DNA of 35,372 nucleotides, taken from positions 1-35,372 of the forward strand of contig JAUXSD010000181.1 of the NCBI GenBank assembly GCA_030681525.1, read 5' to 3'. The notes under the pieces are model-generated. The model ran no database searches, had not been told where the DNA came from, and saw only the letters and a list, made by a program, of their open reading frames with translations. This document shows positions 1 through 35,372 of this stretch, in pieces. Each line of letters starts with the position of its first letter. Within the stretch, counting starts at the first letter, position 1. Origin of the DNA: Solirubrobacteraceae bacterium (GTDB taxonomy: Bacteria; Actinomycetota; Thermoleophilia; Solirubrobacterales; Solirubrobacteraceae). The position numbers were made by a program, and so were the translations under genes.

Positions 1-800
1 TCGCTGAGCAGGTACGGGCGGCCGTTGATGCGCAGCTCGCGTGTCGTCGGGTCCAGCGTGTGGAAGAGGCGGTCGCGGACGCCGACCTCGGCGCCGGTGA
101 GACGGTTCAGCAGCGTCGATTTGCCGGCGTTCGTGTAGCCCGCCAGCGCGATCTGCGGCAGGTGCGCGCGCTCGCGCTCGGCGCGCATCGTGGCGCGTGA
201 CGCGGCCACGCCGGTCAGCTTGCGGCGCAGCGCCGTGATCCGGTTGCGGGCCAGCCGGCGGTCGGTCTCGATCTGCGACTCGCCCGGTCCGCGGGCGCCG
301 ATGCCCGGCGTGGCGGCGCTCGCGCCGAGGCGCTCGAGATGCGTCCACAGGCCGCGCATCCGGGCCATGTTGTACTCGAGCTGGGCGAGCTCGACCTGGA
401 GCTTGCCCTCCGCGCTGTGCGCGTGCCCGGCGAAGATGTCGAGGATCACCGAGGTGCGGTCGACGACCGGCATGCCGAGCTCCTCCTCGAGATTGCGCTC
501 CTGGCGCGGGCTGAGCTCGTCGTCGCACGCGATGACGTTGGCGTCGGCCTCCTTCGCGGCCTGCTTGACCTCGAGCAGCTTGCCCGGCCCGAGATACGTG
601 TTGGGGTGGGGCTTCTCGCGGTGCTGGACCATCTGCCCGACGACCGCGACGCCGGCCGTGCGCAGCAGCTCGCGCAGCTCGGAGAGGTCCTCGCCCTCCT
701 CGAGCGCGGCGATGCAGAACGCGCGCTGCTTCGCGCGTCCCTGGCCCGCCTCGTCCTCGCTGCGGCGCTCGCCGGTCCGGCCGTTTCGCGATTGCTGCAT
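1..800 (-). CDS. hflX: GTPase HflX (5' part; 3' end outside window)
   Basis: Ribosome-associated GTPase of the HflX family, which splits or rescues stalled ribosomes. 266 codons are visible from an ATG at 800; the rest lies before base 1. Seen: the HflX N-terminal domain with NTYLGPGK (about 67-74) and the DELSPRQERNLE stretch (94-105), then the glycine-rich GARGPGESQIETDRR linker (168-182), then the G domain with P-loop GYTNAGKST (221-229) and switch I DPTTR (250-254). The G3 and G4 motifs are beyond the window edge. A TAGACT hexamer on the minus strand at 808-813 sits seven bases before the ATG and no Shine-Dalgarno is visible, so the message is probably leaderless. Divergent from the GNAT gene. 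Identification is secure from domain order and motifs. Confidence 0.95.
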   Translation of the reverse strand, partial: MQQSRNGRTGERRSEDEAGQGRAKQRAFCIAALEEGEDLSELRELLRTAGVAVVGQMVQHREKPHPNTYLGPGKLLEVKQAAKEADANVIACDDELSPRQERNLEEELGMPVVDRTSVILDIFAGHAHSAEGKLQVELAQLEYNMARMRGLWTHLERLGASAATPGIGARGPGESQIETDRRLARNRITALRRKLTGVAASRATMRAERERAHLPQIALAGYTNAGKSTLLNRLTGAEVGVRDRLFHTLDPTTRELRINGRPYLLS

Positions 801-870
801 GCGTTCCAGTCTAGAGCCCCCCGCGGCCGGGTCGGGGCAGATTCGAACCCGTTTGCCTAGGCTTTTCGGC
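801..870. promoter_or_regulatory. Divergent promoter region hflX / GNAT
   Basis: A 70-bp gap between divergent starts. Toward hflX, TAGACT (minus, 808-813) ends seven bases before the ATG. Toward the acetyltransferase, TAGGCT (plus, 858-863) ends seven bases before the GTG at 871. Both fit TAnnnT -10 boxes of leaderless genes; no convincing -35 is seen. Confidence 0.4.
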
Positions 871-1377
871 GTGAGCTTCGCCATCCAGCGCGCCGGCATC
901 GAGCGCCTCGACGACCTCGCGCCGCTGTGGATCGCCATGCAGGAGCACCACGAGGCGGTGGCGCCGGCCGCGCTCACCGCCGACGTCGCGCCGTTTCGCG
1001 AGCACGCGGAGTCCTGGCGCCGGCGGCGGGCGAGCTACGCGTCGTGGTTCGGGGCGGGCGACGCCGTCCTGCACGTCGCCGAGGACGGCGACGGCGAGCT
1101 GGCCGGCTACGCGATGGTGCGCCTCGGCGGCGGCTGGTCGCAGCTCGCGACGCCCGAGGCGATGGCCGAGCTCGAGTCGCTCAGCATCAGCCGAGCGCAC
1201 CGCGGCCGTGGCCTGGGCAGCCGGCTCATCGCCGCCGTGCACGACGATCTGCGCGAACGCGGCATCGACCTGCTCACGCTCGCGGTGTTCGCGGGCAACG
1301 AGCCCGCCGCTCGCCTCTACGCGCGCTTCGGCATGCAGCCGGTTCTCACACACATGATCGGACGCGTGCCGAGCTGA
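871..1377 (+). CDS. GNAT family N-acetyltransferase
   Basis: Predicted acetyl-CoA-dependent N-acetyltransferase of 168 residues, substrate unknown. Seen: the conserved motif A region ESLSISRAHRGRGLGSRLI, with the acetyl-CoA pyrophosphate-binding R-G-x-G-L-G pattern, followed by the usual C-terminal elements (GNEPAARLYARFGM, where GNNxAxxLYxxxGF is typical). The GTG at 871 is chosen because the open frame upstream of it is not protein-like and a TAGGCT -10-like box lies seven bases before it. The 3' end overlaps the 3' end of the convergent LysR gene by 61 bp. Family assignment is firm; specificity cannot be read from the sequence. Confidence 0.85.
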   Translation: MSFAIQRAGIERLDDLAPLWIAMQEHHEAVAPAALTADVAPFREHAESWRRRRASYASWFGAGDAVLHVAEDGDGELAGYAMVRLGGGWSQLATPEAMAELESLSISRAHRGRGLGSRLIAAVHDDLRERGIDLLTLAVFAGNEPAARLYARFGMQPVLTHMIGRVPS

Positions 1378-2270
1378 CCCCGGCCGGCTCCCTGCAGTTC
1401 GGCCGCGGTGGCGTGCACCGCATCCAGCGCCGGTGCGACGAGCGGGTGACGACCGCCCGGCGGCAGCAGGGCGTAGACGTCGCGGGTCGGCGCGGCGCCG
1501 GCGATCGGCCGCAGGACGAGGTCCTCAAACGCCTCGGCCAGCAGCTGCGGGACGAGCGTCACGACCAGGCCGCGTGCGATCAGGGCGCGGATGGCGAGCT
1601 GGTCGCGGGTGATCGAGACGAGGTTCGGCTCAAAACCCGCGGCGCGACAGGCCCCGACGATCAGCCCGTCGCCGGAGGCGGCGGACCAGTCCTCGTCGCG
1701 CAGCTCGGCCAGCGGCACCTCGCTGCGCTCGGCCAGCCGGTGCCCCGGCGCCAGCGCCACCATGAACTGCTCGCGGAACAGGTCGCGGCGTTCCAGCCCC
1801 GCGGGCTCGCGGCGCGGGCGGGCAGACTCCTGGAATGCGATCGCGAGGTGCAGCTCGCCCGACCGCAGGCGGGCCGGCAGGTCGTCCGTGCCCTCGTCGA
1901 CGACGACATTCGTGCCGGGATGGCTGGCGCGCAGGCGCGCGATGGCGGCCGGGACAAGCGCCGCGAGCGCGGTCGGGAACGCGCCGATGCGCAGCCGCGC
2001 GCGGCGCCCCTCGACGGCGGTCGCCAGCTGCGCCTCGGCCAGCGCAAAGCGCTCGGCGATCGCGTCGGCGTGCTCGAGCAGGATCTCGCCCTCGCGGGTG
2101 AGCCGCAGGCCGCCCGGCGCGCGGTCGAGCAGACGCGCGCCGAGCTGGCGCTCCAGCAGCGCGACCTGGTTGGAGACCGACGGCTGCGACAGCGCGAGCT
2201 CCTCGGCGGCGCGCGAGAACGAACGCTGATGTGCGACCGCGCGGAACGTGAGCACGCGTCGTGGTTCCAT
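1317..2270 (-). CDS. LysR family transcriptional regulator
   Basis: 317-residue LysR-type regulator. Seen: an N-terminal winged HTH (about 5-62) with the signature SFSRAAEELALSQPSVSNQVALLE, then a periplasmic-binding-like effector domain (about 90-295). The effector is unknown. The ATG at 2270 lies inside one arm of an inverted repeat (2267-2315), and TATAGT (minus, 2279-2284) lies eight bases before it, so autorepression from an overlapping operator and a leaderless message are likely (inference). The C-terminal tail of about 20 residues overlaps the convergent acetyltransferase gene. No clear divergent target gene starts on the other side of the operator, so the regulated function is open. 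Confidence 0.9.
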   Translation of the reverse strand: MEPRRVLTFRAVAHQRSFSRAAEELALSQPSVSNQVALLERQLGARLLDRAPGGLRLTREGEILLEHADAIAERFALAEAQLATAVEGRRARLRIGAFPTALAALVPAAIARLRASHPGTNVVVDEGTDDLPARLRSGELHLAIAFQESARPRREPAGLERRDLFREQFMVALAPGHRLAERSEVPLAELRDEDWSAASGDGLIVGACRAAGFEPNLVSITRDQLAIRALIARGLVVTLVPQLLAEAFEDLVLRPIAGAAPTRDVYALLPPGGRHPLVAPALDAVHATAAELQGAGRGQLGTRPIMCVRTGCMPKRA

Positions 2271-2315
2271 AGTGTGTGACTATAGCTGTGCCGAAACCAT
2301 GATTGGACACTATGG
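2267..2315. promoter_or_regulatory. Inverted repeat, candidate LysR operator
   Basis: Perfect 9-bp arms CCATAGTGT (2267-2275) and ACACTATGG (2307-2315) with a 31-bp spacer. A second, shorter dyad ATAG-N7-CTAT (2269-2283) contains a T-N11-A core as in LysR boxes. It covers the LysR start codon and its TATAGT -10-like box. Confidence 0.5.
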
Positions 2316-2352
2316 TGATCGAGGCGGAGACTGGATGCATGTTGTTCATCGC

Positions 2353-2628
2353 CTACATCAGCCAGGCCCAGATGCGCCGCTCGCTGCAGGGCGCCCTCGC
2401 CACCGATCCCGTCGTGCCCGAGCGCCGGCGCCGGCGCCGCCGTGCGCAGCGCGCGAGCTCACCCCGGCCGCGCGACCTCCCGCCCCCCGCCTGCGGCGTG
2501 AGGCGAAGCAGCATCGCGGTGTAGGTCCGGCTCGTGGCGAGCATGTCCTGCATGTGTGCGTCGGTGATCTGCGACATGACGCCGGCGGCGTCGGCGGGCC
2601 GGGTCGAAGAGACGGCGGGCGCTGCCAT
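2353..2628 (-). pseudogene. YciI-like protein, N-terminal fragment with scrambled tail
   Basis: 91-codon ORF with a strong Shine-Dalgarno (AGAGGAG, five bases before the ATG at 2628), 45 bp downstream of the AHSA1-like gene on the same strand. Residues about 18-50 (MSQITDAHMQDMLATSR, then YTAMLLRLTPQ) resemble the start of actinobacterial YciI/DGPF-family proteins, which continue for another 60-80 residues. Here the frame runs instead into an Arg-rich low-complexity tail encoded by a GCGCCGG repeat. I read it as a gene that lost its 3' part. The family assignment is from memory of similar sequences and is moderate; it may still be translated as a short protein. Confidence 0.4.
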
Positions 2629-2673
2629 GGTGCTCCTCTCGGATCGTTCGCTCGTCGGGTGCTGCCGTGCCGG

Positions 2674-3000
2674 TCAGCCCGTCCGGGCGCCGGCGTGCTC
2701 GGCGAACCAGCCGAGCACGTCCTTCCAGCCGGCGTCATAGCCGGCGATGAAGTCGATCGCGCCGGGCACCCGGTCGAAGCCGGTGTGCTCCAGACGCACG
2801 AGGGCGCCGCCCTCCGCGGTCGGGTCGAAGGTGATCTCGAGCGCGGTCGCGGCGCCGGGCGGCCAGCCGGCCTGCGTCCAGGTCAGCCCCAGCCGGCGGC
2901 CGGGCTCCCAGATGCTGACGCGGCCGACCTCCATGCCGCCGCTCTGCACGTCGTACACCTCGACGAACCGCCCGCCCACGCCGTCGATGGTTATCGCCAC
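2674..3000 (-). pseudogene. SRPBCC/AHSA1-domain protein lacking its N-terminal part
   Basis: 108-residue ORF from a GTG at 3000. Seen: VGGRFVEVYD, GRVSIWEPGRRLGLTWTQAG, ITFDP and LVRLEHTGFD, the middle and C-terminal strands of an AHSA1-type START-like domain, ending in the amphipathic C-terminal helix (GWKDVLGWFAEHAG). Family members normally carry about 40-50 further N-terminal residues (first strand and helices). An in-frame stop at 3034-3036 rules out an upstream extension, and the missing part is not visible in the other frames. Probably a truncated gene, or an unusual short form. Lies upstream of the YciI-like fragment; the two families often occur together in actinobacteria, so this may be a decayed operon (inference). 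Confidence 0.55.
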
Positions 3001-3081
3001 TGAAGACTCGTGTAGGTCCGACGGCTCGGGGCGTCAAGCCCGACCGACCCGTCCGTGGCGCGCGGGTCAGGCGACGGCGCT

Positions 3082-3879
3082 TCAGGCCAGGGCGACGCGC
3101 GCCGGCGGCGGCAGCGGCTCGTAGCGCGGCAGCAGGTCCTCCACGGGCAGCACGATGACGCCCTCGCGCACGTCGCCCGTCCACATCCCGCCGCCGTTGG
3201 CCAGCGTGTAGGCGACGTACGCCGCGGCGCAGGCGTCGAGCTCGTCGAGCGTGCGATGCCACAGGCCGCCGTCCTCGTCGATGACGCCGCGCGCGCGCAG
3301 GGCCGCGATGCGCTGCTGCAGGCCCCACGGCGTGCGCTTCGGCGGCGGGCGATGGCCGAGCATCGAGCAGAACACGGCGTCGGGGTACGTCTCGCAGAGG
3401 CGCCCGTGGCGCAGCGCGCCACTCTCGATCGCGCCCTGCACGACGCCCTCGTCGTCGGGCTGGAACAGCCCGAGCGGAGCGAGCGCGGCGAACATCTCGA
3501 AGCCGACGCCGATCCAGCGCTCCCATGCCGCGAGCGCCTGGCTGGCCGAGGGCACGGGGTACAGCGGCAGTCGGCGGCGAAAAAGCAGCGCGTCGCAGAC
3601 GCGATGGCGCTCGAAGCGTCCGTCGGGCAGGCCGAGTTCCTCGCGCAGCGGGGCGCCCGGGGCCAGGAGGTCGAGGCGATGCCCGGACGGGGCGTCGACC
3701 GCCGCGACCGCCTCGCCGCCGAAGCCGAGCACGGTCGCCGCGACCGCGCCGACGGTGCCGGGCACGTAGAAGGTCGCCACCAGCTCGATGCCGCCGCCGT
3801 CGACGGCGCGCCGTTCGTGCAGCGTGCAGAGCTGCTGGTTGGACGCCGAGGCCGAGATGTCGATCCCGCAGTAACGCAT
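3082..3879 (-). CDS. DUF429 domain-containing protein
   Basis: 265-residue protein of the DUF429 family, predicted RNase H-like fold and possible nuclease; no member has a role I can name with confidence. Seen: the N-terminal MRYCGIDIS strand with the first acidic residue (D7), VAAVDAPSG (about 58-66) with the second acidic position, CETYPDAVFCSMLG, and the C-terminal LDELDACAAAYVAY segment, where a further acid-rich helix is expected. The ATG at 3879 is 27 bp after the lipoprotein stop, so it may be the last gene of the miaA-dapF operon. Full length and apparently intact. Confidence 0.8.
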   Translation of the reverse strand: MRYCGIDISASASNQQLCTLHERRAVDGGGIELVATFYVPGTVGAVAATVLGFGGEAVAAVDAPSGHRLDLLAPGAPLREELGLPDGRFERHRVCDALLFRRRLPLYPVPSASQALAAWERWIGVGFEMFAALAPLGLFQPDDEGVVQGAIESGALRHGRLCETYPDAVFCSMLGHRPPPKRTPWGLQQRIAALRARGVIDEDGGLWHRTLDELDACAAAYVAYTLANGGGMWTGDVREGVIVLPVEDLLPRYEPLPPPARVALA

Positions 3880-3906
3880 GGGCTCAGGCTAGTGTCGCGA
3901 GACGCG

Positions 3907-4593
3907 TCATCCGTCGGCCGCACAGCTGCGCGCGCGTGCGACGACCTCGGGCTTGGAATCGGCCTCCTCGACGTAGGCGACCGCGCCGGCGACGCTCGGA
4001 TCGGCGATGACCTCGGCCAGCCCGGGATCGGGCCCGCCGGCGCTGAACGAGTAGAAGATCCGCCAGTCGTCGCCCTTGGCCGAAACCGTGTCCTCGCGTA
4101 CCGCGGTCGTCGGCGCCGCCGCGGCGGCGAAGGACAGCTCGGTCGCCCGCGTCGCGATCCTCGCCCCGGCCTCACGCCAGCAGCGCGCGTAGAACGCCGC
4201 CCGCTCGGGCTCCGCGACGATCGTGGTCGACCGCGGCACGGCCTCCAGGCGCCAGCCGTCGTCGGTCTTGATGAAGCCGATGCCGCGCGTGCGCCCGCCG
4301 CTCTGCGTCGCCAGCGACGCGCGGTCGTCGCGCAGGGTCAGCGCGCCGTCGCTGGCCGGCGTGCCGGCATCGATGTTGAGGATCCGCTCGGCGCACGGCC
4401 CCGCGAGCTGGCGGCGCGCGTGGTCGGTCAGCAGCCGGCAGGCGCGGGCGCCGTCGTCGGCGGCCAGCGCGCGGCGAAACTCCTGCGCGACCGCCCGCAC
4501 CTCGTCCTCCTCGGAGGTGCCGCACGCCGCCAGGCCGGCGCCGCAGGCGCAGGCCAGCGCGACGGCGAGGGCGCTGCGGGGACAAGGCGCCAC
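3907..4593 (-). CDS. Putative lipoprotein with NTF2-like fold features
   Basis: 228-residue predicted lipoprotein. Seen: a GTG start at 4593, a short signal sequence with hydrophobic core and lipobox LAAC, then a Gly-Thr-Ser-Glu-Glu acidic start of the mature protein. The following region (EVRAVAQEFRRALAADDGARACRLLTDHARRQL) looks like the helical start of actinobacterial NTF2-like lipoproteins. The rest has alternating strands with no motif I recognise. It begins eight bases after the aminotransferase stop, so it is co-transcribed with the dapF operon. Function unknown; the signal peptide places it on the outer face of the membrane. Confidence 0.65.
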   Translation of the reverse strand: MAPCPRSALAVALACACGAGLAACGTSEEDEVRAVAQEFRRALAADDGARACRLLTDHARRQLAGPCAERILNIDAGTPASDGALTLRDDRASLATQSGGRTRGIGFIKTDDGWRLEAVPRSTTIVAEPERAAFYARCWREAGARIATRATELSFAAAAAPTTAVREDTVSAKGDDWRIFYSFSAGGPDPGLAEVIADPSVAGAVAYVEEADSKPEVVARARSCAADG

Positions 4594-4601
4594 GGCGGCC
4601 C

Positions 4602-5768
4602 TCAGCCCGCCAGCCGGCCGAGCCGCTCGACGGCCTCGAGCAGCCGGTCGTCGGGCGTCGTGAGCGAGATCCGGAAGAAGCCCTCCCCGTTCGGGCCGTA
4701 GGCGCCGCCCGGCGAGACGACGACCGCCGCTTCCTCGAGCACGTGCTCGCAGTAGGCGGCGGCGCTGTCGAAGCCGGCCGGCACCGGCGCCCAGACGTAG
4801 ATCGTCCCCTTGGGCGGCGTGACGTCGACGCCGATCTTCCTCAGCGCATCGACGACGAGGTCGCGGCGGCGCGTGTAGAGCGCGTTCATCTCCTTGACGT
4901 CGCCGTCGGCGTCGGGGCTCAGCGCGGCGATACCGGCAAGCTGGACAGCCTCGAAGAGCCCGGAGTCGATGTTCGTCTTCAGCTTCCAGTAGGCCGCGAT
5001 CGCGTCGGCGTTGCCGACGATCGCCGCGCAGCGCCAGCCGGTCATGTTGTAGCCCTTCGACCACGAGAAGACCTCGACGCCGACCTCCTTGGCGCCCGGC
5101 GTCGCGAGGAACGACGGTGCGCGGTAGCCGTCGTAGGTCGTCTCGGAGTAGGCGTTGTCGTGCACGGCGAGGATCTCGTGGGTCCGCGCGAAGTCGACGG
5201 CCTCCGCGAAGAAGCCGGGCCGCACGACCGCGCCGGTCGGGTTGTTGGGGTAGTTGAAGAACATGAGCTTGGCCCGGGCCCGATCGGCCTCGGAGATCGC
5301 TGACAGGTCCGGCGTGAAGCCGTGCTCGGGCAGCAGCGGCATGAGCACCGGATCGCCGCCGGCGATCAGCGGGCCACCCGTGTAGACGGGGTACCCCGGA
5401 TCGGCGCTCAGCGCCGCGTCCCCGGGGTCGAGGAACGCGAGGTTGAGGTTGAAGATGCACTCCTTGGCGCCGATCGCCGGCATGACCTCCGTGTCGGGAT
5501 CGAGCTCCACGTCGAAGCGGCGCATGTAGAAGTCCGACACGGCCTGGCGGAAGTCCGGGCGGCCCCGGTTGGAGGGGTAGCGATGCGTCTCGGGCTCGGT
5601 GACCGCCTCCTGCATCGCGTCGACGATGAGCGCGGGCGTCGGGCGGTCCGGGTCGCCGATCCCCAGCGAGATGACGTCGATGCCCGCGGCGCGCTTCGCG
5701 GCGGTCTTGCGCGCGAGCTCGGCGAACAGGTAGGGCGGGATGAGGTCGAGGCGCTGGCTGGGCTTCAC
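4602..5768 (-). CDS. dapL: LL-diaminopimelate aminotransferase-like PLP enzyme
   Basis: 388-residue fold-type I aminotransferase. Seen: NYPNNPTG (172-179), HDNAY (203-207) with the Asp that contacts the pyridine nitrogen, the PLP lysine K238 in SWSKGYNMTGW, and R366 in FRISLT for the substrate carboxylate. The IGDPD start and overall length match the DapL group, which converts tetrahydrodipicolinate to LL-diaminopimelate in one step. The adjacent DapF-like gene supports this role. The GTG at 5768 shares GTGA with the dapF stop, giving a 4-base overlap and translational coupling. Alternative: another class I aminotransferase (aspartate/alanine type) acting on a different amino acid. The class is certain; the substrate is inferred from context and resemblance. 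Confidence 0.8.
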   Translation of the reverse strand: MKPSQRLDLIPPYLFAELARKTAAKRAAGIDVISLGIGDPDRPTPALIVDAMQEAVTEPETHRYPSNRGRPDFRQAVSDFYMRRFDVELDPDTEVMPAIGAKECIFNLNLAFLDPGDAALSADPGYPVYTGGPLIAGGDPVLMPLLPEHGFTPDLSAISEADRARAKLMFFNYPNNPTGAVVRPGFFAEAVDFARTHEILAVHDNAYSETTYDGYRAPSFLATPGAKEVGVEVFSWSKGYNMTGWRCAAIVGNADAIAAYWKLKTNIDSGLFEAVQLAGIAALSPDADGDVKEMNALYTRRRDLVVDALRKIGVDVTPPKGTIYVWAPVPAGFDSAAAYCEHVLEEAAVVVSPGGAYGPNGEGFFRISLTTPDDRLLEAVERLGRLAG

Positions 5769-6622
5769 AGGTTCTCCAGTTCGGTGCAGAAGTCGTCGGC
5801 GAGCTCGCCGCGGTACACGGGCCGCGCCCAGCCGGTCAGGTCGTAGTGCAGGTCCTCCGCCACGTCGACGGTCAGCTCGCCGCCGTCGAGGCGCACGGTC
5901 ACCGGCGAATCGCCGCCGCGCAGGACGTAGGCGATCGCGGCACCGCTGGCGCCGGTGCCCGAGGACATCGTCTCCCCGACGCCGCGCTCGTAGATCCGAG
6001 CGCGGATGACGCCCGGCGCGAGCTCGGCGAACCAGGAGACGTTCGTGCGGTTGGGAAAGAGCTCGTGCTCCATGATCGGCGCGCCGATGGCGGGGAGATC
6101 GAGCGTCTCGAGCTCCCCGGCGTCCGCCACGTGGATCGCGCACTGCGGGTTGCCCACGGCGACGTGCTGAAAGCGCCAGGTGCGGCCGCCGGCCTCGAGC
6201 TGCGCGGCGCCGTCGGCGCCGCCGGACGGGAAGTCCTCCGACGCGGTGCGCGCGCGCCCCATGTCCAGCGTGCACGTGTCGGCGCCGGTGATGTGCGGGC
6301 GGATCTCGCCGGCGCCCGTCTGGATCGAGAAGCGGTCGGAGTCCGTCCAGCCGCTGCGTCTCAAGAACAGCGCGGCTTCACGGGCGCCGTTGCCCGACAG
6401 CCCGGACTCCGAGCCGTCGGGGTTGAAGATGCGCAGGCGCGCGACGAAGCCCGGCTGGTCGGGCTCGGAGAGCAGCAGGATCCCGTCCGAGCCGACGCCG
6501 GTGTGGACATCGCAGATGCGCCGGATGCGGGCGGCGCTGAGCGCGAACGGCAGCGCCCGCTCCTCGAAGATGAGGTAGTCGTTGCCGAGCGCCTGCCACT
6601 TCTCGAAACCGGTCGGGCTCAT
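5765..6622 (-). CDS. dapF: Diaminopimelate epimerase-like protein, both catalytic Cys replaced by Ser
   Basis: 285-residue DapF-family protein; family members interconvert LL- and meso-diaminopimelate for lysine and cell-wall synthesis. Seen: GNDY (13-16), NPDGSESGLSGNGAR (67-81), AVGNPQC (155-161), FPNRTNV (189-195) and YERGVGETMSSGTGAS (211-226), so the substrate-binding Asn, Arg and Glu residues are kept. The two residues that should be the acid/base cysteines are Ser76 (codon at 6395-6397) and Ser221 (5960-5962), both TCG. Each differs from a Cys codon at two positions, so a single sequencing error cannot explain either. The ATG shares ATGA with the miaA stop. Known DapF chemistry needs two thiols, so the enzyme either works differently or has another substrate (inference). 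Confidence 0.85.
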   Translation of the reverse strand: MSPTGFEKWQALGNDYLIFEERALPFALSAARIRRICDVHTGVGSDGILLLSEPDQPGFVARLRIFNPDGSESGLSGNGAREAALFLRRSGWTDSDRFSIQTGAGEIRPHITGADTCTLDMGRARTASEDFPSGGADGAAQLEAGGRTWRFQHVAVGNPQCAIHVADAGELETLDLPAIGAPIMEHELFPNRTNVSWFAELAPGVIRARIYERGVGETMSSGTGASGAAIAYVLRGGDSPVTVRLDGGELTVDVAEDLHYDLTGWARPVYRGELADDFCTELENL

Positions 6623-7524
6623 TCGGGCGCTGAGTCTATGAGGGCCGCGACGGCCTCCGGGTCGCGGCCGGTCATGTCGACGAGCTCGACATCGGGCAGC
6701 TTGCGCATCCAGGTGAGCTGGCGGCGCGCGTAGCGCCGCGTGCGCAGCTTCATCGCGTCGATGTCGCCGCTGCGCAGCTCCGCGAAGCCGAGCGCCACGC
6801 GGGCCGTCGGGGAGGCGCCGGCGGCCTCGGCGCGGCGGACCTCCTCGATCGCGCCGGCCGCGACCATCGCGTCGACGCGGCGCTCGATGCGGGCGTACAG
6901 CTCGTCGCGATCGCGCACGAGGCCGACGAGGCGGGTCGGATGGCGCGTGTCGGATGTCCACAGGCGGTTCGGCGCGGCGGGGTCGGCGTCGAGCGCGCCC
7001 TGCTCGTGCAGCTCGAGTGCGCGGATGACGCGGTGGCGATCGCGCGGGTCGATCCGCGCGGCGCTCGCCGGCGCCGCCAGCGCGAGCTCGGCGTGCAGCG
7101 CCTCGGGGCCGCGCGCGTCCATCGCGGCCTGCCAGCGCTCACGCGCCCCGGGCGTGGGCGGCGGGCGCAGCTGCAGGTCGGCGAGCGCGGCGCGCAGGTA
7201 CAGGCCGGTGCCGCCGACGACGATCGGCGTCGCGCCCTGCGCGAGCAGCGCGTCGATCTCGGCGTGCGCGAGGGCGGCGTACTCGGCGACCGAGAAGCGC
7301 TCGCGCACCGGCACGAACGAGACGAGCCGGTGGTCGAGGCGGGCGAGCTGGTCGCGGTCCGGCACGCCGGTCAGCGTCTCCAGCCCGGCGTAGACCTGCA
7401 GCGCGTCGGCCGCGACCGCGACCGGGCGCCCGCCGCGCGCGCGGACGCGCTCGGCGAGCGCGATCGCCACGTCGGTCTTGCCGACCCCGGTGGGGCCGAA
7501 GAGCGCGAGCACGGATGGGCTCAT
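6619..7524 (-). CDS. miaA: tRNA dimethylallyltransferase MiaA
   Basis: 301 residues. Transfers a dimethylallyl group to N6 of A37 in tRNAs reading U-starting codons; its product is the substrate of MiaB, encoded at 19371-20699. Seen: P-loop GPTGVGKT (10-17), ADALQVYAGL (39-48, where DSxQVY is usual; here Ala replaces Ser), GGTGLYLRA and RRYARRQLTWMRK near the C-terminus. The ATG at 7524 has the minus-strand hexamer CATACT (7532-7537) seven bases upstream and no Shine-Dalgarno, so it probably starts the operon as a leaderless gene. The stop overlaps the dapF start by four bases. Confidence 0.95.
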   Translation of the reverse strand: MSPSVLALFGPTGVGKTDVAIALAERVRARGGRPVAVAADALQVYAGLETLTGVPDRDQLARLDHRLVSFVPVRERFSVAEYAALAHAEIDALLAQGATPIVVGGTGLYLRAALADLQLRPPPTPGARERWQAAMDARGPEALHAELALAAPASAARIDPRDRHRVIRALELHEQGALDADPAAPNRLWTSDTRHPTRLVGLVRDRDELYARIERRVDAMVAAGAIEEVRRAEAAGASPTARVALGFAELRSGDIDAMKLRTRRYARRQLTWMRKLPDVELVDMTGRDPEAVAALIDSAPE

Positions 7525-7571
7525 GGCGGCCAGTATGGGCTGCTTCGGGTGCGGAGTATCGTGCCGAGACG
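7525..7571. promoter_or_regulatory. Divergent promoter region miaA / FIST gene
   Basis: A 47-bp gap between divergent starts. CATACT (minus, 7532-7537) precedes miaA by seven bases; TATCGT (plus, 7557-7562) precedes the FIST gene by nine. No other element is visible. Confidence 0.3.
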
Positions 7572-8744
7572 ATGAGCGTGCGCATCGCGTGCGGGCTGTC
7601 CACCGCAGCGGACCCACGGGCCGGCGCGGTCGAGGCCGCTGCCAGGGTCGCCGCCGGGCTGGGCACCGTCGCCATCGACCTCGCCGTCGTGTTCGCCTCC
7701 GGCGCGCATCTCGCCGACCCCGAGGCGACGCTCGCCGGCGTCCACGAGGCGCTCGCGCCCGACGTGCTGATCGGTTGCGGGGCGGGCGGCGTCGTCGGCG
7801 ACGGCCGCGAGATCGAGGACGGCACCGCGGTCACCGTCTGGGCCGCGGCGTTCGAGAACGGCATCGTCTCGACCTTCCACGCCGAGGTGACCGAGGTCGA
7901 GGACGGCGTTGCGATCACCGGCGTGCCCGACCTGCAGGGCGCCGGCGGGGCGATCCTGCTGCCGGACCCGTACTCGTTTCCGACGGACGCCGTGCTGGCG
8001 GAGATGGTCGCGCGCGCGCCGGGCGTGCCGATCCTCGGCGGGCTGTCGAGCGCGCGCACGATGCGCGGCCAGGCGGCGCTCTTCCTCGGCGAGCAGGTCG
8101 TGCCCGGCGGCGCGATCGGGGTGCGCTTCGACGGCGTCGAGCTGCTGCCGTGCGTCTCGCAGGGCGCGACCCCGGTCGGCCCCGAGCTCGAGATCACGTC
8201 GGGCGAGGGCCGGTTGATCAAGGAGCTCGGCGGCCGCCCGGCGCTCGGCGCGCTGCGCGCCGTGCTGGAGCGCCTCGACGAGCCCGAGCGCGAGATGCTC
8301 TCCCAGGGCATGCTGCTGGGGATCGTCGTCGAGCCCGGCGCCGGCGACCGCGGCGATCACGCGCACGGCGACTTCCTCGTGCGCAGCGTGCTCGGCGGCG
8401 ATCCCGACACCGGCGCGATCGCGATCGGCGCGTCGATCGAGGAGGGCCAGGTCGTCCGGATGCACGCGCGTGACGCGGCGTCGGCGGACCGTGACCTCAC
8501 CGAGGCGCTCGAGCTGCGCCGCCGGGCGCTCGGCGACGACGTCCCCGCCGGCGCGCTGATGTTCACCTGCAACGGCCGGGGCCGCGGGATGTTCGGCCTG
8601 CCCGACCACGACGCTTCAGCGGTCGCCGGCACGCTGGGCGACATCCCGACCGCCGGCTTCTTCGCGGCGGGCGAGATCGGGCCGGTCGGCGGGGAGAACT
8701 TCCTGCACGGCTTCACCGCGACGGTCGCGGTCTTCGCCTCCTGA
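7572..8744 (+). CDS. FIST N/C domain signal-sensing protein
   Basis: 390-residue protein with the two-part FIST architecture (F-box and intracellular signal transduction proteins), thought to sense small ligands such as amino acids. Seen: FIST_N region with DVLIGCGAGGVVGDGREIEDG (about 65-85), VPILGGLSSA, the GGAIGVRFDG strand near the domain junction, and the FIST_C part with ALMFTCNGRGRGMFG and PTAGFFAAGEIGPVGG, the most diagnostic stretch. No transmembrane segment or output domain is fused to it, so it is a stand-alone cytoplasmic form. ATG at 7572 after a TATCGT -10-like box. Ligand and partner unknown. Confidence 0.85.
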   Translation: MSVRIACGLSTAADPRAGAVEAAARVAAGLGTVAIDLAVVFASGAHLADPEATLAGVHEALAPDVLIGCGAGGVVGDGREIEDGTAVTVWAAAFENGIVSTFHAEVTEVEDGVAITGVPDLQGAGGAILLPDPYSFPTDAVLAEMVARAPGVPILGGLSSARTMRGQAALFLGEQVVPGGAIGVRFDGVELLPCVSQGATPVGPELEITSGEGRLIKELGGRPALGALRAVLERLDEPEREMLSQGMLLGIVVEPGAGDRGDHAHGDFLVRSVLGGDPDTGAIAIGASIEEGQVVRMHARDAASADRDLTEALELRRRALGDDVPAGALMFTCNGRGRGMFGLPDHDASAVAGTLGDIPTAGFFAAGEIGPVGGENFLHGFTATVAVFAS

Positions 8745-8800
8745 GCGACGCGCGCGGCCCGCGTCGCGCCCGGGCCGCGCGGCGTGACAGTCTTCGCGCC

Positions 8801-9592
8801 ATGAACGTATCCGGCAAACGAGTGCTCCTGACCGGCGCGACGGGCGGGCTCGGGCACGCGATCGCCCGCCGGCTGGCGGCCGCAGGCGCCCATGTGATCC
8901 TCTCCGGTCGCCGCGGCGACGTCCTCGCCGACCTCGCCCGCGAGATCTCCGGCGACGTCGCCCCGGCCGACCTGACCGACCGCGACGCCGTCCGCGCGCT
9001 CGCCGCGGCGCACACCGACGTCGACATCCTCATCTCGAACGCCGGCCTGTCGGCGTCAGGGCTGATCGACACCTGGACCGAGGAGCAGATCGACCGCGCG
9101 CTGGACGTCAACCTGCGCGCCGCGATCATCCTCACGCGGACGCTCGTGCCGCACATGGTCGCCCGCCGCGAGGGCCACGTCGTCCTCATGTCCTCGCTGG
9201 CCGGCAAGACGCCGACGGCCGGCTCCTCGCTCTACAACGCCACGAAGTTCGGCCTGCGCGGCTTCGCCGGCGCGATGCGCGCGGAGCTGCACGGCACCGG
9301 GGTCGGCGTCTCGGCGCTCTTTCCCGGCTTCATCCGCGACGCCGGCATGTTCCACGTCACCGGCGTCAAGCTGCCCTTCGGCGTCGGGACGAAGACGCCG
9401 CGGCACGTCGCGCAGGCGACGCTCAAGGCGATCGAGCGCAACAAGGCCGAGCTCGACGTGGCGCCCGTGGGGCTGCGGCTCGGTGCGGTCATCGGACCGC
9501 TGGCGCCGGACATCGCGGCCGCGGTCAGCCGGCGCTCGGGCGGCGACGAGATCGCCAAGGCGCACGAGGACGCGCACATGGCCAACCGGTGA
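8801..9592 (+). CDS. SDR family NAD(P)-dependent oxidoreductase
   Basis: 263-residue classical short-chain dehydrogenase/reductase. Seen: the nucleotide-binding motif TGATGGLG (12-19), NAG (about 80-82), the catalytic Ser in LMSSLAGK and Y-N-A-T-K (YxxxK) in SSLYNATKFGLRGFAGAMRAE. The Arg pair after the first strand (SGRRGD) suggests NADP(H), which is inference. The C-terminal part (from about 200: RHVAQATLKAIERNKAELDVAP) resembles SDRs annotated as acyl- or steroid-type reductases, but the substrate cannot be assigned. Ends 12 bp before the stop of the convergent SDR gene. Confidence 0.85.
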   Translation: MNVSGKRVLLTGATGGLGHAIARRLAAAGAHVILSGRRGDVLADLAREISGDVAPADLTDRDAVRALAAAHTDVDILISNAGLSASGLIDTWTEEQIDRALDVNLRAAIILTRTLVPHMVARREGHVVLMSSLAGKTPTAGSSLYNATKFGLRGFAGAMRAELHGTGVGVSALFPGFIRDAGMFHVTGVKLPFGVGTKTPRHVAQATLKAIERNKAELDVAPVGLRLGAVIGPLAPDIAAAVSRRSGGDEIAKAHEDAHMANR

Positions 9593-9604
9593 GCCGGCGC
9601 GGTT

Positions 9605-10570
9605 TCAGCGGTCGCCGACGCCGGCGAGGTCGCGCAGCCGCACGAGGATGCTCGGTCGGTTGGGCAGGCCGGTGTGCAGGTGCGGCTCGGTCACGGGCTG
9701 CGTGAGGGCGTCGGCGGGCTCGGGCGCACGGCGCTCGCGCCGGCGCCAGGCCAGCCCCGCCAGCGACCCGCTCACGCGCACCATGACGTTCGGCGCGATC
9801 GCATCGATCAGCGCGGTCGCGGCCATGAGCCCGCCCACCGAGCGCTCGGTCCGCAGACGGCCGAACGCGCGCACGACCTCGGCGGCGACGTCCTCGGGCC
9901 GGTAGGCGCCGTAGATGCGTGGCGGCAGGCGGCCGTCGGCGCTGCGCGCGCGCCGCCAGAACGGCGTGTCGACCGGTCCTGGGGCGACGAGCGCGACGGT
10001 GACCGGGCTGCCCTGCGCGCGCAGCTCCACCGCCAGCGTCCGTACGAGGCCGCGCACGCCGTGCTTGGCGGCCGTGTAGGCGGCGAGCCAGGGCGTCGGG
10101 ATCCGGCCGGCGATCGAGCCGACGACGATCAGGCGTCCTGCGGTGCGCTCGAGGTGCGGCAGCGCGACGTGCGCCGTGTTGACCATGCCCAGCAGGGCGC
10201 TGCCGAGCGTGCGGTGGATGTCGTCGGCGGTCATCTGCGTGAACGGCCCGACGGCCGCCGCGGCGGCGTTGGCGACCACGACGTCGAGACCGCCGAGCAG
10301 CTCGGCGGCGCGGTCGGCGGCGGCCCGCAGCGCTTCGACGTCCGCCACGTCGGCGGTGAGCGTCGGCGGGACAGGGCTCATGCCCGCGGCCGCCTGCTCG
10401 AGGCCATCCTCGCCGCGGGCGAGCAGCACGACCCGGGCGCCGCGCGCGGTGAGCGCGTGCGCGCAGGCCAGCCCGATCCCGCTCGAGCCGCCGGTGATCA
10501 GGACGCGCCGGCCGGTGAGCGGCGGCGCGCCGCCGCGGCGCGGGCGCGGGGTTGCGGGCATCCGCTTCAC
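9605..10570 (-). CDS. SDR family oxidoreductase
   Basis: 321-residue short-chain dehydrogenase/reductase. Seen: TGGSSGIG (about 26-33), ANAAAAA in place of the usual NNAG, catalytic Ser in VVGSIAGR, and Y-T-A-A-K in LAAYTAAKHGVRGL, then the PGPVDTPFW substrate-loop start. A C-terminal extension of about 70 residues (RRRERRAPEPADAL and beyond) is basic and looks disordered. The GTG at 10570 overlaps the stop of the SRPBCC-fusion gene by four bases (GTGA), so the two are coupled; an ATG at 10561 is the alternative start. Substrate unknown. It is not closely similar to the convergent SDR beyond shared family motifs. Confidence 0.85.
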   Translation of the reverse strand: MKRMPATPRPRRGGAPPLTGRRVLITGGSSGIGLACAHALTARGARVVLLARGEDGLEQAAAGMSPVPPTLTADVADVEALRAAADRAAELLGGLDVVVANAAAAAVGPFTQMTADDIHRTLGSALLGMVNTAHVALPHLERTAGRLIVVGSIAGRIPTPWLAAYTAAKHGVRGLVRTLAVELRAQGSPVTVALVAPGPVDTPFWRRARSADGRLPPRIYGAYRPEDVAAEVVRAFGRLRTERSVGGLMAATALIDAIAPNVMVRVSGSLAGLAWRRRERRAPEPADALTQPVTEPHLHTGLPNRPSILVRLRDLAGVGDR

Positions 10571-11562
10571 GGGCCTGCGCCGGAGGCCGGGCGGGACGCG
10601 AGCACCCCGTAGGCGGCGTTCGTCGTGAGCGCGTAGACGCCGTGGTGCACGACGCTGACGGCCGCGTCGGTCGCACCCCAGCGCCAGGGCGGCGCGGCTG
10701 CGCCGAGCGCGGGCACGACGACGATCTCCGGGACCATCGCGAGCATGAACAGCGCGGCGCCGGCCGGCGCGGGCGACACCCCGCGACGGGCCATCGCCCC
10801 GCGTGCGGCACCCAGGGCGATGCTCGTGGTCATGTGGCCCGCCAGCGCGAGCTGCATCTTGCGTCGCCTGCCGTGGGCGTCGACGCCGACCATGCGCGAG
10901 ATCGCGCGTGCCGGAGCGTCGCTCGGCGGGCGTCCGCGCAGGCGCATCTCCGCGTTCGTCGACACGCTCATCGCCAGCGCGCCGGCGAACCCGGCGGCCG
11001 CGCCGCGGCCGATGGCGCCGAGCGTCTCCCCGATCACCTGACGGCGCTCACGGGTTGCGGGATTCTGCACGGCGCCGTGGCCGGCCGTCGTGCGGTTCGG
11101 CGCGCCCGGCTCGTCGCCGGGGATCGGCACCCGGCCTTCGGCAAGCTCGGCCAGGCGGTCCAACGACCAGACGTTGCGCCCGCGCACGAGCAGGTGTGTG
11201 AGCGGGTTGAACACGAGCGCGCTGGGGGTGTTGCCGGGATCCTCGATCATCGTGACCCGGGTCGCGCCGCCGTCGGCGCGCTCGAGCTCGATCTTCACGC
11301 GCGCGGTGCCCAGCGGGCGGCCCTTGACCTTGAGCTGCAGGAAGTGCCCCGGACGCACCTCCTCGACCTCGCTGTCGTCCTTCAGGCGCAGCGGCCCGAG
11401 CTTCACGGTGTGGTGAAAGCGGCTGCCCGGCGCCGGCCAGTTGACGTCGGCGTCGCGAATCTCCTCGGAGCCGACGACCCAGTAGGCGTAGCTGCGCGGG
11501 TCGGAGAGGACGCCGAAGACCGTCTCGGGCGGCGCCTGGATGAGGTGCTCGTTGCGGGCCAT
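10567..11562 (-). CDS. SRPBCC-domain protein fused to a membrane domain
   Basis: 331-residue two-part protein. Residues 1-145 form a START/SRPBCC-like lipid-binding domain (APPETVFGVLSDPRSYAYWVVG, then GHFLQLKVKGRPLGTARVKIELE). Residues about 180-322 contain four likely hydrophobic segments (near 183-200, 238-256, 266-290 and 298-322) with the motif EMRLRGRPPSDAPARA between the first two, resembling the small DUF1440-type membrane proteins of actinobacteria. The start is the ATG at 11562, directly before the SRPBCC domain; the open frame upstream is not protein-like. Coupled to the downstream SDR. The fusion suggests handling of a hydrophobic ligand at the membrane together with an SDR step (inference). 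Confidence 0.7.
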   Translation of the reverse strand: MARNEHLIQAPPETVFGVLSDPRSYAYWVVGSEEIRDADVNWPAPGSRFHHTVKLGPLRLKDDSEVEEVRPGHFLQLKVKGRPLGTARVKIELERADGGATRVTMIEDPGNTPSALVFNPLTHLLVRGRNVWSLDRLAELAEGRVPIPGDEPGAPNRTTAGHGAVQNPATRERRQVIGETLGAIGRGAAAGFAGALAMSVSTNAEMRLRGRPPSDAPARAISRMVGVDAHGRRRKMQLALAGHMTTSIALGAARGAMARRGVSPAPAGAALFMLAMVPEIVVVPALGAAAPPWRWGATDAAVSVVHHGVYALTTNAAYGVLASRPASGAGP

Positions 11563-11701
11563 CGGTCCTGCCGCGTACCCGCAGCGGCGCGGAAGGACAC
11601 ACGGCGCCCGCAGGCCCGCCCGCGCCGGCGCCGGAGCGCGCTCATGCCAGCTTCGAGGCCGCACGTGAGCGGGCGCTGTCGGCGGGGTACGGCGTCGCGC
11701 T

Positions 11702-12142
11702 GTGAGCACGCAGACTTCGCAACCGACAGTGCCCGGGGTCGCCCGGGGCATCTGCGAGCTGACGCTCGAGACGGCCGACCTGCCGGGCCTCGAGCGCTTC
11801 TACCGCACGGCGTTGGGCTGCGAGGTGATCTCCCGGCAGGAGGACCGCGTCTGGCTGGCCTGCGGCTCGTTCGCCCGGCTGGGGATCTGGTCGCCCGGCG
11901 AGAAGGAGTTCGGCGATCGCGGCGGCCGGCATGTCCACTTCGCCCTGTCGGTCGGATCGGGCGAGCTGGCGGCGCTGTGCCGGCGTCTCGACGAGGGGAC
12001 GATCGACTACCGCGGGCCGGTCGAGCATCCCGGCGGCGACCGCTCCGTCTATCTCGAGGATCCCGAAGGTAACGTCGTAGAGGTGTGGGACTTCTTCGAG
12101 CGTGGCGAGGGCGCCCGTGAGGGCGTCAGCGCGCTGACCTGA
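11702..12142 (+). CDS. VOC family protein (glyoxalase/bleomycin-resistance fold)
   Basis: 146 residues. Seen: ELTLETADLPGLERFYRTALGCEVISRQ at the start, HVHFALSV in the middle and SVYLEDPEGNVVEVWDF at the end, the standard paired beta-alpha-beta-beta-beta modules of the vicinal oxygen chelate fold. The His in HVHF and Glu in VVEVW are candidate metal ligands. GTG start at 11702. The uvsE start follows nine bases after the stop, so the two are probably co-transcribed. Substrate cannot be predicted; the family includes dioxygenases, glyoxalases, epimerases and antibiotic-binding proteins. Confidence 0.85.
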   Translation: MSTQTSQPTVPGVARGICELTLETADLPGLERFYRTALGCEVISRQEDRVWLACGSFARLGIWSPGEKEFGDRGGRHVHFALSVGSGELAALCRRLDEGTIDYRGPVEHPGGDRSVYLEDPEGNVVEVWDFFERGEGAREGVSALT

Positions 12143-12150
12143 CGCGCGGC

Positions 12151-13143
12151 GTGCAGGAGCGCCCCGCGACGGCGCACCGGCTCGGCTTCGCCGTCAAGGT
12201 GCTCGGTGACGGTGGCCTGCCGTCGCACGACGCGCGGCGCTGGGCCAGCGAGCCGCACCTGCGCCATTCGCTGGAGCACCTCGCGGCCATCCTCGACTAC
12301 GTCGATCGCCATGACATCCGCATGTACCGGATGGCGACGGCCCTGGCGCCGTACGCGAGCCATCCCGACCTGCCGCAGTTTCACGACCAGGTGCGCGAGT
12401 GCGCGGACGCGCTGGCCGAGGTCGGAGCCGTCGTGCGCGCGCGCGACATCCGGCTGTCGAGCCATCCCGGCCAGTACACCGTGCTGAACTCCGAGCGCCC
12501 GGACGTCCAGGCGGCGGCGGTCGCCGAGCTCGAGGTGCAGGCGGCGCTGCTCGACGCCATGGGGCTCGGGCCCGAGGCGGTCGTCGTGCTTCACGTCGGC
12601 GGCATCGGCGGCGGCATCGACGCGGCACTGGATCGCTTCGTCGCCGGCTTCGAGCGCCTCTCCGACCGCGCCCGCGCTCGACTCGTGATCGAGAACGACG
12701 ACCGAACGTTCGCGCTGGCCGACGTCCTGCGGCTCGCCGAGCGCACCGGGCTGCGGGTCGTGTGGGACATCCTGCACCACCGCTGCCACGACCCGGCGCG
12801 CATGTCCAACCGCGATGCGCTGGCGGCCGCGCTGGCGACCTGGCCGGCCGGCCAGACGCCGAAAATCCACTTCTCGTCGCCGCGCCTGGACGTCGAGGTC
12901 CGACCGGTGCGCCGCGGCCGCCGCGTGGAACGACGGCTCGTGCTGCCCCAGCTGCGCGCGCACGCCGACCTCATCGACCCGATCGGCTTCGAGGCGTTCC
13001 TGCGCGACGCGCCGGCCGGCCGCGACTTCGACATCATGCTCGAGGCCAAGGCGAAGGACGTCGCGCTCCTGCGCCTGCGCGATCAGCTCGCCGAGCGCGG
13101 GCTGCCCAGCGTGGGTGGAAAGGTGACCGTGCCGCCCGGCTGA
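12151..13143 (+). CDS. uvsE: UV DNA damage endonuclease UvsE
   Basis: 330-residue TIM-barrel endonuclease that nicks DNA 5' of UV photoproducts, starting an alternative excision repair. Seen: RLGFAVKV at the start (RLGYVAMS type), RLSSHPGQYTVLNS (the His is a metal ligand and the Gln-Tyr the damage-probing pair), VVLHVGGIGGG, VIENDDRTFALADVL (metal-binding Glu), VWDILHHRCHD and KIHFSSPR. The metal ligands expected for the family are all visible. GTG at 12151, nine bases after the VOC stop. No LexA-type box is visible upstream of the VOC gene, unlike the radical SAM gene at 16052-18112. Confidence 0.92.
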   Translation: MQERPATAHRLGFAVKVLGDGGLPSHDARRWASEPHLRHSLEHLAAILDYVDRHDIRMYRMATALAPYASHPDLPQFHDQVRECADALAEVGAVVRARDIRLSSHPGQYTVLNSERPDVQAAAVAELEVQAALLDAMGLGPEAVVVLHVGGIGGGIDAALDRFVAGFERLSDRARARLVIENDDRTFALADVLRLAERTGLRVVWDILHHRCHDPARMSNRDALAAALATWPAGQTPKIHFSSPRLDVEVRPVRRGRRVERRLVLPQLRAHADLIDPIGFEAFLRDAPAGRDFDIMLEAKAKDVALLRLRDQLAERGLPSVGGKVTVPPG

Positions 13144-13164
13144 AGCGCGAGGCGCGGTCGTGCG

Positions 13165-14067
13165 TCAGTCTTCAACGGCCTGCGGGACCGCCGGCCGGGT
13201 CGCCGAGGTGGCGGCCTCCGCGAGCGCCTGTAGGAGCGCGGCGGTGGCGGGCGGATCGGGCGGCTCGCCGTAGGTCGCGGCGTAGATGTGGCGCTTGGCG
13301 CCGGGCAGTTCGGTGGCGACGACGCCGTCGATGTGGTGGGCGCGCAGGGACAACCCGGTCTGCGTCGCCACGCCGAGGCCGGCCGCGACGAGCGCCTGCA
13401 TCACGACCATGTCGTCGGAGCTGTAGCCGATCTGCGGATCGAACCCGGCGTCGGCGCACATCGACAGCAGGTGGCTGCGGCATCGCTCGCAGCCGGCGAT
13501 CCATGTCGCATCGCGAAGGTCGGCCAGAGCTCGCTCGCGGCGCGGCGACAGGATGTAGACCGCGTCGTCGAGCAGATGGTGCAGGCGGATCCCGGCCGGC
13601 TCGGGCTCGGTCTCGTCGTAGCGGAAGATGATCGCGACCTCGATCTTTCCGGTGCGCAGCAGCTCGATCGCCTCGGGCGGATGGGTGTCGATCAGGCTGA
13701 TCTGCAGCCCCGGGTGCCTCGCCGCCAGCGTTGCCACCGCCGGCGGGACGAGCGAGCCGATCGCCGAGGCGAAGCCCGCCAGGCGCACGCGGCCGGCGCT
13801 CAGCCCGACGTGGGAGGACAGCTCCGCGCCGGCGGCATCGATCCGGCCGATGATCTCCGCCGCGCGGTCGGCCAGCAGCTGCCCGGCCGGGGTCAGCCGG
13901 ATCCCGCGGCCGACCCGCTGCAACAGCTGCGCGCCGGTCTCGGCCTCGAGCCGGGCGATGTGGTGGGTCACCGACGGCTGGGAGTAGTGCAGTTCCTTCG
14001 CCGCCGCGGTGACCGATCCATGGCGCGCGACGGCATCGATGACGCGCAGCCGGTTGACGTCCAGCAT
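13165..14067 (-). CDS. LysR family transcriptional regulator
   Basis: 300 residues. Seen: N-terminal HTH (about 2-60) with [24 protein letters not shown], and an effector-binding domain from about 90 to 290 with [22 protein letters not shown]. Divergent from the cysteine-dioxygenase-like gene across a 75-bp gap, the arrangement in which LysR proteins usually control the facing gene (inference). A minus-strand TAGGGT (14074-14079) sits six bases before the ATG, suggesting a leaderless message. A C-x-x-C pair ([14 protein letters not shown]) in the effector domain could matter if the signal is a thiol or redox state; this is speculative. Confidence 0.9.
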
Positions 14068-14142
14068 GCATCAACCCTATCTATGGGTGAGCACGAAAGT
14101 TGGCATTGGACGCATGGGGCGATCGCGAGCAAGCTGAGGCCC
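14068..14142. promoter_or_regulatory. Divergent LysR / cupin dioxygenase control region
   Basis: 75-bp gap. It contains ACCC-N7-GGGT around 14074-14088 overlapping the regulator's TAGGGT box, a weak dyad that could be part of a LysR site. No clear promoter for the rightward gene is seen. Confidence 0.3.
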
Positions 14143-14655
14143 ATGACCGCGACCCTGGTCCGCCCCGCCCCGCAGCTGAGCGCACTCGTCGCCGGGGTCC
14201 GCACCGCGGTGGACAGCGGTGCCGACTGGGCCGGCACCGCCAAGCTCGTCGCCGACCGGCTGCACCGGCACCTGCCCACCCCAGACGTGTTGAGCGCAGC
14301 CCAGCGCCTCGGCTCACCCGACGACTACGTCGGCCACACCCTGCACGTCGAGCCGGATGGCGCGTTCTCGATCGTGGCGCTGGTGTGGCGGCCCGGGCAG
14401 CTCACCCGGATCCACGACCACGTCACCTGGTGCGTCTTCGGCGTCATCCAGGGCGTCGAACACGAGGACCTCTTCGACGCCGAGCAGAACCTCGTCGGGC
14501 ACAGCGAGAACCAGGTCGGCGAGGTCAGCGGCTTCGCGCCGCCCGGCGACATCCACCGCGTGCACAATCGGGGCGAGACGACGGCGATCTCCATCCACAT
14601 CTACGGCACCGACATCACCCGCATCGGCTCCAGCGCCCGCCGCTACTACGACTGA
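14143..14655 (+). CDS. Cysteine dioxygenase-type cupin (thiol dioxygenase)
   Basis: 170-residue cupin of the CDO_I family, non-heme iron enzymes that oxidise cysteine or 3-mercaptopropionate to sulfinates. Seen: the H-D-H pair at 91-93 in RIHDHVTWCVFG, the third ligand His in PGDIHRVHN (H138, with H141 as alternative), and the S-x-H-x-Y triad S150-H152-Y154 that supports dioxygen chemistry. Cys97 lies where eukaryotic enzymes form the Cys-Tyr crosslink. Cysteine versus mercaptopropionate cannot be decided by eye. ATG at 14143; no Shine-Dalgarno is visible. Likely controlled by the divergent LysR gene. Confidence 0.82.
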   Translation: MTATLVRPAPQLSALVAGVRTAVDSGADWAGTAKLVADRLHRHLPTPDVLSAAQRLGSPDDYVGHTLHVEPDGAFSIVALVWRPGQLTRIHDHVTWCVFGVIQGVEHEDLFDAEQNLVGHSENQVGEVSGFAPPGDIHRVHNRGETTAISIHIYGTDITRIGSSARRYYD

Positions 14656-14712
14656 CCGCGTCGAGCCCCGCCCGGGAACCTCACCCCACCGATCAACGAA
14701 GGAGCACCAGCC

Positions 14713-15360
14713 ATGTCGCTAGCGCGCGTCCAGTTCTTCTCCGTCTCGCTCGACGGCTTCGCGACGGGCGAAGGCCTCAGCCACGACGCACCGTTCGGTC
14801 ATGCCGGCGAACGGCTGCACGAGTGGATGTTCGGCACCCAGTGGGGCCGCAGGATGATGGGCGGGACCGGCGGCACCCGCGGCGTCGACGATGCCTTCCT
14901 GCGGCTGCACGCGCTGGGCGTCGGCGCCGAGATCATGGGGGCCGGAAAGTTCGGCTACCCCGGCTGGCACGAGGACCCGGAGTGGAAGGGCTGGTGGGGC
15001 GCCGACCCGCCGTTTCACACACCGGTCTTCGTCCTCACCCACCACACGCGCCCGTCGATCGAGATGCAGGGCGGCACGACGTTTCACTTCGTCGACGCAT
15101 CGCCGGCCGAGGCGCTCCAGGCGGCCCGCGCAGCCGCGGACGGAAAGGACGTCCGCCTCGGCGGAGGTGCCACCACGATCCGCCAGTTCCTGACCGCCGG
15201 TCTCGTCGACCACATGCACATCGTGGTGGTCCCGATCCTGCTCGGCCGCGGCGTGCGGCTGTGGGACGGACTCGAGGGGCTCGAGCGCGACTACGAGGTC
15301 GAGGCGACGGCGTCGCCCTTTGGAGTCACGCACGTGACGTTCAATCGTGCGGGTGCATGA
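14713..15360 (+). CDS. Dihydrofolate reductase family protein (RibD C-terminal-like)
   Basis: 215-residue NADPH-dependent reductase-fold protein. Seen: SVSLDGFATGEG at the start (VSLDGFIA type), MGAGKFGYPGW (position of the MGRxTY motif), FVLTHHTRP, RLGGGATTIRQFLTAGLVDHMHIVVVP (cofactor-binding glycines) and ILLGRGVRLWDG. This is the RibD_C/DHFR-like family common in actinobacteria; most members are not true DHFRs and their substrates are unknown. Shine-Dalgarno GAAGGAG lies about nine bases before the ATG. It begins 57 bp after the cupin gene on the same strand, so one operon is likely. Confidence 0.85.
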   Translation: MSLARVQFFSVSLDGFATGEGLSHDAPFGHAGERLHEWMFGTQWGRRMMGGTGGTRGVDDAFLRLHALGVGAEIMGAGKFGYPGWHEDPEWKGWWGADPPFHTPVFVLTHHTRPSIEMQGGTTFHFVDASPAEALQAARAAADGKDVRLGGGATTIRQFLTAGLVDHMHIVVVPILLGRGVRLWDGLEGLERDYEVEATASPFGVTHVTFNRAGA

Positions 15361-15488
15361 CCCGCGTCCGGCACCGGCCGGCGCCGCTGTGCGCAACGCC
15401 GGGCCTACTGGTCAATCTCCATGCCGTCGCAGGACAGCGTCAGCTCCTCCAGCGCGACATCGGACTGAGCACGTCTGTCAGAGGCGCG

Positions 15489-15667
15489 TCACCAGGTCGC
15501 GGCGAACGACAGCGGCTCTGGAGCGGGGCGGCGGATCTCCTGACGCGGGGCGTGGCGAACACGTGGGAGAAGATGGCGGCGCCCTGGTCACGGGACGCGG
15601 GTTGCGCGACTTCGCGGGAAGCCGGTGACGGTGCGGCAGACTGGATCCAGGTGTGCGTGGAGCATGG
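15489..15667 (-). pseudogene. Frameshifted copy of the unknown small protein at 15796-15981
   Basis: On the minus strand this copy reads SREVAQPASRDQGAAIFSHVFATP and then, after a one-base deletion relative to the other copy (near 15540), shifts frame to QEIRRPAPEPLSFAATW and a TGA at 15489-15491. The intact copy has SRQVVPASSRDQDAAIRSHVFATP, REISRPAAEPLAFAATW and the same TGA. Over the conserved 107 bases the copies agree at roughly four in five positions by eye. Matching amino acids before and after the indel indicate a real protein-coding ancestor on the minus strand. Confidence 0.45.
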
Positions 15668-15795
15668 GTCCAGACTGCCGCGACGGCGGCTGCCCGGCAT
15701 CGGGGTCCACCCCTGGGACGCACCCTTCGGCACGCCCGGACCCGAACCCCTACGCCGGCGGGGCGGCTATGCGCCCGGCCGGCCGGGCCCGGGTC

Positions 15796-15981
15796 TCACC
15801 ACGTCGCCGCGAACGCCAGCGGCTCTGCAGCCGGACGGCTGATCTCGCGCACGATCGGCGTGGCGAAGACATGGGACCGGATGGCGGCGTCCTGATCGCG
15901 CGACGACGCGGGCACGACCTGGCGCGAGGTCGGCAGGGTTGGGACGGAGTATGGGGAGTATGTGGAGGGTGAAGTGAACAT
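15796..15981 (-). CDS. Small uncharacterised protein (intact copy)
   Basis: 61-residue ORF from the ATG at 15981, or 72 residues from 16014 (start MSRWRANG). Not recognised. It begins MFTSPSTYSPYS, with a Ser/Thr/Tyr/Pro-rich N-terminal third, followed by the segment conserved with the neighbouring copy (SRDQDAAIRSHVFATP, then EISRPAAEPLAFAATW at the C-terminus). No signal peptide or membrane segment. It lies downstream of the radical SAM gene on the same strand, with its start 70 bp (15981) or 37 bp (16014) after that gene's stop. Conservation with a second copy at the amino-acid level is the main evidence that it is coding. Confidence 0.4.
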   Translation of the reverse strand: MFTSPSTYSPYSVPTLPTSRQVVPASSRDQDAAIRSHVFATPIVREISRPAAEPLAFAATW

Positions 15982-16051
15982 GCCCCTCTGACCGTTCGCG
16001 CGCCATCGACTCATCGGTGCGCGACGCTCGTCGCGGCGCGCGACGGCGACT

Positions 16052-18112
16052 TCAGAAGAGCGACTCCTGCACCGCCGGGTGCCGCGCCGGCTCGCGTTGC
16101 GGCCCCTCCCGGGCCGTGCGCTTCGCGGCCGATTCGCGGAACCGGCTCGGCCAGGTCTGCTCGGGGTCGCGGCGCACGAGCGCCGCGAGACGGTTGCGCT
16201 CGTGCAGCGGCGCGTAGGCGCCGCGCGCGTAGAGCTGTTCGTAGAGCTCGACGAGGTCGGGCCGGTTGGAGCGCAGCCAGTCGAAGAACAGCGCCTTGAC
16301 GTCGCCGCGCAGGTGCAGCGCGATCCCGCCGATCCCGGTCGCGCCCGCCGCGGCGCACGCCTCGAGCAGCGGCTCGACCTGCTCGGGCGCGTCGTTGATC
16401 CCCGGCATGAGCGGCGCGATCAGCACGCCGCACGGGATCCCGGCGCGGTTGAGCTCGGCCACCGCCTCCAGGCGCGCCTTCGGGTGCGGCGTGTGCGGCT
16501 CCGTCGCCCTCCACGCCTTCGGGTCGAGCGTCGGGATCGACAGGTTCGCGTGGACGTCGGTCACCGCCGCGATCTGCTTCATCAGCTCGATGTCGCGCAG
16601 CAGCAGCGGCGACTTCGTGAGGATCGAGCACGGGTTTCGCGCGTCGCGCAGCGCCTCCCAGATCCCCGGCATGAGGTTGTAGCGCGACTCGACCCACTGG
16701 TAGGGATCGGTGTTCGTCCCCATCGCCACGTGCTCGCCCTTCCACGAGGGCTTGGCCAGCTCGGCCCGCACGACCTCCGGCGCGTTGACCTTCACGACGA
16801 TCTCGCGCTCGAAGTCGCGGCCGGCGTTGAAGTCCAGGTACGTGTGGGTCGGGCGGGCGAAGCAGTTGTGGCTGACGACGCCGTTGGCGATGAAGTCGCC
16901 GGTGCCGGTGGTGATGTCGTACAGGCGCATCGCCTTGCCGAGCGGCTCGATGGAGACAACGCGGGTGCGCGCGTCGGACTTCAGCGCCATGCCGTCGATG
17001 TCGAGCTTGCGGCGGATGGCGGGGTCGACGAGGTGAAAGAAGCGCAGGCGCTCGCGCAGCCCGCCTCTAAGGCGGATGAAGTACGCACCGCACTCGCTCG
17101 GCCCGTCGCGCACTGTCCGAAACCCAAATGTGTGCATCGAATGCTCGATCCAACGCAGGATCACAGCGTCGGTATTACTGATGCGAATGACGCCGCGCCC
17201 TGATCCCTCGGCGTCGAAGATTCCCGCGAGAAAGCCCTTACGCCATTCGTCGGTCGGTTCCAGCGGCCAGCGGATGACGTCACGAATGCGGTTGCAAGAG
17301 GAGTGCGCCCCCGTCCTTATCGCTTGTATCGGCCGCCGCGTGTCGGTACCGGCGTGGAACAAATACGACGTCGTGTAGACGCCGTGGGCGAACAGATAGT
17401 CATCCGCACGCTCGAGGGCTTCCCCATCGGCGAGAGCCAGCCGGAACTGATGAACCGATGCCGTCTTGCCTTGTGCTCGCTGGTAGGAGTAGGAACCGAT
17501 CGTCCCGTCCCCGCGGACCATGCCGCACAGATAGCCCCTCTTGTAGTCGATCGAATGCTGGGGGCCAGCCACGAAGTGACCGGTGCCCAGCAAGGCGTTT
17601 CCGGTTGTGAGATAGGGGCGCTGCGCGGGCCGGGCCGCCGGACTCACGTGCTTCCAGCCGCGCTCGGTGAGAAACCGATGATCCCCGCTCGTGATCAGCT
17701 CGGTGCCGTCCTCTAGCGTGACTCGATGCGCCGGCTTGACGCTCGACCAATGAGCGAGCACGTGCGTGCGCACATAGCGGCGGTAGTTCCCTCGCCGCTC
17801 AGTCCCGTAGATCTCATCGCCAACACGAAGCTTGCGCAACTGCTTGTGACTCCCGTCCCCCATCAGGATCGGCGTCCCGCCCCAGGCGCAGTACACGCAG
17901 GCATGGGTGCAGCCACGGTACGGGTTGATCGTCCACCGAAACGGCATCTGCGATGCCTCGGGCACACGGTTGAGCGCGGACTTGGCCTGCACTTCGTAAA
18001 ACCGCATGTCGAGCGCCTCCGGCGCGTCGAAGCGGCGCACGGTGGCCGGATCGCGGTAGCCCGGAAGCCGCGTCCCCTCGTCCTCGTCGATCGTCAGGTT
18101 CGACCAGCGCAC
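16052..18112 (-). CDS. Intein-containing Rv2578c-family radical SAM protein
   Basis: 686-codon precursor; 344 residues after splicing. The host protein is a radical SAM enzyme of the Rv2578c / spore-photoproduct-lyase-like group. Seen: FYEVQAKSALNRVPEAS, PFRWTINPYRGC, the CX3CX2C cluster (C68, C72 and, after splicing, C417), FARPTHTYLDFNAG, GTNTDPYQWVESRY, ILTKSPLLLRDI, ALHLRGDVKALFFDWL and a C-terminal VQESLF. The GTG at 18112 is preferred over an ATG at 18163 for three reasons: it gives the MRW start I recall for Rv2578c, a LexA-type box lies directly before it, and the ATG falls inside the -10-like box of the divergent gene. The intein occupies residues 75-416. The exact reaction is not established; a DNA-repair link is inferred from the box and the family. 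Confidence 0.88.
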   Translation of the reverse strand: MRWSNLTIDEDEGTRLPGYRDPATVRRFDAPEALDMRFYEVQAKSALNRVPEASQMPFRWTINPYRGCTHACVYCAWGGTPILMGDGSHKQLRKLRVGDEIYGTERRGNYRRYVRTHVLAHWSSVKPAHRVTLEDGTELITSGDHRFLTERGWKHVSPAARPAQRPYLTTGNALLGTGHFVAGPQHSIDYKRGYLCGMVRGDGTIGSYSYQRAQGKTASVHQFRLALADGEALERADDYLFAHGVYTTSYLFHAGTDTRRPIQAIRTGAHSSCNRIRDVIRWPLEPTDEWRKGFLAGIFDAEGSGRGVIRISNTDAVILRWIEHSMHTFGFRTVRDGPSECGAYFIRLRGGLRERLRFFHLVDPAIRRKLDIDGMALKSDARTRVVSIEPLGKAMRLYDITTGTGDFIANGVVSHNCFARPTHTYLDFNAGRDFEREIVVKVNAPEVVRAELAKPSWKGEHVAMGTNTDPYQWVESRYNLMPGIWEALRDARNPCSILTKSPLLLRDIELMKQIAAVTDVHANLSIPTLDPKAWRATEPHTPHPKARLEAVAELNRAGIPCGVLIAPLMPGINDAPEQVEPLLEACAAAGATGIGGIALHLRGDVKALFFDWLRSNRPDLVELYEQLYARGAYAPLHERNRLAALVRRDPEQTWPSRFRESAAKRTAREGPQREPARHPAVQESLF
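16865..17890 (-). mobile_element. Intein with LAGLIDADG homing endonuclease
   Basis: 342-residue in-frame insertion between Y74 and C417 of the host protein, immediately before the third cysteine of the CX3CX2C motif. Seen: Cys1 in CAWGGTPILMGDG (block A), GDHRFLTERGWK (block B), two LAGLIDADG-type helices YLCGMVRGDGTIG and FLAGIFDAEGSG (blocks C and E), RVVSIEPLGKAMRLYDITTG (block F), and ANGVVSHN followed by the +1 Cys (block G). All splicing residues are present: Cys1, the block B His, the penultimate His, the terminal Asn and the +1 Cys. Both endonuclease helices keep an acidic residue. The endonuclease core is less G+C-rich than its neighbours. Predicted active for splicing and possibly for homing. 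Confidence 0.93.
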
Positions 18113-18125
18113 GAACACATGTTCG
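18112..18125. promoter_or_regulatory. LexA-type SOS box
   Basis: CGAACATGTGTTCG on the minus strand: perfect CGAAC/GTTCG arms with an RNRY centre, matching the LexA box known from Gram-positive bacteria (CGAAC-N4-GTTCG). It abuts the GTG start of the radical SAM gene and lies 46 bp before the divergent VOC start, so it could repress either or both. The palindromic arms and position are seen; LexA control is inferred. Confidence 0.65.
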
Positions 18126-18157
18126 CACAAGGTTCGGATGTCATGCGCCGGCAGGGT

Positions 18158-18163
18158 TAGCAT
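18158..18163 (+). promoter_or_regulatory. -10-like box of the VOC gene
   Basis: TAGCAT ending eight bases before the GTG at 18172, with no Shine-Dalgarno between: consistent with a leaderless transcript. Confidence 0.35.
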
Positions 18164-18171
18164 CCACGAGC

Positions 18172-18654
18172 GTGTCGGCGATCGACCACCTAGACCTCGT
18201 CGTCACCTCGCTGGCGCGCAGCCTGGATTTCTATCGCGGCCTGCTCGGGCCGCTCGGGTTCGTGCGCCTCAGCGAGATCGAGGGCGAGCGCGGCGAGCGC
18301 GTCGTGTACCTCGGACGGGTCGGCGAGGCGGGCGAGGTCAGCCTGCGCGAGGCGCAGTCCGACGCCCACCCGGTGCCCTACGACCGCTACGGCGTCGGTC
18401 TGCACCACCTGGCGTTCGCGGCCGGCTCGCGCGAGGCGGTCGACGAACGCGCCGCGTGGCTGCGCGAGCGCGGCGCCCTCGTCGAGAGCGGGCCCGAGGA
18501 GTACGGCTACTCCCCCGGCTACTACGCGGTGTTCTTCTACGACCCCGACGAGATCAAGCTCGAGATCGTGCACCGGCCGCGCGAGAGCGACCTCGTGGCG
18601 GAGGTCCGAAGGCTGACGGCGCGTCTGGAGCGCCTCGAGCGGGGACGCGGCTGA
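18172..18654 (+). CDS. VOC family protein
   Basis: 160 residues. Seen: AIDHLDLVVTSLARSLDFYRGLLGPLGF (first module with metal-ligand His), GVGLHHLAFAAGSREAVDERAAWL (second His pair) and YAVFFYDPDEIKLEIVH (C-terminal Glu ligand), the full vicinal oxygen chelate fold resembling glyoxalase-like or lactoylglutathione-lyase-like proteins. GTG start at 18172. The CDF transporter starts two bases after the stop, so the two are co-transcribed. The promoter lies in the 59-bp gap that also contains the SOS box. Substrate unknown. Confidence 0.85.
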   Translation: MSAIDHLDLVVTSLARSLDFYRGLLGPLGFVRLSEIEGERGERVVYLGRVGEAGEVSLREAQSDAHPVPYDRYGVGLHHLAFAAGSREAVDERAAWLRERGALVESGPEEYGYSPGYYAVFFYDPDEIKLEIVHRPRESDLVAEVRRLTARLERLERGRG

Positions 18655-18656
18655 GC

Positions 18657-19385
18657 GTGGCGACCGACGACCTCATCGCGCACGACGATCCGGCGGAGCA
18701 CGATCACCCGCATCCGCATCCGCACGACCACGACCACGACCACTCGCACGGCCCCGGCGGCCACAGCCACGGCCTCGTCCACGAGTCGATCAAGCGCTCG
18801 CGTGAGGGCCTGCGCGCCGTCGGCCTCGCCCTGCTCATCCTCGGCGCCACCGCGATCGCGCAGCTGCTCGTGTTCGTCGCCTCGGGCAGCGTCGCGCTGC
18901 TCGCCGACCTCATCCACAACTTCGGCGACGCCGCCACCGCGATCCCGCTGGCGATCGCCTTCGCGCTGCGCAGCGCCCGCGCCGAACGCTGGGCCGGCCT
19001 CGCCGTGGTGTTCGCGATCTTCGTCAGCGCCTGCGTCGCGGGCTACGAGGCGGTCGACCGGCTGCTGAACCCGCACGAGCCCGAGTACCTCGTCGCCCTT
19101 GCGCTCGCCGGTGCCGTCGGCTTCGCCGGCAACTGGTGGGCGGCGATCATCCGCACGCGCGCCGGCCGGCGCCTGAACAGCCCGGCGCTCGTCGCCGACG
19201 GCGCGCACGCCCGCGCCGACGCCTACGTCAGCCTCGCGGTCATCGCCAGCGCCGCCGCCGTCGCGGTCGGCGCCGACATCGCCGACCCGCTGATCGGCTT
19301 GGGGATCACGCTCGTGATCCTGAAGATCACGCTGGACTCGTGGCGCACCGTGCGCGCCGCGCCGGCGGGCTCAGCGACCGCTTGA
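18657..19385 (+). CDS. Cation diffusion facilitator family transporter
   Basis: 242-residue inner-membrane divalent-cation/proton antiporter of the CDF family (Zn, Cd, Co, Fe or Mn efflux). Seen: a His/Asp-rich cytoplasmic N-terminus (about 8-38: HPHPHPHDHDHDHSH), then predicted helices with the two metal-site motifs HNFGD (HxxxD) and DGAHARADA (HxxxD). Five to six hydrophobic segments are visible and the C-terminal cytoplasmic domain is nearly absent, giving a short member compared with the usual 290-320 residues. GTG at 18657, two bases after the VOC stop. The 3' end overlaps miaB by 15 bp (convergent). The His-rich tail suggests zinc, but the ion is inference. Confidence 0.88.
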   Translation: MATDDLIAHDDPAEHDHPHPHPHDHDHDHSHGPGGHSHGLVHESIKRSREGLRAVGLALLILGATAIAQLLVFVASGSVALLADLIHNFGDAATAIPLAIAFALRSARAERWAGLAVVFAIFVSACVAGYEAVDRLLNPHEPEYLVALALAGAVGFAGNWWAAIIRTRAGRRLNSPALVADGAHARADAYVSLAVIASAAAVAVGADIADPLIGLGITLVILKITLDSWRTVRAAPAGSATA

Positions 19386-20699
19386 GACCGCGGCGAGCAG
19401 CGACAGCTCGCCGGTCAGCGTCTGGCTCGTCGCGCCCGTGATCTGGACGGGCACGATCTCGCCCGGCGCCGCCAGCCCGCTGAAGTTCACGGCCTTGTTG
19501 TGGCGCGAGCGCCCGCGCAGCCGCGACGGGTCGGTGCGCGACGTGCCCTCGACGAGCACGTCCAGGGAGCGACCCACGAAGCGCTGCGCGCGCTCGGTGG
19601 CGCGTCGCTGGACGACCTCGACGAGCCGCTGCATGCGCTCGACCTTCTCCTCGTGCGCCACGAGGCCATCGGTCATCGCGCCGGCCTCGGTGCCGCGGCG
19701 CGGCGAGAAGACGAACGTGAACGCGCTGTCGTAGCCGACCGCCTCGCAGACCTCCAGCGTCTGCGCGAAGTCGGCCTCGGTCTCGCCCGGGAAGCCGACG
19801 ATGACGTCGGTCGTGATCGCCGCGTCGGGCACGTGCTCGCGGATCAGCGCGACGCGGTCGAGGTAGCGCTCACGCGTGTACGTGCGGCGCATCGCCTTGA
19901 GGATCCGCGACGAGCCGGACTGCAGCGGCAGGTGGATGTGCTCGCAGACCGACGCGAGCTGCGCGTGGGCCAGGATGACGTCCTCGCGCATGTCCTTGGG
20001 GTGCGGGCTCGTGTAGCGGATGCGCTCGATGCCGTCGATCGCGTCGAGCGCATGCAGCAGCGCCGCGAACGAGGTGCGGTCCGGCCGCAGGTCGCGACCG
20101 TAGGAGTTGACGTTCTGGCCCAGCAGCGTCACCTCGCGCACGCCGTCGGCGGCCAGCGCCCGCACCTCCTGCAGCAATTCGCCGGCCGGACGCGACACCT
20201 CGCGCCCGCGGGTGGACGGCACGATGCAGTACGAGCACTTCGAATTGCAGCCGACCGAGATCTGCACCCAGGCCTGGAAGTCGCGGGCGCGCTTGCCGGG
20301 CAGGTGGCCGGTGAAGCCCTCGAACTCGAAGAAGCCCTGCGCGGTGAGCGAGTCGGAGGTCAGAAACTCGGCGAGCTTGGGCACCTGGCCGGGTCCGAAG
20401 GCGACGTCGACGAACGGAAAGCGCGCGAACACCTCGTCCTTGACCGACTGCGCCCAGCAGCCGCCCACGCCGATGATCCGCGAGGGATCCTCGAGCTTCA
20501 GGCGCTTGGCGTGGCCGAGATGCGCGAGGAACTTCGTGTCGGCCTTCTCGCGAATCGAGCAGGTGTTGAAGAGGATGACGTCGGCCTCGTCGGGCGCGGC
20601 GGCCTCGCCATAGCCGAGCGACTCGAGCATGCCCTTCATCCGCTCGGAGTCGTGCTCGTTCATCTGGCAGCCGAACGTCGTGACGTGGTAGCGCTTCAT
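19371..20699 (-). CDS. miaB: tRNA-i6A37 methylthiotransferase MiaB
   Basis: 442-residue radical SAM enzyme that adds a methylthio group to C2 of i6A37 in tRNA, the step after MiaA. Seen: UPF0004 domain with cluster cysteines in TFGCQMNEHDSERM, NTCSIREKA and GGCWAQ; radical SAM motif CNSKCSYC (CX3CX2C) followed by VPSTRGREVSRP; LGQNVNSYG, LPLQSGSSRILKAMRRTYTR, TTDVIVGFPGETEADF; and a C-terminal TRAM-like domain with GRSRHNKAVNF. The ATG at 20699 has TACCCT (minus, 20709-20714) nine bases upstream. Complete. Confidence 0.96.
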   Translation of the reverse strand: MKRYHVTTFGCQMNEHDSERMKGMLESLGYGEAAAPDEADVILFNTCSIREKADTKFLAHLGHAKRLKLEDPSRIIGVGGCWAQSVKDEVFARFPFVDVAFGPGQVPKLAEFLTSDSLTAQGFFEFEGFTGHLPGKRARDFQAWVQISVGCNSKCSYCIVPSTRGREVSRPAGELLQEVRALAADGVREVTLLGQNVNSYGRDLRPDRTSFAALLHALDAIDGIERIRYTSPHPKDMREDVILAHAQLASVCEHIHLPLQSGSSRILKAMRRTYTRERYLDRVALIREHVPDAAITTDVIVGFPGETEADFAQTLEVCEAVGYDSAFTFVFSPRRGTEAGAMTDGLVAHEEKVERMQRLVEVVQRRATERAQRFVGRSLDVLVEGTSRTDPSRLRGRSRHNKAVNFSGLAAPGEIVPVQITGATSQTLTGELSLLAAVSSGR

Positions 20700-20755
20700 G
20701 CGCCGCTAAGGGTATCCGTGCCCGCCGCGCGGGCGGCGGGCTAACCTGACTGCCC
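20700..20755. promoter_or_regulatory. Divergent promoter region miaB / prfC
   Basis: 56-bp gap. TACCCT (minus, 20709-20714) serves miaB and TAACCT (plus, 20742-20747) lies eight bases before the prfC GTG. Both genes lack a Shine-Dalgarno here, consistent with leaderless messages. Confidence 0.35.
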
Positions 20756-22366
20756 GTGCAGGCCGCCGTCGCAAGCTCCGGGCCCGGCCTGGCGGCCGGC
20801 GCCGAACACATCGTCGCCGAGGCGTCACGACGGCGGACGTTCGCGATCATCTCGCACCCGGACGCCGGCAAGACGACGCTGACCGAGAAGCTGCTGCTGT
20901 ACGGCGGCGCGGTCACCGAGGCCGGCTCCGTCAAGGCCCGCAGCGGGCGCCGCGAGGCGCGCTCGGACTGGATGGAGCTCGAGCAGCGCCGCGGCATCTC
21001 GATCAGCTCCACCGCGCTGCGCTTCGAGCACCGCGACATCGTCTTCAACCTGCTCGACACGCCCGGCCATCGCGATTTCTCCGAGGACACGCTGCGCGTG
21101 CTGGCCGCCGCCGACTGCGCGGTCATCCTGCTCGACGCGGCGCGCGGCGTCGAGGCGCAGACGCTCAAGCTCTTTCAGGTCGCGCAGGCGCGCGGGATCC
21201 CGCTCATCACGTTCGTCAACAAGTACGACCGCCCGGGCATGGAGCCGCTGGAGCTCATCGACCACGTCGAGTCGACGCTGAGCATGGCCGCGGTTCCGCT
21301 CACCTGGCCGGTCGGCATCCCCGGCGACTTCCGCGGCGTGCTCGATCGCGAGGGCGGCGCCTTCGTGCGCTTCACCCGCACGGCGCGCGGTGCGACGATG
21401 GCGCCCGAGCAGCAGCTCAGCGCCGAGCGCGCCCGCAGCGAGGAGGGCGAGGCCTGGACGACCGCCGTCGAGGAGCTCGAGCTGCTGGCGGCCGCCGGCG
21501 CCGCCTGGGACCCCGCGCGCTTCGCGACCGGCGCGCTCTCCCCCGTGCTGTTCGGCTCGGCGCTGTCGAACTTCGGCGTGCGCCACCTGCTCGACACCCT
21601 CATCGACATCGCTCCCGCGCCGCCAGGCCGCCCCGATGCGAAGGGCGGCACGCGGCTGCTCGACGCACCGTTCTCCGCGCTCGTCTTCAAGGTCCAGGCG
21701 AACATGGACCCGCGTCACCGCGACCGCATCGCGTTCATGCGGGTCTGCTCCGGGCGCTTCGAGCGCGGCATGCGCGCGATCAACGCGCGGACCGGCAAGC
21801 CGATCGCCCTGACGTACGCGCACGAGCTGTTCGGCCAGGACCGCACGGTCGTCGACGACGCCTACCCGGGCGACGTCATCGGCATCGTCAACGCCACCGA
21901 CGTGCTCGTCGGGGACACGCTGTACCTCGACGAGCCGGTCCGCTTCGGGGCGATCCCGACGCTGGCGCCCGAGCACTTCGTGACGATCCACAACCGCGAT
22001 CCGGGGCGCCGCAAGCAGTTCCACAAGGGCCTGGAGCAGCTCGACCAGGAGGGCGTGGTCCACGTCCTGCGCCGTGGCGACGAGCCGTCGCCGATCCTGG
22101 CCGCCGTCGGCCCGCTGCAGTTCGAGGTCGCCCTCGAGCGGCTGTCGACGGAGTTCGGCGTCACGGTGAGCATCGACCCGCGCGACTGGTCGGTGGCCCG
22201 CCGCGTCGCTCCCGCCGACGCCGCCGCCGTCCGCGCCTCGCGCTGGGGCGAGATCCTCGAGCGCGCCGACGGCACGCTGCTCGTCGTGTTCCGCCACGAG
22301 TACGGGCTGGCGCAGCTCGAGCGCGAGCTGCCCGACGTCGCGCTCGACGCGATGACCGCCCGCTGA
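20756..22366 (+). CDS. prfC: Peptide chain release factor 3
   Basis: 536-residue translational GTPase that removes RF1/RF2 from the ribosome after termination. Seen: G1 SHPDAGKTTLTEKLL (33-47), the RGISISST switch region, G3 DTPGH, G4 NKYDR (usually NKLDR), then the RF3-typical domain II (RHRDRIAFMRVCSGRFERGM), VGDTLYLDEPVRFGAIP, FHKGLEQLDQEGVVHVLR and VGPLQFEVALERL in domain III. Complete. GTG start preceded by a TAACCT -10-like box. The stop is two bases from that of the convergent LuxR gene. Confidence 0.95.
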   Translation: MQAAVASSGPGLAAGAEHIVAEASRRRTFAIISHPDAGKTTLTEKLLLYGGAVTEAGSVKARSGRREARSDWMELEQRRGISISSTALRFEHRDIVFNLLDTPGHRDFSEDTLRVLAAADCAVILLDAARGVEAQTLKLFQVAQARGIPLITFVNKYDRPGMEPLELIDHVESTLSMAAVPLTWPVGIPGDFRGVLDREGGAFVRFTRTARGATMAPEQQLSAERARSEEGEAWTTAVEELELLAAAGAAWDPARFATGALSPVLFGSALSNFGVRHLLDTLIDIAPAPPGRPDAKGGTRLLDAPFSALVFKVQANMDPRHRDRIAFMRVCSGRFERGMRAINARTGKPIALTYAHELFGQDRTVVDDAYPGDVIGIVNATDVLVGDTLYLDEPVRFGAIPTLAPEHFVTIHNRDPGRRKQFHKGLEQLDQEGVVHVLRRGDEPSPILAAVGPLQFEVALERLSTEFGVTVSIDPRDWSVARRVAPADAAAVRASRWGEILERADGTLLVVFRHEYGLAQLERELPDVALDAMTAR

Positions 22367-22368
22367 GG

Positions 22369-25122
22369 TCAGCGCGCGACCGCGTGCCCGCCGCTCGGCG
22401 GCACGGGCAGCGTCAGTGCCTGCGCGATCTGCCCGCGGGCGGCGATGCCGAGCTTCGGGAAGATCCGGTACAGGTGTGACCCGACCGTGCGGTGCGACAG
22501 GTACAGCCGCTGGCCGATCTCGCGATTGGACAGGCCGTCGGCGGCCAGCTGCGCGATCTGCAGCTCCTGTGGGGTGAGCCGGTCACGCGCGTCGGGCGTT
22601 CGGTGCAGGCTCGACTCGCCCGAGGCCCGCAGCTCGCGACGAGCGCATTCCGCGAGGCCGTCGAACGCCAGCGCGTCCGCGGTCTCGCGGGCCGCGCGCA
22701 GGGGCGCGCGGGACTCCGCCACGCGCCGCTGGCGGCGCAGCCAGCGTCCGTAGGCGAGGAGCATCCGGGTGCGGTAGCAGGGCCAGCCTCGCAGGCCGTG
22801 CTCGAGCGCCGCCTGGTAGAGCTCCTCGGCATCCTCGTCCGCCGCCAGCAGCGGCCGCGAGTACGCGAGCATCGCGCACAGCAGCGGGCCCGAGGTGCCT
22901 TCCTCCAGCGCTTCCAACTCGCCCAGGCGACGCAGCGCCTCGTCCGTCCGACCGACGTTGGCGGCCGACTCGATCAGGTCCGAGAGCGCCCAGGAGCCGA
23001 CGAACGGGTGGTACGCGATGTCGGTCGGATCGACGATCCGGCGCAGTTGGTCGTATCCGTCGGCATAGAGCTGGTGGGCGACTGCGCCGCGCCCGCGGGC
23101 AAACTGGACGAGGGCGAGCATGGTGTGGGCGCCGATCGGCATGAGCTCGGCCTCGGCCTGACCGGCCAGCCGGTCGAGCGTTTCGAAGTCCCCGCGCTCG
23201 CCGGCCACCGTCGCTCCGACGAGGTCGGCCGCCACGGCCCATCTCCCCTGACCGGTCTCGCGCGCGAGCTTGGCGGCCTCGTCAGCTGCGGCAAGCGCGA
23301 GCGTCGGCCTGGCGACATGCAGCGCCGCCCACGCCTGCGACACGAGCGCCTGAGCCAGCAGCCCGAGGCGACCCTGGACGCGCAAGCCGTCGATCGCGTG
23401 GCCGAGGAACCCGACCGCGGCATCGAAGGCCCATACCGTTGTCGCCGCGGTGCCGACGAGATGCATTGCCACCGGATCGCTCGTCGCGGCCGGCGGCAGC
23501 AGGGCGATCTGGTCGTTGATCCGAGCGCCGTGCTTCACCGGGTCCACGCAGGCGAGCACGGCGATGCGTGCGGGGTGATCCTCGGGCAGACCGAGCCGGT
23601 GCGCCGCCCCGGTGACGACATCCCGCGTCTCCTGCGTCGGGTTGCCCCACCAGCAGCTGCGGCCGACGGCCAGGAGCGCTCCCACCGCGCGGTCGGGCTC
23701 GTCCGCGTCGACCATCTGGCTGGCGATGGCCGCAAACGACGCGACCCGGCCGGGTCCGGACCAGCTGTCCTCGTCGGCCGCCTCGAGGAGTAGCGCCAGG
23801 CGCGCGCGCTCCGGCTCGCGCAGCGCCAGCGGGCGCGCCTGGTCGAGCAGCTTGACCGCGAGATCGCTGCGGCCCAGCTCAAACGCCATCTCGGCCGCCC
23901 GCAGCAGCAGCGCGCCCCGCGCGGAAGGTTCCGGCGTGAGCTGCGCGGCACGCTCGAGCGACGCCGCGGCAAGGGTCGTCGCCCCGCGCTGCAGTGCGCG
24001 CGCGGCGGCGGCCTCGAGCTGTGACGCAACCGAGGCGTCGGGGCCCGAGCAGGCGGCGGCCCGGTGCCAGACGCTGCGGTCGGGGTCCGCCGCGTGGGCC
24101 TCGGCGAGCGCCACGTGGGCGGCGTGCCGCGCGGCGGTCGGCGCCTCGTGGTAGACGGCGGCGCGTACGAGGGGGTGACGAAATTGCACGCCGGCGTGGG
24201 TGACCGTCACAAGCCCCGCGGCCTCCGCGGCGCCCAACTCGTCCGTCGACACCGGACGGCCCCCGTAGAGCGAGGCGGCCGTGAGGATCTCCTGCAGGCT
24301 GCGCGCCTCGCCGAGCGCCGCCACGAGCAGGACCGAGCGAGTGGCGGCGGGCAGCTCGGTCACCCGATCGGAGAAGGCTCGCTCGAGGGCGTCCGTGATC
24401 GGCAGCGGCGTGAGGGCCGACGCCGCGAGCTGTCCCGACGAGAGTGCGCGCGGCAGCTCGAGGAGCGCGAGCGGGTTGCCCCCGGCGACGTCCAGCACGC
24501 GCCTGCGCAGCTCGGGCGTGAGCTCGGGGGCGTGGGCGTCCAGCAGCCGCGCGGACTCGGGCCCGGCGAGCGTCGTGAGCGAGAGCTCGGGCAGACGCGC
24601 CTCGTCCAGCCGGCTCGGATGGCCGTCGCGCAGCGCGAAGAGCAGCGCGATCGGCTCGAGGTCGACGCGGCGCGCCACGAAGGCCAGCACCTCGCAGGTG
24701 TCGGGATCGAGCCAGTGGGCGTCCTCGACGGCCAGCAGCAGAGGCGCGTCGGCCGCCGCCTCGGCGAGCAGGTCAAGCGCCGCCAGCGCGATGAGGAAGA
24801 GATCGGGGCCGCTCGCGCCCCCCGCTCCGAACGCGGACGCCAGCGCCGCCGCCTGCGGCGCCGGAAGATCGGCGATGCCGGCGCTGTACGGCCGCAGGAG
24901 CCGGTGCAGACCCGCGAACGCCATCTGCCTCTCCGACGGCGCGCCGGCCGTCTTGAGGATCGTGATCCCAAGTTCGCGCGCGCGCCGTTCGGCCTCCTCG
25001 AGCAAGGCGGACTTCCCGATGCCCGCCTCGCCGCGAAGCAGCATCGCGCCGCCGCCCTCGTCGAGGTGACCCAGCAGCCCGTCTATGACTGCGAGCTCGC
25101 GCTCACGGCCCGTCAGCGCCAT
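22369..25122 (-). CDS. LuxR family regulator with N-terminal AAA ATPase (LAL type)
   Basis: 917-residue large ATP-binding LuxR regulator. Seen: Walker A GEAGIGKS (31-38), Walker B LLLAVEDAHWLDPDT, a long alpha-helical TPR-like middle region (about 350-830, Ala/Leu-rich repeats), and a C-terminal LuxR HTH with LTPQELQIAQLAADGLSNREIGQRLYLSHRTVGSHLYRIFPKL. Such proteins couple ATP binding and an unknown ligand to transcription activation. The ATG at 25122 has TAGGCT (minus, 25132-25137) nine bases upstream. Divergent from an alpha/beta hydrolase with a perfect palindrome between them, so that hydrolase is a likely target (inference). Confidence 0.92.
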   Translation of the reverse strand: MALTGRERELAVIDGLLGHLDEGGGAMLLRGEAGIGKSALLEEAERRARELGITILKTAGAPSERQMAFAGLHRLLRPYSAGIADLPAPQAAALASAFGAGGASGPDLFLIALAALDLLAEAAADAPLLLAVEDAHWLDPDTCEVLAFVARRVDLEPIALLFALRDGHPSRLDEARLPELSLTTLAGPESARLLDAHAPELTPELRRRVLDVAGGNPLALLELPRALSSGQLAASALTPLPITDALERAFSDRVTELPAATRSVLLVAALGEARSLQEILTAASLYGGRPVSTDELGAAEAAGLVTVTHAGVQFRHPLVRAAVYHEAPTAARHAAHVALAEAHAADPDRSVWHRAAACSGPDASVASQLEAAAARALQRGATTLAAASLERAAQLTPEPSARGALLLRAAEMAFELGRSDLAVKLLDQARPLALREPERARLALLLEAADEDSWSGPGRVASFAAIASQMVDADEPDRAVGALLAVGRSCWWGNPTQETRDVVTGAAHRLGLPEDHPARIAVLACVDPVKHGARINDQIALLPPAATSDPVAMHLVGTAATTVWAFDAAVGFLGHAIDGLRVQGRLGLLAQALVSQAWAALHVARPTLALAAADEAAKLARETGQGRWAVAADLVGATVAGERGDFETLDRLAGQAEAELMPIGAHTMLALVQFARGRGAVAHQLYADGYDQLRRIVDPTDIAYHPFVGSWALSDLIESAANVGRTDEALRRLGELEALEEGTSGPLLCAMLAYSRPLLAADEDAEELYQAALEHGLRGWPCYRTRMLLAYGRWLRRQRRVAESRAPLRAARETADALAFDGLAECARRELRASGESSLHRTPDARDRLTPQELQIAQLAADGLSNREIGQRLYLSHRTVGSHLYRIFPKLGIAARGQIAQALTLPVPPSGGHAVAR

Positions 25123-25181
25123 TGCTGCGGCAGCCTACCTGTGGGCGTCAGTGCGATGTGAGCGTTTTCTGGCCCTGCCGG

Positions 25182-25197
25182 AACGACTTAAGTCGTT
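25182..25197. promoter_or_regulatory. Perfect 16-bp palindrome, candidate operator
   Basis: AACGACTTAAGTCGTT, fully self-complementary, in the 182-bp gap between the LuxR/AAA gene and the hydrolase. It is A+T-rich at its centre against a G+C-rich background. The bound regulator is unknown; the flanking LuxR-type protein is the first candidate. Confidence 0.55.
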
Positions 25198-25304
25198 GCG
25201 CCGCGCACGGCGCCACATGACCGTCGTGTGACCGATGCGCCGGCCGCGCACGCGGACGTAGCGTCGCTCATCGCCTCCACCCCGCCCCGAAAGGACGGCA
25301 CGAC

Positions 25305-26126
25305 ATGAGCACCGACCGGTCGACCCCCGACACGATCGTCCTGATCCACGGCTTCTGGGTCACGCCGCGCAGCTGGGAGCACTGGGCCGCCCGCTACGAG
25401 AGCCGCGGCTACAAGGTGATCACGCCCGCCTACCCGGGGTTCGAGGTCGAGGTCGAGGCGCTCAACACGGACCCAGGCCCGGTCGAGGCCCTCACCGTGC
25501 CCGCGATCGTCGAGAAGCTCGAGACCGTGCTTCGCGAGCTGGACTCCCCGCCGATCATCATCGGCCACTCAGCCGGCGGCGCGTTCACGCAGATCCTCCT
25601 CGACCATGGGTTCGGCGCTGCCGGGGTGGCGATCAACTCGGCGCCGACCGAGGGCGTCAGGGTCGTCCCCTTCGCCCAGGCCAAGGCAACCTTCAGGGCG
25701 ATCGGGAACCCTGCCAACCACCACCGAGCCTTCGCCTACACGTTCGCCGGCTGGCAGTACGCCTTCACGAACGGCTTCCCGGAGGAGCGGGCCCGTGAGC
25801 TGTACGACCGCTACCACGTCCCGGCGTCCGGTCAGATCCTGTGGGACAGCGTCACGGCCAACTTCAAGCGGGGCATGCACGACACGGCGGTCGACTACCA
25901 CAACGACGCCCGCGCACCGCTGCTGTTCATCTCCGGCAGCGAGGACCATCTGATGCCGCCCGCCATCCAGCGGTCCAACGCCAAGCACTACAAGTCCGAC
26001 ACGCTCACCGAGGTCAAGGAGTTCCCGGGCCCGCACCTGCTGCCCGCCAATGACGGGTGGGAAGAGGTCGCCGACTACGCGCTGTCGTGGGCGGTCGAAC
26101 ACGCTGCCCAGCCGAGCGTCGCGTGA
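25305..26126 (+). CDS. Alpha/beta hydrolase
   Basis: 273-residue serine hydrolase fold. Seen: IVLIHGFW (oxyanion-hole HG, about 13-18), the nucleophile elbow GHSAGG (about 88-93), the acid in SGSEDHLMPP and the catalytic His in FPGPHLLP, so the triad is complete. Shine-Dalgarno-like AAAGGA about ten bases before the ATG at 25305. Similar proteins are annotated as esterases or haloalkane-dehalogenase-like hydrolases; the substrate cannot be assigned. Transcribed away from the LuxR/AAA gene across a region with a 16-bp palindrome. Confidence 0.88.
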   Translation: MSTDRSTPDTIVLIHGFWVTPRSWEHWAARYESRGYKVITPAYPGFEVEVEALNTDPGPVEALTVPAIVEKLETVLRELDSPPIIIGHSAGGAFTQILLDHGFGAAGVAINSAPTEGVRVVPFAQAKATFRAIGNPANHHRAFAYTFAGWQYAFTNGFPEERARELYDRYHVPASGQILWDSVTANFKRGMHDTAVDYHNDARAPLLFISGSEDHLMPPAIQRSNAKHYKSDTLTEVKEFPGPHLLPANDGWEEVADYALSWAVEHAAQPSVA

Positions 26127-26134
26127 CCGCGCGC

Positions 26135-26210
26135 GGTGCGCCGCACCGGCGGCGTGGCGCACCGGTCGCCGGACCGGCGCGTGGGTCTGCCGAGCCTCGG
26201 AAGCGAGGCT
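26135..26210. terminator. Hairpin pair between convergent genes, possible terminator
   Basis: Two perfect dyads in a 137-bp convergent gap: GGTGCGCC (26135-26142) with GGCGCACC (26156-26163), and AGCCTCG (26193-26199) with CGAGGCT (26204-26210) around a GAAG loop. No T-run follows either, so intrinsic termination is uncertain. Confidence 0.35.
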
Positions 26211-26263
26211 GTGACGAGGACCGCTGACGCGGCGTGCCGACCCGTGCCCGCCGCCGCTCGCCG

Positions 26264-27631
26264 CTAGCCGGTCAACCGCGTCACGCGCACGGGCGGTGCG
26301 TTCGGGGCGACCGCCGGTGCCGGACCGCCGGCGACGATCGCGCGGCCGTCGGGAGCGATCGCACCGGCAGCGGTCCCGCTGGCGTCGACGCCGACCAGCA
26401 CGAGCCGCGGCGCGTCGAACGTCGCCGACCCCCTGCGGTGGATGACCGCGGCGACGCCCGGCAGCGCGGCGCCCGGGCGCGTGGCCCAGATCACGAGCGC
26501 GTCTCCGCGCGGGTTGCCGGACACGTCCATGAGCTGGGCGTCGGCGCCGGCCGGCGAGATCGTCTCGATGCCGGCGACGCCGCGGCGCGCCAGCGCGCCG
26601 CGCACGACGAAGCGCCCGTCGACGAAGCTGGTCCACGCCAGCGTCGTGACACCGCCGGAGCCGAGGATCGCGCGCAGCCGCGGGCCCCGGATTGCGCGCG
26701 GCGGGGTCGCGGAGTCGAGCACGGCGCGCGAGCCGATCGTGCCGCGCGAGTCGACCGTGGACCGCGACACCGTCAGCGGGCCGCCGCGGGGGTACTGGCT
26801 GAACCATGCGACCGCACCCGCACGCCCGCGTGACAGCGTCACGGCGATCGTCGGGACCGGCAGCGTCGGCCCGGCGACCCTCGATTTCGTCAGCGTCCCG
26901 CTCGCGCGCCGGGTACGCGTACGGACCTCGTTGCCGCGACCGTTCGCGCGGGGCTGGGCCCAGGCGACGATCGCGTCGCCGCCCGCGTTGACGGCGACTG
27001 CGGCCGCGGGACGACCCGTGCGCTTGGCGAGCACGACGGCCTTCGTGAAGCTGCGCCCCCGGCGGCGGAAGGTCGCCAGGATCGACCGTTCTGAGCAGCT
27101 CGTGGCGAGGCAGCGCGAGAAGACGACCGCCGCGTCGCCGCGGTCGTTCACCGCGGTCGCGAGCGTGCTCGTGCCGACGACCCTGCCGGCCGGGATCCGC
27201 CGCAGCGCGCCACCGACCGGCCCGACCGCTGCGCGCAGCCGCGAGCGCACGGATTCGCCGCCGAAGGACTCCAGCGGGCTGCGCGGCCCGCCGACGGCGA
27301 GCATCGTCCCGTTCGGCGAGACCGCGACCGGTGCGCCGAGTCCGTCGCGCAGCGCGGCGGGTGCCGGGCTTGGCGTGCCGGTGCCGGGCGCCAACGACGA
27401 GATCGCCAGGGGGGTCTGCAGCGTGCGCGGCACGAGGCTGAGCGGGCCGTACATGCCGATCGTCGCCAGTCCGTCCGGACCGAAGGCGGCGAACACCGGA
27501 TAGCGACCCGCGGTGTTCGGCAGCTCCTGCGGCGCCGCCCACGCGGCGCCGGCGGGAGAGGCGGTGGCGGCCAGGGCAGCGGCGCATGATCCGATGACGA
27601 CGGCGCTGCGGGCGATAGGGCTCATGACCAT
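26264..27631 (-). CDS. Secreted protein of unknown function, beta-propeller-like repeats
   Basis: 455 residues from the ATG at 27631 (an ATG at 27625 is equally possible). Seen: a signal peptide (basic start, hydrophobic AVVIGSCAAALAATASPAGA, likely cleavage after an Ala-x-Ala), then repeated modules of about 45-60 residues with the pattern A-V-x-x-x-G-D-A-x-V-x-W/F (DRGDAAVVFSR, AGGDAIVAWAQ, RGRAGAVAWFSQ, SGGVTTLAWTS, PRGDALVIWAT), as in secreted propeller-like proteins of this class. No enzyme motif is recognised. Probably extracellular. Convergent with the hydrolase; divergent from the CAP-domain gene, which is also exported. Confidence 0.7.
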   Translation of the reverse strand: MVMSPIARSAVVIGSCAAALAATASPAGAAWAAPQELPNTAGRYPVFAAFGPDGLATIGMYGPLSLVPRTLQTPLAISSLAPGTGTPSPAPAALRDGLGAPVAVSPNGTMLAVGGPRSPLESFGGESVRSRLRAAVGPVGGALRRIPAGRVVGTSTLATAVNDRGDAAVVFSRCLATSCSERSILATFRRRGRSFTKAVVLAKRTGRPAAAVAVNAGGDAIVAWAQPRANGRGNEVRTRTRRASGTLTKSRVAGPTLPVPTIAVTLSRGRAGAVAWFSQYPRGGPLTVSRSTVDSRGTIGSRAVLDSATPPRAIRGPRLRAILGSGGVTTLAWTSFVDGRFVVRGALARRGVAGIETISPAGADAQLMDVSGNPRGDALVIWATRPGAALPGVAAVIHRRGSATFDAPRLVLVGVDASGTAAGAIAPDGRAIVAGGPAPAVAPNAPPVRVTRLTG

Positions 27632-27766
27632 GTCAACGCCGCCCCACCGCCAGGGTTGCGACGGCACGCCGGCGTGTGCGTCGGCAAGGGGCGTGCGGGC
27701 CCGCCCGCTGCGTCCAGTTGCCGAGCCCGAGGGTAAAGCTCGCGCGCCGAGCGCCCGACGGATCGG

Positions 27767-28372
27767 GTGGTGGCGCTCTCGAGACGACACGTCGTGGGCA
27801 TGGCGCTCGTCGCGATCATCATGGTCGTCGCGGCGATCGGCGGACCCCAGCGGCTGCGGGCATTCGCGCAGGGCGACGGCGGCTGCGCCGCCAGCGACCG
27901 GATCCCCATGCCCGACGCGATCGAGCGGGCGCGCACCGCGACGCTGTGCCTCATCAACCGCGAGCGCGCGGCTCACGGCCTGCCCGCGCTCGCCATGGAT
28001 GCCCGGCTCACGCAGGCGTCGCAGCTGCACTCCGACGACATGGGCCGGCGCAACTTCTACGACCACACGGATCCCGATGGGAGAGAGCCGAGCGACCGCG
28101 TCTACGCGCAGGGGCTACCGCCGTACGGCACGACCGTGGCGGAGAACATCCACTGGGGGACGGGCTATCTCGGGTCGCCGCGCGAGATCATGCGCGACTG
28201 GATGAACAGCCCCGGCCATCGCCGGAACATCCTGCGCGCCGAGGTCTCGCACGTGGGCGTGGGGATCGGCTTCGACGCGCCGCGACCGGGCCACCGCGGC
28301 CCGGCGCGCGTCTACACGACGAACTTCTTCGGCGGCGGGGACGTGCCCGCGAACGCCGCGCCAGCGGGCTGA
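27767..28372 (+). CDS. CAP (SCP/PR-1) domain extracellular protein
   Basis: 201 residues. Seen: an N-terminal signal or anchor segment (VVGMALVAIIMVVAAIGG, about 9-26), then the CAP domain: LCLINRERAAHGLPAL, LTQASQLHSDDMGRRNFYDHTDPDG (cavity His and the YDHTDP signature), VAENIHWGTGY and WMNSPGHRRNILRAEVSHVGVGIG (the second cavity His in PGHR). Cys residues near the start of the domain could form a disulfide. Exported; role unknown (the bacterial CAP family is linked to envelope and sporulation functions). A GTG at 27770 is an alternative start. Confidence 0.9.
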   Translation: MVALSRRHVVGMALVAIIMVVAAIGGPQRLRAFAQGDGGCAASDRIPMPDAIERARTATLCLINRERAAHGLPALAMDARLTQASQLHSDDMGRRNFYDHTDPDGREPSDRVYAQGLPPYGTTVAENIHWGTGYLGSPREIMRDWMNSPGHRRNILRAEVSHVGVGIGFDAPRPGHRGPARVYTTNFFGGGDVPANAAPAG

Positions 28373-28414
28373 CATCGGGACGGTGGCCTGCGCGTACGCG
28401 CGACCCACTACTGA

Positions 28415-28423
28415 TATGGACGG
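28415..28423 (+). repeat. IS inverted repeat, transposase 3' side
   Basis: TATGGACGG; its perfect complement lies at 29895-29903. Confidence 0.55.
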
Positions 28424-28696
28424 GTCGTTTGTCAAGGGCCAGCACCGGATGCCCGCGACGAGGGCGGGCATCGTGTCGGGCAAGGGGGCGGCGGGTCCGG
28501 CGGGTGCGCGACGCGCGGTCAGACTGATATGCGCGGATCCTTCTCGGCCGCAGGACCGGTTTTCGTCGTGAGAGCCCGCTGTCTAGGATCGAGCGTGGCC
28601 GCCGTGGCGGTTGCTCATAGTAGAACCGCGGATGCTCTCGCGCGTGGGTGCCGGATGGTTCCCGCCGCCCCCTTGACCGACGTGGTGCGGGTGCCC
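28424..28696 (-). ncRNA. IS110 3' non-coding end, alternative bridge-RNA region
   Basis: Long non-coding end after the transposase stop. Seen: GATGCCCGC (28448-28456) pairing with GCGGGCATC (28464-28472), and GCGGTT (28607-28612) pairing with AACCGC (28624-28629) around an 11-base loop. In IS1111-type elements the guide (bridge) RNA is reported from this side. Transcription is not shown by the sequence. Confidence 0.3.
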
Positions 28697-29785
28697 TCAG
28701 TCGGCGTTCGCGGTGGCCCAGCAGAAGCCGGCGAGCTCCCTGGCCACGGCGACCGCGACGATCGTGCGGCGCTTGCCGCGCTCGGCGTCCAGGCGGCGCC
28801 AAGTGCGGTGCAATCGCTGCTGCGCGGCCCAGGAGATCGCGATGACGTGTGCGGGCTGGCCGGCTTGGCGGCGCTTGAGCGCCTGACCCTTGGCCGGCGG
28901 TTTGCGGTAGTGCCATGCCGCTTCGACGAGGAGCCGGCGGCCGTGCCCGGAGCCGGTCTTGGTGATCGCGCCTTGCCGGCGCGTCTGGCCGGTGCTGTCC
29001 TCCGACGGAACGAGTCCGAGATAGCTCATCACGTGCCCGGCCCGCGGGAAGCGAGCCCAGTCACCGATCTCGGCGCACAGCCCGACGGCCGTCAGGGTGT
29101 CGATGCCGCGCAGGCAGCGCAGCCTGGCGATCGTGTCGGCCCATGGCGAGCCTGGGATCAGTTCGTCGATCGCGGCCTCGAGCGTGTCGCGGCGCACGAT
29201 CAGCGCGTCGATCGCGCCGAGATAGTCCAGCAGCGTGACCTGTGCGCCGCGGTCGCCGAGGTCGACGTTGGCCAGCCACGCGCGGTGCTGTGTCGTCCAC
29301 GGCGCCGCGGTCTGGTCAAAGCGCACGTCGTGGCGCAGCAGCAGCTTGCTCATGCGGTGACGGGCGCGCATCAGGTCGCCGCGGATGTCCTCGCGCGCAC
29401 GCACGAGATCGCGCAGCGCTTCCTCCCGCGTGCTCGGCACGCGAACGGGGTGCAACCCGTCGATCATCAGCAGCCGCAGCAGCCGCTCGGCGTCACGCCG
29501 GTCGGTCTTCACCCGGTCGCTGGACGGTCGCTCGATCTTGCCCGGCGCCGCGATCACGCATTCCACGCCCGCCGTGCTCAGCGCCCGCGCGAGCGCGAAC
29601 CCGGTTGGCCCCGCCTCGTACGCGACGCGTGTCGGGCCGGGCAACCCCGCGCAGAACGCGACGACCTCACTCGTCTCACCCGGCAACCGCCGCACCCGCA
29701 GCTCGCCCGTTTTGCGATCCATACTCGCCGCGAACACGCTTGCCCGGTGAACATCCAAGCCGGCCCAACTGCGAACCTGTGCCAT
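28697..29785 (-). CDS. IS110 family transposase (DEDD recombinase)
   Basis: 362 residues, full length. Seen: the RuvC-like DEDD domain with D11 (AGLDVHR), E57 (AYEAGP), D95 and D98 (KTDRRDAERL), then the C-terminal Tnp20 domain with LRCLRGIDTLTAVGLCAEIGD, YLGLVPSEDSTGQ, RRQGAITKTGSGHGRRLLVEAAW and the conserved serine region. It catalyses RNA-guided recombination between element and target in this family. The ATG at 29785 is directly preceded by one arm of a stem (29786-29795), which could hide the ribosome-binding site. No frameshift or stop is visible, so probably active. Confidence 0.93.
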   Translation of the reverse strand: MAQVRSWAGLDVHRASVFAASMDRKTGELRVRRLPGETSEVVAFCAGLPGPTRVAYEAGPTGFALARALSTAGVECVIAAPGKIERPSSDRVKTDRRDAERLLRLLMIDGLHPVRVPSTREEALRDLVRAREDIRGDLMRARHRMSKLLLRHDVRFDQTAAPWTTQHRAWLANVDLGDRGAQVTLLDYLGAIDALIVRRDTLEAAIDELIPGSPWADTIARLRCLRGIDTLTAVGLCAEIGDWARFPRAGHVMSYLGLVPSEDSTGQTRRQGAITKTGSGHGRRLLVEAAWHYRKPPAKGQALKRRQAGQPAHVIAISWAAQQRLHRTWRRLDAERGKRRTIVAVAVARELAGFCWATANAD

Positions 29786-29903
29786 GTCGGCACCCCCATG
29801 ATTGCGGTCGGCGCCCGGGCCACCCCCGGGCGCTCAACCCGCGCACGTTCATGCGCGGGTGCCGACCCTCACATCACCTCCGGACGGCCGACAGCCGTCC
29901 ATA
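29786..29903 (-). ncRNA. Structured 5' non-coding end of the IS110 element, candidate bridge RNA or translation-control hairpins
   Basis: Four dyads in 118 bases: GGACGGC (29882-29888) with GCCGTCC (29894-29900); CCCGCGCA (29838-29845) with TGCGCGGG (29852-29859); GCGCCCGGG (29811-29819) with CCCGGGCGC (29825-29833); and an enclosing GTCGGCACCC (29786-29795) with GGGTGCCGAC (29857-29866). This predicts a terminal hairpin, then a two-hairpin multiloop closed next to the transposase ATG. It could be a guide RNA or could block translation from read-through transcripts. Confidence 0.4.
29895..29903 (-). repeat. IS inverted repeat, transposase 5' side
   Basis: CCGTCCATA, perfect complement of 28415-28423. 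It ends four bases before the stop codon (29908-29910) of the neighbouring gene. Confidence 0.55.
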
Positions 29904-29907
29904 GGGT

Positions 29908-30456
29908 CTAGTCGATCGAGACCATGAAGCCGTTCGCCGCGCTGAGGACCACGCGGAACTGGCAGACGCCCATCTCCACCATGAAATCGCGGTAGGACTC
30001 CAGCGGCGTCACCACGACGTTCCTCGGGGTGAACGCGAGGCCCGTGAAGCAGTAGCTGTTCCCGACGCCGGCGACGTTGGCGTCCGCCACGCCCTTGGAC
30101 CGCGTCTCGTCGACGCTGCCGTCCGAGTTGACGAACGCGTAGGCGCGGGCGCTGCCGGGTTCGCCGGGGTCGCCCTTGTCGCCGGGCGCGCCTCGCTGGC
30201 CGGGCTGGCCCGGCGCGCCGGGGGCACCCGCCGGAAGCTGGCCGGCCTTGAAGTCCTGGGTCAGCAGCGACCCGTTCTTGATGTCGGCGCTGGCCACCGA
30301 GCTGTTCTTGATGTCCTTGCCGGTCAGGGTGCCGTCCTTGACGTTCTTGCCCGTGATCGTGACGGCCGCGTAGCCGGTGCCGCCGAGCGCGACGAACAGC
30401 GCCAGGGACGCGACGACGTTGGCGTAGGACAGGCGGTGGCGAAGCGAGTCGAGCAC
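29908..30456 (-). CDS. Exported protein with a short collagen-like repeat
   Basis: 182 residues from a GTG at 30456, with GGAGGG four bases upstream as ribosome-binding site. Seen: an N-terminal membrane/signal segment (LRHRLSYANVVASLALFVALGGTGYA, split here as RHRLSYANV and ALFVALGG) typical of Thermoleophilia surface proteins; a repeated G/N-x-x-(I/V)-K-N/D-G pattern (about 36-68); eight Gly-X-Y triplets (77-100) rich in Pro with Asp/Lys/Glu; and a C-terminal domain (102-182) with two Cys (SYCF and GVCQF) that may pair. Probably exported and surface-bound; collagen-like triplets suggest trimerisation. The IS110 element lies directly after the stop. Confidence 0.75.
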   Translation of the reverse strand: MLDSLRHRLSYANVVASLALFVALGGTGYAAVTITGKNVKDGTLTGKDIKNSSVASADIKNGSLLTQDFKAGQLPAGAPGAPGQPGQRGAPGDKGDPGEPGSARAYAFVNSDGSVDETRSKGVADANVAGVGNSYCFTGLAFTPRNVVVTPLESYRDFMVEMGVCQFRVVLSAANGFMVSID

Positions 30457-30573
30457 GGGACCCTCCGGAGGCGCGGGTGGTGGGCCGACGCTATGCCACC
30501 GGCGCGGCCGCGGAGCGGATCCCCGACGAATGTTCGATGCGGCGCGGCGCGGCACGGCCGTGACTGGGACCGC

Positions 30574-30604
30574 TTGACTTCAAGCTCACTTGAACTTGTA
30601 GCTT
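30574..30604 (+). promoter_or_regulatory. MerR-type promoter and operator
   Basis: TTGACT (30574-30579), a 19-bp spacer, and TAGCTT (30599-30604). The spacer carries the dyad TTCAAG-ctca-CTTGAA (30579-30594). An over-long 19-bp spacer with a centred dyad is the hallmark of promoters activated by MerR/SoxR-family proteins. It drives the metallo-beta-lactamase-fold gene at 30644. No merR gene is present in the window. Confidence 0.7.
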
Positions 30605-30643
30605 GCGTCGACATCGCCCCCCCACCCACCCGAGGATCCGATC

Positions 30644-31315
30644 ATGCAGACCGAGCAGCCGACGAGCCGAGATGAGCAGCTCACCGAGGTCGAGGGCCTG
30701 TACGCGCTGGCGGCCGAGCCGCTCCCCTTCGGGCCGTCGCACGACATCCGCGCCTTTCTGCTGCGGCGCGCCCGCGGCAACCTGCTGCTCTACAGCACGA
30801 CCGGGGTGCGCGCGGACATCCCCGTGGTCGCAGAGCTGGGCGGCGTCGCGCGGCACTACCTCAACCACAGCCACGAGGCGCTGTTCGCGTCCGAGCACGT
30901 CGGCGCACCGGTCTTCGTGCACGCGGCCGAGCGTGCGGCAGTCGGCGACCGCTACCGGATCCGCGGCACGTTCTCGCGGCGCCATATGCTCGACGAGGAC
31001 TTCGAGGTGATCCCGACGCCGGGCCACACGCCCGGCGCCACGGCCTACCTGTGGGACAGCGGCACGCAGCGCGTGCTGTTCACCGGCGACACGATCTACC
31101 TGGCCGACGGCGAGTGGGTGGCGGCGGTCCTTCCGTCGAGCGACCGCGCGGCGTACATCCGCAGCCTCGAGCTCTTCGCCGCGCTGGACTTCGACGTGCT
31201 CGCACCGTGGGCGGCCACGCGCGGCCGGCCTCCCTGCGCCCCCACGAACCGGGCCGATGCCCGGCGCAGGATCGGCGCGATCGCCGAGCGGCTGCGACGC
31301 GGCGAGGACCGCTGA
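30644..31315 (+). CDS. MBL-fold metallohydrolase
   Basis: 223 residues of metallo-beta-lactamase fold. Seen: NHSHEAL (H75, H77) at the place of the HxHxDH motif, but without its Asp and last His; PTPGHTPGATAYLWDS (H128); FTGDTIYL (D149); and a C-terminal LAPWAAT where the final metal His would be. The first-metal ligands are mostly kept and the second site looks degraded, so a mononuclear or altered enzyme is possible. The start sits about 40 bp after a MerR-type promoter, pointing to induction by a small molecule, metal or oxidant (inference). Substrate unknown. Confidence 0.8.
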   Translation: MQTEQPTSRDEQLTEVEGLYALAAEPLPFGPSHDIRAFLLRRARGNLLLYSTTGVRADIPVVAELGGVARHYLNHSHEALFASEHVGAPVFVHAAERAAVGDRYRIRGTFSRRHMLDEDFEVIPTPGHTPGATAYLWDSGTQRVLFTGDTIYLADGEWVAAVLPSSDRAAYIRSLELFAALDFDVLAPWAATRGRPPCAPTNRADARRRIGAIAERLRRGEDR

Positions 31316-31351
31316 CCCGCCGGTCCGAACACGACCACCCGCGATCCGCGG

Positions 31352-32734
31352 CTACTTCGCGTACTCCACCGCGCGCGACTCGCGGATCACCGTCACCTTG
31401 ATCTGACCGGGGTACTCGAGCTCGCGCTCGATCTCGCGGGCGATCTGGCGCGAGAGCAGCATCGCGGCGTCGTCGTCGATCGAGGTCGGCGTCACGATGA
31501 CGCGGATCTCGCGGCCGGCCTGCATCGCGTAGGACTTCTCGACGCCATCGTGGCGGGCGGCGATCTGCTCGAGCGCGCGCAGGCGCTTGACGTAGTGCTC
31601 CAGCGACTCGCCGCGGGCGCCGGGGCGCGCGCCCGAGAGCGCATCCGCGGCCTGCACGATCACCGCCTCGATCGTCTGCGGCTCGACCTCGTTGTGGTGG
31701 GCCTCCATCGCGTGGGCGACGGCCTCCGACTCGCCGTGGCGGCGGGCCATGTCGCCGCCGACGAGCGCGTGCGGTCCCTCGACCTCGTGCGAGACCGCCT
31801 TGCCGATGTCGTGCAGGAGCGCGGCGCGGGCGGCGGTCTTCGGGCTCGCGCCGAGCTCCTCGGCCATCATCGCCGCCAGGCGGGCGCACTCGACGGAATG
31901 GGCGAGCACGTTCTGGCCGTAGCTCGTGCGGAACTTCAGGCGCCCGAGCGTGCGGATGATCTCGCCGTCGAGGCTCTGGACGTTGCAGTCGAAGGCGGCC
32001 TGCTCACCGGCCTCGATGAGGCTCGACTCGAGCTCGGACTTCGACTGGTAGTAGGCCTCCTCGATGCGCGCCGGGTGGATGCGCCCGTCGGCCAGCAGCT
32101 TCTCGAGCGTCATGCGCGCGATCTCGCGTCGTACGCCGTCGAAGGCCGACAGGACGACGGCGCTCGGAGTGTCGTCGATGATGAAGTCCACGCCGGTGAG
32201 GTTCTCCAGCGCGCGGATGTTGCGCCCCTCCCGGCCGATGATCCGGCCCTTCATCTCGTCGGAGGGCAGTTGCACGACCGACACCGTGGTCTCGGCCGCG
32301 TGGCTGGCGGCGAGGCGCTGCATCGCGACCGACAGGATCGACCGCACGCGGCGCTCGGCGTCACGCTTGGTCTCCTCCTCGATCTCGCGCACGTGGCGCG
32401 CGCACTCGTGACGGACCTGGTCGGTGATCTCGTTCATCAGCCGCTGCTTGGCCTGGCCGGCGCTCAGCCCGGAGATGCGCTCGAGTGCCTCCTCGTGCTC
32501 GCGCGCGCGGCGGGCCAGCTGCTCGCGCTCGGCCTCGAGGGCACGGGTCTGGTCGTCGAGCTCGCGCGCGCGGCGATCGAGCTCCTCCGCGCGGACGCTG
32601 ACGCGCTCCTCGAGACGCGTGAGCTCCTCGCGGGTGCTGGCGGACCCCTCGGGATCGGCCGGATCGCGGCGGCGCAGCCCGAGGCCGGCGACGATCGCCA
32701 CGCCGAGGATCGCCGCTGCCACGATCAGTTCCAT
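31352..32734 (-). CDS. rny: Ribonuclease Y
   Basis: 460-residue membrane-anchored endoribonuclease that starts mRNA decay. Seen: an N-terminal transmembrane segment (LIVAAAILGVAIVAGLGL), a charged coiled coil (about 35-130), a KH domain with MKGRIIGREGRNIRALENLTGVDFIIDD, FDGVRREIARMTLEKLLADGRIHPARIEE, and the HD domain with LLHDIGKAVSHEVEGPHALVG (catalytic His-Asp) and AHHNEVEPQTIEAVIVQAADALSGARPGAR. Slightly shorter than the usual ~520, mainly in the coiled coil. The ATG at 32734 is chosen because it directly precedes the transmembrane segment; AGAGGA lies further upstream. An ATG at 32770 would add 12 non-family residues. Confidence 0.94.
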   Translation of the reverse strand: MELIVAAAILGVAIVAGLGLRRRDPADPEGSASTREELTRLEERVSVRAEELDRRARELDDQTRALEAEREQLARRAREHEEALERISGLSAGQAKQRLMNEITDQVRHECARHVREIEEETKRDAERRVRSILSVAMQRLAASHAAETTVSVVQLPSDEMKGRIIGREGRNIRALENLTGVDFIIDDTPSAVVLSAFDGVRREIARMTLEKLLADGRIHPARIEEAYYQSKSELESSLIEAGEQAAFDCNVQSLDGEIIRTLGRLKFRTSYGQNVLAHSVECARLAAMMAEELGASPKTAARAALLHDIGKAVSHEVEGPHALVGGDMARRHGESEAVAHAMEAHHNEVEPQTIEAVIVQAADALSGARPGARGESLEHYVKRLRALEQIAARHDGVEKSYAMQAGREIRVIVTPTSIDDDAAMLLSRQIAREIERELEYPGQIKVTVIRESRAVEYAK

Positions 32735-32863
32735 GTGGGTCTGAGTTCCTCTCCCCGCGCCAGGGGGCATGCCCGGCCACGCGGTGCCATCGGTGTCAGG
32801 GGTCAGGCCGGGCGTGCGTCGGGCGGCAGCTGGCGACGGTGCGTCGCCGTGCTCTCAGAAGGG

Positions 32864-33067
32864 ATGAAGAGTGGGTCGAAGGAGGTGATGGCGGGCGGAC
32901 CGGCCGCCCTGATGGTTCCCTGTCGTCGCTGCCTGGATGTTCGGAACTGCTCGAATGCTCTGGTTGCTGTCGCCCTCGGCGGGCTCGGTCTGACCCTTGT
33001 GATCATAGGACCGTCTGCCCGGGACCGGCAACCGTGCAAACGGCCGGGCGGACCGCGTGGGCCATAA
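32864..33067 (+). CDS. Possible small membrane protein with Cys motif
   Basis: 67-residue ORF if started at the ATG 32864; an in-frame ATG at 32888 directly follows a near-complete anti-SD complement (AAGGAGGTG), which is too close to act on it in the usual way. Seen: PCRRCLDVRNC (C-x-x-C and one more Cys) followed by a hydrophobic run NALVAVALGGLGLTLVIIG, one possible membrane helix, then a basic tail. No family recognised. It ends at the start of the arsR operator. The translation signal and the Cys/membrane pattern argue for it; short length and start ambiguity argue against. Confidence 0.25.
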   Translation: MKSGSKEVMAGGPAALMVPCRRCLDVRNCSNALVAVALGGLGLTLVIIGPSARDRQPCKRPGGPRGP

Positions 33068-33099
33068 CCATTTGGTATTGCCAAAACCGTGCGGTTATG
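33063..33099. promoter_or_regulatory. arsR operator/promoter with nested inverted repeats
   Basis: Outer arms CATAACC (33063-33069) and GGTTATG (33093-33099); inner arms TTTGG (33071-33075) and CCAAA (33081-33085). A -35-like TTGCCA (33078-33083) lies within it and CATGCT (33101-33106) is 17 bp further on as a possible -10. The position just before arsR fits autorepression by ArsR. Confidence 0.6.
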
Positions 33100-33113
33100 T
33101 CATGCTGCGGCGC

Positions 33114-33467
33114 ATGAGCAGCGCCGCGCCCGTTCTGTCCCCCCGCCGCCGGCAGCCCGGCGGCTGCTGCGCCACACCGGCGCAGCCGACCGTCGATCCC
33201 GAGCAGGCCGTCGCGCTCGCCGCCGTGGCCAAGGCGCTCGGCGACCCGACCCGGCTGCGGATCGTCGACGCCGTGCGCAGCGCCGCGCCCGAGGCCGTCT
33301 GCCAGTGCGAGCTGCTGCCGCTGTTTGCGATGTCGCAGCCCGCGCTGGCCAAGCACCTCAAGGTGCTCGTCGAGGCAGGCGTGCTCGCCTCGCAGCGGCG
33401 CGGTACCTGGACCTACTACTACGCCCGCCCCGGCGGACTGGAGGAACTGACCCGATGGCTGAACTGA
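33114..33467 (+). CDS. arsR: ArsR/SmtB family metalloregulator
   Basis: 117-residue winged-helix repressor. Seen: an N-terminal GGCC, LAAVAKALGDPTRLRIVDAV, the metal(loid) site AVCQCELLPLF (C-x-C in the DNA-recognition region, as in arsenic-sensing ArsR), MSQPALAKHLKVLVEAGVLASQRRGTWTYYYARP (recognition helix and wing). Arsenite or another soft metal is expected to bind the Cys thiolates and release DNA. The ATG at 33114 is preferred to one at 33102, which lies at the operator edge. The 3' end overlaps arsM by 13 bases, so the two are translationally coupled. Confidence 0.92.
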   Translation: MSSAAPVLSPRRRQPGGCCATPAQPTVDPEQAVALAAVAKALGDPTRLRIVDAVRSAAPEAVCQCELLPLFAMSQPALAKHLKVLVEAGVLASQRRGTWTYYYARPGGLEELTRWLN

Positions 33468-34363
33468 CCGAGTCCGACACGATCCGCGACCAGGTCCGCG
33501 CCAAGTACGCCGCGGCCGCGCGTGCCGCCGCATCCGGCGCGGCCGCCCCCGCGTCCTGCTGCGGTCCGACCGAGGTCGCGCTGACCGACGCCTCCGGCGC
33601 CCAGGTGTTCGGCGACGCGCTCTACGACGCCGACGAGGCCGCCGCCGCCCAGCACGCGGTGGCCGCGTCGCTGGGGTGTGGCGTGCCGACGGCGGTCGCC
33701 GATCTGCACGAGGGCGAGACGGTGCTCGATCTCGGCTCGGGTGCCGGCGCCGACGTGCTCATCAGCGCGCGACGGGTCGGTCCGAGCGGGCGGGTCATCG
33801 GCCTGGACATGACCGACGAGATGCTCGAGCTCGCCCGCGCCAACGCCGCGCAGGCCGGCGTCACGAACGCCGAGTTCGTCAAGGGCCACATCGAGGACAT
33901 GCCGCTCCCCGACGCGTCGGTCGACGTCGTGATCTCCAACTGCGTCATCAACCTCTCCGCCGACAAGGCCGCCGTGCTGGCCGAGGTCGCTCGGGTGCTG
34001 CGGCCCGGCGGCCGCTTCGCGGTCTCCGACGTCATCGCCGACCCGGCGATGGACGAGGCCACGCGCGCGGACATGGCGCAGTGGACCGGTTGCATCGCCG
34101 GCGCGCTCACCCGCGAGCAGTTCACGGAGGTGCTGGCGGCCGCCGGTCTCGTCGACGTCGAGATCCGCGAGACCCACCGCGTCCACGAGTTCGCCGGCGC
34201 GGCGATCATCCGCGCGCGCAGGCCGGCGCAGAAGGACGCCGGCTGCTGCTCCACCGACGCGCTCGCGACGTGCTGCGAGCCGGCCGCCAAGGGCGACTGC
34301 TGCGGCGACCCGGCGCCGGCCGCGGCGCCGGCGAGCTGCGGCTGCTCGGCGCCGGCGGTCTGA
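33455..34363 (+). CDS. arsM: Arsenite S-adenosylmethionine methyltransferase with Cys-rich tail
   Basis: 302-residue ArsM-type enzyme that methylates As(III) with SAM. Seen: SAM motif VLDLGSGAGADVLIS (90-104), GLDMTDEMLELAR, and the cysteines at the As-binding positions: C75 (LGCGVP), C163 (SNCVINLS) and C213 (TGCIAGA). An extra CC pair lies near the N-terminus (35-36), and the last 40 residues form a tail with C264-C265, C273-C274, C282-C283, C295 and C297. The tail is not part of the usual fold and looks like a metalloid-binding appendage (inference). GGAGG about 11 bases before the ATG; coupled to arsR. Confidence 0.9.
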   Translation: MAELTESDTIRDQVRAKYAAAARAAASGAAAPASCCGPTEVALTDASGAQVFGDALYDADEAAAAQHAVAASLGCGVPTAVADLHEGETVLDLGSGAGADVLISARRVGPSGRVIGLDMTDEMLELARANAAQAGVTNAEFVKGHIEDMPLPDASVDVVISNCVINLSADKAAVLAEVARVLRPGGRFAVSDVIADPAMDEATRADMAQWTGCIAGALTREQFTEVLAAAGLVDVEIRETHRVHEFAGAAIIRARRPAQKDAGCCSTDALATCCEPAAKGDCCGDPAPAAAPASCGCSAPAV

Positions 34364-34434
34364 CCGACCCGCGGGCTGCGTGCGCCCAATCGACAGATCC
34401 GCTCGACATAGCCCCTGACGAAGTAGGTCGTGCG

Positions 34435-34455
34435 TGCGTTCTGAAGGAGAACGCA
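34435..34455. promoter_or_regulatory. Inverted repeat upstream of the TPR gene
   Basis: TGCGTTCT (34435-34442) and AGAACGCA (34448-34455), perfect 8-bp arms around GAAGG. Could be an operator or an RNA hairpin in the leader; there is no T-run, so it is a poor terminator for arsM. Confidence 0.4.
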
Positions 34456-34506
34456 GGCACCGCCCTTCGCCGCTTGGCGCCGGGAACCGCGGCCAGGGAG
34501 CACACG

Positions 34507-34833
34507 ATGCTCGACGAGCTCATGGACGGACACATCGCAGCCCAGACGTTGGCGGACCTGGGCGGAGTCCATGCCCGGACCGGCTGTCTGCGCGACGCGA
34601 TCAGCTGCTACGAACGCTCCCTGGCGTGCATGCGCGAGGTCGGCAACCGCCACGGTGAGGCACGGACGCTGGCCAGCCTCGCCGGCGTGTACCTGCGCCA
34701 CGGTCGCCGCGAGGACGCGATCGACTGCTACGAGAGCTGCCTGGCGATCCTGCGCGAGCAGCGCGATCACCACGGCGAGACGCGGACCCTGGGCGACCTC
34801 CAGGCCGCCATGCGCGAGTTCGACGGCGCCTAG
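34507..34833 (+). CDS. Small TPR protein
   Basis: 108 residues from the ATG at 34507, with AGGGAG seven bases upstream. Seen: two clear 40-residue tetratricopeptide repeats (LADLGGVHARTGCLRDAISCYERSLACMREVGNRHGEART and the next LASLAGVYLRHGRREDAIDCYESCLAILREQRDHHGETRT), plus the start of a third. This repeat type is usual at the C-terminus of AfsR/SARP-like regulators; here it stands alone, so it may be an adaptor protein or a remnant of a larger regulator. Four Cys in repeat helices are unusual. Its TAG and the recX TAG share the palindrome CTAG at 34830-34833. Confidence 0.65.
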   Translation: MLDELMDGHIAAQTLADLGGVHARTGCLRDAISCYERSLACMREVGNRHGEARTLASLAGVYLRHGRREDAIDCYESCLAILREQRDHHGETRTLGDLQAAMREFDGA

Positions 34834-35321
34834 GAGCCTCCGGAGGCTGTCGCCTCCTCGGCCGCGGCGGCGCGCTCGAACGCGCGCACCGCGTCGTAGG
34901 CCAGCTCGAGGTCGTAGCCCTTGCGCACGAGCATGCCGAGCGCGCGCTCGCGCTCGCGCTCGCTGGCCGGCACGGCGCGGCAGCGGCGCCGCAGCAGCTC
35001 GAGCGCCGCCTCGAGCTCGGCCTCACCGTCGCGATCGCCGATCGCCGCCGTGATGTGCTCGCGGTCGACGCCGAGCTCGAGCAGCCGGCGCTCGATGCGC
35101 TCCGGGCCCCAGGCGTCGAGCGCCCGCCGGTCCTCGGCGAACGTCCGCGCGTAGCGCGCGTCGTCGAGGTAGCCCATCCGCACGAGCTCGGCGACGGCCG
35201 CCTCAGCGGAGCGCTCGCCGACGTCCTTGCCGGCCAGGTGGCGGCGGACCTCTGCCGCCGTGCGGTCGCGCTTGCCCAGGTGGCCGACGGCCAGCCCCAG
35301 CGCGCGCTCGTCGCTTGCCAC
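34830..35321 (-). CDS. recX: Regulatory protein RecX
   Basis: 163-residue RecA modulator made of three-helix repeats. Seen: ALGLAVGHLGKRDRTAAEVRRHLAGKD (first repeat), AELVRMGYLDDARYARTFAEDRRA (the MGYLDD-RYA signature), WGPERIERRLLELGV, and a third repeat ALGMLVRKGYDLELAYDAVRAFE. Binds RecA filaments and limits strand exchange. GTG at 35321. An in-frame TAG at 35367-35369 upstream could end the preceding gene, which in this group is normally recA, but only a few bases of it are in the window. Confidence 0.92.
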   Translation of the reverse strand: MASDERALGLAVGHLGKRDRTAAEVRRHLAGKDVGERSAEAAVAELVRMGYLDDARYARTFAEDRRALDAWGPERIERRLLELGVDREHITAAIGDRDGEAELEAALELLRRRCRAVPASERERERALGMLVRKGYDLELAYDAVRAFERAAAAEEATASGGS

Positions 35322-35372
35322 CGCGCGGCCGTCCGATCCTGCCCCACCCGTCCTGTACGTCGGGGTCTACTC

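What the first reader, a model, noticed from the sequence alone, without database searches (positions are those of the whole stretch)
5765..6622. DapF homologue with serine at both catalytic cysteine positions
The two cysteines that act as acid and base in diaminopimelate epimerase are Ser76 and Ser221, while the substrate-binding Asn, Arg and Glu motifs are kept. Both Ser codons are TCG, two changes away from Cys. From known DapF chemistry, serine should be a very poor base. Either this lineage uses a modified mechanism, or the protein is a repurposed epimerase or binding protein and meso-diaminopimelate is made elsewhere or not at all. Its location between miaA and a DapL-like gene suggests it still serves cell-wall or lysine synthesis.
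Basis: partly seen in the sequence, partly recalled or inferred. Interest (0 to 1): 0.7.

Follow-up and report, generated by a model that had tools for sequence, protein, structure and literature searches.

The report
DapF epimerase with two catalytic serines
A whole group of soil bacteria appears to make a key cell-wall building block with an enzyme in which serines replace both cysteines that textbook chemistry says it needs, a swap that can be tested directly at the bench.

Summary
The minus-strand ORF 5765-6622 is a DapF-family protein (TIGR00652, 184.2 bits, cut-off 114.65) with Ser76 and Ser221 at both catalytic-cysteine positions and all ten checked substrate-contact positions kept. It is not a decayed paralogue: it is the only DapF-like gene found in its genome, sits in an overlapping miaA-dapF-dapL operon, and is Ser/Ser in 67 of 67 loci read from its order, where a third change, His to Gln160, is also fixed.
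The same genomes keep LysA (61 of 61) and MurE with the DNPR motif (30 of 30 read); none of 61 has DAP dehydrogenase over cut-off. Papers give meso-DAP as the wall diamino acid of Solirubrobacterales. So this enzyme is the only visible source of meso-DAP. Ser also replaces one or both cysteines elsewhere in Actinomycetota.
Best reading: a working epimerase using two serine hydroxyls as acid/base pair. No assay exists, and engineered Cys-to-Ser relatives keep <0.1% activity, so the chemistry is inferred. New variant of a known kind.

The parts
5765..6622 (-). dapF-like gene, 285 aa, Ser/Ser at the catalytic-cysteine positions
   Evidence: Open frame; TIGR00652 184.2 bits; PF01678; AlphaFold2 model pLDDT 97.4; DapF folds best in PDB
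6395..6397 (-). Ser76 codon (TCG), first catalytic-cysteine position
   Evidence: Ser in 67 of 67 order loci
5960..5962 (-). Ser221 codon (TCG), second catalytic-cysteine position
   Evidence: Ser in 67 of 67 order loci
6143..6145 (-). Gln160 codon (CAG), replaces the His of GNPH
   Evidence: Gln in 67 of 67 order loci, His in 117 of 117 other rows
6619..7617 (-). miaA, upstream gene, overlaps dapF by 4 nt (ATGA)
   Evidence: TIGR00174 161.9 bits, cut-off 148.65; overlap read
4602..5768 (-). dapL-like LL-diaminopimelate aminotransferase, GTG start overlaps the dapF stop by 4 nt (GTGA)
   Evidence: NF006756 533.6 bits, cut-off 507; below TIGR03540 cut-off (513.8 of 593.25); overlap read

Best explanation
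The gene is the orthologous, sole dapF of its lineage and makes meso-DAP from LL-DAP. The two serine side chains, each at the N-terminus of a helix facing the substrate, take over the acid/base job of the two cysteines: one serine, as an oxyanion in the closed dry site, takes the alpha-proton from one face and the other serine hydroxyl gives one back on the opposite face. Shown: Ser/Ser, kept substrate contacts, single copy, operon, order-wide conservation, other pathway genes. Inferred: that it is active on DAP, that serine itself is the base, and that the second-shell changes (Gln160, Glu/Gln82, Ser196, Gly227) retune the site.
For: Sole DapF-like gene in 61 of 61 genomes. Ser76/Ser221/Gln160 in 67 of 67 order loci, with no Ala, Gly, Thr or Cys at the two sites as drift would give. 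Ten DAP-contact positions invariant in the order. Same miaA-dapF neighbourhood as Cys/Cys dapF genes: miaA upstream in 36 of 36 order loci, 28 of 28 other class loci, 30 of 30 other phylum loci with enough flank. LysA in 61 of 61 (59 over cut-off), DNPR MurE in 30 of 30 read, DAP dehydrogenase over cut-off in 0 of 61. meso-DAP walls in the order (PMC3035278, PMC10722151). Ser/Ser also in 15 of 15 family f7 genomes read and in f44/f47, and one-site Ser forms in other families; LysA kept in 32 of 35 of these and DAP dehydrogenase over cut-off in 0 of 35. A Ser-Cys 4-hydroxyproline epimerase and a Ser-Thr dehydratase of the related proline racemase superfamily are active (PMC4113996, passages). 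Model puts both serines just before helices 77-89 and 222-234.
Against: No activity data. Engineered Cys-to-Ser PddB keeps <0.1% activity, said there to match M. tuberculosis DapF mutants (PMC8225329, passages); HisR mutants are greatly reduced (PMC11602996, passages). A review says Cys is favoured over Ser/Thr for pKa and desolvation (PMC8142540). In the related superfamily the enzyme that lacks both cysteines (Ser-Thr) is a dehydratase, not an epimerase. The order also lost the GNPH His, so no replacement base is obvious. The meso-DAP papers are on cultured species whose own dapF I did not read.
Confidence: 0.6

Rival explanations
1. The protein is still the DAP epimerase, but a group other than the two serines is the true base (for example Glu212, a bound water or the substrate itself), with Ser76/Ser221 only shaping the site.
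For: Serine is a very poor base in the papers cited; Glu212 is invariant in the order and touches the substrate amine in C. glutamicum DapF.
Against: Glu212 is equally kept in Cys/Cys enzymes (81 of 82 rows); no new acidic or basic residue facing the substrate was identified, though I had no coordinates to measure; serine is never replaced in 67 loci.
Confidence: 0.15
2. The protein no longer epimerises DAP: it is a DAP-binding partner or regulator (for instance of DapL), and an unknown enzyme makes meso-DAP.
For: Both catalytic cysteines are gone and engineered mutants are nearly dead; tight coupling to dapL.
Against: No DAP dehydrogenase over cut-off (0 of 61), no other DapF, no consistent excess of PF01168 or PF01177 racemases in 38 genomes; the single-contig genome G024 has 1 and 0. 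The unknown enzyme would have to exist in several lineages. An enzyme of an unrelated, unsearched family cannot be excluded.
Confidence: 0.17
3. The enzyme has moved to another substrate or reaction (another amino-acid racemase, or an elimination).
For: DapF relatives act on other substrates (O-ureidoserine racemase among the fold matches; histidine racemase, PMC11602996); a Ser-Thr relative is a dehydratase (PMC4113996).
Against: All DAP distal-site contacts (N67, N158, N194, R213) invariant; same neighbourhood as Cys/Cys dapF; meso-DAP would then have no source.
Confidence: 0.06
4. Sequencing error, contamination or a decaying gene.
For: The own genome is a 352-contig assembly with 5.35% contamination.
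Against: 67 of 67 order loci agree; open frame, high-confidence model, 51 invariant columns.
Confidence: 0.02

Closest known systems
DapF, diaminopimelate epimerase (TIGR00652; H. influenzae, C. glutamicum, Anabaena enzymes)
   Same: Family score over the equivalog cut-off, fold, DAP contacts, miaA-dapF-dapL neighbourhood seen also with Cys/Cys genes
   Different: Both catalytic cysteines are serine and the GNPH His is Gln
Ser-Cys 4-hydroxyproline epimerase and Ser-Thr trans-3-hydroxyproline dehydratase of the proline racemase superfamily (PMC4113996)
   Same: Related fold (4lb0, 4k7g among the Foldseek matches); serine takes the place of a catalytic cysteine in active enzymes
   Different: Other substrates; only one serine, partnered by Cys or Thr; the Cys-free one is a dehydratase
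Engineered Cys-to-Ser mutants of DapF-type enzymes (H. influenzae C73S 2q9h and C217S 2q9j as titled; PddB; HisR)
   Same: Same substitution at one of the two sites
   Different: Single and artificial; PddB and HisR mutants nearly inactive or greatly reduced; no co-evolved second shell
Cys/Thr aspartate/glutamate racemases (EcL-DER, MMP0739; PMC8142540)
   Same: A natural hydroxyl replaces one of two catalytic thiols
   Different: Different fold family; one thiol is kept; reaction reported or predicted as one-way

Membership tests
DapF (TIGR00652 equivalog) | Score over the curated cut-off | tested here: met
   184.2 bits against 114.65
DapF (TIGR00652 equivalog) | Two catalytic cysteines; PROSITE signature with Cys as quoted in PMC8225329 | tested here: not met
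   Ser76 and Ser221; the signature matches except at its Cys
DapF (TIGR00652 equivalog) | DAP contact residues | tested here: met
   Ten positions invariant in 67 order rows
DapF (TIGR00652 equivalog) | His of the GNPH motif (kept in 117 of 117 rows outside the order) | tested here: not met
   Gln160 in 67 of 67
DapF (TIGR00652 equivalog) | DapF fold | tested here: met
   Model pLDDT 97.4; 9mro_A TM 0.87, E 2.0e-32
DapF (TIGR00652 equivalog) | LL-DAP to meso-DAP activity | not testable with these tools
   Needs an assay
Bifunctional DapF/glutamate racemase (NF038284) | Score over the curated cut-off | tested here: not met
   44.4 bits against 350
Proline racemase superfamily Ser-type enzymes | Closer to that superfamily than to DapF by fold and sequence | tested here: not met
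   The 26 best Foldseek rows are DapF and O-ureidoserine racemase; hydroxyproline enzymes rank from 32 at 12-18% identity; Pfam gives only DAP_epimerase

The most novel reading that the evidence does not exclude
A natural cofactor-free amino-acid epimerase that moves the alpha-proton with two serine hydroxyls and no thiol, fixed across a bacterial order and present in at least two separate branches of Actinomycetota, possibly favoured because it cannot be switched off by the oxidative disulfide known from Cys/Cys DapF.
Probability: 0.5. Interest if true: 0.82.

Novelty: new variant of a known kind. Interest (0 to 1): 0.67.

Why it matters
DapF is the textbook two-thiol epimerase and an antibacterial target; cysteine is held to be favoured because serine is a poor base for an alpha-proton of pKa about 29 (PMC8142540). 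If Ser/Ser DapF works, that rule is incomplete, and the Cys/Cys and Ser/Ser orthologues within one class make the question of how enzymes deprotonate unactivated amino acids testable by swapping two residues and their second shell. Thiol-directed DapF inhibitors and Cys-based signatures would miss whole lineages. If it does not work, these bacteria must hold an unknown route to meso-DAP, which would be as new.

Tried and rejected
Second, divergent DapF: rejected; PF01678 gives only two stretches per genome, the halves of the one gene, in 61 of 61. DAP dehydrogenase bypass: 0 of 61 order genomes and 0 of 35 other Ser-variant genomes over cut-off; 5 and 7 of them had weak short matches below it. 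Loss of the lysine pathway: LysA in 61 of 61 and in 32 of 35 (missing in G109, G175, G198). Extra PLP or Asp/Glu racemase: no consistent excess (only 38 genomes tried; order genomes had 1 to 4 PF01168 matches, Cys/Cys class genomes 1 to 7).

Independent origin of Ser/Ser in the window's order and in family f7: the trees place f7 beside the Cys/Cys family f5, but the AU test does not reject one Ser/Ser clade (p 0.204), so I do not claim it. Starred branches force at least 2 origins for the Ser/Ser/His label (f7 and f44/f47).

Serine codon switching (TCN/AGY) as a special mark of the two sites: not special; Ser71 and Ser196 show it too. Convergent second-shell changes: Ala11, Leu75 and Ala83 are common to the order and f7 but not to f44/f47; left open. 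Naming cultured species among the G handles was not possible. Papers on a natural Ser DapF: searches showed none; the library holds only openly licensed PMC papers. PMC6544083 (Thermoleophilia markers) does not mention DapF in its main text.

Full report
What is there. The minus strand of 5765-6622 encodes a 285-residue protein. It scores 184.2 bits on the DapF equivalog TIGR00652 (cut-off 114.65) and matches only DAP_epimerase in Pfam. Ser76 and Ser221, both TCG, stand where the PDB DapFs aligned have Cys. The gene overlaps miaA by 4 nt at its start (ATGA) and a dapL-like LL-diaminopimelate aminotransferase by 4 nt at its end (GTGA), so the three look translationally coupled (inference). The aminotransferase passes NF006756 (533.6 of 507) but not the stricter TIGR03540 (513.8 of 593.25).

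Is it a second copy? No. In 61 whole genomes (own plus 60 relatives of the same order; 42 genera, 4 family codes) each has one TIGR00652 match. PF01678 gives two stretches per genome, lying in that gene. The stretch from G004, of the window's genus, lies whole inside a record titled Solirubrobacterales bacterium (L033), so I take the order to be Solirubrobacterales; the G genomes themselves are unnamed.

Across the order. I read dapF in all 61 genomes, in 2 more (G090, G143) and in 4 further named records: 67 loci with 66 distinct protein sequences. Ser76, Ser221 and Gln160 are the same in 67 of 67, among 51 invariant columns (one search printed 52, one being a gap column), at mean pairwise identity 63%, minimum 51%. 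Gln160 replaces the His of the GNPH motif, present in 117 of 117 rows outside the order. I recall, from no call, that modelling of H. influenzae DapF pairs that His with the first cysteine; in Anabaena DapF no basic residue lies within 4 A of the thiols (PMC12039745, section 6 part 1 of 2). Other changes near-fixed in the order are Glu/Gln82, Ser196 and Gly227. Serine is kept through at least 7 moves between TCN and AGY codons at site 221 and 2 at site 76. Such a move needs two base changes, so keeping Ser suggests selection for it; Ser71 and Ser196 behave alike, so this is not special to the two sites.

Substrate pocket. The DAP contacts of C. glutamicum DapF (PMC5296763, section 8; most were mutated to Ala there with activity almost abolished) and Anabaena DapF map to N14, N67, G77, N78, N158, N194, E212, R213, G222, T223. 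All are invariant in the order; in the other Ser-bearing rows they are kept too, except for Thr/Ser exchange at 223. The AlphaFold2 model (52-row alignment that includes Cys/Cys relatives) has mean pLDDT 97.4 and starts helices at 77 and 222, so each serine sits at a helix N-terminus, as the cysteines do in Anabaena DapF. The best Foldseek match is that enzyme (9mro, TM 0.87). I had no coordinates, so the Ser-Ser distance is not measured.

Pathway. LysA, which takes meso-DAP, is found in 61 of 61 genomes, 59 over cut-off. MurE is found in 60 of 61, 57 over cut-off. The DNPR motif, which I recall as the mark of DAP-adding MurE, is in 30 of 30 MurE loci read (29, L202). DAP dehydrogenase is over cut-off in 0 of 61, with 5 weak short matches below it; of the 14 control genomes 2 passed the cut-off. 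[quoted passage not shown] PMC10722151 (two passages) reports it in Solirubrobacter. I did not read the dapF of those species by name. In 38 genomes neither PF01168 nor PF01177 racemases are in consistent excess in the Ser/Ser groups; the single-contig genome G024 has 1 and 0. So no other source of meso-DAP is visible, though an unsearched family could hold one.

Same gene as Cys/Cys dapF. Where at least 900 nt of flank was held, a miaA match lies upstream on the same strand in 36 of 36 order loci, 28 of 28 loci of other families of the class and 30 of 30 loci from elsewhere in the phylum. A match to the window's aminotransferase lies downstream on the same strand in 26 of 35 order loci (4 on the opposite strand, 5 none), 30 of 30 and 26 of 29. 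This speaks for orthology. No f7 locus had enough flank.

How wide. Of 91 class genomes with a match (99 searched) I read 80. Of 138 phylum genomes with a match (149 searched) I read 69, picked partly from the best and partly from the lower scores, and only one copy where a genome had two, so frequencies mean nothing. Over 184 rows: Cys/Cys/His 82, Ser/Ser/Gln 67, Ser/Ser/His 17, Ser/Cys/His 13, Cys/Ser/His 5. The Ser/Ser/His rows are 15 of the 16 matching f7 genomes of the class (the sixteenth, G124, not read) plus one genome each of f44 and f47. With the three sites removed the tree needs 10 changes of state; starred branches force at least 2 origins of Ser/Ser/His, 3 of Ser/Cys and 2 of Cys/Ser (quick method). 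f7 falls beside Cys/Cys family f5, but an AU test does not reject joining f7 with the window's order (p 0.204). Of 35 genomes with these other Ser forms, 0 have DAP dehydrogenase over cut-off (7 weak matches) and 32 have LysA, 31 over cut-off.

Mechanism. Most likely it works as DapF does, in a closed dry site with the carboxylate held at two helix N-termini, but with a Ser oxyanion and a Ser hydroxyl as the pair (inference). Strong chemistry speaks against it: Cys-to-Ser PddB keeps under 0.1% (PMC8225329, passages), HisR mutants are greatly reduced (PMC11602996, passages), and a review says Cys is favoured over Ser and Thr (PMC8142540, section 7). For it, besides conservation, are the Ser-Cys 4-hydroxyproline epimerase and Ser-Thr dehydratase of a related fold (PMC4113996, passages), so a serine can serve in such a site; but the Cys-free one of these is a dehydratase. 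A possible reason for the swap is oxidation: C. glutamicum DapF loses activity with H2O2 and forms a disulfide between its catalytic cysteines (PMC5296763, passages), which Ser/Ser cannot. This is a guess.

Novelty. Ten paper searches, seven of them aimed at Ser or actinobacterial DapF, showed no report of a natural Ser/Ser or Ser/Cys DapF; the library is limited to openly licensed PMC papers, and most hits were seen only as listings. I rate it a new variant of a known kind: DapF by family score, fold, pocket and neighbourhood, but failing the two-cysteine feature that defines its chemistry.

Noticed in passing
G175, G198 (loci L110, L103), family f32: Two small genomes (1.4 and 1.2 Mb) with Ser/Cys DapF but no LysA match, as if DAP were kept for the wall only.
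   Followed up: no
G024, G037, G066 (single-contig genomes): No PF01177 Asp/Glu racemase match at E 0.001, so the source of D-glutamate is unclear there; may be a sensitivity limit.
   Followed up: no
L177, L180, L181, L182, L186: Five phylum genomes have the opposite mix, Cys at the first site and Ser at the second, on at least two separate starred branches.
   Followed up: partly
L082, L085, L086, L088, L091 (family f9, genus code g52): A recent Ser/Cys change nested within Cys/Cys family f9 (branch 98 starred): a natural close pair for a one-site test.
   Followed up: partly
window 7515-8744 (+): Gene with FIST N and FIST C sensor domains next to miaA on the opposite strand.
   Followed up: no
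G124 (f7) and G120 (f8): The G124 dapF match holds one in-frame TAG and the G120 match is split into two stretches; not read.
   Followed up: no
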